From the NCBI RefSeq assembly GCF_023555375.1, contig NZ_JAJSEE010000008.1, positions 1 to 64,000 of the forward strand: a stretch of 64,000 bases of DNA. The letters are read 5' to 3'. Under the pieces are notes generated by a model, which saw only the letters and a list, made by a program, of their open reading frames with translations, searched no databases and had not been told where the DNA came from. A program made the translations under genes and the position numbers. The first letter of the stretch is position 1. Each line of letters opens with the position of its first letter. The stretch comes from Guyparkeria hydrothermalis (GTDB taxonomy: Bacteria > Pseudomonadota > Gammaproteobacteria > Halothiobacillales > Halothiobacillaceae). Positions 1 through 64,000 of this stretch are shown in pieces.

Positions 1-138
1 TCCTCGACGGGCAATGAGCCCGCCTTCGGTCCGGCGCCTCGATTGCGGGCAAACCCGCGAGCCAGCGATGCCATCGAATCGTGCAGACCTTCCTTGGGTA
101 CCGGCGTACGGGCGGTGAAATTTTTTTCGTCCCCACCT
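1..138. other. Unassigned upstream stretch
   Basis: No gene is recognised here. On the minus strand an ATG at 74 opens a frame running off the window edge (MASLARGFARNRGAGPKAGS), with a purine-rich AAGGAAGG about 13 nt upstream. It could be the start of a divergent gene, but too little is visible to say. Confidence 0.2.
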
Positions 139-167
139 CTTGAAATCACCCGGGCCGTTCCTAATAT
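139..167 (+). promoter_or_regulatory. groESL promoter
   Basis: TTGAAA (140-145), a 16-nt spacer and TAATAT (162-167) form a strong sigma-70-type promoter. The preceding C also makes a CTTGAAA heptamer (139-145) like a sigma-32 -35 box, so dual vegetative and heat-shock transcription is possible. The -10 box ends inside the CIRCE operator. Confidence 0.75.
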
Positions 168-193
168 TGGCACTCGAGTCGGGCGAGTGCTAA
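167..193 (+). promoter_or_regulatory. CIRCE operator (HrcA binding site)
   Basis: TTGGCACTC-N9-GAGTGCTAA is the CIRCE inverted repeat with a single mismatch in the left arm (consensus TTAGCACTC-N9-GAGTGCTAA). It overlaps the end of the -10 box and the expected start of transcription, so HrcA binding would block initiation. An hrcA gene is expected elsewhere in the genome and is not in this window. Confidence 0.92.
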
Positions 194-259
194 CAGCGTC
201 CCGGCGCGCTCAAACATTGTTCGAACCCCTTTTCCTGTGTCAACGCATGGAGTAACCAC

Positions 260-550
260 ATGAAAATCCGTCCTTTGCATGATCGTGTGCTGGTAAAGCG
301 CGAAGAAGAAGAACGCAAGACCGCCGCTGGCATCGTTCTGCCGGACTCGGCTTCCGAGAAGCCGAACCGTGGCGAGATCATCGCCGCCGGTCCGGGCAAG
401 TCGAACGACAAGGGTGAAGTCCGCGCCATTGGCGTGAAGGTGGGCGACAAGGTCCTGTTCAGCCAGTACGCCGGCACCAAGGTGAAGGTCGAAGACGACG
501 AACTGCTGATGATGGGCGAAGACGACATCCTCGCCGTCATCGAAGACTAA
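260..550 (+). CDS. groES: Co-chaperonin GroES
   Basis: The 96-residue protein is the Hsp10 heptameric lid that closes the GroEL folding chamber in the cytoplasm. It starts [16 protein letters not shown] and has the usual mobile-loop region ([14 protein letters not shown], about residues 15-28) that contacts GroEL, plus the [15 protein letters not shown] strand region. The length is normal for the family. A GGAG ribosome site lies about 7 nt before the ATG. It is first in a two-gene operon with groEL, 62 nt downstream, under the CIRCE-controlled promoter. Confidence 0.98.
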
Positions 551-597
551 CCCTCTCGCGGCAGGGTCAACGCCCTACCCTGGAACCGAATCAATAA

Positions 598-2256
<1,659 letters not shown>

Positions 2257-2298
2257 GAACGGACGATCCGGTCGCAGAGGCCGGACACCGCTTCGACC

Positions 2299-2324
2299 AA
2301 ACCCCGCTTCGGCGGGGTTTTTTT
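2299..2324 (+). terminator. groESL terminator
   Basis: ACCCCGC (2301-2307), a TTCG tetraloop and GCGGGGT (2312-2318) are followed by a run of seven Ts. This is a textbook Rho-independent terminator closing the groESL operon. Confidence 0.93.
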
Positions 2325-2349
2325 GTGCCCGCGCGACCGGCACGCCACG

Positions 2350-2385
2350 AAAAAGCCCGCCGGGTCGCCAGGACCGCGGCGGGCT
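2350..2385 (-). terminator. Terminator of the YedZ1-YedY1-MrpX operon
   Basis: Read on the minus strand, a 9-bp GC-rich stem (2377-2385 pairing with 2354-2362) is followed by five Ts. It lies just after the stop codon of the methionine-rich peptide gene and back-to-back with the groESL terminator. Confidence 0.8.
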
Positions 2386-2408
2386 CGAATGGGTCGAGAG
2401 TGGCGAGC

Positions 2409-2744
2409 TTACTCGCCCATGCCACCGCCCATTTCGTCATCCATCTCGTCATCCGTGTCCATGCCGTCCCGGTCCATATCGCCGTGACCCATTTCGTTCT
2501 TTTCCATCGCGTCCTGACCCATTTCGTCCTGGCCCATTTCATCGCCGGACATCTCGTCCCCCATTTCCTCGCGGGACATCTCGCCGCTGCCCATCTCGTC
2601 ATGGCCCATGGCATCCTTCTCCCCGTCCTCGTGGGACATGGCCAGGGTGGCGTAAACATCCTGCTGCATGGGCTCGGCCGCAATAGCGGCGGTGCCCATG
2701 GTCATCAGGCCGGCACAGATCATCGATACCGTCATTGTCTTCAT
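2409..2744 (-). CDS. mrpX: Methionine-rich periplasmic peptide (MrpX-like, MXKDX-type pentapeptide repeat)
   Basis: The 111-residue protein has a Sec signal peptide (MKTMTVSMICAGLMTMGTAAIAA, cleavage near residue 23). The acidic mature part of about 88 residues holds about 16 methionines and no cysteine. The Met residues recur every five residues in an MxxDx pattern (for example MGQDEMGQDAMEKNEM), like the 'pentapeptide MXKDX repeat' family. In Azospira suillum a similar Met-rich peptide, MrpX, is a sacrificial periplasmic scavenger of hypochlorite that YedY1 re-reduces. It is last in the minus-strand operon, 75 nt after the YedY-type gene, with GAGG 8 nt before ATG. Metal binding is an alternative. 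The function is inferred from composition and neighbours. Confidence 0.82.
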   Translation of the reverse strand: MKTMTVSMICAGLMTMGTAAIAAEPMQQDVYATLAMSHEDGEKDAMGHDEMGSGEMSREEMGDEMSGDEMGQDEMGQDAMEKNEMGHGDMDRDGMDTDDEMDDEMGGGMGE

Positions 2745-2776
2745 GGGAATACCCTCTTGTCGTTGTGCTCAATGGT

Positions 2777-2796
2777 GCATGGCGGCAGTGCCATGC
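2777..2796 (-). other. Intercistronic hairpin before mrpX
   Basis: GCATGGC (2777-2783) and GCCATGC (2790-2796) form a perfect 7-bp inverted repeat with a 6-nt loop in the 75-nt gap between the YedY-type gene and the Met-rich peptide gene. There is no T run, so it is more likely an RNA-processing or stabilising stem than a terminator. Confidence 0.4.
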
Positions 2797-2819
2797 CTCA
2801 GCGCAGCCGAGCCTGATGC

Positions 2820-3569
2820 TCAGCTGCCGCCGAACCAGTTGTACCCGCGGTCTTCCCAGTAGCCACCGGGGTACGTGTTGGTGACGAACAGCGCCTCGAC
2901 GTGCTTGGGATTCTTGTAACCAAGCTTAGTCGGCATGCGCAGCTTCAGCGGAAAGCCGTAGCGAGCGGGCAAGACCTGCCCGTCGAATGTCAGTGTCAGC
3001 AGCGTCTGCGGGTGCAGCGCGGTCGGCATGTCGATGCTGGTGTAGTAGCCATCGGCACAGCGAAAGCCGACGTATGGGGCCTCCAGATCGGCACCGATGC
3101 GCTCCAGGAAGTCCGAGAAGCGCACCCCGCCCCACTTGCCGATCGCGCTCCAGCCCTCGACGCAGATCAGGCGTGTCACCTGGTCGGTCTGAGGCAGGGC
3201 GCGCAGTTCGGCCAGTGACCAGGGACGCGGGTCGGCGACCCGGCCGCCGACCTGCAGGCGAAAACGCTCGCCGTCGACCGGCGGCACCTTGTTCAGAGGG
3301 TAGTAGGCGTTGAACGGGAATGGCCGGGTAATCATCGACTCGGGGTACGTCGGTGCCAGCTGCTCGGGATCGAACAGCCAAGCCTGCACGCGATCGTTGA
3401 ATCGAGAGACCTGCAGCAACGCCTTCTCGACGATCGGCTCGTCGCTGATCGAACAGCCGCCCAGCAGCGGCAACGCGCCCAGCGCCAGCGAACCACGCAA
3501 AAAACGTCGCCGATCCGGTTGTTCCGGCCCGATGTCCATCTGCCGCATTCGCTTGTGTCGATCGTTCAT
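2820..3569 (-). CDS. yedY1: YedY1-like molybdopterin methionine-sulfoxide reductase
   Basis: The 249-residue sulfite-oxidase-fold enzyme belongs to the family of MsrP/YedY, which repairs oxidised methionine in the periplasm. A twin-arginine signal (DRRRFLRGSLALGALPLLGG) lies near residues 19-38 and is followed by a Cys, so a lipoprotein form is conceivable. The molybdopterin-ligand cysteine is in RLICVEGWSAIGKWGG, and the C-terminal half carries the conserved PLKLRMPTKLGYKNPK segment. The start was placed at 3569 because AAGGAG lies 6 nt upstream; a start 8 codons earlier would overlap the cytochrome gene. It follows the cytochrome b gene by 13 nt. The likely substrate is the Met-rich peptide encoded just downstream. 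Confidence 0.88.
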   Translation of the reverse strand: MNDRHKRMRQMDIGPEQPDRRRFLRGSLALGALPLLGGCSISDEPIVEKALLQVSRFNDRVQAWLFDPEQLAPTYPESMITRPFPFNAYYPLNKVPPVDGERFRLQVGGRVADPRPWSLAELRALPQTDQVTRLICVEGWSAIGKWGGVRFSDFLERIGADLEAPYVGFRCADGYYTSIDMPTALHPQTLLTLTFDGQVLPARYGFPLKLRMPTKLGYKNPKHVEALFVTNTYPGGYWEDRGYNWFGGS

Positions 3570-3582
3570 GCCAACTCCTTGG

Positions 3583-4224
3583 TCATCGACCACGAATCAT
3601 GTGCAGCAGCGAACGCGGCACCAGCAGCGCCATCGCCACGTGGATCACCACAAAACCGACCAGGGCGGCCATCGTGACGAAATGGACGTAGCGCGCCGCC
3701 TCGTATCCGCCCATCAGCTCGCGCAGCAGCGGGAACTGCACCGACTTCCACAGCACCAGACCCGAGAGCACGAGCAGCACCAGGTCGAGGATCACGAGCA
3801 GGTAGGCCGCCCGCTGCACGGTGTTGTATCGGCGCGGATCGGCATGGGAGAGCCGGCCATGAAAGGCGGCTTTGAGGTCGGCGACGAATCCGCGCGGCGA
3901 GAGCGGGAAGAAGCGGTGCCACAACCGGCCGCTGGCCGTGTTGATACTCAGGTAGATCAACCCGTTGACGACCAGCAGCCACATGGCAGCGAAGTGCCAC
4001 AGGATCGCGCTGGCCAGCCAGCCACCCAAGGTGATCTCGTCGGGAAAGCGAAAATCGAACAGCGGCGAGGCGTTGTAGATCCGCCAACCGCTCATCACCA
4101 TCAGCACTACCGCCAGGGCGTTGAGCCAGTGGGTCAGCCGCAGCCACAACGGATGAACCGGCGGCACATCTCCGGCGGCCTTGCCGGTTCGAACCGAACC
4201 GGCCGTGATGGGCTCTGCGTTCAT
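3583..4224 (-). CDS. yedZ1: Cytochrome b561-type partner (YedZ1-like)
   Basis: The 213-residue integral membrane protein has four predicted helices (about residues 26-45, 70-92, 135-155 and 172-195) and histidines placed as haem b ligands (HPLWLRLTHW, ILWHFAAMW, ARYVHFVTM, VVIHVAMAL). It should pass electrons from the quinone pool to the periplasmic molybdoenzyme encoded next. It resembles the b561/thiosulfate-reductase-like YedZ1 rather than the ferric-reductase-like MsrQ of E. coli. The start at 4224 has AGGAGA about 7 nt upstream. It is the first gene of the minus-strand operon, about 70 nt below a GTAACC-N16-CGAA promoter. Confidence 0.85.
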   Translation of the reverse strand: MNAEPITAGSVRTGKAAGDVPPVHPLWLRLTHWLNALAVVLMVMSGWRIYNASPLFDFRFPDEITLGGWLASAILWHFAAMWLLVVNGLIYLSINTASGRLWHRFFPLSPRGFVADLKAAFHGRLSHADPRRYNTVQRAAYLLVILDLVLLVLSGLVLWKSVQFPLLRELMGGYEAARYVHFVTMAALVGFVVIHVAMALLVPRSLLHMIRGR

Positions 4225-4295
4225 GGGCGGTCTCCTGAAACGCGCTGTTGTCGAGCCAGCGGCCCGACCGTCGCGACGATGGACGTACCCTTTCA

Positions 4296-4321
4296 TTCGC
4301 CGCTGGCCGGCAGTTGGTTAC
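4296..4321 (-). promoter_or_regulatory. SigF-type ECF promoter for yedZ1-yedY1-mrpX
   Basis: On the minus strand GTAACC (4321-4316), exactly 16 nt, then CGAA (4299-4296, extended to CGAATG). This equals the sigma-F motif known from Caulobacter (GTAACC-N16-CGAA). An identical site drives the divergent sigma factor gene. Confidence 0.85.
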
Positions 4322-4380
4322 AGCCAGGGATCGATCGATGGCAAGGCGCGGCAAAAACCGGGGCGCCTACAATCGCGGAT

Positions 4381-4406
4381 GTAACCAAACCCATGGTGTG
4401 GGCGAA
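4381..4406 (+). promoter_or_regulatory. SigF-type ECF promoter for sigF-nrsF (autoregulation)
   Basis: GTAACC (4381-4386), exactly 16 nt, then CGAA (4403-4406). Transcription should begin near 4412. An in-frame ATG at 4406 would lie inside the -10 box, which argues for the downstream start at 4430. Confidence 0.87.
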
Positions 4407-4429
4407 TGGAGAGGCATGGTGGGGAGAAG

Positions 4430-4972
4430 ATGAGCGAGGAGGAGCTGCGGAGACGGTTGCTGAGTGGGCTGTCCGGGGACAATCGCGCCTATCACGCCTT
4501 CCTGGAGGCCACCGGCGACTTGCTGCGGCGCTACTTCCATCGCCGACTGGTCAGCCTGCCCGACGAGGTGGAAGACCTGGTCCAGGATTCGCTGCTGGCA
4601 ATCCACGACAAGCGCAAGACCTATGACCCGGCCCTGCCGGTCACCGCCTGGCTCTACGCGATCGCCCGCTACAAGCGCGCCGACCTGCTGCGACGACGAC
4701 AACGATGGGAACAGCGGACCGACTCACTGGACAAGGAAACGGCGCTGGAACCAAGCGCCCCCGAACACGACGAGATGGCGGGCCGAGATCTGGACCGGCT
4801 GCTCGCCCGATTGCCGGAACGCCAGCGCATGGCGATCCGGCACATGAAGCTGGAGGGACTGTCGGTCGCCGAGACCGCGCAGCGCACCGGCATGTCCGAA
4901 TCGGCCGTCAAGGTCGGCGTCCATCGCGGCCTCAAGGCACTGTCCAAACTGATCCAGGGGCAAAACGCATGA
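4430..4972 (+). CDS. sigF: ECF RNA polymerase sigma factor, SigF type
   Basis: The 180-residue group IV sigma factor has a region 2 (about residues 20-85, with DEVEDLVQDSLLAIHDKRKTY and the WLYAIARYKRADLLRR stretch) and a region 4 helix-turn-helix (about residues 120-172, LPERQRMAIRHMKLEGLSVAETA). It directs polymerase to GTAACC-N16-CGAA promoters, one of which lies just upstream of itself. GGGGAG lies close before the ATG. The next gene is its NrsF-family anti-sigma, overlapping by 4 nt (ATGA), the hallmark pairing of SigF systems that answer oxidative, chlorine or metal stress. Confidence 0.9.
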   Translation: MSEEELRRRLLSGLSGDNRAYHAFLEATGDLLRRYFHRRLVSLPDEVEDLVQDSLLAIHDKRKTYDPALPVTAWLYAIARYKRADLLRRRQRWEQRTDSLDKETALEPSAPEHDEMAGRDLDRLLARLPERQRMAIRHMKLEGLSVAETAQRTGMSESAVKVGVHRGLKALSKLIQGQNA

Positions 4973-5613
4973 AGACAGACGAACTGGTCTCCCTACTCGC
5001 CGCCGGCGAGGTAGCCGTGCCCCGACGCACGCTCCCGAGCCGACTGGCACTGGCCACCGCGGCTGGCCTGCTCGCAAGCACCGCCCTGATGCTGGGACTG
5101 CTCGGGATCCGATCCGACCTGCCGCAGGCGGCCATGGACCCGATGTTCTGGGTCAAGATCGGCTTTGCCGGCCTGCTGATCGTCGCCGGACTGGTCGCCA
5201 CCTGGCGACTGGGCCGACCGGGGGTCAAGCTGGGCAGGCTGCCGCCGTCGACCACCGCCATGCCGGTACTGCTGCTATGGATGCTTGCCCTCGCCTCGCT
5301 CGGCCAGGCGACGCCGTCACAGCGCGTCACCCTGCTGCTGGGCGAGACCTGGAGCAGTTGCGCCTTCCTGATCGCCCTGCTGGCCGCCCCGCTGTTGGCA
5401 AGCACGCTGTGGGCGATGCGCGGCATGGCGCCGACCCGGCTGCGACTGGCCGGCGCGGCCGCCGGGCTATTCTCGGGGTCGCTTGCCGCGCTGGTCTACT
5501 CGCTGCACTGCCCGGAAATGACCGCCCCCTTCATCGCCCTGTGGTACCTGCTCGGGGTCGCGATCCCGACAACCCTGGGCACCTGGCTCGGGCCGCGCCT
5601 GCTGCGCTGGTAA
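4969..5613 (+). CDS. nrsF: NrsF-family (DUF1109) anti-sigma factor
   Basis: The 214-residue inner-membrane protein has six hydrophobic helices (about residues 24-47, 59-80, 92-112, 124-145, 155-175 and 185-207) and a short cytoplasmic N-terminus (MKTDELVSLLAAGEVAVPRR). This is the NrsF/DUF1109 architecture. In Caulobacter and Azospira NrsF holds SigF at the membrane until oxidants act on it. Cysteines occur in the loops (SSCAFLIALL and HCPEMTAPF) and could be redox sensors. The start overlaps the sigma stop codon as ATGA, so the two genes are translationally coupled. A terminator follows within 30 bp. Confidence 0.9.
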   Translation: MKTDELVSLLAAGEVAVPRRTLPSRLALATAAGLLASTALMLGLLGIRSDLPQAAMDPMFWVKIGFAGLLIVAGLVATWRLGRPGVKLGRLPPSTTAMPVLLLWMLALASLGQATPSQRVTLLLGETWSSCAFLIALLAAPLLASTLWAMRGMAPTRLRLAGAAAGLFSGSLAALVYSLHCPEMTAPFIALWYLLGVAIPTTLGTWLGPRLLRW

Positions 5614-5640
5614 CACGGCCAGCGGATTCGTCGCCCTGAC

Positions 5641-5672
5641 GAAAAAGCCCCGCCGGATGGCGGGGTTTTTTT
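5641..5672 (+). terminator. sigF-nrsF terminator
   Basis: CCCCGCC (5648-5654), GGAT loop, GGCGGGG (5659-5665), then seven Ts. An A run on the left side would also let it work in reverse. Confidence 0.9.
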
Positions 5673-5712
5673 GTATCTTGAAGATGCCAATTTTCCAGCG
5701 GAGGCCCGAACC

Positions 5713-6156
5713 ATGAGCCACCACCCCTTTCTCGATGCGGCACTCGAAGAGGCTCGCACCGGCCGCGACGAGGGAGGCATCCCCATCGGCGCGGTGCTGG
5801 TGCACAACGACGAGATCGTCGGGAACGGCCACAACCGCCGGGTCCAGGAAGGCAGCGTCATCCGGCACGGAGAGATGGATGCACTGGAAAAGGCCGGTCG
5901 CCGGTCGGCTGACTTCTACCGGGGAAGCACGCTCTACACCACGCTCTCGCCCTGCCCGATGTGCGCCGGCGCGATCCTGCTCTACGGAATACCGCGCGTG
6001 GTCATCGGCGAGAACCAGACCTTCCTCGGCGAGGAAGGCTGGTTACGCGAACGCGGCGTGGCAGTAAGGGTGGTAAACGATCAACGCTGCATCGAGCTGA
6101 TGCAGCGGTTCATCGAGAAGCATCCGAGCCTGTGGAACGAGGACATCGGGGAGTGA
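5713..6156 (+). CDS. Cytosine deaminase, yeast Fcy1-like (nucleoside deaminase family)
   Basis: The 147-residue zinc enzyme of the CDA fold probably converts cytosine to uracil (pyrimidine salvage). The zinc and proton-shuttle motifs are HGEMDAL (about residue 56) and SPCPMCAGAI (about residues 83-92). Similarity to fungal cytosine deaminase runs through almost the whole chain, including GGIPIGAVL, STLYTTLSPC, YGIPRVVIGEN and the C-terminal WNEDIGE. Most bacteria use the unrelated amidohydrolase CodA instead. The start is ATG 5713 with GGAGG about 9 nt upstream. It is monocistronic between two terminator-like structures. A guanine or other base substrate cannot be ruled out. Confidence 0.85.
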   Translation: MSHHPFLDAALEEARTGRDEGGIPIGAVLVHNDEIVGNGHNRRVQEGSVIRHGEMDALEKAGRRSADFYRGSTLYTTLSPCPMCAGAILLYGIPRVVIGENQTFLGEEGWLRERGVAVRVVNDQRCIELMQRFIEKHPSLWNEDIGE

Positions 6157-6169
6157 CGAGATACGTGGA

Positions 6170-6712
6170 TCAGTGCCCCTTGCCCTGCAAGCGGTCCATC
6201 ACGGCGTAGAGCACGCCGGAAACGACGAAGGTGAGGTGGATACCCACCATCCAGGCCATCTCTCGGTCGCTCAGATTCTCGACGTTCATGAAGGACTTGA
6301 GCAATTCGATCCCCGAGATGGCGACGATCGAACCAATGACCTTGATCTTGAGATCGGTGAAGCTGATATGCCCCATCCACTCGGGGCGGTCATGGTGGCT
6401 ATGCAGGTCATCCATCTTCGAGACGAAGTTCTCGTAACCCGAGAAGATGATGATGATCAGCAGGTTCATGATCAACGCCACGTCCACCAGCGTCAGCACG
6501 CCGATAATGATCTCGGACTCGCTCAGGGAAAAGGCGTGGCTGAGCAGATGCCAGAGCTCGGAGCCAAACTTAACCAGCAGGATCAGCATCGCGCCGACCA
6601 GCCCCAGGTAGACGGGGGCCAGGATCCAGCGGGCGCCGAACAGGAAGTGTTCAAAGTAGTGCTCGGCGTTACTCGAGCGACGCGGGGCGGGGGTGGGGTT
6701 TTCCGATTCCAC
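6170..6712 (-). CDS. yqhA: YqhA family (UPF0114) membrane protein
   Basis: The protein of about 180 residues has four predicted membrane helices and the family signature regions GARWILAPVYLGLVGAML, LTLVDVALIMNLLIIIIFSG and IKVIGSIVAISGIELLKSFM, closely matching E. coli YqhA. The molecular role of the family is not established. The start is uncertain. GTG at 6712 has GAGG 7 nt upstream, while a TTG at 6736 lies just past a terminator stem and has no ribosome site, so 6712 is preferred. It is convergent with the cytosine deaminase gene. Confidence 0.85.
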   Translation of the reverse strand: MESENPTPAPRRSSNAEHYFEHFLFGARWILAPVYLGLVGAMLILLVKFGSELWHLLSHAFSLSESEIIIGVLTLVDVALIMNLLIIIIFSGYENFVSKMDDLHSHHDRPEWMGHISFTDLKIKVIGSIVAISGIELLKSFMNVENLSDREMAWMVGIHLTFVVSGVLYAVMDRLQGKGH

Positions 6713-6747
6713 GGCTGGGCCTCGATCAGTAGTCAAAAACGATGAAA

Positions 6748-6767
6748 CGCCCCGGATAACCGGGGCG
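6748..6767 (-). terminator. Terminator-like hairpin after the NDUFA9-like gene
   Basis: A perfect 8-bp GC stem (CGCCCCGG/CCGGGGCG) with a 4-nt loop is followed on the minus strand by an interrupted T-rich tail. Confidence 0.6.
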
Positions 6768-6791
6768 GAATGGGACTATCCTACCACCGGC

Positions 6792-7802
6792 TCAGCCGCG
6801 ACGGGGCGCGCTCTTGCCGGGGCCGCCATTTCCCGGGGCAAGGTACCCCGGGGCGACGTCCTCGAGGCGGGTAGGCTCACGCGGGCACTCCGGCGAGCAG
6901 GTATTGTCCCGCTGCAAGGAATCGAGATTGTCGCGACTGAACGGCTTGCCCGGCAGCCACTCCATCACGCGTGCCTGGATGCGCGACAACCACATCGGCA
7001 AGCCGACCACCCAACGCGGGTGGCCACTGGTTTTGGCCGCGTAGCGCACCAGTTCGCCGAGCGAATAGTCGTGTGGACCGCAGAGATCGTAGCGGGCGCC
7101 GTTCGCCTGCGGGTCGTCGATCGATTCAACGAAGCGACGGACCACGTCACCGACGTACACGGGCGAGAAGCGAGCCCCCGCGCAGGCCAGCGGAAAGACG
7201 CCCGGCATCAGCTTGGCCAGGTCGGCAAAGCGGTTGAGGAACGAGTCACCCGGCCCGAAGATCACCGACGGGCGGAAACTGGTAACCGCGATATCGTGCT
7301 TGCGGCCGAAGCGATGCACCCAGTTCTCCGCCTTGCCCTTGCTGCGCTGGTAGTGACTGACGCCGTCGTCCTCGTCCGCCCCCAGCGCACTCATGTGCAG
7401 GTAGCGTGGTACGCCGGCATCGGCCGCAGCGCGCAGCGCGGCCTTGGTCAGCTTGATGTGCACCCGCTCGAAGCCCTTGCCGTTGTGGCGACGCTCGTTG
7501 AGGATGCCAACCAGGTTGACCAGCAGGTCCGCGCCCTCGAGCAACTCCGCCAGTTCCGGGGCACCGCGATGCGTGGCCAGGTCCGAGCGCGCCGGGGAAT
7601 TCATGTCGACCAGCACCACGCTCGGCCAGAGGCCCATGTCGCGGTGGCGAGCGGCAAAGCGGCTCGGCACCACCACCTCCCAGCCCCGCCGGGAGAGTTC
7701 CCTCACCAGGTACCGGCCCACGAAACCGGTCCCGCCCAGTACCACGGCCCGGGGCAAGCCCTCGGGCTCATTGCTGCCGCCAACGGCGTGCGATTCGTCC
7801 AT
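6792..7802 (-). CDS. NAD(P)-binding epimerase-like protein, complex I NDUFA9 subunit family
   Basis: The 336-residue atypical short-chain dehydrogenase has an N-terminal Rossmann nucleotide loop (AVVLGGTGFVGRYLV, about residues 19-33). The conserved LVNLVGILNERRHNGKGFERVH and SVIFGPGDSFLNRF segments are typical of the NDUFA9-like branch of NmrA/epimerase proteins. Bacterial members are single proteins of uncertain substrate and are not core complex I subunits. The start at 7802 leaves room for the divergent protoporphyrinogen oxidase gene; the open frame continues far upstream but without coding similarity. GGGA lies 4 nt before the ATG. Confidence 0.8.
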   Translation of the reverse strand: MDESHAVGGSNEPEGLPRAVVLGGTGFVGRYLVRELSRRGWEVVVPSRFAARHRDMGLWPSVVLVDMNSPARSDLATHRGAPELAELLEGADLLVNLVGILNERRHNGKGFERVHIKLTKAALRAAADAGVPRYLHMSALGADEDDGVSHYQRSKGKAENWVHRFGRKHDIAVTSFRPSVIFGPGDSFLNRFADLAKLMPGVFPLACAGARFSPVYVGDVVRRFVESIDDPQANGARYDLCGPHDYSLGELVRYAAKTSGHPRWVVGLPMWLSRIQARVMEWLPGKPFSRDNLDSLQRDNTCSPECPREPTRLEDVAPGYLAPGNGGPGKSAPRRG

Positions 7803-7892
7803 AACGTCCCTGACAGTGCATCTGCCGAAATTGATCGAACCGGTAGAGTACACTCGAGCCCCCGGACAGACATAGCAGCAACGACGACGGCC

Positions 7893-9329
7893 ATGCCACG
7901 GAACGCCATGACAGCAAGCGATCACGACAACCCCGCGTCCACGCAATCGACCGACACGCTGATCATCGGCGCGGGCGCCAGCGGGCTGGCCGCCGGCTGG
8001 GCACTGGCGCGCGCCGGCCATCGGGTCACCGTGCTCGAGGCGGGCGACACGCCGGGCGGCAACATCCAGAGCCGCCGCGACGAGGAGTGGCAGGTCGAGA
8101 TCGGGCCCAACACCCTGATGGTCAAACCGCCGCTCTATCACCTGCTCGAGGCGCTTGGCCTGACCGAGGAGGCGATCTTCGCCGGCGAGGCGGGCAAGAA
8201 GCGCTACATCGCCAAGGGCAAGCGAATGTTCGCCCTGCCCACCCATCCGCTCAAGGCCCCGTTCAACCCGCTGCTCGGCCCACGCAGCATCGGCCGGATA
8301 CTGCGCGAGCCCTGGGTACGGCGCGGGTCGGGCGAGGAGACGCTGGCCCAGTTCGTCGAGCGCCGGCTGGGGCGACACATCCTCGACTATCTGGTCGACC
8401 CGTTCGTCTCCGGGGTCTACGCCGGTGACCCGGCCCGGCTCTCCGTGCAGGCCGCCATGCCGAGACTTGCCGCCCTGGAACAGGAGCACGGCTCGCTGAT
8501 CCGTGGCGGGTTCGCGGCGATGAGACGGGCAAAACGGGAGCGCCGCGCGGGCAAGGAGGCGATGCCGCGCGAGTGGCGGGGCAAGCTGATCAGTTTTCCC
8601 GGCGGCATCCAGACGCTGACCGACCGGCTCGCCGCCGGAATCGACGCGACCGATGGCGGCACGATCGCCTGCGGTCGCCGCGTGGAAAGCCTGCGGTCGG
8701 TCGAGGGCGGCTGGCGCGCAGTCGATCAGGACGGCACCACCTGGCAGGCTCGCCGGTTGGTGCTGGCGACCCCGGCGCACGTCAGCGCCATGCTCCTGCG
8801 CCCGCTGGACCCCATGCTCGCCGAACCGCTCGACGAGATCGTCTACCCGCCGGTCGCCTCGGTGGCCCTGGGCTTCCCCTCGGGCGTGCTCGCCCACCCG
8901 CTCGACGGCTTCGGCGTGCTGATCCCGCGCCGCGAAGGCCGACGCACGCTGGGCGCGCTGTTCTCATCGACGCTGTTTCCCAACCGCGCACCGCACGGCC
9001 ACAAGCTGATCACCGCCTTCATCGGCGGGCGTCAGGACCCGGAGGCATTGGGGATGAGCGACACCGAACTGGTCCGCCAGGTCGGCAAGGATCTGGGCGA
9101 CCTACTCGGCATCGAGGGACAACCGGTCTGGCAGCGTGTCAGCCGCTGGGAACGGGCGATCCCGCAGTACGAGCTGGGTCACCTGGCCCGGATCGAACGC
9201 CTCGACCAGGCACTCGAACAGCACCCCGGCCTGTCGCTGATCGGCAATTGGCGCGGGGGCATCGCGGTGGGTGATTGCCTGGAAAACGGCCAGGCGCTGG
9301 CCAAGCGGATCCTCGACGGCGAAGGCTGA
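7893..9329 (+). CDS. hemG: Protoporphyrinogen oxidase (HemY/PPOX type)
   Basis: The FAD enzyme of about 478 residues oxidises protoporphyrinogen IX to protoporphyrin IX, the penultimate step of haem synthesis. The FAD-binding dinucleotide motif is at about residues 24-53 (TLIIGAGASGLAAGWALARA, then LEAGDTPGG), the substrate-domain signature DPFVSGVYAGDPARLS is near residue 170, and the C-terminal FAD motif ends GNWRGGIAVGDCLENG. The start is at 7893 or 7908 (MPRNAM); neither has a strong ribosome site. It is divergent from the NDUFA9-like gene and convergent with fxsA. This is the oxygen-dependent family, not the HemJ or flavodoxin-like HemG type. Confidence 0.9.
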   Translation: MPRNAMTASDHDNPASTQSTDTLIIGAGASGLAAGWALARAGHRVTVLEAGDTPGGNIQSRRDEEWQVEIGPNTLMVKPPLYHLLEALGLTEEAIFAGEAGKKRYIAKGKRMFALPTHPLKAPFNPLLGPRSIGRILREPWVRRGSGEETLAQFVERRLGRHILDYLVDPFVSGVYAGDPARLSVQAAMPRLAALEQEHGSLIRGGFAAMRRAKRERRAGKEAMPREWRGKLISFPGGIQTLTDRLAAGIDATDGGTIACGRRVESLRSVEGGWRAVDQDGTTWQARRLVLATPAHVSAMLLRPLDPMLAEPLDEIVYPPVASVALGFPSGVLAHPLDGFGVLIPRREGRRTLGALFSSTLFPNRAPHGHKLITAFIGGRQDPEALGMSDTELVRQVGKDLGDLLGIEGQPVWQRVSRWERAIPQYELGHLARIERLDQALEQHPGLSLIGNWRGGIAVGDCLENGQALAKRILDGEG

Positions 9330-9344
9330 CCGGGCGAAGGGTCG

Positions 9345-9845
9345 TTACCGATCGCGGTCCCGGTCGAGGCGGTGCGGGTCGCGCGGTTCGCCGCGTTGGA
9401 TGTCGTCGGGGTCGGCGTCGTAGACATTGCCGTCACCCCCACCGAACGGACCGTTCGGACCGCCGCCGAACCCGCCTCGCTCGACCACCACCTGCTGCAA
9501 CCGTCCGGCCAGCCAGGCACCGAAGGCCAGGCGGCGCAGGAACGGGGTGACCAGCACCAGTCCCAACAGGTCGGTCAACGGCCCCGGCAGCAGCAGCATC
9601 AAGCCGCCGAGGAAATTGGCGGCCACGCCCAGTCCGTCGATCTGCCCGCGCCCGGTGGCGTCGACCTCACGCTGCGCCCGCGCCATGGCGCTGGGTCCGG
9701 CGGTACGCATCAGCCACGCCCCCCACACGCCGGTGGCGACGATCCACAGCAGCGTGACGAGAAACCCCATGGCCGCCCCCATCGCGATCAGGAGCACCAG
9801 CTCCACGAGGGGCAGAAAGAGGATGAATCCGGACAGTTTTCGCAT
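9345..9845 (-). CDS. fxsA: FxsA family membrane protein
   Basis: The 166-residue protein has three to four hydrophobic segments in the first 125 residues (FILFLPLVELVLLIAMGAAM, LLWIVATGVWGAWLM, LGGLMLLLPGPLTDLLGLVL) and the family LLLPGPLTDLLGLVLVTPFLR signature. A Gly/Asp/Arg-rich hydrophilic tail follows. In E. coli FxsA overproduction suppresses F-plasmid exclusion of phage T7, and fxsA lies close to groES as here. The physiological role is unclear. Confidence 0.88.
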   Translation of the reverse strand: MRKLSGFILFLPLVELVLLIAMGAAMGFLVTLLWIVATGVWGAWLMRTAGPSAMARAQREVDATGRGQIDGLGVAANFLGGLMLLLPGPLTDLLGLVLVTPFLRRLAFGAWLAGRLQQVVVERGGFGGGPNGPFGGGDGNVYDADPDDIQRGEPRDPHRLDRDRDR

Positions 9846-10144
9846 GACGTCTCAGGGGTGGAGTGGATTTGTTTGCCGTCTATCGATTGTGGCGCTAGGC
9901 TTCGGTTTCGGCACGCGCGAGGCTCTGCCGTGACGAATACACGGTCGAGCCGGCGCGTCGGCGATGCCCACCAGATCCCGTTACCGCCGGGGTTTCGGGT
10001 GTCGGCAGGGCGTCGTCGGTCCGAGCCGCTCGCCCTCGGCCCGAGAGCCGGCGCGTTCGAGCGGAACTTGACGCCCTGGCACGGGACCAACGGCGGGCCG
10101 CTCGACAAGGACAAGCGACCAAACCAGCCAACGCACAGACAGTA
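9846..10144. other. 299-bp gap between fxsA and cutA
   Basis: This divergent intergenic region should carry promoters for both neighbours, but no convincing -35/-10 pair, riboswitch or repeat was recognised. Short open frames in it resemble no known protein and look like chance frames of GC-rich DNA. Confidence 0.3.
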
Positions 10145-10480
10145 ATGACGATCGAGCAAAGCACAATAGCACTGGTCATCACGACTCTCGACGACCCCAA
10201 GGCGGCCGACGAATTCAGCGCCCGCCTGCTCGCCGACGGGCTGATCGCCTGTGTCAACGTCGTCGGTCCGGTCCGCTCGGCCTACCACTGGGAAGGCGAG
10301 CTGTGCCGGGACGAGGAATACCAGCTTCACATGAAGACCAGCCTCGAGCGGATCGACGCCCTCAAGGACGCGATCGAGCACTATCACCCTTACGACTGCC
10401 CCGAGGTGGTCATCCTGCCGGCCGAAAGCAGCCAGTCTTACTCCGAATGGGTTCAGCAATGCGTTCAAATCACTCCGTGA
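10145..10480 (+). CDS. cutA: Divalent-cation tolerance protein CutA
   Basis: The 111-residue protein of the trimeric CutA1 family has a ferredoxin-like fold and is linked to copper tolerance in E. coli. Conserved segments are ALVITTLDDPKAADEFSARLL, LIACVNVVGPVRSAYHWEGEL and HPYDCPEVVILPA. The length is normal. The end of the gene overlaps the start of dsbD by 22 nt, the same cutA-dsbD order as in enterics, so the two are probably co-transcribed. Confidence 0.95.
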   Translation: MTIEQSTIALVITTLDDPKAADEFSARLLADGLIACVNVVGPVRSAYHWEGELCRDEEYQLHMKTSLERIDALKDAIEHYHPYDCPEVVILPAESSQSYSEWVQQCVQITP

Positions 10481-12822
10481 CCGCGCCCTGGGTGCGAATC
10501 GCCACCTTCCTGCTTGCCGCCGGCGCGCTTGCCTGGCAGCCGGCCGCGACCGCCCAGCCCGAACTGCTGGGCCCCGAGGAGGCCTTCGGTGTCGAGGCCA
10601 GCCATGACGACGGCGAGCTCAAGCTCGACTTCCGCGTCGTGGAGGGCTACCACCTCTACCAGGAAAAGCTCTCGATCCATGGCGACGACTCGGTCGAACT
10701 CGGCGAGCCGCAACTGCCCGAGGCGGTGATCGACGACGATCCGGTCTTCGGCGAGACGCCGGTCTACAAGGAAGACTTCACCGCGCGGGTGCCGATCGAC
10801 TCGGCGCCGGGCGGCGAGGCGACCATCACGGTCGAGTACCAGGGCTGCTCGGATATCCACGGCGTCTGCTACCCGCCGGAAACCCACGAGCTCTCGGTCG
10901 ACCTGCCCCGAATCGGTGCCGACATGGCCGCGGAGCAGGCACCGGCCTCCGGCGCGGACTCCCGCGACGGCGGCATCAGCCTCGGCGGCTTCGGGGGATC
11001 GAGCAACGAGCCGATGGACCCCGAAGAGGCCTTCGTGCCCGAGGTGATCGTCGACGGCGAGAGCGTGTTCGTCCGCTTCGACGTCGCCCCCGAGTACTAC
11101 CTGTACCGCGATCGCACCAAGGCTGCCGTGGCGGGCGATGCCTCCATCCGCGCCGCCCACATCGGCGAGGGCGAGCGCAAGGACGACCCCAACTTCGGCA
11201 CCGTCTGGGTCTTCCACGACCAACTGGAAACCGAGCTGGCCATCGACGCCGACTCGCCCTACACCCTGGTCGTCGGCTACCAGGGCTGTGCCGACATGGG
11301 CCTGTGCTACCCGCCGATGGAGAAGGCCTGGCGGATCGATCCGGCCGCGGGCGAGGCCGAGCGCCTCGACGAGGTACCGGATGACGCGGGCGAGCTGACC
11401 CCGCTCGAGGACATGCCGGCACTGGGCGATGAGCGCGGCGAGGCACCGGCCGGCACCGAGACGTCCGGCGGCACGTCGGCCGACACCGCCACCGAGGCCG
11501 CCACGCCGGCGGGCTCGGAGACCGACATGATCACCCAGCGCCTGATCGAGGGCACGCCCTGGGCGATCGTGCTCGGCTTTTTGATCTTCGGTCTGTTGCT
11601 GGCCTTCACGCCCTGTGTCTTCCCGATGATCCCGATCCTGTCCGGCATCATCGCCGGCCAGGGCGAGCACATCACCACGCGCAAGGCCTTCGTGCTCTCG
11701 CTGGTCTACGTGCTGGCGATGGCCGTTACCTACACGGTGGCCGGCGTGCTGGCCGGGCTGTTCGGCGCCAACCTGCAGGCGGCCTTCCAGAACCCCTGGG
11801 TCCTCTCCGTGTTCGCCGCGATCTTCGTGGCGCTCGCCTTCTCGATGTTCGGCTTCTTCGAGCTGCAGCTGCCCTCCTCGATCCAGTCGCGCATCATGCA
11901 GGCGCAGAACCGCCAGCAGGGCGGCACGCTCACCGGCGTCGCCGTGATGGGCTTCCTCTCGGCGCTGATCGTCGGCCCCTGCATGGCCCCGCCACTGGCC
12001 GGCGCGCTGATCTACATCGGCCAGACCGGCGATGCGGTGATCGGCGGCATGGCGCTGTTCGCGCTGTCGATCGGCATGGGCCTGCCGCTGATCCTGGTCG
12101 GCACGCTGGGCGGCAAGTACCTGCCCAAGGCCGGCGGCTGGATGGATGCGGTCAAGGCCGTGTTCGGCGTGCTGCTGCTGGGCGTGGCGATCTGGATGCT
12201 CGAGCGCTTCCTGCCGGCGGCCATCACCCAGCTGATGTGGGCGGTGCTGCTGATCGCCTCGGCGGTCTACATGGGCGCGACCGAGTCGCTGCGTGAAGCC
12301 GCCTCGGGCTGGCTGCGCCTGTGGAAGTCGCTCGGCCTGGTGCTGCTGCTGTGGGGCGCGCTGATGCTGATCGGCATCGCCGCCGGCGCGAAGGGCACGC
12401 CGTTCGCCCCGCTGTCCGGCATCTCGCTGGGCGGCGGTGGCGGCGAGGTCGCCGAGCTCGAGTTCCGCCTGGTCGACAACGAGGCCGAGCTCGACGAGGC
12501 ACTCGAACAGGCGAAGAACGCCGGCCAGCCGGTGATGCTCGACTTCTACGCCGACTGGTGCATCTCCTGCAAGGAAATGGAGCACAACACCTTCAGCGAT
12601 CCGCGCGTGATCGAGGCCCTGAGCGGCTTTCTGGTGTTGCAGGCCGACGTGACCGCCAACAACGCCGATCACAAGGCCCTGCTCAAGCGCTTCGACCTCT
12701 ACGGCCCGCCGGGCATCATCTTCTGGGATGCCGAGGGCGAGCGGGTGCGCCAGCACTGGGTGGTGGGCTACCAGCCGCCCGACGAGTTCCTCGGCCACGT
12801 CACGGCCGTCTCGAACCGCTGA
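10459..12822 (+). CDS. dsbD: Protein-disulfide reductase DsbD with duplicated N-terminal alpha domain
   Basis: The 787-residue membrane protein moves electrons from cytoplasmic thioredoxin to periplasmic DsbC, DsbG or CcmG. It has a signal peptide (about 1-30), a first alpha domain (about 35-150) with CSDIHGVC, a second alpha domain (about 195-320) with the canonical CADMGLC, and a linker rich in Ala, Thr and Glu. The eight-helix beta domain (about 365-640) has the redox cysteines in FTPCVFPM and VGPCMAPP, and the C-terminal thioredoxin-like gamma domain has WCISCK. A normal DsbD is about 565 residues; the extra length is the second alpha domain. It starts inside cutA at ATG 10459 and ends at a hairpin. 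Confidence 0.93.
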   Translation: MRSNHSVTAPWVRIATFLLAAGALAWQPAATAQPELLGPEEAFGVEASHDDGELKLDFRVVEGYHLYQEKLSIHGDDSVELGEPQLPEAVIDDDPVFGETPVYKEDFTARVPIDSAPGGEATITVEYQGCSDIHGVCYPPETHELSVDLPRIGADMAAEQAPASGADSRDGGISLGGFGGSSNEPMDPEEAFVPEVIVDGESVFVRFDVAPEYYLYRDRTKAAVAGDASIRAAHIGEGERKDDPNFGTVWVFHDQLETELAIDADSPYTLVVGYQGCADMGLCYPPMEKAWRIDPAAGEAERLDEVPDDAGELTPLEDMPALGDERGEAPAGTETSGGTSADTATEAATPAGSETDMITQRLIEGTPWAIVLGFLIFGLLLAFTPCVFPMIPILSGIIAGQGEHITTRKAFVLSLVYVLAMAVTYTVAGVLAGLFGANLQAAFQNPWVLSVFAAIFVALAFSMFGFFELQLPSSIQSRIMQAQNRQQGGTLTGVAVMGFLSALIVGPCMAPPLAGALIYIGQTGDAVIGGMALFALSIGMGLPLILVGTLGGKYLPKAGGWMDAVKAVFGVLLLGVAIWMLERFLPAAITQLMWAVLLIASAVYMGATESLREAASGWLRLWKSLGLVLLLWGALMLIGIAAGAKGTPFAPLSGISLGGGGGEVAELEFRLVDNEAELDEALEQAKNAGQPVMLDFYADWCISCKEMEHNTFSDPRVIEALSGFLVLQADVTANNADHKALLKRFDLYGPPGIIFWDAEGERVRQHWVVGYQPPDEFLGHVTAVSNR

Positions 12823-12830
12823 CCGCTCGA

Positions 12831-12853
12831 GAGCCCCGCCTTACGCGGGGCTC
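12831..12853 (+). terminator. cutA-dsbD terminator
   Basis: GAGCCCCGC (12831-12839), a 5-nt loop and GCGGGGCTC (12845-12853) make a strong 9-bp stem. The T tract after it is weak (TTCACTTAT), so termination may be partial. Confidence 0.65.
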
Positions 12854-13024
12854 TTCACTTATCCGGTGTATAACTTCGTGAAAAATCCGCCAATGGGTGG
12901 CGATTGACAAAAAACCGCCACCGAACGCGTGACTTCGCCACCCCCAACCGGCACAATGCGGGGCAAGCATTCACCGACCCGGCGGGGACGCGGTCATTCC
13001 GCCCGTCGACGAGAGCGAGTCTCC

Positions 13025-13474
13025 ATGAAACGGATCCTGGTACTCAACGGCCCCAACCTCAATCGGCTCGGCACCCGCGAGCCCGAGCGCTACGGGCGCC
13101 TGACGCTGGCCGACATCGGCCAGCGCCTCGACCGGGCCGCCGACGGACAGGGCGCGGCGCTGGAGCACTTCCAGAGCAACCACGAGGGCGAGGCCATCGA
13201 CCGGCTGCACCGCGCGGCCGACGAGGGGCTGGACGGGGTGCTGATCAACCCCGGCGCCTGGACCCACACCAGCGTGGCACTGCGCGATGCCCTGCTCGCC
13301 ATCGACCGACCGTTTGTCGAGATCCACCTCTCCAACATTCACGCCCGCGAGTCGTTCCGACAGCACTCCTATTTCTCGGATGTCGCCGTCGGCAGCATCG
13401 TCGGGCTGGGGGCGCTGGGCTACGAACTGGCCCTGACCGCCCTGATCGCTCATCTGGACGCACCGTCCGCCTGA
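13025..13474 (+). CDS. aroQ: Type II 3-dehydroquinate dehydratase
   Basis: The 149-residue dodecameric enzyme of the shikimate pathway converts 3-dehydroquinate to 3-dehydroshikimate. It begins with the diagnostic [20 protein letters not shown] (the Tyr is catalytic) and has [31 protein letters not shown] and the catalytic-His region [14 protein letters not shown]. The start is ATG 13025. It heads the aroQ-accB-accC-prmA cluster found in many gammaproteobacteria. Confidence 0.96.
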
Positions 13475-13503
13475 TTCGAACGCACAACGCAAGAGAACCC
13501 GCC

Positions 13504-13953
13504 ATGGATATCCGCAAGGTCAAGAAGCTGATCGAACTGCTCGAGGAGTCGGGCGTCGCCGAGATCGAGATCAAGGAAGGCGAGGAGTCGGTACGCATTT
13601 CGCGCCACTCCCAGCAGCCGGCCGTGATGCACGCCGCCCCGGCACCCGCCCCCCAGGCACAGGCGCCCGCCCCGGCGCCGTCCGGCGAACCGGCCGCCAG
13701 CGAGGCCCAGGAGGCCAGCGGCAAGACCATCAACTCGCCGATGGTCGGCACCTTCTACCGCGCCTCCTCGCCGGATGCCAGCCCGTTCGTCGAGGTGGGC
13801 ACCAGCGTGAAGAAGGGCGACACCATCTGCATCATCGAGGCGATGAAGATGTTCAACCAGATCGAGGCCGAGGTCGACGGCACCATCAAGTCGATCCTGG
13901 TGGAAAATGGCCAGCCGGTGGAATACGACCAGCCGCTGTTCGTGATCGAGTAA
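13504..13953 (+). CDS. accB: Biotin carboxyl carrier protein of acetyl-CoA carboxylase
   Basis: The 149-residue carrier holds the biotin that AccC carboxylates and the AccAD transferase uses, giving malonyl-CoA for fatty-acid synthesis. It has an N-terminal helical region ([20 protein letters not shown]), a Pro/Ala-rich linker (about 44-72) and a C-terminal biotinyl domain with the biotinylated lysine in IIEAMKMFN (about residue 115). The length is typical. It starts 30 nt after aroQ and lies 58 nt before accC. Confidence 0.97.
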
Positions 13954-14011
13954 GGCCCCGCCTGCCCGACCCGTATCCAGCCGCTTTCGTCTTCCCAGGA
14001 GTTTTTCCCAG

Positions 14012-15358
14012 ATGTTGAACAAGGTCCTGATCGCCAACCGCGGCGAGATCGCACTGCGCATCCTGCGCGCCTGCCGCGAGCTCGACATCGGCACGGTGGC
14101 CGTCCATTCCACCGCCGACCGTGATCTCAAGCACGTCCGCCTGGCCGACGAGTCGGTCTGCATCGGTGGCGCCCGCTCCAACGAGTCCTACCTGAACGTG
14201 CCGGCCCTGATCGCCGCCGCCGAACTCACCGACTCCTCCGCCATCCACCCCGGCTACGGATTTCTTTCCGAGAACGCCGACTTCGCCGAGCGGGTCGAGG
14301 AATCCGGCTTCATCTTCATCGGCCCGACCGCCGAGTCCATCCGCATGATGGGCGACAAGGTCACCGCCAAGGAGACCATGCGCGCCGCCGGCGTGCCCTG
14401 CGTGCCCGGCTCGGAAGGCGCGCTGACCGACGACCCGGACGAGAACCATCGGCTGGCACGCGAGATCGGCTACCCGGTCATCATCAAGGCCGCCGGTGGC
14501 GGTGGCGGTCGCGGCATGCGCGTCGTGCACACCGAGGCGCACCTGCATCACGCCATCGAGATGACCAAGAGCGAAGCCGGGGCCGCCTTCGGCAACCCCG
14601 AGGTCTACATGGAGAAGTTCCTCGAGCACCCGCGCCACATCGAGGTGCAGATGCTCTCCGACGGCCAGGGCAACGCCATCCATCTCGGCGAACGCGACTG
14701 CTCGATGCAGCGCCGTCACCAGAAGGTGATCGAGGAGGCCCCGGCCCCGGGGATCACCGCCGAGCAGCGCGCCCAGATCGGCGCGGTCTGCGTCGAGGCC
14801 TGCAAGCGCATGAACTACCGCGGCGCCGGCACCTTCGAGTTCCTCTACGAGGATGGCGAGTTCTACTTCATCGAGATGAACACCCGCCTGCAGGTCGAGC
14901 ATCCGGTGACCGAGATGATCACGGGCATCGACCTGGTCAAGGAACAGCTGGCGATCGCCGCGGGCATGCCGCTGCAACTGACGCAGGACGACGTCGAATT
15001 CCGCGGGCACGCCGTCGAGTGCCGCATCAACGCCGAGGACCCGGCCACCTTCGCGCCCAGCCCCGGCAAGATCACCAACCTGCACTTCCCGGGCGGGCTG
15101 GGCGTGCGGGTCGACTCGCACATCTACAACGGCTACTCGGTGCCGCCGTTCTACGACTCGATGATCGGCAAGTTGATCACCCACGCCGGCGACCGCGAGG
15201 CGGCCATCCGTCGCATGCACGGCGCGCTCGAGGAAATGCTGGTCGACGGCATCAAGACCAACATCCCGCTGCACCGCGAGCTGATGCTGGACGCGAACTT
15301 CATCGCCGGCGGGATGGACATCCACTTCCTGCACAAGCGGCTCGGGATCACGTCCTAA
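14012..15358 (+). CDS. accC: Biotin carboxylase subunit of acetyl-CoA carboxylase
   Basis: The 448-residue ATP-grasp enzyme carboxylates biotin on AccB using bicarbonate and ATP. The N-terminal biotin-carboxylase domain begins [20 protein letters not shown]. The glycine-rich ATP loop is [12 protein letters not shown] (about residues 159-170), and catalytic and metal segments are EHPRHIEVQ and [21 protein letters not shown] sits 9 nt before the ATG. The stop overlaps the start of prmA by one base (TAATG). Confidence 0.97.
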
Positions 15359-16257
15359 TGGCCGACGAGTGGCAGCACCTCTGGCTCGAGGTGCCGCGCG
15401 ACGACGTCGAGGCGGTCGAGGATGCCCTGCTGGCCGCCGGTGCGCTGTCGGTCACCCTGGAAGAACTCGGTGACGAGCCGGTGCTCGAACCGCAGCCGGG
15501 CGAATCGCCGTTGTGGGCCGAGACCCGCGTGGTGGGGCTGTTCACGGGCGATGTCTCGCCAGCACTGATCGTCGGTACTTTGCACGGGCTGCTGCGCCCC
15601 GCCCTGCTCGACCGGCTGGGCCACTCGGTGTTCGACGAGGACGACTGGGTGCGCCGCACGCAGGCCGACTTCTCGGCCATGCCGATCGGCGACCGGCTGG
15701 TGATCGAGCCGGCCTGGGAAGAGAGCACGGGCGCGGGCAACCGCCTGCCGATTCGCCTCGACCCGGGCTTGGCCTTCGGCACGGGCAAGCACGAAACCAC
15801 GCGCCTATGCCTGGAGTGGCTGGAATCGCAGGAGATTGCCGGGCAGCACTGGCTGGATGCCGGCTGCGGCTCGGGGATTCTGGCGATTGCCGCGCTGCGC
15901 CTCGGTGCCGGCCAGGTCGACGGCACCGACATCGACCCGCAGGCGCTCACCGCCAGCCGCGGCAACGCCGAGCTCAACGACATCGAGCCGGCGCGCTTCT
16001 CGCTCTATCTCGCCCAAGACTACCCCGCCGACCGGCAGGTGGATGGGCTGCTGGCGAACATCCTCGCCCCGACCCTGATCGAACTCGCCCCGATGCTGAG
16101 CCAGCACCTCAAGCCGGGCGCCCGCTTTGCGCTCTCCGGCATCCTCACGCACCAGGCCGATGCCGTGGCCGCGGCCTGGACGGCGGCCGGCAACGAGGTG
16201 ACCACCTTCCGCGAGCTGGGCGACTGGGCGCTGGTGGCAGGGCATCGCCCGGCCTGA
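15358..16257 (+). CDS. prmA: Ribosomal protein L11 methyltransferase
   Basis: The 299-residue SAM-dependent enzyme trimethylates residues of ribosomal protein L11. An N-terminal substrate-recognition domain (about 1-60) precedes the methyltransferase core with the SAM loop LDAGCGSGILAIAALRLGAG (about residues 167-186) and the NPPY-like LLANILAPTLIELAP. RLDPGLAFGTGKHETTRLCL is a family signature. It is translationally coupled to accC through a TAATG overlap and is convergent with the ion-channel gene. Confidence 0.95.
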   Translation: MADEWQHLWLEVPRDDVEAVEDALLAAGALSVTLEELGDEPVLEPQPGESPLWAETRVVGLFTGDVSPALIVGTLHGLLRPALLDRLGHSVFDEDDWVRRTQADFSAMPIGDRLVIEPAWEESTGAGNRLPIRLDPGLAFGTGKHETTRLCLEWLESQEIAGQHWLDAGCGSGILAIAALRLGAGQVDGTDIDPQALTASRGNAELNDIEPARFSLYLAQDYPADRQVDGLLANILAPTLIELAPMLSQHLKPGARFALSGILTHQADAVAAAWTAAGNEVTTFRELGDWALVAGHRPA

Positions 16258-16299
16258 GTCCAGGCCACGCGGACCGGCTGCCCTCCGACCGGTCACGCG

Positions 16300-17157
16300 C
16301 TATTTCTCGTCGCCCCGTTGACCCTCGCTCGGCCGGTCGTGCCGCATGTCCTCGAGCAGGGACTCGATCCGTTCGAGCCGCTCGATCATGTGGCGATCGA
16401 CCTGTTCGTCTTCCTCGGCGTTCGCCTCCATGCGCAGGCCGACTAGGAAGGCGGCGATCGAGGCGCTGATCAGGCTCATCCAGATCACCGCGATGGCGAC
16501 GAACCCGAGCCCGATCATCCGACCGGTGTCGCTCACCGGCACGTAGTCGCCGTAGCCGACCGTCGCCAGCGTCACGAGCGTCCACCAGACCCCGTCGCTG
16601 AACTCGGGAAAGGTCTCCGGCTCGACCATCGGCATCAATGCCCCGCCCAGCACAATCAGGAAGGCGGTCATCAGGCTGATGGCGAAGAATACGTGCCGGC
16701 CAAGCTCGCGGAAGTAGCGTCGACCCAGGCGCAGAGCGGTGATCACGACCAGCAGCCCGCGCAACAGGCGCAGACCGAGCAAGAACGCGACTGCCTCGAA
16801 CAGGATCAGCGGCAGGCCGAGCAGCACCACCGCCACCATCAGCCAATTGGTCTTGAGATAGAAAGCACGATCACGAACGGTGGAGAGCAGGACCACCTGC
16901 TCGACGAGAAAGAACCCCCAGATCAGCTGGTCGATCCAGAATCCGTCGGTCGGGTCCATGTCCCCGGTGTGCACCAGGTACCACTGGAACGGGATCCAGA
17001 AGGTGATCAGCAGCAGCGGCATCTCCAGCCGCGTCCCCCAGCGGCGTGCGGTCTGACGCTCGAAATCCGCCACGCCGGCAATCCCGAGCACCCTAGTGAG
17101 CGCCAGCCCCCAATGGATGAGGGCCCGGGCGCTGCGCTTTTCGAGGCTTTCCCTCAC
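16300..17157 (-). CDS. Voltage-gated-type potassium channel (ion transporter family)
   Basis: The 285-residue membrane protein has about six hydrophobic helices and a pore loop with the potassium selectivity filter in TLATVGYGDYVP (about residue 200). A modestly basic helix (LLRGLLVVITALRLGRRYF) takes the S4 position but has fewer and less regular arginines than true voltage sensors. A short C-terminal cytoplasmic coiled-coil segment (EQVDRHMIERLERIESLLEDM) may drive tetramerisation. It ends 4 nt before the ubiI gene region begins. Substrate K+ is inferred from the filter, and gating is uncertain. Confidence 0.85.
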   Translation of the reverse strand: MRESLEKRSARALIHWGLALTRVLGIAGVADFERQTARRWGTRLEMPLLLITFWIPFQWYLVHTGDMDPTDGFWIDQLIWGFFLVEQVVLLSTVRDRAFYLKTNWLMVAVVLLGLPLILFEAVAFLLGLRLLRGLLVVITALRLGRRYFRELGRHVFFAISLMTAFLIVLGGALMPMVEPETFPEFSDGVWWTLVTLATVGYGDYVPVSDTGRMIGLGFVAIAVIWMSLISASIAAFLVGLRMEANAEEDEQVDRHMIERLERIESLLEDMRHDRPSEGQRGDEK

Positions 17158-17161
17158 CGCC

Positions 17162-18373
17162 TCACGACCCCAGTCGGCTGCCGCCGGCCATCCGCGTCAT
17201 CCAGCGACGCAGCGGCGGCACGCCGGCGACCAGCTGGGTCGCGGCCGTGCGCGCGGCGACCGTCAACGGATCGACACGGCGGTACCCCCAGTCGAAACCA
17301 TCCATCAATGACTGGACCAGCTGGTTGTCCGCGCGCCGGCGACGCTCGTAGGCGCGCGCCAGGCGCGCATCGCCGAGACCGCGATCGCCCATCTCCCGCA
17401 CGACGTCGGCCAAGGCCTCGACGTCGGCAAAACCGAGGTTCGCTCCCTGCCCGGCCAGCGGGTGGATCGAGTGGGCGGCATCACCGACCAGCAGCACCCG
17501 ATCGGCCCAGTAGCGATGCGCGTGCATCCGCCGGATCGGGAACCAGGCCTGGCCGGCCACCCGGGTGATCTCGCCGAGCTCGTCGGGAAACGCGACCATC
17601 GCCGCCTCGCCCAGGGCCTCGGGCGACAGGGCATGTCGGGCTCGAATCCGTTCGGGGGCGTCGTACCAGACCAGCGAGCCGCGGTGGCCGGCCAACGGCA
17701 GGAAGGCCTGCGGGCCGTCGGGGGTGAATCGCTGCCAGGTGATGTCCTGCTGCGGGTAGGCGGTCTCGACCGAGAGGATCTGGGCGGCGACCGGGTAATC
17801 GCGACTGGCCGCACCGATGCCCGCGGTCTCGCGCACCCAGGAACGCTGCCCGTCGGCCCCGATGACCAGATCGGCACGCAACTCGCGGCCGTCGGCAAGC
17901 GTCAGGGTGACGTCGCGCTCACCCACCTCGAGACGCTGGGGCTGGCTGCCCGTGAAGCACTCGACGTTGTCGAACTCGCGCAACTGTTCCCACAGGGCCA
18001 GCTGAACCCGCCGGTTCTCGACGATGTAACCCAGATAGGGGCGCCCCACCTCGGCGGCATCGAAGGTCAGGTCACCCGGCCCGGCGGCGTCGAAGACGCG
18101 CATGCGTCGATAGAGCGCGGCCCGCTCGGCGCGAATGCTCGGCCAGGCGCCCAGCCGGTCGAGCAGCGCGATGCTCGCCGGGGCCAGGGCCGAGACCCGC
18201 AAATCGAACGGATCATCCCCACCCAGCGGGGCCGGCGGCTCGCGCTCGATCAGGGCGACCTCCAGGTCCTCCTGCGCCAGCGCCACGGCCGTGGCGGCAC
18301 CCACCATGCCGCCGCCGACCACGATCACGTCCGCGTGGTATCGACCCTGGTGTCGCCCGGTGGTCGCGGCCAT
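17162..18373 (-). CDS. ubiI: UbiH/UbiF/VisC-type FAD hydroxylase (probable UbiI)
   Basis: The 403-residue flavoprotein monooxygenase hydroxylates the ring in aerobic ubiquinone synthesis. Motifs are the N-terminal dinucleotide fold VIVVGGGMVGAATAVALAQE (about 16-35), the mid-protein DG motif ADLVIGADGQRSWVRE, and the C-terminal FAD motif GDAAHSIHPLAGQGANLGF (about 299-317). Position next to ubiH in the ygfB-pepP-ubiH-ubiI order supports the C5-hydroxylase UbiI rather than UbiF, but sequence alone does not fix the ring position. Its start codon shares one base with the ubiH stop. Confidence 0.87.
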   Translation of the reverse strand: MAATTGRHQGRYHADVIVVGGGMVGAATAVALAQEDLEVALIEREPPAPLGGDDPFDLRVSALAPASIALLDRLGAWPSIRAERAALYRRMRVFDAAGPGDLTFDAAEVGRPYLGYIVENRRVQLALWEQLREFDNVECFTGSQPQRLEVGERDVTLTLADGRELRADLVIGADGQRSWVRETAGIGAASRDYPVAAQILSVETAYPQQDITWQRFTPDGPQAFLPLAGHRGSLVWYDAPERIRARHALSPEALGEAAMVAFPDELGEITRVAGQAWFPIRRMHAHRYWADRVLLVGDAAHSIHPLAGQGANLGFADVEALADVVREMGDRGLGDARLARAYERRRRADNQLVQSLMDGFDWGYRRVDPLTVAARTAATQLVAGVPPLRRWMTRMAGGSRLGS

Positions 18374-19596
18374 CAGGCGATCCCCCGCGTGGCGCGCACC
18401 AGGCGGTTTTTCAACGGCAGCAGGCCGTCGAAGAACGACAGGGTCCCGCCGCGCAGGTGACCGAGACCGGGCAGGTCCAGCGAGAAGCCGCGTACCAGCC
18501 CGTCAGTCAGGCCGATGGTGCGTCGATAGTCGGCCGCGCGCAGCGAGCGGTAGCGCTCGAGCCGCGCCGGATCGCCCGGGTCGACCGGGGCACCGCGGTC
18601 GGCACGCAACACCCGGGCGAGATCGCGGATGTCTCGCAGGCAGAGATTGAACCCCTGGCCGGCCACCGGGTGCAGGGCGTGAGCGGCGTTGCCCAGCACC
18701 ACCAGCCGATCGGCGACCGGCTCGTTCGCGGTCACCAGGGTGAGCGGGTACTGACCGCGCGGGGAAAGCCCCGAGAAGCCGCCCAGGCGATGGCCGAAGG
18801 CCTCGTCCACCGCCTCGCCAAAGGCCGCGTCATCGAGTCCGGCCAGCCGTTCGGCCTCGGCGCGGCGGGCCACCCAGACCAGCGACACCCGGCCGCCGGC
18901 CGCGGGCAGCACCGCCAGCGGTCCGCCGGTGGTAAAGCACTCGTAGGCCACCCCGTCGTGGGCACGCGCGGGCATGGCCGTGGCCACCGTGGCGACCTGG
19001 TCGTATTCGCGACGCGTGACAGCCATGTCCGCCCGTTCGCGCACCGCCGACTCCGCGCCGTCGGCGGCCACCACCAGGCGCGCGCGCCGGGTGAGCGTTC
19101 CGTCATCGTCGTGGTGAATCTCGACGCTCACGCCGTCGGCATCGGTTGCGTGACGTCGATATCGCGCCGGGCGATGGTACCGAACGCTGCCCTCGCCCAC
19201 CGGCGGCCCGTCAAGCAGGGATTCGAGCCGCTCGCCCAGCGCCCGGTTGGGCATGACGTAGCCCAGCGCCTCGACGCCGGCCGACCGGGCGGTGATCCGG
19301 GTCAGACCGAAGTGACCGCGGTCGAACACCCGCACCTCGCGGATGCGCTCGGCGGCCGCCGCCAGCGGCGCATCGACCAGTCCGAGCGTGTCGAGATACT
19401 GCCAGCCGGCATCGGCCACCGCGGTCAGGCGGCGGTCGAAGCTGGCCGACTCGTCGGGACGGCGCGGCTCGACCACCTCCACCGACCAACCGTCGGCGGC
19501 CAGGGCTCGGGCCAGCACACCGCCGACCATGCCGCCACCGACGATCATCACGTCGGCATCGAACTCCTGGGGGCGGTCGGCCACGTCGCGGGTCAT
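18373..19596 (-). CDS. ubiH: 2-octaprenyl-6-methoxyphenol hydroxylase UbiH
   Basis: The 407-residue FAD-dependent monooxygenase is a paralogue of the next gene and performs another hydroxylation in ubiquinone synthesis. It has the N-terminal motif VMIVGGGMVGGVLARALAADG, the middle ARLVVAADGAESAVRE, and the C-terminal VLGNAAHALHPVAGQGFNLCLRD, the GNAAHxLHPVAGQG form typical of UbiH. Overlap with ubiI and the short gap to pepP indicate one operon pepP-ubiH-ubiI. Confidence 0.88.
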   Translation of the reverse strand: MTRDVADRPQEFDADVMIVGGGMVGGVLARALAADGWSVEVVEPRRPDESASFDRRLTAVADAGWQYLDTLGLVDAPLAAAAERIREVRVFDRGHFGLTRITARSAGVEALGYVMPNRALGERLESLLDGPPVGEGSVRYHRPARYRRHATDADGVSVEIHHDDDGTLTRRARLVVAADGAESAVRERADMAVTRREYDQVATVATAMPARAHDGVAYECFTTGGPLAVLPAAGGRVSLVWVARRAEAERLAGLDDAAFGEAVDEAFGHRLGGFSGLSPRGQYPLTLVTANEPVADRLVVLGNAAHALHPVAGQGFNLCLRDIRDLARVLRADRGAPVDPGDPARLERYRSLRAADYRRTIGLTDGLVRGFSLDLPGLGHLRGGTLSFFDGLLPLKNRLVRATRGIA

Positions 19597-19614
19597 GCTC
19601 GGATCACTCCCGTT

Positions 19615-20967
19615 CTACTCGATGGGCTCGCTGACCGGGTCGCGGCGCCCGGCGAACAGGGCCTCGATCGCGTCGATTTCCTTGGGCACCCCGCGGGTGA
19701 GCACCTCAAAGCCGTCCTCGGTCACCAGCACGTCGTCCTCGATGCGGATGCCGATGCCGCGGTATTCCTCGGGCGCCTCCGACTGCGGATCGACGTAGAT
19801 GCCCGGCTCGACGGTCATCACCATGCCCGGCTCGAGCTCGCGCCAGTCGCCATCGACGCGATAGCCGCCCACGTCGTGGACGTCCGAGCCCAGCCAATGG
19901 CCGGTGCGGTGCATGAAGTAGGCGCGATAGCGACCGGCCTCGATCGCCTCGTCGACCGGCCCCTCGATCAGCCCGAGATCGATCAGTCCTTCCGTGATCA
20001 CGCGCACGGCGGCCTGATGGGGGGCATCGAAGGACACGCCGGGACCGATCGCCTCGATCGCGGCGAGTTGCGCGTCGAGTACCAGTTGATAGAGGGCGCG
20101 CTGCGGCTTGCTGAAGGTGCCACTGACCGGCCAGGTGCGGGTGATGTCGCCGGCGTAGTAGTCGACCTCGGCGCCGGCATCGATCAGCACCAGTTCGCCG
20201 TCCTTGAGCTCGGCGGCGTTGGCCCGGTAATGGAGCACGCAAGCATTCGACCCACCGGCGACGATCGGCGCGAACGACGGTTCGCCGTGCGCGCTGGCGA
20301 ACACCTTCTGCAGGATCGCGGCGATCTCGTATTCGAATAGCCCGGCATGCACGCCGCGCACGGCGGCCAGGTGCGCCTCGACCGACACGGCGCACGCCCG
20401 ACGCAGCCGGTCGATCTCCTGCGCGGACTTGATCAGGCGCTGCTCGTGGATCGGACCGGCGACGTCCTTGAGGGTCTGCGGCGGCTGCACGCCCGCCCGC
20501 GCACCGCGGCGCAGCTCGTCGAACCAGCCCAGCGCGCGGACCACCCAGTCGTGCTCGTCGAACGGCAGGTAGAGCTTGGTGTAGCCCTTGAGCAGCTCGG
20601 GCAGCCGCTCGTCGATCGACTCGATGTCGAAGGCCTGGTCGATACCCAGCACCGCCGGCGCCCGCTCGGTACCCAGCTGCGGGCCTTCCCAGCGTTCGCG
20701 CTCGGGGTCGCGTGACTGGACGAAGGCGATCACCTCGCCCTCGGGACGCTTGGGGCAGATCAGCAACAGGGCATCGGGCTCGGCCAGGCCGGTGAGGTAG
20801 TAGAAATCACTCGACTGGCGAAACGGCCACGGGTTGTCGTGGTTGCGCTGCTGTTCCACCGCCGCCGGCACGATGGCGGCACTGCGCTTGCCGATCGCCT
20901 TGCTCAGGCGCTTGCGGCGGCGCTGGTATTCACGGCGCTCGGTCGGGGAAGGGCCGATCAATTGCAT
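19615..20967 (-). CDS. pepP: Xaa-Pro aminopeptidase (aminopeptidase P)
   Basis: The 450-residue dimanganese M24 peptidase removes an N-terminal residue preceding proline. The N-terminal AMP_N domain (about 1-140, RREYQRRRKRL and FYYLTGLAEPDALLLI) is followed by the pita-bread catalytic domain. Metal ligands sit in LIDAGAEVDYYAGDITRTW, the HRTGHWLGSDVHDVGGY histidine region, TVEPGIYV and GIRIEDDVLV. The length equals enteric PepP. It lies between ygfB and ubiH as in E. coli. Confidence 0.95.
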   Translation of the reverse strand: MQLIGPSPTERREYQRRRKRLSKAIGKRSAAIVPAAVEQQRNHDNPWPFRQSSDFYYLTGLAEPDALLLICPKRPEGEVIAFVQSRDPERERWEGPQLGTERAPAVLGIDQAFDIESIDERLPELLKGYTKLYLPFDEHDWVVRALGWFDELRRGARAGVQPPQTLKDVAGPIHEQRLIKSAQEIDRLRRACAVSVEAHLAAVRGVHAGLFEYEIAAILQKVFASAHGEPSFAPIVAGGSNACVLHYRANAAELKDGELVLIDAGAEVDYYAGDITRTWPVSGTFSKPQRALYQLVLDAQLAAIEAIGPGVSFDAPHQAAVRVITEGLIDLGLIEGPVDEAIEAGRYRAYFMHRTGHWLGSDVHDVGGYRVDGDWRELEPGMVMTVEPGIYVDPQSEAPEEYRGIGIRIEDDVLVTEDGFEVLTRGVPKEIDAIEALFAGRRDPVSEPIE

Positions 20968-21003
20968 GGGGTCGCTCGTCGTCGGGAATGATGGATCGTC
21001 GGA

Positions 21004-21552
21004 CTACTGCAGGCGCTGCGAGCCGGCGGTCTCGGGGACCGGCGGGTGCAGCTGCAGGTACATCACCAGCAACGCGGAGCTCAGGTACTCCTCGATCTGG
21101 TGGATATCGAAGGCATCGTTCTCGGTCTTGACCGACTCGGGATCGAGCTGGGCGATATCGCCGAGGTCGTCGAAGACCTCACGGGCCTCGTCGCCCAGCG
21201 CCCGGCGGGCCGGACCGTTCTCGATCGCGTAACCGTAAAGCACGCCCTGGGCGAAATCGATCAAGCCCTCGACCTGCGTCTTGAGGCTGGCCTCCTCGTC
21301 GGGCAGCACCAGGTCGAGGCCGAGGTTGTCGGCGGTGGTGACCTGCTCGACCAGGCGCTGGTAGAGCCCGGACAGGTCATCCGGCACGGTCTGCGGCGGC
21401 TGATCTTCCTCGACCAGTTCGGCCAGCCAGCGCGACTGCTCGGCTGGCCCACCGCCGATCCACATGCCGATCAGCACCCCGTGCGCCTCGGCCGGATTCG
21501 CCAGCGCGCCAATGGAGTCGAGTGCCTGCTGGAGTCGTTGATATTCGGTCAT
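21004..21552 (-). CDS. ygfB: YgfB/UPF0149 family protein
   Basis: The 182-residue all-helical protein of the YgfB (UPF0149, YecA-like) family contains ALANPAEAHGVLIGM and the mid-protein DFAQGVLYGYAIE characteristic of the family. The start was set at ATG 21552 with GGGA upstream; longer frames extend past the divergent promoter region and are not credible. It heads the pepP-ubiH-ubiI operon. The molecular role is not generally established, though a Pseudomonas homologue affects antibiotic-tolerance gene expression. Confidence 0.88.
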   Translation of the reverse strand: MTEYQRLQQALDSIGALANPAEAHGVLIGMWIGGGPAEQSRWLAELVEEDQPPQTVPDDLSGLYQRLVEQVTTADNLGLDLVLPDEEASLKTQVEGLIDFAQGVLYGYAIENGPARRALGDEAREVFDDLGDIAQLDPESVKTENDAFDIHQIEEYLSSALLVMYLQLHPPVPETAGSQRLQ

Positions 21553-21742
21553 TACGCGTCCCGTTGCCTGTTCGCCGGTTCGTGTGAGGTCGTCGCGGCC
21601 GGAGCCCGTGAATCCGCACATTGTCACCGCTACGCTGTCCAAATGATAGACTTTCGCCGGACTTCGGGGCTCTCGCCCACTCGTCATCCCGCCCGGCATC
21701 CCGACGGATGCACAGGGGCGTTTCACGCGGAGATTCGACATC

Positions 21743-21961
21743 ATGGCCGAAGGGCTTGCCGACAAGATCGAACGACTGCTCGCCGCCGCGGAGCGAGCCC
21801 ATGCCGAGCGCGGCGAACTGCGCGCGCAGGCGGCATCACTGGCCGAGGAAAACCGCGAGCTGCGCCGGCTGATCGAGCACAGCCACGACCGGATCGAGGA
21901 ACTGGCAGGCCAGTTGCGGCGTCTTGAGAACGAGGCCGCCGAGACCCAACGCGAGGATTGA
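21743..21961 (+). CDS. TIGR02449 family short coiled-coil protein (ZapB-like)
   Basis: The 72-residue, highly charged, uninterrupted heptad-repeat protein (KIERLLAAAERAHAERGEL to RIEELAGQLRRLENEAAE) has no cysteine or membrane segment. It sits 3 nt before zapA, as is usual for the TIGR02449 family, and resembles the cell-division protein ZapB in size and coiled-coil nature. A role at the Z-ring together with ZapA is inferred from context. Confidence 0.85.
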   Translation: MAEGLADKIERLLAAAERAHAERGELRAQAASLAEENRELRRLIEHSHDRIEELAGQLRRLENEAAETQRED

Positions 21962-21964
21962 CCC

Positions 21965-22261
21965 ATGAGCCAGCCGAACCGCCCCGTCACCGTCCGCGTG
22001 ATGGAAAAGGACTACCGCATCGTCTGTCCGCCGGAAGAACAGGGCATGCTGCTGCGCACGGCCGAGTATCTCAACGACGAGATGGCCGAGATCCGCAAGA
22101 CCAGCAAGGTGCTGAGCACCGAGCGAATCGCGGTACTCGCCGCACTGAACATCACCCGCCAGTTGCTCGAGGGACGCGAACTCGAGCTGCCGGCCGATCT
22201 CGACAACGGCGAACTGGCCGGCCGCATCGACCGCCTGCTCGAGGCCATGGAACAGCACTGA
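21965..22261 (+). CDS. zapA: Cell division protein ZapA
   Basis: The 98-residue protein bundles FtsZ filaments at the division ring. It has the N-terminal dimer head (PVTVRVMEKDYRIVCPPEEQ) with the family's LLRTAEYLNDEM segment, then a C-terminal coiled coil (ERIAVLAALNITRQLLEGREL). The length is typical. It is followed directly by the 6S RNA gene and fau, the conserved gammaproteobacterial order. Confidence 0.94.
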   Translation: MSQPNRPVTVRVMEKDYRIVCPPEEQGMLLRTAEYLNDEMAEIRKTSKVLSTERIAVLAALNITRQLLEGRELELPADLDNGELAGRIDRLLEAMEQH

Positions 22262-22296
22262 GCCGGCGAACGGATTGCCTGGCGACACAACAGTCC

Positions 22297-22325
22297 TTGA
22301 AAGCTTGGGGCTCCAGCCCTAGCAT
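22297..22325 (+). promoter_or_regulatory. 6S RNA promoter
   Basis: TTGAAA (22297-22302), 17-nt spacer, TAGCAT (22320-22325). This places the transcription start at about 22332, matching the first base of the RNA closing stem. Confidence 0.78.
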
Positions 22326-22332
22326 GAAGGCA

Positions 22333-22517
22333 GTCTTCTGGGACGTTCGCCAGGTGGCGCTCAATCCCTTGAGCCTTAAATTGCGACACAGGGGGCGACA
22401 AAACGGTTCTGTGCGCACGTCCGCGCCTCGCGCGGAAAGCCTAATGAGCCGCGCGGAGCCCCCGACTTGAACCTTCCGGTTCAAGGTCGTAGCGCCGCCA
22501 GCGGCGCCCTGGAAGAC
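22333..22517 (+). ncRNA. ssrS: 6S RNA
   Basis: An RNA of about 185 nt mimics an open promoter and binds the sigma-70 holoenzyme to restrain transcription in stationary phase. The ends pair: GTCTTC (22333-22338) with GAAGAC (22512-22517), extended by GGG/CCC. Blocks alignable to E. coli 6S occur in order: GACGTTCGC, CAATCCCTTGAGCC, GAAAGCCTAATGAGCCG and the 3' hairpin TTGAACC-TTCC-GGTTCAA. Total length matches the 184-nt E. coli RNA. Position between zapA and fau is the conserved location. The exact ends are approximate within a few bases. Confidence 0.92.
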
Positions 22518-22619
22518 ACCTCACACCGACAGGTCTGCACGAGTACGATTCCGCTGTTCACGCAAGGCTCGACGAGCCGGGATGGCATCGAGTTCGTGCG
22601 GGCCTTTTTTGCCTGAATC

Positions 22620-23213
22620 ATGCTGAAACCCGAGAAAGCCGCCCTGAGAAAAGCCCTGCGCTCGCGCCGAAAGGCGCTGGGCGGTTTTCCCCGATTCCAG
22701 GCCACCCGCCGACTGGAAGACCGACTCGAACGTCTGACCCGCGGGCTTTCCATCACGTCGGTCGCCGCCTACTGCGCCTTCGATGGCGAGCCCGAACTCG
22801 ATGGCTGGCTCAAGCGCCACCGGGGCCAGATCTGGCTGCCGCGGGTGTTGCCGGACCATCGACTCGCCTTCCATCACGCCGATCCCAAGTCCGCCTGCTC
22901 GCGCCGACGCCTGCCGCGCACCAACCGCTTCGGCATCATCGAGTCCGCGGATCCGCGCCAGCGGGGCCTCAACAGTCTCGACGCGCTGTTGATCCCGCTG
23001 GTCGGCTTCGATGCCCACGGCAATCGCCTCGGGATGGGCGCGGGTTTCTACGACCGGGCCCTGGCCCAACGTCACGGCCGTCGACCGCTGGCGATCGGCG
23101 TGGCCTTCGCCTGCCAGGAGGTCGACTCCTTGCCGGTCGACCCCTGGGACCAGCCGCTCGATTACGTGGTCACCGACACCGGCGTGATCGACGCCCGTCG
23201 ATCGCCCGACTGA
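22620..23213 (+). CDS. fau: 5-formyltetrahydrofolate cyclo-ligase
   Basis: The 197-residue enzyme converts 5-formyl-THF to 5,10-methenyl-THF using ATP. It has the N-terminal basic KAALRKALRSRRKAL region and the C-terminal signature LIPLVGFDAHGNRLGMGAGFYDR that binds nucleotide and folate. In E. coli this gene (ygfA) is co-transcribed with 6S RNA, and here it starts about 100 nt after the 6S 3' end. Confidence 0.93.
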   Translation: MLKPEKAALRKALRSRRKALGGFPRFQATRRLEDRLERLTRGLSITSVAAYCAFDGEPELDGWLKRHRGQIWLPRVLPDHRLAFHHADPKSACSRRRLPRTNRFGIIESADPRQRGLNSLDALLIPLVGFDAHGNRLGMGAGFYDRALAQRHGRRPLAIGVAFACQEVDSLPVDPWDQPLDYVVTDTGVIDARRSPD

Positions 23214-23237
23214 CACCCGAATAGGAGACGTAATCCC

Positions 23238-23699
23238 ATGGCCTACTGGCTGATGAAATCCGAGCCCGACGCCTTTTCCATCGACGATCTCAAGCGCGTC
23301 GGCACCGAACCCTGGGACGGCATCCGCAACTACCAGGTGCGCAACATGATCCGCGACGAGATGAAGCCGGGCGACCGGGCCTTCTTCTATCATTCGAACA
23401 CCAAGATACCGGGCATCGTCGGCATCATGGACATCGTCAGCGAGGCGCGCCCGGACTCCACCGCCTTCGACCCCGACGAGAAGTACTACGACCCCAAGTC
23501 GGACCCGGACAAGCCGCGCTGGCTGCTGGTCGACGTCAAGTACGTTCGCCACACCCAGCGGGTGATCCCGCTGACCGAACTGAAGGCCGACCCGGCCCTG
23601 GAGGAGATGCCGCTGGTGCGCCGCGGCAACCGCCTGTCGATCATGCCGGTGACCGAGGACCAGTGGGAGCACATCCTGTCCCTCGAGCACCAGGGCTGA
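23238..23699 (+). CDS. EVE domain-containing protein
   Basis: The 153-residue single-domain PUA-like EVE protein begins with the family hallmark YWLMKSEPDAFSIDDLKR and continues WDGIRNYQVRNMIRDEMKPGDRAFFYHS. EVE domains are thought to bind modified bases in nucleic acid, and stand-alone members of this length are common housekeeping genes. The specific ligand is not known. It lies 24 nt after fau and ends at a bidirectional terminator. Confidence 0.92.
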   Translation: MAYWLMKSEPDAFSIDDLKRVGTEPWDGIRNYQVRNMIRDEMKPGDRAFFYHSNTKIPGIVGIMDIVSEARPDSTAFDPDEKYYDPKSDPDKPRWLLVDVKYVRHTQRVIPLTELKADPALEEMPLVRRGNRLSIMPVTEDQWEHILSLEHQG

Positions 23700-23725
23700 C
23701 ACGCCCCGCTCCACGGAAACGAAAA

Positions 23726-23752
23726 AACCGCGCCTCGGCGCGGTTTCTTTTT
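23726..23752. terminator. Bidirectional terminator between EVE gene and ilvA
   Basis: AACCGCGC-CTCG-GCGCGGTT (23726-23745) is flanked by an A run on the left and TCTTTTT on the right, so it can stop both convergent transcripts. Confidence 0.9.
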
Positions 23753-23770
23753 GCCCCTGTCGGCCCCGGC

Positions 23771-25330
23771 CTACGCCAGGAACAGCGGGTAGACCGGGTT
23801 GTCGCTCTCCGCCCAATAGGGATAGCGCAGTTGCTCGAGGTAGGTGGTCAACTCGTCGACCTCGGCCTCGGGCACCTGGATGCCCACCAGCACCCGGCCA
23901 TAGTCGGCACCGTGGTTGCGGTAGTGGAACAGGCTGATGTTCCAGCGCGCCCCCAGGTGGGAGAGGAACTTCAAGAGGGCCCCCGGACGCTCGGGAAACT
24001 CGAAGCGGAACAGGCGCTCGTCGCGGATATCGCCCGCGTGCCCGCCGACCATGTGCCGCCCGTGCAGCTTGGCCATCTCGTTGTCGGTGAGATCGATCAC
24101 GGGGTAGTCGGCCGCGCAAAGCTGCTCGTAGACACGCTGGCGGTCGGCCTGTTCGGCGAGCTTGATGCCGACGAAAATATGCGCCCGGTCGGCATCGGCG
24201 TAACGGTAGTTGAACTCCGTGATCTGGCGCCGCCCCAGCAGCTCGCAGAAGGCGAGGAACGCGCCCGGCCGCTCGGGGATCGTGACCGCGTACAGCGCCT
24301 CGCGGTGCTCGCCGATCTCGGCGCGTTCGGCGACGAAACGCAGCCGGTCGAAGTTCATGTTCGCCCCGGAGGCGATCGCGACCAGGGTCTCGCCGGTCAG
24401 GCCCCGCTCGCGGGCGTAGCGCTTGAGCCCGGCGGTGGCGAGCGCCCCGGCCGCCTCGTTGATGCTGCGGGTGTCGTCGAAGATGTCCTTGATCGCCGCG
24501 GCCATCTCGTCCGTATCCACGGTGATGACCTCGTCGACCGCCTCGCGCGCCACCTCGAAGGGGTACTCGCCGATCTGGCGCACGGCCACGCCATCGGCGA
24601 ACAAGCCGACCTGCTCGAGGATCACCCGCTCGTCGGCCGCCATCGCCGCGGCGAGACAGGCGGCATCCTCGGGCTCGACGCCGATCACGCGGATCTCCGG
24701 GCGGAGGGCCTTCACGTAGGCCGCCACGCCGGCAATCAACCCGCCACCGCCGACCGGCACGAAGATCGCGTGGATCGGATCGGGGTGGTGGCGCAGGATT
24801 TCCGCGCCCACGGTGCCCTGCCCGGCGATGATGTCGGGGTCGTCGTAGGGCGGGATGTAGGTAAGCCCCTCGGACTCGATCAGCGTCTTGGCGTGGGCGA
24901 AGGCATCGTCGAAGGCATCGCCCACCAGCACCGCCTCGGCACCGCGGCGACGCACGGCATCGACCTTGATCGCCGGGGTGGTCTCGGGCATGACGATCAC
25001 CGCGCGCAGCCCGAGGGTCTGGGCTGCCAGCGCCACGCCCTGGGCGTGGTTGCCGGCCGAGGCGGCAATCACACCGCCACCGAGGCGACCCTCGCGCCAG
25101 AGCTTGTGGATCTTGTGGTAGGCGCCACGCAGCTTGAAGGAGAACACCGGCTGCATGTCCTCGCGCTTCAAGAGCACCCGGTTGCCGATGCGTTCGGAAA
25201 GCTGGATGGCCGGTTCAAGCGGCGACTCGATCGCCACGTCGTAGACCCGGGCCTTGAGGATCGCCTCGAGATAGTCGCGCAACAGGGGCGTCAAGTCCGC
25301 ACCTCGTGATGGGTGATTGGGCGCCGACAT
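23771..25330 (-). CDS. ilvA: Threonine ammonia-lyase, biosynthetic
   Basis: The 519-residue PLP enzyme deaminates threonine to 2-oxobutanoate, the committed step to isoleucine. The PLP lysine is in QPVFSFKLRGAYHK (about residue 69), followed by ASAGNHAQG and the phosphate-binding GGGGLIAG loop. The C-terminal 190 residues hold two ACT-like subdomains (ERPGAFLAFCELLGRRQITEFNY and ERPGALLKFLSHLGARWNISLFHY) that bind isoleucine and valine, so allosteric feedback is expected. The length matches E. coli IlvA. Confidence 0.96.
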   Translation of the reverse strand: MSAPNHPSRGADLTPLLRDYLEAILKARVYDVAIESPLEPAIQLSERIGNRVLLKREDMQPVFSFKLRGAYHKIHKLWREGRLGGGVIAASAGNHAQGVALAAQTLGLRAVIVMPETTPAIKVDAVRRRGAEAVLVGDAFDDAFAHAKTLIESEGLTYIPPYDDPDIIAGQGTVGAEILRHHPDPIHAIFVPVGGGGLIAGVAAYVKALRPEIRVIGVEPEDAACLAAAMAADERVILEQVGLFADGVAVRQIGEYPFEVAREAVDEVITVDTDEMAAAIKDIFDDTRSINEAAGALATAGLKRYARERGLTGETLVAIASGANMNFDRLRFVAERAEIGEHREALYAVTIPERPGAFLAFCELLGRRQITEFNYRYADADRAHIFVGIKLAEQADRQRVYEQLCAADYPVIDLTDNEMAKLHGRHMVGGHAGDIRDERLFRFEFPERPGALLKFLSHLGARWNISLFHYRNHGADYGRVLVGIQVPEAEVDELTTYLEQLRYPYWAESDNPVYPLFLA

Positions 25331-25395
25331 CGGGGCTGTTGCCCGCCAAACGGCGCGAGTGATATAGGATAAGAGGTTATCAGAAACCCGGAAAA

Positions 25396-25414
25396 CCCTG
25401 GGGTAATCCCAGGG
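25396..25414. other. Hairpin in the ilvA-rpiA divergent region
   Basis: CCCTGGG (25396-25402), a 5-nt loop, CCCAGGG (25408-25414), a perfect 7-bp stem about 65 bp from the ilvA start and 80 bp from rpiA. It has no T tract. It could be part of an ilvA leader or an operator. Confidence 0.3.
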
Positions 25415-25494
25415 GCAATGCCCGGAACAAACCTTTGGGGACCCGCGGCGTCGAGCCGCCCCGTTGGCCCCATCCCGACTAGAGTGACTTTGGA

Positions 25495-26160
25495 ATGAGC
25501 AACACCGAGCAAGGCAAGAAGCTGGCCGCCCAGGCCGCCATCGAGTACGTACCGGCAGGCAGCATCGTCGGCGTGGGCACCGGCTCGACGGTCAACTACT
25601 TCATCGACGAGCTGGCCAAGATCAAGAACCGCATCGAGGGCGCGGTCTCGAGCTCCGAGGCCAGCACCAAGCGTCTCAAGGAGCACGGCATCGAGGTGTT
25701 CGACCTCAACAGCGTCGACTCCGTGCCGGTCTACATCGACGGCGCCGACGAGTCGAACGAAAACCTGCAGCTGATCAAGGGCGGCGGCGGTGCGCTGACC
25801 CGCGAGAAGATCATCGCGCAGATGGCCAAGAAGTTCGTCTGCATCGCCGACGAGACCAAGCTCGTCGACGTACTGGGCGCCTTCCCGCTGCCGGTCGAGG
25901 TCATCCCGATGGCGCGCAGCATGATCGCCCGCGAACTGGTCAAGCGCGGCGGCCAGCCGGTCTACCGCGACGGCTTCGTCACCGATAACGGCAACCAGAT
26001 CCTCGACGTGCACAACCTGCGCATCATGGAGCCGGCCAAGCTCGAGACGGAACTCAACGACCTGCCCGGCGTCGTAACCGTCGGCATTTTCGCGCTGCGC
26101 CCGGCCGACGTGCTGATCCTCGGCACGGCGGACGGCGACATTCGCAAGATCGACGGGTAA
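25495..26160 (+). CDS. rpiA: Ribose-5-phosphate isomerase A
   Basis: The 221-residue enzyme interconverts ribose-5-phosphate and ribulose-5-phosphate in the pentose phosphate pathway. It has the substrate loop [16 protein letters not shown] (about 23-38), the active-site [12 protein letters not shown] with catalytic Asp and Glu, and [14 protein letters not shown] with the catalytic glutamate. The length is typical. It is divergent from ilvA, and the next gene starts 7 nt after its stop. Confidence 0.96.
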
Positions 26161-26166
26161 TCGCTG

Positions 26167-26682
26167 ATGAATCGCTATCGAATCACAGGTACCGGGACGA
26201 TCGGCGCGGCCATGCTGGCCTGCCTGCTGGCCGTCCCGGTCCAGGCAGACGACGACACGCACAAGCAGATCTTCGGTTACATCGAGGACGTGCGCGTGAT
26301 GGAACTCGAGCGCAACATGCGCGGCAAACTCGACACCGGCGCGACCACCTCGTCGATCGATGCGCGCGAGATCGAGAAGTTCGAGAAGGACGGCGAGGAC
26401 TGGGTGCGCTTCACGGTGGTCAACCGTGACACCGAGGAAGATCAGCAGCTCGAGGAGCCCGTGACCCGCATCGTGCACATCAAGCGCCACGGCAAGGACT
26501 CGCAGGAGCGCTACGTGGTCGAGCTCGACCTCTGCATCGGCGATCGCCTGATCAGCGAGGAAGTCAGCCTGACCAACCGCGAAAAATGGAACTACCCACT
26601 GCTGGTCGGCCGCAACCACCTGGCCGGTCACGTGCTGGTGGACTCGGCGGTCAAGGACACCCGTGAGCCAAGCTGCGAGTGA
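26167..26682 (+). CDS. Periplasmic retropepsin-like protease (RimB/'ATP-dependent zinc protease' family)
   Basis: The 171-residue exported protein has a signal peptide ending near PVQADDD (about residue 27) and a single retropepsin-type aspartic protease domain with the catalytic motif KLDTGATTSSIDA (about residues 57-69) and the C-terminal hydrophobic-glycine LLVGRNHL. The family was first annotated as zinc protease but has an aspartyl-protease fold and probably works as a dimer. It forms a triad with the following 7TM inactive-transglutaminase and ATP-grasp genes, a known conserved association of incompletely defined function. Confidence 0.82.
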   Translation: MNRYRITGTGTIGAAMLACLLAVPVQADDDTHKQIFGYIEDVRVMELERNMRGKLDTGATTSSIDAREIEKFEKDGEDWVRFTVVNRDTEEDQQLEEPVTRIVHIKRHGKDSQERYVVELDLCIGDRLISEEVSLTNREKWNYPLLVGRNHLAGHVLVDSAVKDTREPSCE

Positions 26683-26763
26683 CCCGGACGGCGGCGGGCC
26701 CCGTCCGTCACCCGTCCACCGCTTGAACCAAGCTAACCCGCCGTCGGAGCCCTGCCCGCGATC

Positions 26764-28338
26764 ATGAGACGCCTTCACCTACTGTTCGTCGTCCTTTTGC
26801 TGACCGCTGTCGGCCTCTCGGTCGCCTGGTACAAGTACGACACGCTGGGCTTTCCCCTGACGCCGGACCGCGAGACGGAGACCTGGACGGTCGAGGCACA
26901 GATCGCGGTGGACCCGGGCACGGCCCCGGCCTCGGTCCGCTTCGCCCTGCCCAGCGACCCGCCTCACTACACCCTGCTCGACGAGGGTTTCGTCTCGCGC
27001 GGCTGGGGTCTGACCACCCAGTCGAGCGACCGGCAACGCGAGGCGGTCTGGACCAAGCGCAACCCCGAGGGCAACCAGACCCTGTACTACCAGGCAACGG
27101 TCTACCGCGACCAGGAAGAGATCCAGCCCTCGCCCTACCCCGGACCGGCCGCGCCGCCCAAGCTCGAGGAGCCCCTCAAGTCGGCCGCGGAATCCTTTGT
27201 CGAGGACATCCGTGCCGGCTCGGCGGACATCCAGACCTTCGCCACCCTGCTGGTCAAGGAGGTCAACGCCAGTCGCCCGGACGAGAACATCGCCGCGTTC
27301 CTCAAGCCGGACGCCACCGAGACCGAACGCACCCGGCTCGCGATCCGCCTGCTCGCCATCGCGCGCATCCCGGCGCGCATGTCCCATGGGGTCATGCTGA
27401 CCGACGAGGGCCGCAATCTCACGCCGACGACCTGGCTCGAAGTCCACAACTCGCGTCGCTGGGTACCGATCGACCCGCGCACCGGCACCGTCGGCTACCC
27501 ACGCCAGTTCCTGGTCTGGTGGCACGGCGACCAGCCGGCGTTGACCACCTCGGGACTCGAGGACGTGGAGCTCACCTTCGCGACCACGCGCAACCTGCGT
27601 GACGCCGTGGAGACCGCCCAGCTGCAATCGACCATTGCCGAGTCCCGGCTGATGGATTTCTCGCTGCTCGACCTGCCGATCGACGCGCAGAACACCTACC
27701 GGATCCTGCTGCTGGTACCGCTCGGCGCCCTAATTATCGTGCTGTTGCGCAACGTGATCGGCATCCGCACCTTCGGCACGTTCATGCCGGTGCTGATCGC
27801 GCTGTCCTTCCGGGAGACGCAGCTGGTCGGCGGCGTGGTGCTGTTCACGCTGATCGTCGCCCTGGGCCTGGCGATCCGTTTCTACCTCGAGCGACTCAAG
27901 CTGCTGCTGGTGCCGCGACTGGCCGCGGTGGTGATCGTGGTGATCCTGCTGATGGCGCTGATCAGCATCGTCTCGCATCGCCTGGGCCTGGACATCGGCC
28001 TGTCGGTCGGGCTGTTCCCGATGGTGATCCTGGCGATGACCATCGAGCGGGTCTCGATCGTCTGGGAGGAACACGGCCCCGGTGACGCGTTGGCGCAGGC
28101 AACCGGTTCCCTGGTGGTCGCGGCACTGGCCTACCTGGTCATGGTCAACGCCTATGTCACCCATCTGTTCTTCGTCTTCCCCGAGCTGCTGCTGGTGGTG
28201 CTCGCCTTCACCCTGCTGATCGGTCGCTACACCGGCTACCGACTCACCGAGCTGTTCCGCTTCCGCGCCTTCAAGACGCTCGCGCAGGCACGCCGCCCCG
28301 AGCCGACCGGAAACGATCGGCCGGGGGAGCCACGCTGA
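26764..28338 (+). CDS. Inactive transglutaminase fused to seven transmembrane helices (UUP1/7TM family)
   Basis: The 524-residue inner-membrane protein has an N-terminal anchor (LHLLFVVLLLTAVGLSVAWY), a periplasmic region with an inactive transglutaminase-like domain (about 150-290, IRLLAIARIPARMSHGV and TPTTWLEVHNSRRWVPIDPRTG) and seven hydrophobic helices from about residue 315 to 495. The ATP-grasp gene begins at the same base where this one ends (28338), showing tight coupling. Family context suggests that it senses or presents a peptide or amino-acid-modified envelope component. Confidence 0.85.
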   Translation: MRRLHLLFVVLLLTAVGLSVAWYKYDTLGFPLTPDRETETWTVEAQIAVDPGTAPASVRFALPSDPPHYTLLDEGFVSRGWGLTTQSSDRQREAVWTKRNPEGNQTLYYQATVYRDQEEIQPSPYPGPAAPPKLEEPLKSAAESFVEDIRAGSADIQTFATLLVKEVNASRPDENIAAFLKPDATETERTRLAIRLLAIARIPARMSHGVMLTDEGRNLTPTTWLEVHNSRRWVPIDPRTGTVGYPRQFLVWWHGDQPALTTSGLEDVELTFATTRNLRDAVETAQLQSTIAESRLMDFSLLDLPIDAQNTYRILLLVPLGALIIVLLRNVIGIRTFGTFMPVLIALSFRETQLVGGVVLFTLIVALGLAIRFYLERLKLLLVPRLAAVVIVVILLMALISIVSHRLGLDIGLSVGLFPMVILAMTIERVSIVWEEHGPGDALAQATGSLVVAALAYLVMVNAYVTHLFFVFPELLLVVLAFTLLIGRYTGYRLTELFRFRAFKTLAQARRPEPTGNDRPGEPR

Positions 28339-29318
28339 TGGCGATCGACTGGCCGATTTCCCCGCGCCGGCTCAGGGAGCTGGGGGTATTGGGCATGAAC
28401 CAGCGCAACGGCGAGTTCATCGCCCAGATGAACGAGCGCCGCTACTACCCGCTGGTCGACGACAAGCTGTTGACCAAGGAGCTGGCCGAGGAATCCGGCC
28501 TCCGGGTCCCGGCCCTCTACGGGGTGATCCGCAGCACCCACGAGATCAAGCAGCTGGCCAAGTGGGTAGGCGAGCACGAGGAGTTCGTGATCAAGCCGGC
28601 CAACGGCGCCGGCGGTGACGGCATCCTGGTGATCGACGGCAAGCAGTCGGACAAGCCGCTGGTCTACCGCAAGAGCTCGGGGCGGGCGATCGGCATCGAC
28701 GCGATCGGCCTGCACATCTCCAACATCCTGGCCGGGGCCTACAGCCTCGGCGGGCGGCCCGATGTCGCGATGATCGAGTACCGGGTCAAGTTCTCGCCGC
28801 TGTTCGAGAAGATCAGCTTCCAGGGCGTGCCGGACATCCGCACCATCGTCTACCGGGGCTACCCGCTGATGGCGATGGTGCGGCTGCCCACCACTCAGTC
28901 CGACGGCAAGGCCAACCTGCACCAGGGGGCGATCGGCGCCGGGGTGGACATGGCCGGTGGCCACACCCTCGACGGCGTTGCCCACAACCGGCGCGTCACC
29001 CACCACCCGGACACCCGCGAACCAATCAGCGGCGTGGCGATTCCCGAGTGGCAGTCACTGCTGGAAATGGCCGCCAAATGCAGTGACATGACGGGGCTTG
29101 GCTACCTGGGCGTGGACGTGGTCCTCGACCGCGAGCTGGGGCCGTTGATCCTCGAGCTAAACGCCCGTCCGGGGCTCTCCATCCAGGTTGCAAACGGCGA
29201 GGGATTGCGTCACCGTATCGAGCGCGTCGACCAGCACGTCGACCACCTCTCGCGCGATGAAACGGCGGCCGAACGGGCCGCCTGGTCGCGCGAGCACCTC
29301 GCCCCCATGAACCTGTGA
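28338..29318 (+). CDS. Alpha-L-glutamate ligase-like ATP-grasp protein (RimK-related)
   Basis: The 326-residue ATP-grasp enzyme has the nucleotide segment EFVIKPANGAGGDGILVI (about 82-99) and the metal-binding LGPLILELNARPGLSIQVAN (about 270-289). It has no membrane segment, so it acts in the cytoplasm, presumably forming an amide bond with an amino acid such as glutamate. Genomic pairing with a retropepsin and a 7TM protein is a recognised theme for amidoligases. The substrate is unknown. Its stop overlaps a GTG that is not the likely aroE start. Confidence 0.85.
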   Translation: MAIDWPISPRRLRELGVLGMNQRNGEFIAQMNERRYYPLVDDKLLTKELAEESGLRVPALYGVIRSTHEIKQLAKWVGEHEEFVIKPANGAGGDGILVIDGKQSDKPLVYRKSSGRAIGIDAIGLHISNILAGAYSLGGRPDVAMIEYRVKFSPLFEKISFQGVPDIRTIVYRGYPLMAMVRLPTTQSDGKANLHQGAIGAGVDMAGGHTLDGVAHNRRVTHHPDTREPISGVAIPEWQSLLEMAAKCSDMTGLGYLGVDVVLDRELGPLILELNARPGLSIQVANGEGLRHRIERVDQHVDHLSRDETAAERAAWSREHLAPMNL

Positions 29319-29329
29319 CCCGGACCCCA

Positions 29330-30202
29330 ATGGCCACCAACACGCCAGCGCTGTACGCCGTGATCGGCAACCCGATCGAGCATTCGCGATCCCCGCTGAT
29401 CCACCGCGCCTTCGCCCGTCAGGTTGGCATCGAGCTGACCTACGAGAAGATCTGGGCGCCGATCGACGGCTTCGAGGAGGCCGTGGCCGCCTTCATCGAG
29501 CGCGGCGGTCGCGGCATGAACGTGACCGTGCCGTTCAAGCTGGAGGCCTTCGACCTGGCAACGACACACAGCGAGCGCGCCCAGCGGGCCCTGGCGGCCA
29601 ACACGCTGGTTTTCCCGGAGTCCGGCGACGAGCCGATCTACGCCGACAACACCGATGGCGTCGGCCTGGTCAACGATCTCGCCTTCCATGGGGTCGAGAT
29701 CACCCGCCGTCGCCTGCTGATCCTGGGCGCCGGTGGGGCGACGCGCGGAGTGCTTGCCCCCCTCCTGCAACAAGCGCCCCAGGAGCTGGTGGTCGCCAAC
29801 CGCAACCCCGAACGGGCCTACGGCCTGGTCGAGGAATTCAGCGACGCCGCCGGCGACTGCCTGCTCTCCGGCTGTCCGCTGGCGGGCATCGAGGAATCCC
29901 GCTTCGACCTGATCATCAATGCCACACCGGCCAGCCTGACGGCGCAGCTTCCCCCGCTGCCGGACGCCCTGGTCGGCTCGGGCACCGTGACCTACGACAT
30001 GGCCTACGGCGCCAAGCCGACGGTGTTCATGGAATGGGGCGCATCGCGCGGGGGGCGTGCCCTGGACGGACTGGGCATGCTCGTCGAGCAGGCGGCCGAG
30101 AGTTTCACCCTCTGGCACGGCAAGCGCCCGGACACGGCCCCGGTGCGCGAGTTGCTGCGCGAGGCGATCCGCGCGGCCGCCGAGCGCGAGGCCGAGGACT
30201 GA
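29330..30202 (+). CDS. aroE: Shikimate dehydrogenase (NADP+)
   Basis: The 290-residue enzyme reduces 3-dehydroshikimate to shikimate. The N-terminal substrate domain has AVIGNPIEHSRSPLIHRAF, GMNVTVPFK (catalytic Lys) and YADNTDGVG. The Rossmann domain has LILGAGGATRGVLAPLL and VVANRNPERA, the NR pair selecting NADP. ATG 29330 is preferred over GTG 29315. A strong bidirectional terminator follows. It is the second shikimate-pathway gene here besides aroQ. Confidence 0.95.
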   Translation: MATNTPALYAVIGNPIEHSRSPLIHRAFARQVGIELTYEKIWAPIDGFEEAVAAFIERGGRGMNVTVPFKLEAFDLATTHSERAQRALAANTLVFPESGDEPIYADNTDGVGLVNDLAFHGVEITRRRLLILGAGGATRGVLAPLLQQAPQELVVANRNPERAYGLVEEFSDAAGDCLLSGCPLAGIEESRFDLIINATPASLTAQLPPLPDALVGSGTVTYDMAYGAKPTVFMEWGASRGGRALDGLGMLVEQAAESFTLWHGKRPDTAPVRELLREAIRAAAEREAED

Positions 30203-30253
30203 CGGACACACCATCCCAGGAAACCCCGCCGGGTTTCCCTGACCCCAACGAAA

Positions 30254-30283
30254 GAAGGCCCGCCAGATTGGCGGGCCTTCTTT
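30254..30283. terminator. Bidirectional terminator between aroE and the chemotaxis block
   Basis: GAAGGCCCGCC (30254-30264), AGATT loop, GGCGGGCCTTC (30270-30280), then TTT; AAAG on the left side gives the reverse tail. It ends aroE on the plus strand and the long flagellar/chemotaxis transcript on the minus strand. Confidence 0.88.
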
Positions 30284-30330
30284 CGTCTGTTGCCTGTCAT
30301 CCGCCGACGAGCGGAGCGACGGAGCCCGCA

Positions 30331-30765
30331 TCACGGCGAAAAGCGGCGATCCTCTTCCGGCCGATTGACCTGCATCAGCAGCCGCGCTTCGCTCTCCGAC
30401 AGGCCGAAGTCCTCGATCAGCTCGTCGACGCTTACCCGTCCCTGCGAGGCCAGTCGCAGCGCATGACCGAAGCCCGGCTGATCGTCGTCGGCCGCCACCG
30501 CATCGATGCGCGCGTTGAGCTGGGTAATCCGTTCGCCGAGTGTCTCGACGCGCTCGTCGATCTGATCGATGTGCCGACCGAAACCGGCCAGTGCCGACTC
30601 GAGACCGCGATGTTCCCGTTCGAGGCGCTCCAGCTGGGTCTGGAACCACCGCTCTCGGGTCAGCTGCGCCCGCTTGACCCCGCGATGCAGGGACAGGGTG
30701 ACCAACAGGACGATCAGGCCGAGGACCAGGGCGGCGGCTGCAAGCCAGAGGGGCGGCAGGGTCAT
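30331..30765 (-). CDS. DUF2802 membrane-anchored coiled-coil protein
   Basis: The 144-residue protein has one N-terminal membrane helix (LAAAALVLGLIVLLVTLSL), a coiled coil (about 35-95) and a C-terminal helical DUF2802 segment (HALRLASQGRVSVDELIEDFGLSESEARLLMQVNR) resembling a small DNA-binding-like or winged motif. It is the last gene of the chemotaxis operon, overlapping cheW by 4 nt, the position DUF2802 genes hold in Pseudomonas and relatives. The function is unknown. Confidence 0.82.
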   Translation of the reverse strand: MTLPPLWLAAAALVLGLIVLLVTLSLHRGVKRAQLTRERWFQTQLERLEREHRGLESALAGFGRHIDQIDERVETLGERITQLNARIDAVAADDDQPGFGHALRLASQGRVSVDELIEDFGLSESEARLLMQVNRPEEDRRFSP

Positions 30766-31265
30766 GGGGTCGAGATTTCGGAGAGACTCTTCATGTCGAC
30801 AAGGATAATCAATTTCTCGTCCTGCGGCACGATGCCCAGGATATGTCGCGCCCGGTCATCGGCGACCGCCATCATGGCCTGATCGACCACCGTCTGCGGC
30901 AGCGCGATTACCTCGGCGACACTGTCGACCACCAGGCCGACGATCTCGCCCGAGGCCACCTCGATGACCATGATCCGGCTGTTCTCGTCCCAGGCCTTTT
31001 CCTCGAGGCCGAAGAAGGTGCGGGCGTCCACCACGGTCACCACGTTGCCGCGCAGGTTGATGATGCCAATGATGGCGTCCGGGGCCCCGGGAATCGGGGT
31101 GATCTCCGCGTCGCGCAACACCTCCTGGACGTCCAGCACGTTCAGGGCGTAGGTCTCGTCATCGACGGTGAAGTTGACCCAGCGCGACAAGGGCCCCTGG
31201 TCCTGCGCCTCGAGTTCCTCGTCGTACTCTTCCGCGGTCCGGGTCTTTTCCATCGCTTGATTCAT
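30762..31265 (-). CDS. cheW: Chemotaxis adaptor CheW
   Basis: The 167-residue adaptor couples chemoreceptors to CheA. After an acidic N-terminal tail (about 1-25), the CheW SH3-like fold covers about 28-160 with WVNFTVDDETYALNVLDVQEVLR, the receptor-binding PGAPDAIIGIINLRGNVVTVVD, and GLVVDSVAEVI. The start is ATG 31265 with GAGGTG 8 nt upstream. It is near the end of the cheY-Z-A-B-parC-parP-cheW operon. Confidence 0.95.
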   Translation of the reverse strand: MNQAMEKTRTAEEYDEELEAQDQGPLSRWVNFTVDDETYALNVLDVQEVLRDAEITPIPGAPDAIIGIINLRGNVVTVVDARTFFGLEEKAWDENSRIMVIEVASGEIVGLVVDSVAEVIALPQTVVDQAMMAVADDRARHILGIVPQDEKLIILVDMKSLSEISTP

Positions 31266-31293
31266 CTTGTGTTCACCTCTTGGGTCACCTGGA

Positions 31294-32175
31294 TCACCGA
31301 GACGCTCGCAGCGCCGCGCGTAGGCCGGTTTCGTCGAGCACGGCCACACCCATCGCCGACGCCGTGCCCGAAAGCCACGGACGGCGACCCGCTTTCTGTG
31401 ACTCGCTGCGCCACTCGACGGCCTCGTCGTCCAATGCGGGCGGCTGATCGACACGTTCACCGACCACGCCCCACAAGCCGCCCTTGCCGAGCAGGAAGAC
31501 CTCGCGCGCGGCATTGTCTCGCTCGCGCAGACCGGTAAGCGTCGCCAACGACAGGATCAGGCGCGGACGCCCGTCGACGTTCAGCGCACCGGCCACGTGG
31601 GCCGGCGCGCCCGGGACCGGATCCAGCACGGGGTCCGCGTGCCGCGAGGCCACGGCACCGGCCGGGACGGCCATGGTCATGCCACCGACGCGCAGCCAGG
31701 CCCAGCGGTCGTCCTGCACCGGCTCGGCCGGGACAGCCGTGGCTTCCGGCTCATGATCGGCGGTCGCGGGCTCGCTCGTCGTCTCCGCGGCAGCCGATTC
31801 GACGGGCGCGGACGCCTCGTCCATCGTCTCCACGGACGACTCGGCCTCCATCGGACGAGATTCGGCACCGGCGGCCTCCAGGAGGTCGGATTCGGCAACG
31901 TCGTCGAACTCGGCAGTCACGTCGCTGGCCGCGCCGGTCTCCCCCTCGTCGGCCGGCTGCTCGACGGGGGCGGCGGGCGCCGGGGTGGCGTCGGCGGCGA
32001 CCGGGGCTTCCTCCGGCACGTTGATCACCTTGAGCCCGGGCGCACGACGGGGTGCGCTGGCCTCGGGCTGGCCATCGGCCTCGGGGTCACGCAGCAGCCC
32101 GTCGAGGTAGGCCGTGATCGCGGCGTCCTGATCGACGATCGACTGCCGGCTGTCATGCTGCTTTTCGGCGGCCAT
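31294..32175 (-). CDS. parP: CheW-domain protein, probable ParP
   Basis: The 293-residue protein has an N-terminal Ala/Glu/Pro-rich disordered stretch (about 35-150) and a C-terminal degenerate CheW-like domain (about 153-290, WAWLRVGGMTMAVPAGAVASRHADP then VAGALNVDGRPRLILSLATL). In Vibrio and Pseudomonas, ParP has this build; its CheW-like domain enters the chemosensory array and its flexible region contacts ParC. The gene order cheB-parC-parP-cheW is the same here. The start overlaps the parC stop by one base. Confidence 0.82.
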   Translation of the reverse strand: MAAEKQHDSRQSIVDQDAAITAYLDGLLRDPEADGQPEASAPRRAPGLKVINVPEEAPVAADATPAPAAPVEQPADEGETGAASDVTAEFDDVAESDLLEAAGAESRPMEAESSVETMDEASAPVESAAAETTSEPATADHEPEATAVPAEPVQDDRWAWLRVGGMTMAVPAGAVASRHADPVLDPVPGAPAHVAGALNVDGRPRLILSLATLTGLRERDNAAREVFLLGKGGLWGVVGERVDQPPALDDEAVEWRSESQKAGRRPWLSGTASAMGVAVLDETGLRAALRASR

Positions 32176-33011
32176 CAGCGGGACTCCTGCAGACGGGCAC
32201 CGCTGGCACCCAGCTCGGCGGCGGGCGCCATCGCCTGCCCCCCGACGTGGGTTTCCAGCCAGTGGAGAAACTGCTTGTACGCCTCGCTGCCGCGGGCGTC
32301 CGGTTGGATCATCGGCAAGGGCTTGCCCTGGCGACTCGCCTCGCGGAACTGGGTGTCGATCGGGATGACGTCGGTCCAGACGTCGTCGTGATAGCGATCG
32401 TGCAGGATGCGCAGCGTGTCGTGGGAGGCCCGCGTACGACGGTCGAACATGGTCGGCAGGATCACGTACTCGAGTCGCTGCCGGCGCGAGCGCTGCACCA
32501 TCGCCAAGGTCCGCAGCATCCGCTCGAGGCCCTTGAGCGCGAGGAATTCGGTCTGCACCGGCACGATCAGGAACTCGGCCAGCGCCAGGGCATTGACCAT
32601 GGTCACGCCCAGGATCGGCGGGCAGTCGATCAGGACGTAGTCATAGTCGTCGCGGATGCGGTCGATCGAGCGCTTGAGCACCAGCCCCATGCCGTCACGC
32701 ATGCCGAGCTGACGGTCGAGCGTGGCGAGCGCCGTGGAGGCCGGCATCAGGCTGATGCCGTCGAACGCGGTGGGGTGCACCACGCGGGCCGGGTCGAGCG
32801 GCTGGCCCTCGGCGGCCGACTTGAACAGCGAGTAGACACTCGCGCCCGGGGCCTCGGGTTCCATGCCGAAGTAGACGGTCATGGAACCGTGCGGGTCGAG
32901 GTCGACCAGCAGCACCCGCTTGCCTTCGCGGGCGAGATGCCCGGCCAGGCTGACGCTGGTGGTGGTCTTGCCCACCCCGCCCTTCTGATTCGCTACGGCC
33001 CAGATCTTCAT
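32175..33011 (-). CDS. parC: ParA-family ATPase, probable ParC of the polar chemotaxis array
   Basis: The 278-residue deviant-Walker P-loop ATPase has KIWAVANQKGGVGKTTTSVSLAG (about 2-24), DLDPHGS and YDYVLIDCPPILGVTMVNAL. The type is ParA/MinD. Placement between cheB and parP identifies it with ParC, which positions chemotaxis arrays at the cell pole and ensures inheritance at division, rather than with plasmid or chromosome ParA. Its start overlaps the cheB stop by 4 nt. Confidence 0.87.
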   Translation of the reverse strand: MKIWAVANQKGGVGKTTTSVSLAGHLAREGKRVLLVDLDPHGSMTVYFGMEPEAPGASVYSLFKSAAEGQPLDPARVVHPTAFDGISLMPASTALATLDRQLGMRDGMGLVLKRSIDRIRDDYDYVLIDCPPILGVTMVNALALAEFLIVPVQTEFLALKGLERMLRTLAMVQRSRRQRLEYVILPTMFDRRTRASHDTLRILHDRYHDDVWTDVIPIDTQFREASRQGKPLPMIQPDARGSEAYKQFLHWLETHVGGQAMAPAAELGASGARLQESR

Positions 33012-34090
33012 CGCAATGCCCCTCCGATCGCCGCGCCGATCTGCCCCAGGGGCAGGATCGACTCGGCCAGGTTTGCCTTGGCCACGGCCGCCGGCATCCC
33101 GTAGATGACGCTGGTCGCCTGATCCTGCGCCCAGACATGACCGCGCGCCGCAGTGACCTGACGCGCCCCTTCGGCGCCGTCGTCCCCCATGCCGGTCAGC
33201 ACCACCGCCAGCAGGTCGTCCCCGGCCACGCGCGCGGCCGAGGAAAACGCCAGGCTGACGCTCGGCCGGTAGTGTTCATCGGCAACCGGGGCGCGCAGGT
33301 TGAGCTTGTAGGCACCGTGCCGTCCGGCGAGCTCGCCGTGCTTGCCACCCGGGATGACGTAGGCGGTGCCCGGGCGGAGCACCTCGCCGTCGGAGGCCTC
33401 GATCACGCGGATCGGCATGGAGTCGTTCAGCCGCTGGGCGAACGGGCCGGTGAAGGCGCCGGGCATGTGCTGGGCGATCACGATCGGCACCGGAAAGTCC
33501 GTGGGCAGCTTGCCGAGCACGGCCGGCACGGCGGCCGGGCCACCGGTCGATGCACCGATCACGACCAGGCCCTGGCGGCTGAGAAAGCCGCTGGGCGCAC
33601 TTCGCCCGCCGCGTTGTCGCGGTTCGGAAGCCGCCGGAGGGGTCTCCGAACGTGCCCCGGCACCAGCCCCCCCGGAGCCGGACTCGCGCTGCGAGCGCAG
33701 CGCCAGCATACGTACCCGCGAGCACAGCCGCCGCCCGGAGCGGGCCAGCGTATCCTCCGGGTCGTCGCCGTTCTTGGGAAAAAAGTCGACCGCGCCGGCA
33801 TCCAGCGCATCGAGCGTGGCCTCGGCCCCGGCCTTGGTCAGGGCCGAGAGCATCAGGATGGGGGTCGGGCAACGATCCGTGATCCGTCGCACCGCCGAGA
33901 TGCCGTCCATGATCGGCATCTCGACGTCCATGGTGATGATGTCGGGCTTGAGTTCGCAGGCCTTGAGCACGGCCTGACGGCCGTTTGACGCCTCGCCCAC
34001 CACTTCCAGGCGCGGGTCGCTGGAGAAGACCTCACGCAGCGCACGGCGAAAGAACAGCGAGTCGTCGACGATCAGAAGGCGGATCGGCAT
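33008..34090 (-). CDS. cheB: Chemotaxis protein-glutamate methylesterase CheB
   Basis: The 360-residue two-domain enzyme demethylates and deamidates chemoreceptors. The receiver domain (about 1-120) has LLIVDDSLFFRRAL, the phosphoacceptor Asp in PDIITMDVEMPIMDG (about 56) and Lys in FFPKNG. A Gly/Ser/Ala linker follows, then the esterase domain (about 170-355) with catalytic Ser in VVIGASTGGP, His in IAQHMPGAFTGPFAQRL and Asp in VVLTGMGDDGAEG. It lies 3 nt downstream of cheA. Confidence 0.96.
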   Translation of the reverse strand: MPIRLLIVDDSLFFRRALREVFSSDPRLEVVGEASNGRQAVLKACELKPDIITMDVEMPIMDGISAVRRITDRCPTPILMLSALTKAGAEATLDALDAGAVDFFPKNGDDPEDTLARSGRRLCSRVRMLALRSQRESGSGGAGAGARSETPPAASEPRQRGGRSAPSGFLSRQGLVVIGASTGGPAAVPAVLGKLPTDFPVPIVIAQHMPGAFTGPFAQRLNDSMPIRVIEASDGEVLRPGTAYVIPGGKHGELAGRHGAYKLNLRAPVADEHYRPSVSLAFSSAARVAGDDLLAVVLTGMGDDGAEGARQVTAARGHVWAQDQATSVIYGMPAAVAKANLAESILPLGQIGAAIGGALR

Positions 34091-34093
34091 CGG

Positions 34094-36211
34094 TCAGGCC
34101 ACCGAACGCAGGCGTTGACGACCACGGCCGGTGTTGCGGCGCACCATGCCCGGCAGGTCGAGGATCAGGGCGATGTGTCCGTCGCCGGTGATGGTCGCGC
34201 CGGCAAACCCGTCGACCACCCGCAGGAGCTCGCCCAAGGGCTTGATCACCACTTCTTCCTGGCCGATGACCGAGTCGACCACCAGGGCCATCAATTGCGC
34301 GCCATGCTGGACCATGACCACCTGGTCGGTCTCGCAGCGCGTGCCCGGCTTTTCGCCACGCAGGGCCAGCCAGTCGGTCATGCGGAACAGCGGCACGGCG
34401 CGGTCGCGCACCGTGATGGTCGACTGGCCGTCGACCACGTTCACTTCCTTGTCGGCCATCTCGAAGATCTCGTTGACCACCGACAGCGGGATGGCGTACT
34501 TGCGACCGGAGACGATCACCATCAGCGTCGGCAGGATCGCCAGCGTCAGCGGTACCTTGATGTTGATCTGGGTACCCTCGCCCTGCACCGAGTCGATGCT
34601 GATGGTGCCCGAGAGCTTGGTGATCGCGGTCTTGACCACGTCCATGCCCACGCCACGACCGGAAATGTCGGAAATCTGGTCTTTGGTGGAAAAGCCCGGG
34701 TGCAGGATCAGCTCGAAGCATTCCTGGTCGGTGAGGCGCTCGGCGGTGTCGGGATCGACCACCCCCTTCTCCACGCCCTTGCGACGCAACACCTCGGCGT
34801 CCATCCCGGAGCCGTCATCCTGGATGGACAGGCGAATGTGATCGCCCTCCTGCGCGGCCGAGAGCAGCACGGTACCCGCGCGATCCTTGCCGTTCGCCTC
34901 GCGGTCGTCCGGCATCTCGATGCCGTGGTCGACCGCGTTGCGTACCAGGTGGATCAGCGGGTCGGCCAGGGCCTCGACCAGGTTCTTGTCGAGGTCGGTG
35001 TCCTCGCCCTCGAGCTCGAGGTTGACCTCCTTGCCCAGCGTGCGCGCGGTATCGCGCACCACCCGCGGGAAGCGGCCGAACACCTTCTTGACCGGCTGCA
35101 TGCGGGTCTTCATCACCGCGCCCTGCAGGTCGGAGGTGACCATGTCGAGCGTGGCGATGACCGAGGCGATCTCCTCGTTCTCGAAGGTCGACTTGAGCGT
35201 GTTCATGCGGTTGCGCACCAGCACCAGCTCGCCCACCAGGTTCATGATGCTGTCGAGCCGTTCGGTATCGACACGCACGGTGGTTTCCACCGGGGCCTTG
35301 TGGGCGTCGGCGCCCTTGGCCTTGGCCTCCGGCTTGGTGGACTCGGCAGGCTTTGCCGCCGGCTTGGGCGGTTCGCTCTTGGCGGCGGCCGGCTGCGGCG
35401 ACGGCGCGGGGGCAGCCGCCTCGGCCGGCTCATCGGCCTTGGGGGCCGCGGCCGTCGGCCCCTTGCCCTTGCCGTAGAGCCCGTCGAGCACCGCCTCGAA
35501 TTCCTCGTCGGTGATCTCGTCGGAATCCGCGGCGCTGCTCGCCTCCTCGGCGTTGTCGGCATCCGCCTCCGGCGTCGGCGCCTGGAACTTGCCCTTGCCG
35601 TGGAGTTCGTCGAGCAGGCTCTCGAACTCCTCGTCGCTGATCAGGTCGTCGGCGCCGCCGCTTGCCGACGGGGATTCCGACTCGGCAGCATCCAGGTCGG
35701 CGAGCATGCGATCGAAGGCGTCGTCCTCGTCGGCCATGGGCTCGGTGGCCGGGGTGGGTTCGGCGCGCGCGGAGGCCTCGCTCGGGGCGGGCTCGGCCGG
35801 GGCGGCGGGCGCGGGGGCGTCGTCCTGGTGGGCCAGCCCCTCGATTTCCTTGAGGAAGGCCTTGGAGACGTCTTCCGGGTACTGGCCGCCACGCAGGGCG
35901 TCGAACATGTCGTTGAGCACGTCGATCACCTGCAGCATCACGTCCATGATGCGGCTGTTCATGGTGATCTCGTGGTTGCGCAGCAGGTTGAAGATGTCCT
36001 CGGCGCGGTGGCAGACCTCCACCAGCGGGTGCACCTCGAGGAAGCCGGCCCCGCCCTTGATGGTATGGAAGGCGCGGAACACCGAATTGAGCCGGTCGGC
36101 GTCATCGGGCGACTGCTCCAGCTCGATCAGCTGCTGATCCAGCCCGTTGAGCAGCTCACCGGCCTCGATCAGGAAGTCCTGCAACAGCTCGTTGTCGGGT
36201 TCGAATGCCAT
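34094..36211 (-). CDS. cheA: Chemotaxis histidine kinase CheA
   Basis: The 705-residue kinase phosphorylates CheY and CheB. P1 HPt (about 1-130) has phospho-His49 in FRAFHTIKGGAGF. No globular P2 is seen; instead a 200-residue acidic, Ala/Pro-rich linker holds three related short motifs at about 161-174, 192-208 and 234-250 (EEFESLLDELHGKGK type). Dimerisation and kinase domains follow, with LVRNAVDHGIEMPDD (N box), DDGSGMD and SGRGVGMDVVK. The C-terminal CheW-like domain begins near residue 560. It is the largest gene of the FliA-dependent operon. Confidence 0.96.
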   Translation of the reverse strand: MAFEPDNELLQDFLIEAGELLNGLDQQLIELEQSPDDADRLNSVFRAFHTIKGGAGFLEVHPLVEVCHRAEDIFNLLRNHEITMNSRIMDVMLQVIDVLNDMFDALRGGQYPEDVSKAFLKEIEGLAHQDDAPAPAAPAEPAPSEASARAEPTPATEPMADEDDAFDRMLADLDAAESESPSASGGADDLISDEEFESLLDELHGKGKFQAPTPEADADNAEEASSAADSDEITDEEFEAVLDGLYGKGKGPTAAAPKADEPAEAAAPAPSPQPAAAKSEPPKPAAKPAESTKPEAKAKGADAHKAPVETTVRVDTERLDSIMNLVGELVLVRNRMNTLKSTFENEEIASVIATLDMVTSDLQGAVMKTRMQPVKKVFGRFPRVVRDTARTLGKEVNLELEGEDTDLDKNLVEALADPLIHLVRNAVDHGIEMPDDREANGKDRAGTVLLSAAQEGDHIRLSIQDDGSGMDAEVLRRKGVEKGVVDPDTAERLTDQECFELILHPGFSTKDQISDISGRGVGMDVVKTAITKLSGTISIDSVQGEGTQINIKVPLTLAILPTLMVIVSGRKYAIPLSVVNEIFEMADKEVNVVDGQSTITVRDRAVPLFRMTDWLALRGEKPGTRCETDQVVMVQHGAQLMALVVDSVIGQEEVVIKPLGELLRVVDGFAGATITGDGHIALILDLPGMVRRNTGRGRQRLRSVA

Positions 36212-36302
36212 GCTTGCCTCTCATTCGCTCGGTGGCGTTTCCCTGTGGGCGCCACGTTCCTGCCCGGCCGTGCCGGACGGGCAATTTTCTCGACCGGCCG
36301 GG

Positions 36303-37073
36303 TCAGAACCCCAGGCTGGCGAGTAGGTCGTCGACGTCGTCCTGGTTCTTGACCACGTTGTCCCCGGCGTTGGGCAACTGCGGCCCGACGCCGTCCTCGG
36401 CCCGCTCGACCGGGGCGGACCTGCCGTCCTCTCCCTTGGCGCCGCGTACCGGGGCGGTAATCTGCAACAGCCCGACCAGCTTTTCCTCGAGCTGCTCGAG
36501 CAGGTCGATCACCCGCATCAGGAGCTGGCCGGACAGGTCCTGGAATTCCTGGGCCATCATGATCTCGGTGAGCTGCCCCTTGAGGCGCTCGGCGCAATTC
36601 GTGGTCGAGTCGAGGTAACGCGTCATCGAGTCGACCACGCCGCCCAGGCGAGCGTTATCGGCCTCGCTCGCGGCGACTTTAGCCAGCTCGCCCTTGAGTC
36701 GCTGCGAGCGATCGACGATCTGCTCGGCAGTGGGCGTGGCTTCCTCGGTGATGGTCAGGGTGCGCGTGGCCGCCTGCTCGGTCAGGGTGATCACGTAGCG
36801 AAGGCGGTCGCGCGCGTCCGGCATCTCGTCCTCGGCCAACGCGCCCAGGCGCTCGTCCTCGGCGAAGCTCTTCAAGGTGTCGTGCACCTCGCGGGTCATC
36901 CGCCCGACCTCGTCGAAGATGTTGCCCGAGTAGGCAGCCGTGAGCTCGCCGATCAGTTGCGCCTCACCGGCCGAATCCTCGTTCTCGATCGCTTCCACCA
37001 GCGCGCGGGCATCGGCCAGACGCTTCTCGCGACCGACCACGGGCTGGAAATCCTGCTCTTCTGTTTGAGTCAT
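36303..37073 (-). CDS. cheZ: CheY-P phosphatase CheZ
   Basis: The 256-residue, mostly helical protein dephosphorylates CheY-P. The catalytic segment MMAQEFQDLSGQLLMRVIDLLEQLE (about 168-192) carries the Asp and Gln of the QDLTGQ motif. The C-terminal CheY-binding tail NQDDVDDLLASLGF closes the protein. It lies 9 nt after cheY. Presence of CheZ is a beta/gamma-proteobacterial trait. Confidence 0.95.
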   Translation of the reverse strand: MTQTEEQDFQPVVGREKRLADARALVEAIENEDSAGEAQLIGELTAAYSGNIFDEVGRMTREVHDTLKSFAEDERLGALAEDEMPDARDRLRYVITLTEQAATRTLTITEEATPTAEQIVDRSQRLKGELAKVAASEADNARLGGVVDSMTRYLDSTTNCAERLKGQLTEIMMAQEFQDLSGQLLMRVIDLLEQLEEKLVGLLQITAPVRGAKGEDGRSAPVERAEDGVGPQLPNAGDNVVKNQDDVDDLLASLGF

Positions 37074-37082
37074 CCCGCGCCC

Positions 37083-37469
37083 CTACGATTCGACGCGTTC
37101 GAAGATCTTGTCGATCTTCTCCTTGAGGGTGGCCCCGTTGAACGGCTTGACGATATAGCCGTTCACGCCCTCCTGGGCGGCGAGCACGATCTGCTCGCGC
37201 TTGGCCTCGGCGGTCACCATCAGCACCGGCAGACTGGCGAGGTTCGCATCGGCACGGACCGCCCGCAGCAGGTCGATGCCGGTCATGCCGGGCATGTTCC
37301 AGTCGGTGACGAGAAAATCGAAATTGCCCTGCTTAAGCAGCGGCAATGCCGTCTGGCCATCATCGGCCTCCTCAATGTTCGTGAAGCCAAGCTCCTTGAG
37401 GAGGTTCTTGATGATCCGGCGCATCGTGGAGAAATCGTCCACCACGAGGATCTTCATGTTTCGGTCCAT
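37083..37469 (-). CDS. cheY: Chemotaxis response regulator CheY
   Basis: The 128-residue single receiver domain, when phosphorylated by CheA, binds FliM and switches motor rotation. It has the acidic pocket [15 protein letters not shown], the phospho-Asp in [19 protein letters not shown] (about 57), Thr in [11 protein letters not shown] and Lys in [13 protein letters not shown] sits 5 nt before the ATG. It is the first gene after a FliA-type promoter about 65 nt upstream. Confidence 0.97.
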
Positions 37470-37533
37470 TTTCGCCCCTGGGATCGTTTGTCAGTACCAG
37501 GCAGGTTGCCTTGTTCGGGTTGCTTGATAGGGT

Positions 37534-37560
37534 CTATCGGCGCCGACCGGAAATAATTGA
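37534..37560 (-). promoter_or_regulatory. FliA (sigma-28) promoter for the cheY operon
   Basis: On the minus strand TCAA (37560-37557), exactly 15 nt, then GCCGATAG (37541-37534), nearly the consensus TAAA/TCAA-N15-GCCGATAA. It lies directly downstream of the fliA gene itself, so FliA would drive cheY-Z-A-B-parC-parP-cheW as a late flagellar operon. Confidence 0.85.
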
Positions 37561-37579
37561 GCCCGTCGCTGCAACGGGC
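37561..37579 (-). terminator. Weak hairpin after fliA
   Basis: GCCCGT/ACGGGC, a 6-bp stem with 7-nt loop, followed on the minus strand by TCAATTATTT. The T-rich tail is also the -35 region of the cheY promoter, so termination and re-initiation may be combined here. Confidence 0.4.
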
Positions 37580-37593
37580 GCGGTATCGGTCGG

Positions 37594-38316
37594 CTATTTC
37601 CAGGCGTTCATCGCGGTCTTCAACCGCATGATCGCCTTGTTGTGGATCTGGCAGACGCGCGACTCGCTGACGCCGAGCACCGCGCCGATCTCTTTCTGGT
37701 TGAGTTCCTCGACATAGTACAGGGACATCACCAGTCTTTCCCGTTCGGGGAGCTCGTCGATGCAGTCGGCGAGATCGCGCTGGAAGTGATCCTCGGCCAG
37801 CGCCTCGTCGGGTTGCCGGCTGTTGGGATCGGCGATGTCGAAGGTCTCGTTTTCCGATTCGCCGCCGTGATCGAGCGAGCCCACGTGCACCGAGGAGGAA
37901 TCGGTGAGTGCGGCGTGGTACTCGTCGAGGGTGATGCCCATGCGCTCGCAGACCTCGGCATCACGCGCCTCGCGCCCGGTCTCGGACTCGATCTCCGCCA
38001 CGGTCTGGGCGATCTCGCGCTGGCGCCGGTAGACCGAGCGCGGCGCCCAGTCGTTGCGACGCACCTCGTCGAGCATCGCGCCACGGATGCGCAGCCCGGC
38101 GTAGGTCTCGAACGACGCGCCCTTGTCGCCATCGAACAGGCGCGCGGCATCCAGGAGCCCGACCATGCCGGCCTGGATCAGGTCCTCGGCCTGGACGTGC
38201 GAAGGCAACCGGCCGAGCAGGTGGAAGGCGACCCGCTTGACGAGATCGGCGTGCTTGGCGACCAGTGCTTCGGTCGATCCGGCCTGAACGTTCTGATACA
38301 TGGCGCGTGCATTCAT
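37594..38316 (-). CDS. fliA: Flagellar sigma-28 factor FliA
   Basis: The 240-residue sigma factor transcribes late flagellar and chemotaxis genes. Region 2 holds LVKRVAFHLLGRLPSHVQAEDLIQAG and the SFETYAGLRIRGAMLDEVRRNDWAPRSV stretch, region 3 SVYRRQREIAQTVAEIE, and region 4 ELPERERLVMSLYYVEELNQKEIGAVLGVSESRVCQ. The start at 38316 overlaps the flhG stop as ATGA. The likely binding partner FlgM is not in the window. Confidence 0.95.
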   Translation of the reverse strand: MNARAMYQNVQAGSTEALVAKHADLVKRVAFHLLGRLPSHVQAEDLIQAGMVGLLDAARLFDGDKGASFETYAGLRIRGAMLDEVRRNDWAPRSVYRRQREIAQTVAEIESETGREARDAEVCERMGITLDEYHAALTDSSSVHVGSLDHGGESENETFDIADPNSRQPDEALAEDHFQRDLADCIDELPERERLVMSLYYVEELNQKEIGAVLGVSESRVCQIHNKAIMRLKTAMNAWK

Positions 38317-39203
38317 AGCAGGTTCTCGGGGTCCAGCTCGGCGTTGTTCACCAGTCGCTCGACGAAAAACTGCAACTGCCCCTGCGGCCCGCGCGGCACT
38401 GGCCACTGGTTGACCTTGTCCGCCATCGCCGTGAACGCCCGCGTCGACTTCGCCCCGCCGTAAAGCTGCACGACGGTCTTCTGACGCTGCACCGCCCGAC
38501 GCAGGTAATCGTCGAACGGCACCGATCCCATGTGGGTGAGCGTCACGTCGAGAAACCGCTTGGCCGCCACCGAGAGCTTCTCGAACAGCCGCCGCCCCTC
38601 GGCGGCATCGCGCACCATGTTCGCGACCACGTGGAAGCGGGTGACGTCGTGCTCGCGCGATAGCACCTTGATGACCGCGTAGGCATCGGTGATCGAGGCG
38701 GGTTCGTCACAGACCACCACGACCACCTCGCTGGCCGCCTCGGCGAAGCGCACCACCGAGTCGGCGATGCCCGCGGCCGAATCGACCACCAGGGTGTCGA
38801 CCGGCCAACGCATGCCGGAGAAGGCCGAGATCAACCCGGCGTTCTCGGCGGGCGTCAGCCCGGCCATGCTGGCCACCCCGCTGGCCGCCGGCAGGATGCC
38901 GATGCCCTCGGGGCCTTCGAGCATGATCTCGTCGAGGGTCGCCTGCCCGGCGAGCACGTGGGACAGATTGCCCCGGGACTGTAGACCAAGCAGGACGTCG
39001 ACGTTGCCGAGCCCCAGGTCGGCATCCATCAATACCACCCGGTCGCCGCTGCGCGCGAGTGCCACGGAAAGGTTGACCGAGACGTTGGTCTTGCCCACGC
39101 CGCCCTTGCCGCTGGTCACGGCGATCACCCGCACCGGGCGATTGGCGTTGGCGTGGCGCGCCCCGTCGGCCTGGTCGTGGCCGCTGACGGGTTGGGTTGT
39201 CAT
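38313..39203 (-). CDS. flhG: Flagellar number regulator FlhG (FleN), MinD/ParA ATPase
   Basis: The 296-residue ATPase, with FlhF, sets the number and place of polar flagella. It has deviant Walker A VIAVTSGKGGVGKTNVSVNL (about 27-46), Walker A' MDADLGLGNVDVLLGL and the VVDSAAGI segment. ATG 39203 is preferred because it overlaps the flhF stop as ATGA; a GTG 7 codons earlier is possible. In pseudomonads FleN also restrains FleQ; no fleQ is seen here. Confidence 0.92.
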   Translation of the reverse strand: MTTQPVSGHDQADGARHANANRPVRVIAVTSGKGGVGKTNVSVNLSVALARSGDRVVLMDADLGLGNVDVLLGLQSRGNLSHVLAGQATLDEIMLEGPEGIGILPAASGVASMAGLTPAENAGLISAFSGMRWPVDTLVVDSAAGIADSVVRFAEAASEVVVVVCDEPASITDAYAVIKVLSREHDVTRFHVVANMVRDAAEGRRLFEKLSVAAKRFLDVTLTHMGSVPFDDYLRRAVQRQKTVVQLYGGAKSTRAFTAMADKVNQWPVPRGPQGQLQFFVERLVNNAELDPENLL

Positions 39204-40732
39204 CCGGCTTGATTGAGCATCCACAGCGGATCATCCCGGTCGGTGTGTTCGAGTTGTGACTGCCCCATTTCCAGGGCCTGCTTGATCAGGTCGGCGGCCT
39301 TCGGGAACCAGAGGTCCTCCGGCACGCGCTGACCGACGCCGGCGCAGACCAGCGGCAGCCGGTGCGGCTCGCCGTCGGCCCCGGCCAGCGGGCGGACCAG
39401 GGCGGCGAGCCCGCCGCCGAGCAGGACGGTCTCGTCGAGCTTGGTCAGCACGGTGCCGTGCAGCGGCAGGCCGGCAAAGCGTTTCTTGACGTCCTCGAGC
39501 GCCGGGTACTGGGCGTTGGCGGACAGCACCAGCAGGAGCTTGACCGCCTCGCCCGCGCCCATCAGGGCCTCGAGCTTCTGCATCATGCGGAAGTCGCGCT
39601 GCGACATCCCGGAGGTGTCGATCAGCACCAGGTGCTTATCGGAAACGGCCTCGAGCAGCTGCGCCAGGTGCGTCTCGTCCCGGGCGATGTGCAACGGCAC
39701 ATTAAGGATACGGGCGTAGTTGCGCAACTGCTCCTGGGCGCCGATGCGGAAGCGGTCGGTGCTGATCAGCGCCACCGAGTCGCGGCCGCGATGCAGGACC
39801 GAGCGCGCGGCCAGCTTGGCAAGCGTGGTGGTCTTGCCCACGCCGGTCGGGCCGACGAAGGCATACACGCCGCCGGCCTCGACCGGGTCTTCGGCCCGGT
39901 GCTCGAGCTGCTCGCCGAGCATCTTGAGCGCCTCGACAAAGGCGCGCTCCGGCTGGGCCCGTGCCGCGGCGCGACCCAGTTCGCGTGCCAGGCCGGTCGG
40001 CAGGCCGATGTCCTGCAGGCGCTGGACGGTGGACACCTCGGCCGGATGCGCCTGGCTGAAACGGTGCCATTCCATCACGGAAAGCTGGCGCTCGAACAGG
40101 TCGCGCAGCTGGGCGACCTCCTCGGTCAGCGTCGACAGGCGGCCCTCGGCCTCGCCCTGCTCCTCGACCAGCCAGTCCCAGTGCGAGGGCGTGCGCTTGG
40201 TCGAGCGCGCGGCCGGCTCGTCGGCCGCGTCGGGCTCGGCCGACGAGGGGGCCAGCTGCTCGCTCCAGGCGGCCAGTGCCTCGGAGAAGGCGGCCCGATC
40301 GGCATCCGACTCGCCGCCGGCCGAGGCGTCTGCCCCCTCGTCGGCCGCGGCCGACTCGGTCGCCCGATCGGCAACCTGGTCGGCCTCCGCCTTGCGGCTG
40401 CGCTCGGCGAGCATCTCGGCGGTGGTCTTCGGGGCGGTGTCGGCGGCCTCCGCCGGCTCGGGCTCGGTCGGTCGGGCCGGGCGCGGCGCGTGCTCCGGCC
40501 GGGCACGTTCGGTCCGTGCCGCCGGGCGCTCCGAGGCGCCAGCAATCCGGCTGGCCGACTGCTGCGCGGCCGCCAGCTGGATCGCCTTCTCGTCGAAGTC
40601 CATCGCGGCAATCACCTCCACGCCGCCGGAGACCGGCTTGTTGGAGAGGATGACGGCCTCGTCACCGAACACGCGCCGTACCTGACGCATGGCCTCGCGC
40701 ATGTCACTGGCGATGATTCGCTTGATTTTCAT
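39200..40732 (-). CDS. flhF: Flagellar GTPase FlhF
   Basis: The 510-residue SRP-family GTPase recruits the first flagellar components to the pole. The N-terminal basic start (MKIKRIIASDMREAMRQVRRVFGDEAVILSNK region) is followed by a long acidic, Ala/Glu-rich linker (about 80-170), then the N and G domains with P-loop FVGPTGVGKTTTLAKLAAR (about 292-310), VLIDTSGMSQRD and LTKLDET. It is longer than many FlhF proteins because of the linker. It lies 43 nt after flhA. Confidence 0.94.
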   Translation of the reverse strand: MKIKRIIASDMREAMRQVRRVFGDEAVILSNKPVSGGVEVIAAMDFDEKAIQLAAAQQSASRIAGASERPAARTERARPEHAPRPARPTEPEPAEAADTAPKTTAEMLAERSRKAEADQVADRATESAAADEGADASAGGESDADRAAFSEALAAWSEQLAPSSAEPDAADEPAARSTKRTPSHWDWLVEEQGEAEGRLSTLTEEVAQLRDLFERQLSVMEWHRFSQAHPAEVSTVQRLQDIGLPTGLARELGRAAARAQPERAFVEALKMLGEQLEHRAEDPVEAGGVYAFVGPTGVGKTTTLAKLAARSVLHRGRDSVALISTDRFRIGAQEQLRNYARILNVPLHIARDETHLAQLLEAVSDKHLVLIDTSGMSQRDFRMMQKLEALMGAGEAVKLLLVLSANAQYPALEDVKKRFAGLPLHGTVLTKLDETVLLGGGLAALVRPLAGADGEPHRLPLVCAGVGQRVPEDLWFPKAADLIKQALEMGQSQLEHTDRDDPLWMLNQAG

Positions 40733-40775
40733 GTATCCACCAGACCCTTAGCGGTTGGGTTGTCCGGGCGAGTCG

Positions 40776-42893
40776 TCAGCCATCGTTCTGGTTGCCGACG
40801 CTCGCCACCACGCGTATTTCTTTGTTGTCCGGTATCTCGTGATAACTCAGCACGCTGAGCGTCGGGATCGAGTGCCGGACCATGCGCGAGAGCCAGCTGC
40901 GAATCTGCGGCGCCACCAGGAGAATGGCCGGCTTGCCACTCTGCTCCTGACGCTCGGCCGCGTCCTTGAGCGACTTGTGCAGCCGCTCGGCCAGGCCGGG
41001 CTCGATTCCGGGGGCCTGATTCCCGCGCTGGGTACTATTAAGCAAGAGCTGTTCCAACTGCGGATCCAGCGTGATGACCGGCACGGTCGGCGCCAAGCCG
41101 TTGATGTGCTGGACGATCATCCGGCCCAAGGCCATGCGCACGCTCTCCGTCAATTCCCCGACGTCCTGGGTGCGCTGCCCCTGGATCGTCAAGGTTTCGG
41201 CAATCGTGCGAATGTCGCGGATCGGAATCCGCTCGGCCAGCAGCTGCCCCAGCACCTCGACGATGGTGGTCATCGGCAGGGTCTTGGGCACCAGGTCCTC
41301 GACCAGCTTCGGACTGCTTTGCTTGAGCGTGTCGAGCAGCTGCTGCGCCTGCTCGTAGCCGAACAGGTCGGCGGCGTTGTCACCCAGGATCTGCGACAGG
41401 TGGGTGGCGACCACGGTGGCCGGGTCGACCACGGTGTAACCGAGCGCCTGGGCCTCTTCCTTCTGGCCGCGATCGATCCAGTAGGCCTTGAGACCGAAGG
41501 CCGGATCGGTGGTCTGGATGCCCTTGATGTCGCCGGAGACCTGGCCCGGATTGATGGCCATGTCGCGGTCGGGGAATATCTCGGCGGTGCCGATCGGCAC
41601 GCCGTTCAAGCTGATGCGGTACTCGTTGGGCTTCAAGTCCAGGTTGTCGCGGATGTGGACCGTCGAGATCAGAAAGCCCAGGTCCTGCGAGAGCTTCTTG
41701 CGCACGCCCTTGATGCGCGGCATCAACTGGCCGCCCTGGTTGCGGTCGACCAGCGGGATCAGGCCGTAACCGACCTCCAGGCCGATCAGGTCGACCGGGG
41801 GCACGTCGTCCCAGGTCAACTCCTTGACCTCGGGCTTGGCCTGCGCCGGGGCGGCCTCCGCGGCCGCCTTCTCGGCCGCCTCGGTCGCCTTGCGACGCGA
41901 CACCAGCCAGGCACCGCCACCGGCCAGCGCGGCCAGGAACAGGAAGGCGGCGTTGGGCATGCCCGGCACCAGGCCGAGGCCGGCCATCAGGCCCGCGGCC
42001 ACGCCCAGCACGCGCGGGTCGGAGAACATCTGGTTCTGGACCTGCTTGCCCATGTCCTCCTTCGAGGCGGTCACCCGCGTGACGATGATGGCAGTCGCCG
42101 TCGAGATCAAAAGCGACGGGATGGTGGCGACCAGGCCGTCACCGATGGTCAGCAGGACGTAGGTCTCGGCCGCGCTGCCAAACGGCATGCCGTGCTGCGC
42201 GACACCGATCAGCAGGCCGCCGATCACGTTGATGAACACGATCAGGATGCCGGCGATCGCATCACCGCGGACGAACTTGGAGGCACCGTCCATCGAGCCG
42301 TAGAAGTCGGCCTCGGAGGCGATTTCCTCGCGCCGGGCGCGGGCCTGTTCCTGGTTGAGGATGCCGGCGTTGAGATCGGCGTCGATCGCCATCTGCTTGC
42401 CGGGCAGCGAGTCGAGGGTGAAGCGCGCGGAGACCTCGGAAACCCGCCCGGCGCCCTTCGTGATGACCACGAAGTTGATCACCATCAGGATGATGAACAC
42501 CACCAGGCCGACGGCGTAGTTGCCGCCGATGACGAAGTTGCCGAAGGCCTCGATCACGTTGCCGGCCGCCCCGGGACCCTCGTGGCCGTTGAGCAGCACC
42601 ACCCGCGTGGAGGCCACGTTGAGTGCCAGTCGCAGCAGGGTCGCGATCAGGATCACCGTCGGGAAGATTGCGAAATCCAGCGGCTTGCCCACGTAGAGCA
42701 CCACCATCAGGATGATCAGCGACAGGGTGATATTGAAGGTGAACAGGGCGTCCAGGCCCAGCGGCGGCAACGGCACGATCACCATCGCCAGCAGCATGAT
42801 GATCATCACCGGCGGCCCGATGCCCTGCCCCCGGTACTGGCGCAGGCTGTTGCCGAGGCGGGCGAAATTGAAGTTGGTCAGGCTGGGTTTCAT
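40776..42893 (-). CDS. flhA: Flagellar export gate protein FlhA
   Basis: The 705-residue protein forms the nonameric ring of the flagellar type III export gate. The N-terminal half (about 25-330) has eight hydrophobic helices with the conserved cytoplasmic FHIPEP-type loop here reading DSLPGKQMAIDADLNAGILNQEQARARRE. The large cytoplasmic domain (about 355-690) docks export chaperones and ends near LSVLSYHEIPDNKEIRVVASV. It lies 78 nt downstream of flhB. Confidence 0.96.
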   Translation of the reverse strand: MKPSLTNFNFARLGNSLRQYRGQGIGPPVMIIMLLAMVIVPLPPLGLDALFTFNITLSLIILMVVLYVGKPLDFAIFPTVILIATLLRLALNVASTRVVLLNGHEGPGAAGNVIEAFGNFVIGGNYAVGLVVFIILMVINFVVITKGAGRVSEVSARFTLDSLPGKQMAIDADLNAGILNQEQARARREEIASEADFYGSMDGASKFVRGDAIAGILIVFINVIGGLLIGVAQHGMPFGSAAETYVLLTIGDGLVATIPSLLISTATAIIVTRVTASKEDMGKQVQNQMFSDPRVLGVAAGLMAGLGLVPGMPNAAFLFLAALAGGGAWLVSRRKATEAAEKAAAEAAPAQAKPEVKELTWDDVPPVDLIGLEVGYGLIPLVDRNQGGQLMPRIKGVRKKLSQDLGFLISTVHIRDNLDLKPNEYRISLNGVPIGTAEIFPDRDMAINPGQVSGDIKGIQTTDPAFGLKAYWIDRGQKEEAQALGYTVVDPATVVATHLSQILGDNAADLFGYEQAQQLLDTLKQSSPKLVEDLVPKTLPMTTIVEVLGQLLAERIPIRDIRTIAETLTIQGQRTQDVGELTESVRMALGRMIVQHINGLAPTVPVITLDPQLEQLLLNSTQRGNQAPGIEPGLAERLHKSLKDAAERQEQSGKPAILLVAPQIRSWLSRMVRHSIPTLSVLSYHEIPDNKEIRVVASVGNQNDG

Positions 42894-42971
42894 CTAGGCG
42901 CGTTCTTCTTGGCTGCGGTGGCGTTATGACATCGGTCGTTGCGGGTCGGGCGTTTCACCTGGCTGCCGCCG

Positions 42972-44114
42972 TCACTCGGCGGCCGGCACGTCGAAACCCT
43001 CGGGCACCTCGGGATCCGGGCGCCCCGGCGTCTGGCCGGCGCCGCGGGCGGCCTCCTTGAGCTGGTAGACGTAGGCCAGCACCTGGGCCACCGCGGTGTA
43101 GAGCGCGGCGGGAATCACCTCGTCGATCTCGACATGCGTATACAAGGCCCGTGCCAACGGCGGGGCCTCGAAGATCTCGACCCCGTGCGAGGCGGCGATC
43201 TTGCGCAGGTTGAGCGCCATCTCGTCGACGCCCTTGGCCACCACCATCGGCGCGCCCACGCCCTCGGCGTCGTACTTGAGCGCGACGGCGTAGTGGGTCG
43301 GGTTGGTGACCACCACGTCGGCCTCGGGCACCGCCTCCATCATGCGCCGCTGCGACATCTGCATCTGCGTCTGGCGGATGCGCTGCTTGATCTCCGGCCG
43401 GCCCTCGGTGTCCTTGTGCTCGTCCTTGACCTCCTGGAGGGTCATGCGCTGCTGCTTGTGGTGCTGCCAGATCTGGAACGGCACGTCGACCAGCGCCACC
43501 AGCAGCAGGCCCAGGGATACGGCCAGGAATCCCCAGGCGATCAACCAGCCGGCGTGCACCAGGGCGGCGTCGAACGGCTGCAGCCCGAGACTGAGAAATT
43601 CGGGTTCGAAGGCAAAGAACACCGCCACGCCAATGGCGGTGATCAGCGTGAACTTGGCGAAGGTCTTGCCGAGTTCCATCAGGGCCTGGACGCCGAAGAT
43701 GCGCTTGAACCCGGAGATCGGGTTCATCTTGGAGAGTTTCGGCGCCATCGCCTGGGTGGAGAAGTTCCAGCCGCCCACTGCCATGGTGGCCGCGATGGCC
43801 AGCACGATGGTGGCGAAGAACAGCGGGACGAAGGAAAGAAAGCCGTCGACAAAGGCATTCGCCAGCCGCGAGAACATGGCCGCCTGGTCGAAGACGTCCG
43901 CGCGCTCGATGATGAACGAGTTGCGCACGACCTCGGCCAGCCCGAGCATCATCTGGCCGCCGAACACCAGGAACACCGCGGCCGAACCGACGGTAAGCAG
44001 GAAGGAGTTCAGCTCCCGGGAACGCGCCACCTGGCCCTTTTCGCGGGCCTCGCGTAGTCGTTTCGCGGTGGGTTCTTCGGTTTTCTCCTGGCCGTTCTCG
44101 TTCTCCGCCACCAA
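42972..44114 (-). CDS. flhB: Flagellar export switch protein FlhB
   Basis: The 380-residue protein switches export from rod/hook to filament substrates. It has an N-terminal ENGQEKTEEPTAKRLREAREKGQVARSREL signature region, four membrane helices (about 33-215) and the cytoplasmic domain with the autocleavage site NPTH in ADVVVTNPTHYAVALKYD (about 266-283). The start is one nt after the fliR stop, so the two are coupled. Confidence 0.96.
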   Translation of the reverse strand: MVAENENGQEKTEEPTAKRLREAREKGQVARSRELNSFLLTVGSAAVFLVFGGQMMLGLAEVVRNSFIIERADVFDQAAMFSRLANAFVDGFLSFVPLFFATIVLAIAATMAVGGWNFSTQAMAPKLSKMNPISGFKRIFGVQALMELGKTFAKFTLITAIGVAVFFAFEPEFLSLGLQPFDAALVHAGWLIAWGFLAVSLGLLLVALVDVPFQIWQHHKQQRMTLQEVKDEHKDTEGRPEIKQRIRQTQMQMSQRRMMEAVPEADVVVTNPTHYAVALKYDAEGVGAPMVVAKGVDEMALNLRKIAASHGVEIFEAPPLARALYTHVEIDEVIPAALYTAVAQVLAYVYQLKEAARGAGQTPGRPDPEVPEGFDVPAAE

Positions 44115-44115
44115 C

Positions 44116-44886
44116 TCACCTCAGGATTTCCGTGATCAGCACGAACGACTGATGCACGAACTGTTCCACGTTCGGGAACCAGAGGGGGGCGGCGAGGAAG
44201 AGCAGGAAGAAGCCGATCATCAAGGTGGCGGGGAAACCCACCGAGAAGATGTTCATCTGCGGCGCGGCGCGCGTGATCACGCCCATGGCGAGGTTCACCA
44301 TCAACAGCGTGGTCACCACCGGCAGCGCGACCAGTACCGCGTTGATGTACATCTGCTGGCCGAACCAGGCGATCGCGCGGAAGTCCTCGGCGGTCAGCCC
44401 CACCGGCGAGACCGGGAGGATGATGAACGAGTCCGCCAGCATCTTGACGATCATCGCCGGCACGTTGAGCGCCACCATCAGCAGGGTGACCACGATGGTC
44501 AGAAACTGCGAGATCAGCGGCACGCTGACGCCGTTCTGCGGGTCGACCGTCTGGGCAAAACCCAGGCCCATGCTCATGGCGATCGACTCGCCAGCGACCA
44601 CGAAGGCCGAGATCACCAGGTTGAGGATGAAGCCCATCGCCACGCCGATCAGGATCTGCTGGACGATCATGGTGACCCCGGCGATCGAGAGCGGATCGAC
44701 CGGCGGTATCTCCGGCACCATCGGCGTGATCACCAGGGAAACCGCCAGGGCGATCAACAGACGAATGCGCACCGGCAGGGACTGCGAGCCGAAGATCGGG
44801 GCGACCATCAGCATCGCCCCGACCCGCACCAGCACCCACAGGTAACTGGCGGTCCAGCCGAGGATCTGCTCGATCGCCAGCTCCAA
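44116..44886 (-). CDS. fliR: Flagellar export gate protein FliR
   Basis: The 256-residue integral membrane protein of the FliP5-FliQ4-FliR1 export gate has hydrophobic helices throughout (ILGWTASYLWVLVRVGAMLMVAPIF at the N-terminus) and the conserved LALAVSLVITP and GESIAMSMGLGFAQTVDPQNG regions. It lies 10 nt after fliQ. Confidence 0.95.
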   Translation of the reverse strand: MELAIEQILGWTASYLWVLVRVGAMLMVAPIFGSQSLPVRIRLLIALAVSLVITPMVPEIPPVDPLSIAGVTMIVQQILIGVAMGFILNLVISAFVVAGESIAMSMGLGFAQTVDPQNGVSVPLISQFLTIVVTLLMVALNVPAMIVKMLADSFIILPVSPVGLTAEDFRAIAWFGQQMYINAVLVALPVVTTLLMVNLAMGVITRAAPQMNIFSVGFPATLMIGFFLLFLAAPLWFPNVEQFVHQSFVLITEILR

Positions 44887-44896
44887 GGCGCGCGCC

Positions 44897-45166
44897 TCAG
44901 GCGATCAGCGAGGGGATGTTGTGAAACAGCCGCTCGGTGAAGTCGACGATCACCTGCAGCATCCACGGCGCGGCCAGCAGGATGGCGACCACCACCGCGA
45001 TCATCTTGGGGATGAAGCTCAACGTCATCTCGTTGATCTGAGTGGCCGCCTGGAACATGCCGATCAACAAACCGACCGCGAGCGCGGTGAGCAGGATCGG
45101 CATCGACAGGTACAGGATGACCGTGAGCGCCTGGCGGGTAAGATCGATAACGGTATCCGGACTCAT
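44897..45166 (-). CDS. fliQ: Flagellar export gate protein FliQ
   Basis: The 89-residue protein has two membrane helices (ALTVILYLSMPILLTALAVGLLIGM and LSFIPKMIAVVVAILLAAPWML) separated by the conserved FQAATQINEMTLSF loop. Its ribosome site GAGG, 5 nt before ATG 45166, lies inside the terminal repeat of the palindromic element at 45168-45310, which separates it from fliP by 147 nt, unusually far for this gene pair. Confidence 0.95.
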   Translation of the reverse strand: MSPDTVIDLTRQALTVILYLSMPILLTALAVGLLIGMFQAATQINEMTLSFIPKMIAVVVAILLAAPWMLQVIVDFTERLFHNIPSLIA

Positions 45167-45167
45167 A

Positions 45168-45310
45168 GGTACCTCGCAAAACCTGCTACGCCGCCCGATT
45201 GCGGTGTCACGTGCTCGCTCACTCCTCGCCTATCGGTTCGATATGTCTCGTCGCTCACTACGCGGTTCCTTGCACTCGGGCGGCTCGCGACGGTTTTTCG
45301 AGGCACCTGC
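45168..45310. repeat. 143-bp palindromic element in the fliP-fliQ gap
   Basis: The ends are imperfect inverted repeats: AGGTACCTCGCAAAACC (45168-45184) against the reverse complement of GGTTTTTCGAGGCACCT (45291-45307), 15 of 17 matching. Inside lies a second pair, GCCGCCCGATTGC and GCACTCGGGCGGC (12 of 13), and a repeated CGCTCACT. The whole gap can fold into a long hairpin. No open frame is seen. A small non-autonomous mobile element or intergenic palindromic repeat is the best guess; no second copy is visible in this window. Confidence 0.55.
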
Positions 45311-45313
45311 ATG

Positions 45314-46099
45314 TCAGCCCCCCATGTAGAAACTGGACGCGAGCGTACCCATCAGGAGCGCCCAGCCGTCGACCAGCACGAACAGCATGATCTTGAACGG
45401 CAACGAGACGATCATCGGCGAGAGCATCATCATGCCCATCGACATCAGCACCGAGGCGACCACGAGATCGATGATCAAAAACGGGATGAAGATCAGGAAA
45501 CCGATCTGGAACGCCGTCTTGAGCTCTGAGGTGACGAAGGCGGCCATCAACACGGTCAACGGCACGTCCTCGGGCGTCTCGAAGTCCGGGTAGTCGCCGA
45601 TCTCCTGGTAGAGCGCGATGTCGCTTTCGCGCGTCTGGTTGAGCATGAAGGTGCGCAGCGGCTGCGAGGCCCGGTCGATCGCCTCCATCGCGCCGATCTC
45701 CTCGGCCATGTACGGCCCGATGCCCTCGTCGTAGGCGGCCTGGAACACCGGCGCCATGATGAACAAGGTCAGGAACAGCGCCAGGCCCAGCAGGATCTGG
45801 TTCGAGGGTGTCTGCACGGTGCCCAGCGCCTGGCGCAGCAAGGCCAGCACGATGATGATGCGCGTGAACGAGGTCATCATCAGCAGCAACGACGGCAGCA
45901 GGGTGAGCACCGTCATCAGGGCGAGGATCTGCAGCGTCAGGCTGTACTGCGTCTCGCCGTTCTCGCCCTCGGTCAGGGTGACCGCCGGCAGGCCCGGCTC
46001 GGCCAGCACCGGCGCACTCGCGCCGAACAGGCCGAGGGCCAGCAACACCAGCAGGAAAAGCCGACCGAGCACGCTAGGGAAACTCTGCACGAATGCCAT
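45314..46099 (-). CDS. fliP: Flagellar export gate protein FliP (start within a transposable-element end)
   Basis: The 261-residue pentameric core subunit of the export gate has a signal peptide ([23 protein letters not shown]), the [47 protein letters not shown]-region signature, and C-terminal helices ([30 protein letters not shown]). The apparent start ATG 46099 and the codons for MAFVQSFPS are encoded by the inverted repeat of the inserted element at 46074-46347. The only alternative is GTG 46072, two bases beyond the element. The insertion therefore either rebuilt the N-terminus or left fliP starting at that GTG. Confidence 0.93.
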
Positions 46100-46347
46100 A
46101 CCGCTCTGCGCGTCTTGAGCCGGGCAGGTGCAAGGCGTCCGTCCGCCGCGGAAGGGTGACTCCCTTTCCAAGGACGGCAACGCAGCAGATGCCCGGCTCA
46201 AGGCGCGCCCTGCGGGGCCTGGCGAGCCGCCTGTGCTCCGCGTTGCGTCGTCTTGACGTGGCCACCGGCACGCCGGCGACGACGCGCCTTGATCACGAAC
46301 GGCTCGACAGGCCAGAGTGGCATGGCATTCGTGCAGAGTTTCCCTAG
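46074..46347. mobile_element. Miniature inverted-repeat element, copy A (274 bp), in the fliO-fliP junction
   Basis: Flanking CTAG on both sides (46074-46077 and 46344-46347) encloses terminal inverted repeats of at least 32 bp with two mismatches; the outer 20 bases read GGGAAACTCTGCACGAATGC. Inside are further inverted repeats (CTTGAGCCGGGCA and TGCCCGGCTCAAG; GGAAGGG and CCCTTTCC). No transposase frame is present. Relative to copy B (55651-55834, opposite orientation) it has one extra 90-bp block (46219-46308) that itself has inverted ends (CCTGGCGAGCCG/CGGCTCGACAGG). CTAG duplication fits the YTAR target of IS5-group elements; TA-targeting IS630-type mobilisation is an alternative. Confidence 0.85.
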
Positions 46348-46793
46348 CCATCGTTCGAGTTCCCCTTGCTACCTTGGCCACCCTTGCCGAAGCGGGCGGC
46401 CAGCTGCGCCTGGAAGGCGTCGCCGAAGCTCGGGTTCTCGCCGTCGCGGCGACGCGGCTCGAGCGGCGGGTCGAGCCAGCCCAGCGACTCGATCGCCCCC
46501 TGGCTCACGCCCACCAGCATCTGCCGATCGCCCACGGCCACCAGCAGGATGCGTTCGCGGGGGCCGATCGACATCTGCGTGAGCACCTGCATGGGGTAGT
46601 TGCCGGCGCGCGCGTCCAGCCGGCCGACGCGCTTGACCACCCAGACCAGGGCGAACATCAGTACCAGCACCAGGATCAGGCTGATCACCAGCTTGACGAG
46701 ATAGCTCGGCGCGAGCGGATCGATGGCCTCGGCGGCCCTGGCGGGGCCGGCCAGCAGGAGCAGCATCAGGAACGGAATGACTCGCATGACCAT
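46344..46793 (-). CDS. fliO: Flagellar biosynthesis protein FliO
   Basis: The 149-residue protein has a signal or anchor segment ([21 protein letters not shown]), one membrane helix ([22 protein letters not shown]) and a cytoplasmic domain beginning [43 protein letters not shown], which is the FliO core. It helps assemble the FliP ring. Its TAG stop (46346-46344) is made by the CTAG end of the inserted element, so the original C-terminus may have been a little different. The start is 46793 or 46787. Confidence 0.92.
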
Positions 46794-46798
46794 CCCGA

Positions 46799-47215
46799 TC
46801 AGCGCAGCTTGCGCAGGCGCTCGGCCGGGCTGATGACGTCGGTCAGGCGGATGCCGAATTTCTCGTTGATCACCACCACCTCGCCGCGGGCGATCAGCGT
46901 GCCGTTGACCAGCACGTCCAGCGGCTCGCCGGCCAGCCGGTCGAGCTCGACGATCGAGCCCTGGTTCAGCTGCAGCAGGTTGCGGATATTGATCGCGGTG
47001 CGGCCGATCTCCATCGAGATGTTGACCGGCACGTCCATGATCACGTCGAAGTTGACCGGGTTCTCGTCATCGTCGGGATGGGCGCCGTCGGCAAACTGCT
47101 CCATGCCGACCGGCTCGGCCTGATCGGCCTCACCCTGGCCGCCTTCCGAGTCGGCCTGTTCGGCCATGGCCGCCGCCCAGTCGTCCTCGGTGGACTTGTC
47201 GGATTCTTCAGCCAT
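46799..47215 (-). CDS. fliN: Flagellar motor switch protein FliN
   Basis: The 138-residue C-ring protein has an acidic N-terminal extension (about 1-50) and the SpoA/SPOA C-terminal domain (about 55-130: DVPVNISMEIGRTAINIRNLLQLNQGSIVELDR, then EPLDVLVNGTLIARGEVVVINEKFGIRLTDVI). It overlaps fliM by 8 nt, so translation is coupled. Confidence 0.96.
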   Translation of the reverse strand: MAEESDKSTEDDWAAAMAEQADSEGGQGEADQAEPVGMEQFADGAHPDDDENPVNFDVIMDVPVNISMEIGRTAINIRNLLQLNQGSIVELDRLAGEPLDVLVNGTLIARGEVVVINEKFGIRLTDVISPAERLRKLR

Positions 47216-48260
47216 CGTCTTTGTCTCCTGATTGATTCAACCCGGGGATCTGCGCCCGCAGGATCTCGTTGGGGTGCGTGGCCCGCTCGAGCCGTTCGGG
47301 CACCGGCTCCTCGACGCGGATCGCCTTGTTGCCCTTGAACACGCCCATCTTGCCGCGGTAGAGCGGCAAGCCATCGCAGGCCAGCGTGGAGTATTCCGGC
47401 ATCTCGAAGGGGATCACCTGGCCCACCTCCATGTGCGCCACGTCCTTCAGCGACATGCGCACGTCGGCCAGATGCGCGGTCATCTCGATCTCGGCAAAAC
47501 CCAGTTCGCGCTTGAGTGCCTTGGTCCAGCGCTCATCGACCTCGAGGCGATCGCCCTGCATGCCGCCGTCGAGCAGGTCGCGGATCGGCTCGATCATCGA
47601 GTAGGGCACGACGAAGTCGAACTTGCCCGAACCGCCCTCGACCTCGATGCGGAAGCTCGAGACCACCACCACCTCGGTCGCCGAGACGATGTTCGCCAGC
47701 TGCGGGTTCATCTCGTGGCTGACGGTCTCGAACATGATCGGGTAGATGCCCGCCCAGGCGTTCTGCATCTCCTCGGTCGCCTGCTCGAGTACCCGTTTGA
47801 TCACGCGCAGCTCGGTGGGCGTGAAGTCGCGTCCCTCGATCTTGGCGTGCATGCCGAAGCCGCCGAAGAAGTTGTCGACCAGCGAGAACACCAGTCGCGA
47901 CTCCATCATGAACATCCCCAGCCCCTTGAGCGGACGCACGTGCATCAGCGTCATCGAGGTGGGCACGAACAGGGTGTGGATGTACTCGGAGAACTTGGTC
48001 ATCTCCACGCCCTCGATCGAGATCTCGACCGAGCGGCGCAGCATGGAAACCAGGCGAATCCGCAGGCTGCGTGCGAAACGCTCGTTGAGCATCTCGAGCG
48101 TCGGCAGCCGACCCCGGACGATGCGCTCCTGGGTGGTGAGGTCGTAGGACTTGGCCTGGGTCGGGTCGCCGACCCCCTGCTCGGTCTCGACGTCGCCCTC
48201 GTCGACGCCGTTCAACAGCGCGTCGATCTCGTCCTGGGAGAGGATGTCGGCTTCAGACAT
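47208..48260 (-). CDS. fliM: Flagellar motor switch protein FliM
   Basis: The 350-residue C-ring protein binds CheY-P through its N-terminal peptide ILSQDEIDALLNGVD. The middle CheC-like domain (about 45-225) contains the GGxG-type segment FSLVDNFFGGFGMHAKIEGRDFTPTE, and a C-terminal SpoA domain (about 245-335) pairs with FliN. The length is normal. It lies 57 nt after fliL. Confidence 0.97.
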   Translation of the reverse strand: MSEADILSQDEIDALLNGVDEGDVETEQGVGDPTQAKSYDLTTQERIVRGRLPTLEMLNERFARSLRIRLVSMLRRSVEISIEGVEMTKFSEYIHTLFVPTSMTLMHVRPLKGLGMFMMESRLVFSLVDNFFGGFGMHAKIEGRDFTPTELRVIKRVLEQATEEMQNAWAGIYPIMFETVSHEMNPQLANIVSATEVVVVSSFRIEVEGGSGKFDFVVPYSMIEPIRDLLDGGMQGDRLEVDERWTKALKRELGFAEIEMTAHLADVRMSLKDVAHMEVGQVIPFEMPEYSTLACDGLPLYRGKMGVFKGNKAIRVEEPVPERLERATHPNEILRAQIPGLNQSGDKDDG

Positions 48261-48317
48261 AAGCGCCTCGCGCCTGTTGGCCCCGTGGCTCCAACCCCGG
48301 GGGCATCACCCAACGCA

Positions 48318-48836
48318 TCACTGCATCAGGAGCTTGGTGAAATACACGTTCTCGACCGGCTGCTCGAGCTCGCTGCCGTCCTCGAGGATCCGGTTGATCT
48401 CCTCGGTCAGCGACGCCTGCAGCGCCTCCTTGCCCGCCCGCGTGCGCAGTTCGGCCGAATCGACGTCGCTCAGCACCAGCATCACGTCGTTGACGATCCG
48501 CGAGCGCTGGGTCTTGATCAACTCCTCGACCTTCGGGTCGCGGGTGACCAGATCGAGCTGCACCTGCAGCACGTTGGCGTCATTGGGCTTGCTCAGGTTG
48601 ACCGTGATCGGATCGCCCAGCGAGACGGTGATCGGTGGCCCCTTGGGCTCCTCGGCCTCCTCGCTCTGCTCGGCGGTCTCCTCGCCCTCGCCTGCCGGCT
48701 TGTCGTCGCCGGTGAGCAACAGCGTCGTCACCACGGCACCGATCGCCAGGATCACGACAATCAACACCGCGAGCAGGATCACGATCAGCTTGTTGCTACC
48801 TTTCTTTTCCGCGGTTGCCTCGTCGCCTTCGGCCAT
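48318..48836 (-). CDS. fliL: Flagellar basal body protein FliL
   Basis: The 172-residue inner-membrane protein rings the stator units. It has a short charged cytoplasmic N-terminus, one membrane helix (LIVILLAVLIVVILAIGAVVTTLLL), a Glu-rich segment, and the periplasmic stomatin-like FliL domain ending with the conserved PVENVYFTKLLMQ. ATG 48836 has AGGA about 7 nt upstream; a GTG 19 codons earlier is less likely. It is the first flagellar gene of the block. The usual fliK and hook/basal-body genes are not upstream. Confidence 0.93.
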   Translation of the reverse strand: MAEGDEATAEKKGSNKLIVILLAVLIVVILAIGAVVTTLLLTGDDKPAGEGEETAEQSEEAEEPKGPPITVSLGDPITVNLSKPNDANVLQVQLDLVTRDPKVEELIKTQRSRIVNDVMLVLSDVDSAELRTRAGKEALQASLTEEINRILEDGSELEQPVENVYFTKLLMQ

Positions 48837-48984
48837 CTCTCGTTCCTCGTCACGTGTTTCGGAGTCGGCCCCGTTGTCGGGGCCGGCAGTCACAATCGGT
48901 TTAACAAACGTCCGCGATTCTCACGTGTTTGGCCTTGATTTGCCACTCCCTCACCCGAACCCGCCGCCGGGGGTGGCAGGCGTC

Positions 48985-49923
48985 TTATGCCAGACGACCC
49001 AGGCGGCGACCCGCGCCGTTCGGCTCGGGGTTGCCGTACAGGGCCTGGTCGGCCCGACGGAACCAGCCGTCCGCGTCGTCGCCTTCGCGAAACTGGGCCA
49101 TCCCGATCCGTGCCCTGAGCGGCACCCGCTCGCCGCCGGGCTCGCGCAGCGGGTGATCGCGGAACCAGTCGAGCAACCGCGCGCCCAGGCGACGCGCCCC
49201 CTGGTACGGGGTTTCGGGCAGGATCACCACGAACTCGTCCCCGCCGAGGCGGTAGGCGCTGTCGGTCTCGCGCAGGCAGCGATCCAGGCCCTCGGCCACG
49301 CGAGCCAGCGCCCGATCGCCAACGTCGTGGCCGTAGGTGTCGTTGATCGCCTTGAAGCGGGTCATGTCGAGGATCAGCAGGCTTGCCTGGCCACCGTAAC
49401 GCGCCACGCGGGCATGCACGGCCTTGAGTTCGAGGTCGAAGGCGCGCCGGTTCTTGAGACCAGTCAACGCGTCGTGTTCGGCAGCGATCAGGGCGTGCTC
49501 GAGCATGCGCAGGTTGCGCAGCGGGTAGGCCACCACGGCGAGCATCTCGCGCAGTGCGGCCAGTTCGGCCTCGCCCACCGGACGGCGACTGTGCAGGCGC
49601 AACCGGCCAAAGGGGCGATCGTCCAGCGACAGGGCGACCGGGATGGTGTGCTCGGACGGCTCGCAGACCGTGCCGCAGTAGCGCTCGTCATCCACCTGCC
49701 AGGAAATTGACGTCACGGCCAGCAACCCCTCGACGTGCGACCGGATCGTGTCCAGCGCCGAGCCGACGTTGACGCAACGCAGCAGCGAGGCGAGCAGTGC
49801 CTCTGCGCGCGCAGCGGGCGTCTCGATCGCCGCGTGGCGCTCGAGCGGCGCGCGATAGGCGCCGGCGAGGCGAGACGGCGCCTGCCCGCAAAGTGATTCG
49901 TCGCTGGTGAGGTAGTAGGCCAT
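48985..49923 (-). CDS. Diguanylate cyclase (GGDEF domain)
   Basis: The protein of about 312 residues has an N-terminal GAF-like sensory region (about 35-135) without membrane helices and a C-terminal GGDEF domain (about 150-305). The active site is intact (RLGGDEFVVILPE) and an RxxD inhibitory site (RETD) lies five residues before it, so product feedback by c-di-GMP is expected. It probably makes c-di-GMP from two GTP. The start at 49923 or 49962 is unclear; neither has a good ribosome site. A GACCAC/GTGGTC palindrome (49945-49960) lies across this region. It sits just upstream of fliL in the same direction. Confidence 0.88.
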   Translation of the reverse strand: MAYYLTSDESLCGQAPSRLAGAYRAPLERHAAIETPAARAEALLASLLRCVNVGSALDTIRSHVEGLLAVTSISWQVDDERYCGTVCEPSEHTIPVALSLDDRPFGRLRLHSRRPVGEAELAALREMLAVVAYPLRNLRMLEHALIAAEHDALTGLKNRRAFDLELKAVHARVARYGGQASLLILDMTRFKAINDTYGHDVGDRALARVAEGLDRCLRETDSAYRLGGDEFVVILPETPYQGARRLGARLLDWFRDHPLREPGGERVPLRARIGMAQFREGDDADGWFRRADQALYGNPEPNGAGRRLGRLA

Positions 49924-50111
49924 GCGGTTAAACCCCTGATGTACGACCACTAAGGTGGTCATCGGTTTGGGTCGTCACGGCGGCGTCCAGGCGCGCACCG
50001 TGTCGATGCCCAGGGGCTTATGCAGCATGTATGCCAATCAGGATATGTGGTCGGTCTCAACGCACGACTCGCTGCCCTGCCAGGCGCTCCACTCGCGCCC
50101 CGCCGTCCGGC

Positions 50112-51011
50112 TCAGGACTCCTTGCGCCGCGCCAGTACCTCCGCGTAGACCGCGTTGCGCGACAGCGAGGTGGTCCGGGAGACCACGCGAGCGATGGTCT
50201 TGGGCGCCACGCCCTCCTCGATCAGCGCCGAGATCAGCGCCTCGGCCTCGGCCGCCGGCGCCTCCGCCCGGGCGTCGGCCGGCGCCACCATGAACACGAA
50301 CTCGCCCCGGGCGGGAACGTCGCCGTCGGCCAGCTCCCCGACCAAGGCCTCGAGCGAGCCGTGGGCGAATTGCTCGAAACGCTTGGTCAGCTCGCGAGCG
50401 AGCACGGCACGTCGATCACCACCCAGGCGTTCGGCGGCCGCGGCCACGCATTTGACGATCCGGTGGGGCGCCTCGTAGAAGACCAGGGTGGCCTCGACGT
50501 CGGCCAGGCGGTCGAGCCGGTCGCGACGCGCCTTGTCCTGCGCCGGCAGAAATCCTTCGAACCAGAAGGGACGGGCCGGCAGGCCCGAGGCCGACAAGGC
50601 CGCGATCACGGCCGAGGCACCGGGCACCGGCACCACGGGCAGGCCGGCATCGACCAGCACCCGGACCAGCACCTCGCCCGGGTCGCTGATTGCCGGCGTG
50701 CCGGCATCGCTGATCAGCGCCGCCGACTGCCCGTCGGCCAACCGGCGGGCGATGGACTCGCTGGCGCCCCGCTCGTTGTGCTCGTGCAGGGCGACCAGTT
50801 CCCGGCGCACCCCGAGGTGATCCAGCAGGACGCGCGCGTGCCGTGTGTCCTCGCAGGCGATGAAGTCCACGCCCTTGAGCACCGAGACCGCGCGCTCGCT
50901 GATGTCGGCAAGGTTGCCGATCGGCGTGGCCACCACGTAGAGGTGGCCGGGCTCGACCCAGCGACCACCGGTTTCGCCCGCGGGGCGCGACCCCGCATTC
51001 GGACTGGACAT
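50112..51011 (-). CDS. rsmI: 16S rRNA (cytidine(1402)-2'-O)-methyltransferase RsmI
   Basis: The 299-residue SAM-dependent tetrapyrrole-methylase-fold enzyme methylates C1402 of 16S rRNA. It has LYVVATPIGNLADISERAV, FIACEDTRHARVLLDHLGV, SDAGTPAISDPGEVLV and VVPVPGASAVIAALSASGL. ATG 51011 is taken as start, with GTG 51029 possible. It is divergent from lpoA, the standard gammaproteobacterial arrangement. Confidence 0.95.
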   Translation of the reverse strand: MSSPNAGSRPAGETGGRWVEPGHLYVVATPIGNLADISERAVSVLKGVDFIACEDTRHARVLLDHLGVRRELVALHEHNERGASESIARRLADGQSAALISDAGTPAISDPGEVLVRVLVDAGLPVVPVPGASAVIAALSASGLPARPFWFEGFLPAQDKARRDRLDRLADVEATLVFYEAPHRIVKCVAAAAERLGGDRRAVLARELTKRFEQFAHGSLEALVGELADGDVPARGEFVFMVAPADARAEAPAAEAEALISALIEEGVAPKTIARVVSRTTSLSRNAVYAEVLARRKES

Positions 51012-51190
51012 TTGGTTATACTCACTCACGATTTTTCAGTGTTTCCGGATCCGTTCGAGCGAACGAGCCATCCTCCCGGTGGTCCACCTCGACCGGAGAC
51101 CACAACCGAACAGCCGGCGATCAGCCGGACGCGACCCCGTCGTCTCCGGCCGCCAGCACGCAAACCGACACGTTACCGGAGACGGATCGC

Positions 51191-53137
51191 ATGCCGACAC
51201 GCCCTCGCCCGCTCGCCCACCCTGTCACCCGGCGGGCCCTGATGGCCAGCCTGCTGACCCTGGGCCTCGCTTTGGGCGGCTGTGCCCAGATGGCCACCTC
51301 GCCGCAGGATGACCAGCGCAAGGCGGCGCAGACGCAGGTCGACCAGGCCATCAGCGCCGAGGACCCGGCCGCCTTGGCCCGCGCCCGCATGGCGCTCTCT
51401 CAGACGCTTTCCGGCGCGGCCCGCGCCGAACAGCAGCTGGGCGCACTGGAAACCGCGATCGATGCCCACGAACTGGCGCTGGCCCGCGAACTCTACCAGC
51501 AGGCGGATACCGAGGGGCGCTGGCAGGCGATCAATGCCCGCCGCGCAGCCATTGCCCGCGGTGTGGGCGAATGGAGTGCCGGCAATCCGGATCAGGCCCG
51601 GCAAACCATCCATCGCATTCCCCTGCCGCTGGATGCCGACAGCGAGCGCCGACGCCTGATCCTGCTCGGCGCGCTCGAGGCCGAGCTGGGCAATCCCCTG
51701 GCCGCGGCACGCTACTACGCCGCGGTCGACGATCGGCTCGCCGACGATCAACGCCAGGAAAACCACGCCCGCCTGTGGAACCGGCTTACCGAGGTGCCGA
51801 CCGACCGCCTGCGTCGTGCCGCCGAGGACACCACCGACCGCCAGTTTGCCGGCTGGGTGCAACTGGCCCTGACCTACCGCGAACAACCGGGTCAGATCGA
51901 CCGCTGGATGGCCGATCACCGCAGCCACCCGGCGATCGACAGCGGGTTTATCGAGATGCTCGGCGCCGCCGCCCCGGTGGGCCAGCTGACCGCACCGGCC
52001 GCAACCGGCCCGGTCGCCGTCCTGCTGCCGGAAGGCGAGCGCTATGCCGGCATCACCCGCGAGATCCGCGCCGGCATCGAGTACGCCCGCGACAATGGTG
52101 CGCTGGGTAGCCGGGAGCTGCTGTTCTTCGACTCGGGCAGCGACCGGATCGGCGCCAACGCCGCGATCGAGCAGGCTCAACGGGCGGGCGCGGCCCTGAT
52201 CATCGGCCCGTTGCTCAAGGATCAGCTGGGTGCGCTGGCCGCCCTACCGGCCGATGGGCCGCTGGCCATCGCGCTGAATACGCCCCCGTCGGGCGAAAGC
52301 CTGCCCGTTGGCGTGGTCAGCTTCTCGCTGTCGCCGGAACAGGACGCCGCGGCGGTCGCCCGGCGCATGTGGACCGACGGCCACCGCCGGGCCGCGATCT
52401 TCTCGGCCGACCACCGACTGGGCGAACGCACCCGCGAGGCCTTCGCCAACGAGTTCGAACTGCTGGGTGGCGAGGTCGTCGACCGCGCCCGTTTCGCCTC
52501 CGGCCAGACGGATTTCTCCAGCGAACTGCGCGACCTGCTGCGGGTACGCACCAAGTCCGACGACGGCCCATTCCAACCCATCATCCGCGACGACCTCGAT
52601 GCGATCTTTCTGGCCGCCAGCGGCGACGAGCTGACGCTGGTGGTTCCGCAACTCGACTATTTCGGTGCCGAGGACCTGCCGCGCTACGGCCTGGGACTGG
52701 CCTACAACGGCAACCGCGATCCGCGCGGCGATGCCGACAAGGACGGCGTGATCATCCCGATCGCCCCCCTGCTGCTCGCCGGCACGGCCGGCCCGGAACA
52801 CCCGCTGCGCATCACCTACGAGCAGGCCCAGCTGGCCGGCTCGCTGCCCCGCCTGTTCGCCTTCGGCGCCGATGCCGCGGCACTGGCCGGGCGCATGGAC
52901 ACCCTGTTGCAAGGCGGGACCCTGGACGGGCTGACCGGCGAGCTGTCGGTCACCGCCACCGGCGTGGTCGAGCGCCAGCCGCGCTGGGGGCAGTTCCGGG
53001 ACGGCCTGATCCGGCCGGTCGACCCGACCCCGGGCGCCGCCCTGCCGGATTCGATCACCAGCCCGACCCGGCTACCGGGCACCACCTCGCCCGACGCGAC
53101 CATGGGCGGCGCCGACCAACCGACCTTGACGCCCTGA
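51191..53137 (+). CDS. lpoA: Penicillin-binding protein activator LpoA (LppC family)
   Basis: The 648-residue outer-membrane lipoprotein stimulates the class A peptidoglycan synthase PBP1a. The signal ends in the lipobox LALGGC (Cys about 31). The N-terminal half (about 40-265) has TPR-like helices and the C-terminal half (about 275-600) has a periplasmic-binding-protein-like fold (GPVAVLLPEGERYAGITREIRAGIE, FDSGSDRIGANAAIEQA). The length is close to the 678 residues of E. coli LpoA. It heads the lpoA-yraN-diaA group. Confidence 0.93.
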   Translation: MPTRPRPLAHPVTRRALMASLLTLGLALGGCAQMATSPQDDQRKAAQTQVDQAISAEDPAALARARMALSQTLSGAARAEQQLGALETAIDAHELALARELYQQADTEGRWQAINARRAAIARGVGEWSAGNPDQARQTIHRIPLPLDADSERRRLILLGALEAELGNPLAAARYYAAVDDRLADDQRQENHARLWNRLTEVPTDRLRRAAEDTTDRQFAGWVQLALTYREQPGQIDRWMADHRSHPAIDSGFIEMLGAAAPVGQLTAPAATGPVAVLLPEGERYAGITREIRAGIEYARDNGALGSRELLFFDSGSDRIGANAAIEQAQRAGAALIIGPLLKDQLGALAALPADGPLAIALNTPPSGESLPVGVVSFSLSPEQDAAAVARRMWTDGHRRAAIFSADHRLGERTREAFANEFELLGGEVVDRARFASGQTDFSSELRDLLRVRTKSDDGPFQPIIRDDLDAIFLAASGDELTLVVPQLDYFGAEDLPRYGLGLAYNGNRDPRGDADKDGVIIPIAPLLLAGTAGPEHPLRITYEQAQLAGSLPRLFAFGADAAALAGRMDTLLQGGTLDGLTGELSVTATGVVERQPRWGQFRDGLIRPVDPTPGAALPDSITSPTRLPGTTSPDATMGGADQPTLTP

Positions 53138-53162
53138 CCGGCCGCAAGGCAGTCGATCGAGC

Positions 53163-53588
53163 ATGACACGCCGCGGCATGGACGCCCTACGGCACTGGTG
53201 GCGCCGCCACGAGGCTGCTGACGATGGACCGCAGGCCCATCGACGCCGCTTCGGCCAGGAGGCCGAGGCGTTGGCCCTGGCCCACCTCGAGCGGGCCGGC
53301 CTCACGCCGTTGCGGCGCAACGCCCGCGCCGGACGCGGCGAGATCGACCTGATCCTGCGCGACGGCGACACCCTGGTGTTCGTCGAGGTGCGCGCCCGCG
53401 GTGGCGGGGCCCTGGTGAGTGCCGCGGAAAGCCTGTCGCCGCGCAAGTGCGCCAAGGTGCGCGAAACCGCCGAGCGCCTGATCGCGGCCCAGCCGGCCTG
53501 GCAAGGACTCTACTGCCGTTTCGACGTGGTGGCGGTCACGGCGCGCGGCGACCACAATCACATCGACTGGCTGGCCGACGCCTTTTAG
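53163..53588 (+). CDS. yraN: YraN family (UPF0102) endonuclease-like protein
   Basis: The 141-residue protein has a Holliday-junction-resolvase/restriction-endonuclease-like fold. The family signature GRGEIDLILRDGDTLVFVEVRAR (about 59-81) supplies the acidic active-site residues; the usual lysine of the E-x-K motif is Arg here. The basic N-terminus contains FGQEAEALALAHLERAGL. The function in this conserved locus is unproven. Confidence 0.92.
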   Translation: MTRRGMDALRHWWRRHEAADDGPQAHRRRFGQEAEALALAHLERAGLTPLRRNARAGRGEIDLILRDGDTLVFVEVRARGGGALVSAAESLSPRKCAKVRETAERLIAAQPAWQGLYCRFDVVAVTARGDHNHIDWLADAF

Positions 53589-53656
53589 GGAAGGTCGGCA
53601 CGACTCACCATGACGGCACGCAACCACTTCGCCACGACTGCACGGACCCGACACGC

Positions 53657-54220
53657 ATGAGCGACATTCTCGACGGCCTGAAACAACGCTTCGACAAGGA
53701 TCTCGCCGAGATCGGCCAGTTGCTGGACGCCGGTGCGCCACAGGCGCTCGAGGCCGCGGGCGTCATCCTGACCGCCGTACTGAACGGCCAGCGCGTCTAC
53801 GCCTGCGGCTCGCGCGAGCGCAGCGACATGGCGCACTACTTCGCCCGACTGATGACCGGGCAACTGGAGCACCCGCGGCCGGGCCTGCCCGTCATGGCCC
53901 TGTCCGAATACCCGGGCGGCAAGGAGCCGTTCGTCCGTTCCATTCGCGCACTGGGCGCCCAGAGCGACGTGCTGTTCGCCATCAGCTGCAACGCGGTCGA
54001 CGGCATCCTGCCAGCGCTGCGCGCGGCCCACGAGCGCGACATGCAGGTGGTCCTGCTCTCGGCGGGTTCCGAAGAGGTGATCGCCCCGCACCTGCACAGC
54101 CAGGATCGACTGATCTGCATCCCGACCGAGCGCCCCGGCATCGCCTACGAGACGCAGATCAAGTGCATCCACGCCCTGGTCGACCTGGTCGACCGTCAAC
54201 TGCTCGGCCTGACCGACTGA
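53657..54220 (+). CDS. diaA: SIS-domain protein (DiaA/GmhA-like)
   Basis: The 187-residue sugar-isomerase-fold protein covers about 25-180 (AAGVILTAVLNGQRVYACGSRERSDMAHYF, VLFAISCNAVDGILPALRAA). E. coli DiaA binds DnaA and promotes timely replication initiation, and the lpoA-yraN-diaA order is the same. Some SIS-fold active-site features differ from GmhA (the GNGGSA motif reads CGSRERS), which argues against heptose isomerase activity. Confidence 0.87.
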   Translation: MSDILDGLKQRFDKDLAEIGQLLDAGAPQALEAAGVILTAVLNGQRVYACGSRERSDMAHYFARLMTGQLEHPRPGLPVMALSEYPGGKEPFVRSIRALGAQSDVLFAISCNAVDGILPALRAAHERDMQVVLLSAGSEEVIAPHLHSQDRLICIPTERPGIAYETQIKCIHALVDLVDRQLLGLTD

Positions 54221-54225
54221 CTCCC

Positions 54226-55629
54226 ATGAGCGCACTCGACGCCTTCCTCGACCAGCTTGCCCACGTCCTGCCGGCCGAACGCATCCTCCGGGATGCCGGC
54301 TCGACCTGGGCCTACGGCATGGACAACAGCCGGGTTCATCACGCCCCGGCGGTGGTGGTCTTCCCGGAAGATCACGACGAGGTGGCCGAGATCATGCGCC
54401 TGGCCTACGCCCACCGCGTGCCGGTGACCACGCGCGGACGCGGCACGGGCACGGCCGGCGGCTCGGTGCCGGTACGCGGCGGGGTGGTGCTGGTCACCGA
54501 TCGCATGACCCGGGTGCTCGACTTTCGCCCCGAGGACCGCCTGATCGTGGTCCAGACCGGGATGATCAACGCCGACCTGCAACGGATCGTCGGCGAACGG
54601 GGCTTTTTCTGGCCACCCGACCCGACCAGCAATGCCCTGTGCACCATCGGCGGCAACCTCGGCTGCAACGCCGCCGGTCCGCACGCGGTCAAATACGGCA
54701 CCACGCGGGAGAACGTGTTGGGCCTCAAGGCCGTCGACGGCCGGGGCCGGACCATCAAGGCCGGCTCGCAGACCACCAAGGGCGTGGTCGGGCATGACCT
54801 GACCCGGCTGCTGATCGGCTGCGAGGGCACGCTGGGCGTGATCACCGAAGCAACGCTCAAGCTCACGCCGCTGCCCGAGACCCGGCGCCTGCTGCGCGCC
54901 TTCTACCCGGACATGCATGCCGCCTCGGCGGCGGTCTCGCGCGTGATGGCCCAGCCGGCCACCCCGGCGGCGATCGAGTTCATCGACGGCAATGCCCTCG
55001 ACCTGCTGCGCAAGAACTCGGCGGTCGAGATCCCATCATCCGCGGGGGCCATGCTGATGATCGAGGTCGACGGCGACGAGAGCGGTATCGACGCGACGGT
55101 CGAACGGGTGGTCGCGGCGGCGCGCTCGCCGGAGGCCGACATCGCCGTCGCGCAGACCGCCGAGGAACAGGCGCGGCTGTGGGCCGCCCGCAAGGCACTC
55201 TCGCCCACCCTGCGCCAGGTCGCGCCGAAGAAGATCAACGAGGACGTGGTCGTGCCGGTCTCGCGCATCCCGCGCCTGATCGAGACCCTGGACGAGATCG
55301 CCACCCGGCATGCCATCACCATCGTCAGCTTCGGTCACGCCGGCAACGGCAACATCCACGTCAACCTGCTGGTCGACCCGGACGATCCGGCGCAGATGGC
55401 CGGCGCCGAGCAGGCCCTGGACGAGGTGTTCGACGCGGTGCTGCGCCTCGACGGCACGCTCTCCGGCGAGCATGGCATCGGGCTGGTCAAGCGTGAGTTC
55501 GTCTCCCGCGAGATCCCGCCGGATTCGCTCGACCTGATGCGCGGCATCAAGGCGGTCTTCGACCCGGCCGGCATCCTCAACCCGCACAAGAAACTGCCCG
55601 ACCGACCCGACGAGGCATTGCCGTCCTGA
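54226..55629 (+). CDS. glcD: FAD-binding 2-hydroxyacid oxidoreductase (GlcD/D-lactate dehydrogenase type)
   Basis: The 467-residue flavoprotein has a PCMH FAD domain (about 35-215: VTTRGRGTGTAGGSVPVRGGV, GGNLGCNAAGPHAVKYGTTREN) and a C-terminal cap domain (about 220-460) with the FGHAGNGNIHVNLLVDP and LSGEHGIGLVKREF segments typical of glycolate oxidase GlcD and D-lactate dehydrogenases. There is no Fe-S domain, and no glcE or glcF lies beside it, so D-lactate or D-2-hydroxyglutarate oxidation is equally possible. It starts 5 nt after diaA. Confidence 0.88.
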   Translation: MSALDAFLDQLAHVLPAERILRDAGSTWAYGMDNSRVHHAPAVVVFPEDHDEVAEIMRLAYAHRVPVTTRGRGTGTAGGSVPVRGGVVLVTDRMTRVLDFRPEDRLIVVQTGMINADLQRIVGERGFFWPPDPTSNALCTIGGNLGCNAAGPHAVKYGTTRENVLGLKAVDGRGRTIKAGSQTTKGVVGHDLTRLLIGCEGTLGVITEATLKLTPLPETRRLLRAFYPDMHAASAAVSRVMAQPATPAAIEFIDGNALDLLRKNSAVEIPSSAGAMLMIEVDGDESGIDATVERVVAAARSPEADIAVAQTAEEQARLWAARKALSPTLRQVAPKKINEDVVVPVSRIPRLIETLDEIATRHAITIVSFGHAGNGNIHVNLLVDPDDPAQMAGAEQALDEVFDAVLRLDGTLSGEHGIGLVKREFVSREIPPDSLDLMRGIKAVFDPAGILNPHKKLPDRPDEALPS

Positions 55630-55650
55630 CTCTGTGGCAGACTGTGCCGT

Positions 55651-55834
55651 CTAGGGAAACTCTGCAAGAATGCCATGCCACTCTGGCTTGCCCCGCAGGG
55701 CACGCCTTGAGCCGGGCACCTGCTGCGTTGTCGTCCTTGGAAAGGGAATCACCCTTCCGCGGCGGACGAACGCCTTGCATCTGCCCGGCTCAAGGCGCGC
55801 AGAGGGTTATGGCATTCATGCAGAGTTTTCCTAA
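55651..55834. mobile_element. Miniature inverted-repeat element, copy B (184 bp)
   Basis: It is flanked by CTAG (55651-55654) and CTAA (55831-55834), with terminal inverted repeats starting GGGAAACTCTGCAAGAATGC on the left and the matching end on the right. Its reverse complement aligns along its full length with copy A, except that the 90-bp block 46219-46308 is absent. It carries the same internal inverted repeats and no transposase. It fills most of the 270-bp gap after glcD and may end that transcript by folding. Confidence 0.87.
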
Positions 55835-55899
55835 CGACACGACCCCACTCGGCTGACCCGGGCCGATCCGGGGCCCCGATTCCAGGAGGAGCGTCCCAC

Positions 55900-56721
55900 G
55901 TGGACCATAGCGTCACCTTTCTCGCCACCGCGACCATCACCGGCTTTGCACTGGCCACCATCCTGCTGCTGGTGGACCAGTGGCAACGCTTCGAGCGGCT
56001 TTCCTTCCGCCTGCCCGGTCTGCTGATCGCGGTCGCCGCCCTGGTCGGCCAGGGTGCCCTGCTCTACCAGCTGGGCTTCCAGCCCAACCCGGCCGCGCTC
56101 AACCTGAGCGTGCTCAATGCGCTCGCCGCGGTATTCGGCCTGGCCAGCGCGATCACGGTGGTTAGCGCCTTCCGCGAACGGCTCGAGGGCATCGCGGTGG
56201 TCTTGTTGCCGGTTACGGCCGTTACCGTGTTCCTGACCGTGTTCGTGCCCGAGTCGAACGTGCCCATCCGCACCGGCGAGATCGCCCTGGATGCGCATAT
56301 CCTGATCTCGCTGTCGGCCTATGCCCTGCTCACCCTGGCCGCCCTGCAGGGCGTGATGCTCCTGATCCAGCACCAGGCACTGCACGGCCACCACCCGGCC
56401 GGCTGGATCCGTCGACTGCCGCCGATGGAATCGGTCGAGCAGCTGATGTTCCGCTTCATCGTCATCGGCTTTCTGCTGCTTACCCTGGCCCTGGTCACCG
56501 GCTTTCTGTTCCTGGAGAACATCTTCGCCCAGCACCTGGTGCACAAGACCGTCCTGTCGGTGATCGCCTGGGTGGTGTTCGCCGTGCTGCTCGCTGGTCG
56601 GCACATCGCCGGCTGGCGCGGGCGCACCGCGGTCCAGTGGACGCTGGCCGGCTTCATCCTGATGGGCCTGGCCTACTTCGGCACCAAGATCGTGCTCGAG
56701 TGGATCCTCAACCTCGGCTGA
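55900..56721 (+). CDS. ypjD: Inner membrane protein YpjD / CcsA-like cytochrome c assembly family
   Basis: The 273-residue protein has eight predicted membrane helices and belongs to the CcsA/CcmF-like family by its C-terminal half (ISLSAYALLTLAALQGVML, FLFLENIFAQHLVHKTVLSVIAWVVFAVLLAGRHIAGWRGR). It lacks a clear tryptophan-rich WWD haem-handling motif, which fits YpjD rather than a true haem-handling CcsA. It starts at GTG 55900 with AGGAGG about 10 nt upstream. It is followed by a CorB-type gene, as in many gammaproteobacteria where ypjD and corB flank ffh. Confidence 0.85.
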   Translation: MDHSVTFLATATITGFALATILLLVDQWQRFERLSFRLPGLLIAVAALVGQGALLYQLGFQPNPAALNLSVLNALAAVFGLASAITVVSAFRERLEGIAVVLLPVTAVTVFLTVFVPESNVPIRTGEIALDAHILISLSAYALLTLAALQGVMLLIQHQALHGHHPAGWIRRLPPMESVEQLMFRFIVIGFLLLTLALVTGFLFLENIFAQHLVHKTVLSVIAWVVFAVLLAGRHIAGWRGRTAVQWTLAGFILMGLAYFGTKIVLEWILNLG

Positions 56722-56742
56722 GCCACCCGGGTGAGCCCCGCT

Positions 56743-56777
56743 CGGGGCGCGCAGAAGACCTGACCAGGCGCGCCCCG
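56743..56777. other. Strong hairpin between ypjD and the CorB-type gene
   Basis: CGGGGCGCGC (56743-56752) and GCGCGCCCCG (56768-56777) form a perfect 10-bp stem with a 15-nt loop. A second perfect stem, TACGGCG/CGCCGTA (56839-56857, 5-nt loop), lies downstream. Neither has a T tract. They may be Rho-assisted stops or RNA-stability elements. Confidence 0.4.
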
Positions 56778-56893
56778 AACGCGCGCCGGGTCACCGGTGC
56801 CGGGCCGCGTGCGCCGACCACGACCACCCGGCTCGAAATACGGCGGTCTTCGCCGTACACTTCCCGCTGGTTCAATCACAAGCGCACCCCCTC

Positions 56894-58168
56894 TTGAACG
56901 AAATACCCTTAGGTTTTCTGTTCACGGCCCTGGCCGTGCTCATCGTCCTGTCCGCCTTCTTCTCCAGCTCGGAGACCGCGCTGATGGCGCTCAACCGCTA
57001 CCGGTTGCGCCACCTGGCAAAGCAGGGTCAACGCGGCGCGGTGCTCGCCTCCCGGCTGCTCGACGAGCCCGATCGACTGATCGGCCTGATCCTGCTGGGC
57101 AACAACTTCGTCAACATCCTCGCCTCGTCGATCGCCACCGTGATCGGCCTGCGGCTGTTCGGCGATTCCGGCATCGCGATCGCGACCGGGGCGATGACCC
57201 TGCTGTTGCTGATCTTCGGCGAGGTGGCGCCCAAGACGGCCGCCGCGGTCTTCCCCGAACGGTTCGCCTTCCCGGCCTCGTTCGTCTACACGTTCCTGAT
57301 CCGCCCGCTGCGTCCGGTGATCTGGCTGATCAACTGGCTGGCCAACGGCCTGCTCTCGATCTTCGGCCTGCACCCGAAGAACCGGGGTTCGAACGCGCTG
57401 ACACGCGCCGAATTGCACACCATCGTCCGCGAATCCGGCCAGCGCCTGCCGGACCTCGACCAGACCATGCTCCTGTCGGTGCTCGAGCTCGGCCAGGCCA
57501 GCGTCGAGGACATCATGATCCCGCGCGCCGAGATCGTCGGCATCGACATCACGCAGGACTGGGACGACATCCTCGACCAGCTGATCCACGCCCAGTACTC
57601 GCGGCTGCCGGTGTTCGAGGGCTCGGTCGAGCACACCATCGGCATCATCAACGTCCGCCGCCTGATCGGCCCGCTGATCGACCAGAGCCTGACGCTCCCG
57701 CGTCTAAAGCGCCGGCTGGCCGAGCCCTACTACGTCCCCGAGGGCACGCCGCTGACCACCCAGCTGCTGAACTTCCAGCGCCAGGAGCGCCGCTCGGCAC
57801 TGGTGGTCGACGAGTACGGCGACATCCAGGGCCTGGTGACGCTCGAGGACATCCTTGAGGAGATCGTCGGCGAGTTCACCACCTCGCCCGACTCGGATCA
57901 CGAGGGCATCACGCTCCAGGACGACGGGCGCTACATCGTGCGCGGCAACCTGCCGATCCGCGAGATCAACCGCGAGCTCGAGATCGAGCTGCCCACCGAC
58001 GAGGCCAGCACGCTCAACGGTCTCGTGATCGAGCAACTGGAATCCCTGCCCACCGTGGGCGCCGCCGTCGAGCTGCCCGATGCCCACATCGAGGTGCGCA
58101 CGGTGAGAAAGCGCGCGGTCGACACGGCCCTGATCACCACCTTCAAGCGCGACGACAGCGAGGGCTGA
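56894..58168 (+). CDS. corB: CNNM/CBS-domain membrane protein (CorB/YfjD family, HlyC/CorC type)
   Basis: The 424-residue protein has an N-terminal CNNM membrane domain (about 1-190, with AFFSSSETALMALNRYRLRHLAKQG and GEVAPKTAAAVFPERFAFP), a tandem CBS pair (about 205-325: VEDIMIPRAEIVGIDIT, SRLPVFEGSVEHTIGIINVR, YYVPEGTPL, LVVDEYGDIQGLVTLEDILEEIVGEF) and a C-terminal CorC/HlyC domain (about 340-415). It probably exports or exchanges Mg2+ or Co2+. The apparent start is TTG 56894 (MNEIPLG) with no obvious ribosome site, so expression may be weak or leader-dependent. Confidence 0.9.
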   Translation: MNEIPLGFLFTALAVLIVLSAFFSSSETALMALNRYRLRHLAKQGQRGAVLASRLLDEPDRLIGLILLGNNFVNILASSIATVIGLRLFGDSGIAIATGAMTLLLLIFGEVAPKTAAAVFPERFAFPASFVYTFLIRPLRPVIWLINWLANGLLSIFGLHPKNRGSNALTRAELHTIVRESGQRLPDLDQTMLLSVLELGQASVEDIMIPRAEIVGIDITQDWDDILDQLIHAQYSRLPVFEGSVEHTIGIINVRRLIGPLIDQSLTLPRLKRRLAEPYYVPEGTPLTTQLLNFQRQERRSALVVDEYGDIQGLVTLEDILEEIVGEFTTSPDSDHEGITLQDDGRYIVRGNLPIREINRELEIELPTDEASTLNGLVIEQLESLPTVGAAVELPDAHIEVRTVRKRAVDTALITTFKRDDSEG

Positions 58169-58174
58169 GGTCGC

Positions 58175-59557
58175 ATGGCGAAGAAGAGCCAGACCGCCTT
58201 CGTCTGCCGCGAGTGCGGTGCCGATCACCCCAAGTGGGCCGGCCGCTGCAGCGAATGCGGCGCCTGGAACAGCTTGGCCGAGATGCGCCTGCCGGGCGGC
58301 AAGTCACCTGCCCGCGAGGTGGCCGGCTACGCCGGCGAGGCGCCGCGTATCACCGCCATCGGCGAGGTGGAGGTCTCCGACACCCCACGCGAATCGAGCG
58401 GGCTGGGCGAACTCGACCGTGTGCTTGGCGGCGGGCTGGTGCCCGGCTCGGTGGTGCTGCTCGGCGGCGACCCGGGCATCGGCAAGTCCACCCTGCTCCT
58501 GCAGACGGTGCTCGGCCTGCAGGACCGCATCGAATGCCTGTACGTCACCGGCGAGGAATCCCTGCAGCAGGTCGCCCTGCGCGGTCGGCGGCTGGGCACG
58601 GACCTGGCCGGGCGGGCCGGCGAATTGACCCTGCTCTCCGAGACACGCATCGAGTCGATCCTCGCGGCCTGCTCGAAATCCCTGCCGGGGCTGATGGTGG
58701 TCGACTCGATCCAGACGCTCTACACCGAGGAGCTCTCGGCCGCGCCGGGTTCGGTATCGCAGCTCAGGGAGGCGACCGCCCAACTGGTGCGTTTCGCCAA
58801 GCGCCATGACGTGATCGTGCTGATCGTCGGCCACGTGACGAAGGAAGGGGCGCTGGCCGGCCCGCGCGTGCTCGAGCACATGGTCGACACGGTGCTCTAC
58901 TTCGAGGGCGACCCCGGCGCGCGCTTTCGCGTCATCCGCGCGGTCAAGAACCGCTTCGGCGCCGCCAACGAGGTGGGCGTGTTCGGCATGACCGACCATG
59001 GCCTGAAACCCGTCTCCAATCCCTCGGCCATCTTCCTCTCCCGCCACGAGAAGCCGGTACCCGGCAGCGTGGTGATGGTCACCCGCGAGGGCACCCGGCC
59101 AATGCTGGTCGAGGTACAGGCCCTAGTGGCCGACCACCCCGGCGGCGGCTCGCGCCGGCTGACCGTGGGGCTCGACCAGAACCGCTTGGCCATGCTGCTC
59201 GCCGTGCTGCACCGCCACGGCCAGGTCGCCCTGTTCGACCAAGACGTGTTCCTCAACGTGGTCGGCGGGGTGCGTGTCAACGAGACCGCCGCGGATCTGG
59301 CCAGCCTGATCGCCATGCTCTCGAGCTTCCGCGACCGCCCGCTGCCGCAGGGGCTGGTGATCTTCGGCGAGGTGGGCCTGGCCGGCGAGATCCGCCCGGT
59401 CCCGGGCGGCCCGGAACGACTGACTGAGGCGGCCAAGCACGGCTTTACCCGCGCGATCGTCCCAAGGGGCAACAAGCCGACCAAGCCGATCGACGGGCTC
59501 GAGGTCATCGCCGTGGCCCACCTCGACGAGGCCATCGAGGCCGTCGACACCTTCTGA
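58175..59557 (+). CDS. radA: DNA repair protein RadA
   Basis: The 460-residue RecA-like helicase aids branch migration in recombination. It has an N-terminal C4 zinc finger (CRECGADHPKWAGRCSECGAW), a RecA core with Walker A GGDPGIGKSTLLLQ (about 103-116), the RadA-specific KNRFG motif (AVKNRFGAANEVG) and a C-terminal Lon-protease-like domain (about 290-455). The length matches E. coli RadA. It starts 7 nt after corB. Confidence 0.97.
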   Translation: MAKKSQTAFVCRECGADHPKWAGRCSECGAWNSLAEMRLPGGKSPAREVAGYAGEAPRITAIGEVEVSDTPRESSGLGELDRVLGGGLVPGSVVLLGGDPGIGKSTLLLQTVLGLQDRIECLYVTGEESLQQVALRGRRLGTDLAGRAGELTLLSETRIESILAACSKSLPGLMVVDSIQTLYTEELSAAPGSVSQLREATAQLVRFAKRHDVIVLIVGHVTKEGALAGPRVLEHMVDTVLYFEGDPGARFRVIRAVKNRFGAANEVGVFGMTDHGLKPVSNPSAIFLSRHEKPVPGSVVMVTREGTRPMLVEVQALVADHPGGGSRRLTVGLDQNRLAMLLAVLHRHGQVALFDQDVFLNVVGGVRVNETAADLASLIAMLSSFRDRPLPQGLVIFGEVGLAGEIRPVPGGPERLTEAAKHGFTRAIVPRGNKPTKPIDGLEVIAVAHLDEAIEAVDTF

Positions 59558-59582
59558 GCCTGGCTCGTTCCGGCCACGGCTT

Positions 59583-59611
59583 TTGGCCGCCCCACCCCGC
59601 AACGATATAAT
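59583..59611 (+). promoter_or_regulatory. Promoter for xseB-ispA-dxs
   Basis: TTGGCC (59583-59588), 17-nt spacer, perfect TATAAT (59606-59611), about 27 bp before the xseB start codon. The expected transcription start is near 59618, giving a short leader with GAGAGG as ribosome site. Confidence 0.75.
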
Positions 59612-59637
59612 CGGGGCCGCTATCCGAGAGGCTTCCC

Positions 59638-59919
59638 ATGGATTCTTCCCCCGCGTCCAAGACCATCAATCCGCAGACCGTCGAGAACGGCGATCCCTCC
59701 GCGATCACCCGCTACGAGCAGGCCCTGGCCGAGCTTGAGCAGATCGTCGCGCGCCTGGAGACCGGCGAGCAGAGCCTCGAGCAGTCGCTGAAGGACTACG
59801 AGCGCGGTGTCGAGCTCGAGCGCCAGTGCCAGCGCGCCCTCGACGAAGCCGAGCGACGCGTGGCCGCGATCAACGAGCCGGACGCCGACGAGCCCGGACG
59901 CAACGAGCGCTCGTCCTGA
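59638..59919 (+). CDS. xseB: Exodeoxyribonuclease VII small subunit
   Basis: The 93-residue protein is the small subunit of the single-strand nuclease ExoVII. The helical core RYEQALAELEQIVARLETGEQSLEQSLKDYERGVELERQCQRALDEAERRV region is diagnostic. Extensions of about 20 residues at each end are low-complexity. It is the first gene of the xseB-ispA-dxs operon, the same order as E. coli. Confidence 0.95.
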   Translation: MDSSPASKTINPQTVENGDPSAITRYEQALAELEQIVARLETGEQSLEQSLKDYERGVELERQCQRALDEAERRVAAINEPDADEPGRNERSS

Positions 59920-59924
59920 CGCCC

Positions 59925-60899
59925 GTGACCGACACGACGCCTCACGTCCCCGGCACCCCCCTGACCGCCCCGGACGGTTTCGACGACTGGCTGACCGAGT
60001 TCCGCGACCAGGTGGAGCACCGGCTGACCGAGTCGCTCGACCGCCGGCTCGCCGACACCCCGCCCCGACTGGCAACCGCCCTGCGCCACGCCACCCTCGG
60101 CGGCGGCAAGCGATTCCGCCCGGCCCTGGTCTTCCTCGGCAGCCTGATCGGCCGCCCGTGGCCCGCGACGACCGAGGCGCGCTTCGACAGCCTGTGGCCG
60201 GCGGCGATCGCCGTCGAACTCGTGCACGTCTACTCGCTGGTCCACGACGACCTGCCAAGCATGGACGACGACGACCTGCGTCGCGGGCGCCCCACCCTGC
60301 ACCGCGCCTTCGACGAGGCCACCGCCATCCTCGCCGGTGATGCCCTGCAGAGCCTGGCCTTCACCACGCTGGCCGAGGCACCGGCCGATGTTTCGATCCG
60401 GCTCGACTGGACGCGCCAGCTCGCCGCGGCGATCGGCCCGGCGGGCATGGTCGGCGGCCAGGCGATCGACCTCGCCCTGGCCGGGCAGGCGGGGGACGAG
60501 GACGGGCCGGACCTGGCCCGACTGGCGGACCTGCACGATCGCAAGACCGGCGCACTGATCCGCGCCTCGCTGATCATGGGCGCTCGCTGGGCCGGCCTGC
60601 CGGAACGCCAGTTGCGACTGGTCGACCGTTTCGGTCGGCTGCTGGGGCGCGCCTTCCAGATCCAGGACGACATCCTCGACGTCACCGGCTCGGCCGACGA
60701 CCTGGGCAAGACCCCGGGCAAGGACGCCGCCGCCGACAAGTGCTCCTACGTCACCGTCGCCGGCCTCGACGGGGCGCGACGCGAGCTCGACGACACCGTG
60801 CGCCATGCCCACGCCGTGTTGTGGGAGATGGGCACCCTCGGCGCCGACCCGGAGGCATTGTCCGCCTGTCTCGACTTCGTGACCCGGCGCAACCACTGA
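59925..60899 (+). CDS. ispA: Farnesyl diphosphate synthase (polyprenyl synthetase)
   Basis: The 324-residue enzyme condenses IPP with DMAPP and GPP to make farnesyl diphosphate. The first aspartate-rich motif is in VHDDLPSMDDDDLRRGRPTLH (about 105-125), the second in QIQDDILDVTGSADDLGKTPGKD. The GGGKRFRP IPP-binding segment is near residue 54. The start is GTG 59925, six nt after xseB. The N-terminus is about 25 residues longer than in E. coli. The stop overlaps the dxs start as TGATG. Confidence 0.94.
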   Translation: MTDTTPHVPGTPLTAPDGFDDWLTEFRDQVEHRLTESLDRRLADTPPRLATALRHATLGGGKRFRPALVFLGSLIGRPWPATTEARFDSLWPAAIAVELVHVYSLVHDDLPSMDDDDLRRGRPTLHRAFDEATAILAGDALQSLAFTTLAEAPADVSIRLDWTRQLAAAIGPAGMVGGQAIDLALAGQAGDEDGPDLARLADLHDRKTGALIRASLIMGARWAGLPERQLRLVDRFGRLLGRAFQIQDDILDVTGSADDLGKTPGKDAAADKCSYVTVAGLDGARRELDDTVRHAHAVLWEMGTLGADPEALSACLDFVTRRNH

Positions 60900-62824
60900 T
60901 GCCGCTGTCGCCCCGCCAAACGCACCTGCTGGACCTGATCGAACAGCCGGCCGATCTTCGCGCCCTCTCGCGCGGCTCGCTCGCCGCGCTTGCCGACGAG
61001 ATGCGACATGCCCTGCTCGAGCAGGTCGAGGCGACCGGCGGGCACCTGGCCGCCAACCTCGGCGTGGTCGAGCTCACCCTGGCACTCCACCGGGTGTTCG
61101 ACACCCCCCATGACCGGCTGGTCTGGGACGTCGGCCACCAGACCTACCTGCACAAGATGCTCACCGGTCGGCGCGGGTGGATGAGCCGACTGCGCCAGCA
61201 CGGCGGGCCGGCCGGCTTCACCCGGCGGGTGGAAAGCGAGTACGACCCCTTCGGCGCCGGCCACTCCAGCACCTCGATCAGCGCGGCACTCGGCATGGCC
61301 CTGGCCGCCGAACGCAAGGGCGAGGACCGCCAGGCGATCGCCGTCATCGGTGACGGGGCGATGACCGCCGGCCAGGCCTTCGAGGCCCTCAATCACGCCG
61401 GCGACCGGCAGGCGAACCTGTTGGTGATCCTCAACGACAACGAGATGAGCATCTCGGCGAACGTCGGTGCGCTGAACCAGCACCTGACCCGCCTGCGCAG
61501 CAACCCGCTGATCGAGCGTTTCCGCCATTCCGGCGAGGAAATGCTCGCCCAGGCCGGGCCGCTGGGCGAGCTGATCGGCTCGACGCGGGCCGGGTTGCGC
61601 GACGGGATGCGCCACCTGTTGGGCGCCTCGAGCCTGTTCGAGGAACTGGGCTTTCGCTACTTCGGTCCGATCGACGGCCACGACCTCGACACCCTGCTCG
61701 ACACCCTGTCCAACCTACGCCAACAAGACGGGCCGCGCCTGCTGCACGTGGTCACGCAGAAGGGCCGCGGCCTGGCCCCGGCCGAACGCGACCCGGTCGG
61801 GTTTCACGGCGTGGGTCGCAATGGGGTAAGCCGGGCGATGGCGTCCTCGGGTGACAAGGTCACCACGCCGGCCGGCCCGCCGACCTGGACCGAGGTGGCC
61901 GCCACCCGGCTGGAGCACCACGCCGCCAAGGACGAACGGGTGGTCGCGATCACGCCGGCGATGATCGAGGGTTCCGGGCTCAAGGGGTTTGCCGCCCGCT
62001 TCCCGGAGCGCCTCTACGACGTGGGCATCGCCGAGCAGCACGCGGTAACACTGGCCGGGGGACTCGCCACCGAGGGCATGCGCCCGGTGGTCGCGATCTA
62101 CTCGACCTTCCTGCAACGCGCCTGGGACCAGGTGATCCACGACATCGCCCTGCAGGATCTGCCGGTGACCTTCCTGGTCGATCGCGCCGGCCTGGTGGGC
62201 CCGGACGGCCCCACCCACGCCGGCAGCTTCGATCTTGCGCTCGCGACCAGCGTGCCGAATCTCGCCGTCGCCACCCCGGCCGACGCCCGCGATCTGGACG
62301 CGGCGATCGACTGGGCGCTGGCCCACGACGGACCGTGTCTCGTCCGCTATCCCCGTGACAAATGCCCGGCCGAGCTGGGTGGTCACGCATTGGCCGAGGG
62401 CATCACCGCTCCGACCCTGCTGCGTCGCAGCGCGGCGAAGGCGCCTCGGCGCGTCCTGGTGATCGGCGTCGGCGCGATGGTCGAGCGACTGATCCCGATC
62501 TGCGAGACGCTGGATGCCACCCTGGTCAACCTGCGCTGGGCGCGGCCGCTGGCAATCGAGCCGCTCGCCGAACTCGCTGCAGAGCACGACGCGGTCGTCA
62601 CGGTCGAGGAAGGGGCGCGCATCGGCGGGGTCGGCAGCGAGCTGTTGCTGGCGCTGGCCGAGCGGGGCGTGAGTCGTCCGGGCCTGCGTCTGGGGATCGA
62701 GGACCGATTCATCGAACACGGCAGCCGCGAGGAGTGCCTGGCCGACACCGGGCTTGATTCTGGATCGATCGCCGCTAGTATCGCCGCATTTATAGGGGAC
62801 TCAGACAAGGTGAGCGCCACATGA
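60899..62824 (+). CDS. dxs: 1-deoxy-D-xylulose-5-phosphate synthase
   Basis: The 641-residue thiamine-diphosphate enzyme joins pyruvate and glyceraldehyde-3-phosphate, the first step of the MEP isoprenoid pathway. It has LVWDVGHQTYLHKMLTGR, the ThDP motif VIGDGAMTAGQAFEALNHAG with LNDNEMSIS (about 146-190), and a transketolase pyrimidine domain with YDVGIAEQHAVTLAGGLA (about 376-393). A C-terminal transketolase domain closes the chain. The length is typical. The end of the gene contains a candidate promoter for queD. Confidence 0.96.
   Translation: MPLSPRQTHLLDLIEQPADLRALSRGSLAALADEMRHALLEQVEATGGHLAANLGVVELTLALHRVFDTPHDRLVWDVGHQTYLHKMLTGRRGWMSRLRQHGGPAGFTRRVESEYDPFGAGHSSTSISAALGMALAAERKGEDRQAIAVIGDGAMTAGQAFEALNHAGDRQANLLVILNDNEMSISANVGALNQHLTRLRSNPLIERFRHSGEEMLAQAGPLGELIGSTRAGLRDGMRHLLGASSLFEELGFRYFGPIDGHDLDTLLDTLSNLRQQDGPRLLHVVTQKGRGLAPAERDPVGFHGVGRNGVSRAMASSGDKVTTPAGPPTWTEVAATRLEHHAAKDERVVAITPAMIEGSGLKGFAARFPERLYDVGIAEQHAVTLAGGLATEGMRPVVAIYSTFLQRAWDQVIHDIALQDLPVTFLVDRAGLVGPDGPTHAGSFDLALATSVPNLAVATPADARDLDAAIDWALAHDGPCLVRYPRDKCPAELGGHALAEGITAPTLLRRSAAKAPRRVLVIGVGAMVERLIPICETLDATLVNLRWARPLAIEPLAELAAEHDAVVTVEEGARIGGVGSELLLALAERGVSRPGLRLGIEDRFIEHGSREECLADTGLDSGSIAASIAAFIGDSDKVSAT
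62754..62781 (+). promoter_or_regulatory. Candidate internal promoter for queD
   Basis: TTGATT (62754-62759), 16-nt spacer, TAGTAT (62776-62781), followed by an unusually AT-rich CATTTATAGG stretch. It lies inside the last codons of dxs, 40 bp before queD. Confidence 0.45.
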
Positions 62825-63222
62825 GCACCGCGTATTCGCTGCCGTCAGGGGGCAGCTACACCCTGACCACCGAGGTCGAGTTCGCCGCCGCCCACCGGTT
62901 GCACGGCTACGACGGCAACTGCGCCCGGCTGCACGGCCACAACTGGCGCGTGGTGATCGAGGTCACCGGCCAGATGCTCGACGAGGTCGGCATGGTGGTC
63001 GATTTCAAGGTCATCCGCGCCCAGGCGCGCGAGATCGCAAAGCGGCTCGATCACGCCTACCTCAACGAGGTGCCGCCGTTCGATTCGGTCAATCCCACCG
63101 CCGAACACATCGCGGCCTACTTCCACCAGGCGCTGGCCGCCGGCTTCGATACCGACGCCTACCGGGTCTCGGCCGTGACCGTCTGGGAGAACGACCGTTC
63201 GGCGGTCACGTTCCGCCCCTGA
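62821..63222 (+). CDS. queD: 6-carboxy-tetrahydropterin synthase QueD
   Basis: The 133-residue zinc enzyme of the PTPS family makes 6-carboxy-5,6,7,8-tetrahydropterin from dihydroneopterin triphosphate, the second step of queuosine/7-deazaguanine synthesis. Zinc histidines and the catalytic cysteine are in EFAAAHRLHGYDGNCARLHGHNW (about 14-36), and the C-terminal catalytic region has VTVWENDRSAVTF. The start overlaps the dxs stop as ATGA. The next gene, folE2, makes its precursor. Confidence 0.94.
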   Translation: MSTAYSLPSGGSYTLTTEVEFAAAHRLHGYDGNCARLHGHNWRVVIEVTGQMLDEVGMVVDFKVIRAQAREIAKRLDHAYLNEVPPFDSVNPTAEHIAAYFHQALAAGFDTDAYRVSAVTVWENDRSAVTFRP

Positions 63223-63247
63223 GGGAAACCCTGAGCCGCCCGGCGAG

Positions 63248-63263
63248 GCACGTTGCGACGTGC
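63248..63263. other. Palindrome upstream of folE2
   Basis: GCACGT-TGCG-ACGTGC is a perfect 6-bp inverted repeat with a 4-nt centre, about 60 bp before folE2. It could be an operator or a small hairpin. It does not resemble a Zur box, which often controls folE2. Confidence 0.35.
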
Positions 63264-63321
63264 TAGAGTCTGGCCCCACGCGGCGCCAGCCCACCCCATT
63301 CACACAGCGTTTGAACTGCCC

Positions 63322-64000
63322 ATGAACAGCCACGACATGCCCGATGTCCAGTCCAGCCACGATGCGCGCGATATCGCGATCGACCAGGTGGGCATCAAGG
63401 CGATTCGTCATCCCATGACGTTCCTCGACGACGGCCGCGAACACGCCACCGTCGCCGAGTGCCAACTGACCGTCGGCCTGCCCGCCGACAAGAAGGGCAC
63501 CCATATGTCGCGCTTCGTGGCGCTGCTCAACGAGGGCCCGCTCACGCTGTCGATTGCCGGTCTGTCCGACTGGACCCGGGCGATGATCGAGCGACTCGAG
63601 GCCCAGTCCGGCGAGGCGCACTTCACCTTCCCCTATTTCGTCGCCAAGGATGCGCCGGTCAGCGGCCAGGGGGCGATGATGGACTACGACGTGACCCTGA
63701 TCGGGCGCGTCGAACACGGCCGGCCCCACGTCGGCCTGAAGCTGGTGATCCCCGTCACCAGCCTTTGCCCCTGCTCCAAGGAGATCTCGGCCTACGGCGC
63801 GCACAACCAGCGCTCGCACATCACGGTCGAGACCGAGGTCATCGACCCCGCGCTGTCGCTGCGCGACCTGATCGCCGCGGTCGAGGCCGAGGGCTCCTGC
63901 CCGCTGTGGGGGCTGTTGAAGCGCCCGGACGAGAAGTGGATCACCGAGTACGCCTTCGACAACCCGAAATTCGTCGAGGACATGGTGCGCGACGTCGCCA
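63322..64000 (+). CDS. folE2: GTP cyclohydrolase FolE2 (type IB), cut by window end
   Basis: The first 226 residues are present and the gene runs off the window; the full family length is about 260-300. The enzyme converts GTP to 7,8-dihydroneopterin triphosphate for folate and queuosine. Family signatures are VGIKAIRHPMTFLDD, the metal-site cysteine region VTSLCPCSKEISAYGAHNQRSH (about 150-172), and LWGLLKRPDEKWITEYAFDNPKFVEDMVRD. FolE2 can use metals other than zinc. Adjacency to queD suggests supply of the queuosine precursor. Confidence 0.94.
   Translation, partial: MNSHDMPDVQSSHDARDIAIDQVGIKAIRHPMTFLDDGREHATVAECQLTVGLPADKKGTHMSRFVALLNEGPLTLSIAGLSDWTRAMIERLEAQSGEAHFTFPYFVAKDAPVSGQGAMMDYDVTLIGRVEHGRPHVGLKLVIPVTSLCPCSKEISAYGAHNQRSHITVETEVIDPALSLRDLIAAVEAEGSCPLWGLLKRPDEKWITEYAFDNPKFVEDMVRDVA

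Follow-up and report, generated by a model that had tools for sequence, protein, structure and literature searches.

The locus described here raises the question of whether five divergently arranged genes of Guyparkeria hydrothermalis form a defence module against oxidants in the periplasm. It lies in a stretch of 64,000 nucleotides, which was analysed as a whole (the window). An earlier note on this DNA had described yedZ1-yedY1-mrpX on the minus strand and sigF-nrsF on the plus strand as a complete module of this type. A reading-frame check of the window found all five ORFs at the coordinates and in the orientations given in that note, and the Pfam families agree with the divergent arrangement. 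'Complete' is a fair description, and modules of this kind are widespread and already published. We consider it quite probable that the locus is a SigF/NrsF (ECF16)-controlled module for methionine cycling in the periplasm, in which MrpX would act as the scavenger and YedY1/YedZ1 would ensure repair. The evidence obtained directly in this analysis consists of the genes, their families, their promoters, their conservation and their co-occurrence.

The minus-strand genes follow each other in the order yedZ1 (4224-3583), yedY1 (3569-2820) and mrpX (2744-2409). Just 3′ of mrpX, a stable hairpin followed by UUUUU (2352-2386, minus strand; -32.3 kcal/mol, z -3.15) is the probable intrinsic terminator of this operon. 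On the plus strand, sigF (4430-4972, 180 aa) and nrsF (4969-5613) overlap by four bases, ATGA, at 4969-4972. The start of sigF, previously listed at 4406, had to be moved: the ATG at 4406 sits inside the -10 element, so that the ATG at 4430, preceded by a ribosome-binding site (ggaga), is taken as the start.

SigF carries the Sigma70_r2/r4_2 domains of an ECF sigma factor. NrsF, the membrane anti-sigma factor, matches DUF1109/NrsF (PF06532, E 4.3e-69), which together with the ATGA overlap bears out the overlapping gene pair first read from the letters. Cys131 and Cys181 of NrsF are invariant in 38/38 aligned sequences. Mutation of the cysteines at positions 131 and 181 of Caulobacter NrsF is reported to deregulate the anti-sigma factor (PMC3511200, PMC8224329), and C129/C179 of Bradyrhizobium OsrA are described as their equivalents, C179 being required for the response to H2O2. 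Inducers reported for NrsF-type systems in relatives include Cr, Cd, Cu, H2O2 and singlet oxygen.

The recognition sequence described for ECF16 sigma factors is (T/C)GTAAC-N17-CGAA, mapped by 5′-RACE before bcrX in Brucella (PMC8315932). Exact matches occur twice in the window, compared with about 0.04 expected by chance. Both are TGTAAC-N17-CGAA and stand back to back in the yedZ1/sigF intergenic region: the copy at 4296-4322 (minus strand) would serve yedZ1-yedY1-mrpX, and that at 4380-4406 (plus strand) sigF-nrsF. A genome-wide scan of the 2.43 Mb genome used a looser pattern with the reversed pattern as control, and returned nine matches versus 10 for the control. Only the two copies of the locus, among these nine, start with TGTAAC, and they are also the only two with the N17 spacer and a divergent arrangement. 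A sigma-70 promoter for the module was sought and not found. Where NrsF and YedY1 are both present (35 loci), the motif lies on both strands in 29/35 and on one strand in 6/35. Because of the paired motif here and the 29 loci with both strands, control of both arms by SigF is well supported by sequence; co-occurrence of the genes and homology to Brucella BcrXQP/BcrS-AbcS, a system studied by experiment, point the same way. A separate observation concerns a locus (L047, genome G096) where SigF/NrsF is accompanied by ECF16 promoters on both strands and no YedY1 was found.

The Tat-exported molybdoenzyme and the cytochrome b announced in the earlier note were both recovered. YedY1 (249 aa) matches PF00174 (E 9.6e-29) and TAT_signal, and its Mo-binding cysteine, Cys136 by family position, is present in every aligned sequence. 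YedZ1 matches PF01292 (E 3.2e-25), as expected for a membrane cytochrome b of the cytochrome b561/hydrogenase type, and five His are invariant among its aligned relatives. The pair resembles E. coli MsrPQ, likewise composed of a Tat-exported Mo enzyme of sulfite-oxidase fold and a membrane cytochrome b partner. However, YedY1 is shorter, carries a lipobox and scores 66.9 bits against the MsrP equivalog (NCBIfam NF003767), so far under the cut-off of 207 that its substrate is not fixed by the family assignment. YedZ1, when tested for the MsrQ/ferric-reductase-type membrane domain, proved to be of the PF01292 type instead, and 'MsrQ' is therefore the wrong name for it; a true MsrP is encoded separately in the genome.

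The lipobox, [LVIA][TSGA]GC, occupies residues 36-39 of YedY1 (LGGC) directly after the Tat signal, and Gly38-Cys39 is found in 92/92 sequences; Asp at position +2 is rare (9/92). With such a lipobox conserved throughout, YedY1 is a probable membrane-anchored lipoprotein exported by the Tat route. In those parts of the literature on these systems that were available, we did not find a lipid anchor of the repair enzyme stated. The idea that a conserved hairpin in the yedY1-mrpX intergenic region might decouple expression of the two genes was rejected (mean z -0.2 across 69 such regions).

MrpX contains 21 Met in 111 aa (19%, in line with the approximately 18% noted before) and its N-terminus is signal-like by inspection, as anticipated for an exported protein. 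It has nine Met-Met gaps of five residues, a number reached by 0/20,000 shuffles of its own composition. In the mature protein, which keeps 16 Met, 9/15 gaps are of five residues, and the repeat units are of an acidic M-G/S-x-D-E type. Against the TIGR02953 (penta_MxKDx) profile it scored 34.6 bits as a protein and 28.4 in a genome search, below the cut-off of 41; no second MxKDx gene was found by searching its own genome with this profile.

The repeat region was then compared among seven members of the genus, four other family members and 61 named loci. The median Met fraction is 0.21 in all three groups, whereas the median Lys fraction is 0.06 in the genus, 0.20 in the other family members and 0.28 in the named loci, with median pI of 4.05, 6.3 and 9.4, respectively. 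The pI ranges of the genus and of the named loci do not overlap. Five residues is the commonest Met gap in nearly all MrpX compared and is kept in 7/7 genus members. Going by these medians, most Lys have been lost from MrpX of the genus and its acidic residues have increased, with the Met register kept. One genus member (L046) partly shows an MDKDEMGHDG pattern, which is intermediate between the Lys type and the acidic type.

We tentatively propose, as an idea that is plausible but on the doubtful side, a charge-inverted MrpX class in which cationic MxKDx units became acidic MGxDE units with the five-residue Met register and roughly 20% Met kept. The acidic type is not strictly unique to the genus: a distant locus (L162) encodes a Lys-poor acidic MSHDDG repeat, with Met every six residues, near a YedY1 relative and without the ECF16 promoter motif, so that Lys-to-acidic shifts may recur. 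General acidity of the proteome was rejected as the origin of acidic MrpX, the pI of mature YedY1 being 6.2 in the genus versus 5.8 in named relatives. The genome does encode an ectoine synthase, which leaves room for an explanation by salt. Lys itself can be chlorinated by HOCl and could hand the chlorine to Met. If the proposal is correct, Met spacing rather than Lys would be the selected chemistry, or else acidic MrpX would be suited to another oxidant or to a periplasm rich in salt. This natural variant, with scavenger Lys lost and Met spacing kept, allows testing of which residues matter.

The module is not confined to this genome. NrsF and a close YedY1 co-occur in the same 14/27 genomes of the family, including 7/11 in the genus. 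In named genomes, at least 589 stretches carry YedY1 relatives; the best 80 of them share 63-77% identity and belong mostly to Burkholderiales/Rhodocyclales, with some Pseudomonas, Enterobacterales and others. The yedZ1-yedY1-mrpX order repeats in dozens of beta- and gammaproteobacteria, and, where the contig reaches far enough, yedY1 is mostly followed by a Met-rich pentapeptide ORF. YedY1 stands without NrsF within the locus in 57/80 named loci (L051-L130, with short contigs among them), and other regulators therefore probably control the effector operon there. In one genome (G015, loci L035 and L142) the module is split, with roughly 11 kb between nrsF and the yedY1-mrpX genes.

The Azospira suillum PS SigF/NrsF-MrpX-YedY1 module reportedly has its source study in Melnyk et al. 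2015 (mBio 6:e00233-15). In this strain, which shares sigF, nrsF, yedYZ and mrpX with our locus, SigF is reported to activate mrpX and yedY1 and NrsF to repress SigF; a strain deleted for nrsF tolerated high chlorate better, presumably because it resisted reactive chlorine species (PMC5748585, PMC4623255). Azospira suillum PS is a perchlorate respirer, whereas the genome here lacks chlorite dismutase. MrpX here is also acidic and Lys-poor when set against the named MrpX compared above. Brucella melitensis BcrS/AbcS-BcrXQP is likewise divergent, with an ECF16 sigma/anti-sigma pair, a Met-rich MXKDX peptide, an MsrPQ-like pair and the same TGTAAC-N-CGAA motif, but bcrX is first in its operon and mrpX last in ours; HOCl induces both bcrXQP and bcrS-abcS, and both add to the resistance of the cells against it (PMC8315932). 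The locus is a real, well-supported member of this known system, to which it adds a genus without chlorite dismutase and, as modest novelties, the tentatively proposed charge inversion of MrpX and, for YedY1, a probable lipid anchor.

Judging from the homologous Azospira and Brucella systems, inner-membrane NrsF would hold SigF until an oxidant acts on its conserved cysteine(s), as mutants in relatives suggest. Released SigF would then transcribe its own operon and the divergent yedZ1-yedY1-mrpX from the paired identical promoters. The regularly spaced Met of exported MrpX would be sacrificially oxidised; this role, like oxidant sensing, is taken from relatives. We infer that the methionine sulfoxide of MrpX is most likely reduced by YedY1, the Tat-exported Mo enzyme with its probable lipid anchor, and that YedZ1 would pass electrons to YedY1 from the quinone pool. 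Hypochlorous acid would most likely be the main inducer. Points against this reading are that the inducers differ among relatives and that acidic MrpX lacks most of the Lys of the characterised peptides.

The same genes might instead answer metal stress (copper, chromate, cadmium), NrsF thiols sensing the metal, MrpX Met binding Cu(I) and YedYZ repairing metal-driven Met oxidation. Cu(I) sites usually space Met as MxM or MxxxM, unlike the gaps of MrpX, mostly of five (9/15). The metal reading draws on Caulobacter SigF/NrsF, with the same anti-sigma family, Cys131 and Cys181, the same promoter type and YedY in the regulon: there Cr and Cd are reported to trigger the response and ROS generators not to, Cu induces the regulon, MsrPQ-like genes included, and loss of sigF makes the cells sensitive to Cu (PMC3511200, PMC8224329). 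However, that regulon is centred on DUF2282/DUF692 genes in place of MrpX, and these are absent from the locus. The genome as a whole holds just two SigF promoters of the TGTAAC type, and in Brucella, whose gene set is the same, the response is to HOCl (PMC8315932). We hold metal to be an unlikely primary stress.

A general response to peroxide or singlet oxygen, not specific for chlorine, also seems improbable to us. In its favour, H2O2 and singlet oxygen are reported to induce the Bradyrhizobium ECF16 pair EcfF/OsrA, which controls three MetSO reductases. Since a genome search found no chlorite dismutase, (per)chlorate respiration is unlikely as a source of chlorine oxyanions in the cell, which also favours peroxide. 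On the other hand, HOCl oxidises Met far faster than H2O2, and HOCl is the oxidant linked to the most similar gene sets among those tested (Azospira, Brucella). A reading of MrpX as an acidic protein of low complexity, unrelated to the others and in the operon by accident, would be compatible with its score under the TIGR02953 cut-off, but is very hard to credit: it shares with the 61 named homologues its position, signal-like N-terminus, Met fraction (0.21 vs 0.21) and five-residue spacing, and 7/7 genus members keep these.

Beside the proposed methionine-cycling module, the genome encodes a SoxC-like protein. Its true MsrP scored 254.9 bits on a 155-aa fragment, over the 207-bit cut-off, and its Tat signal likewise ends with an LPGC motif (L023, C2 near 300,650).
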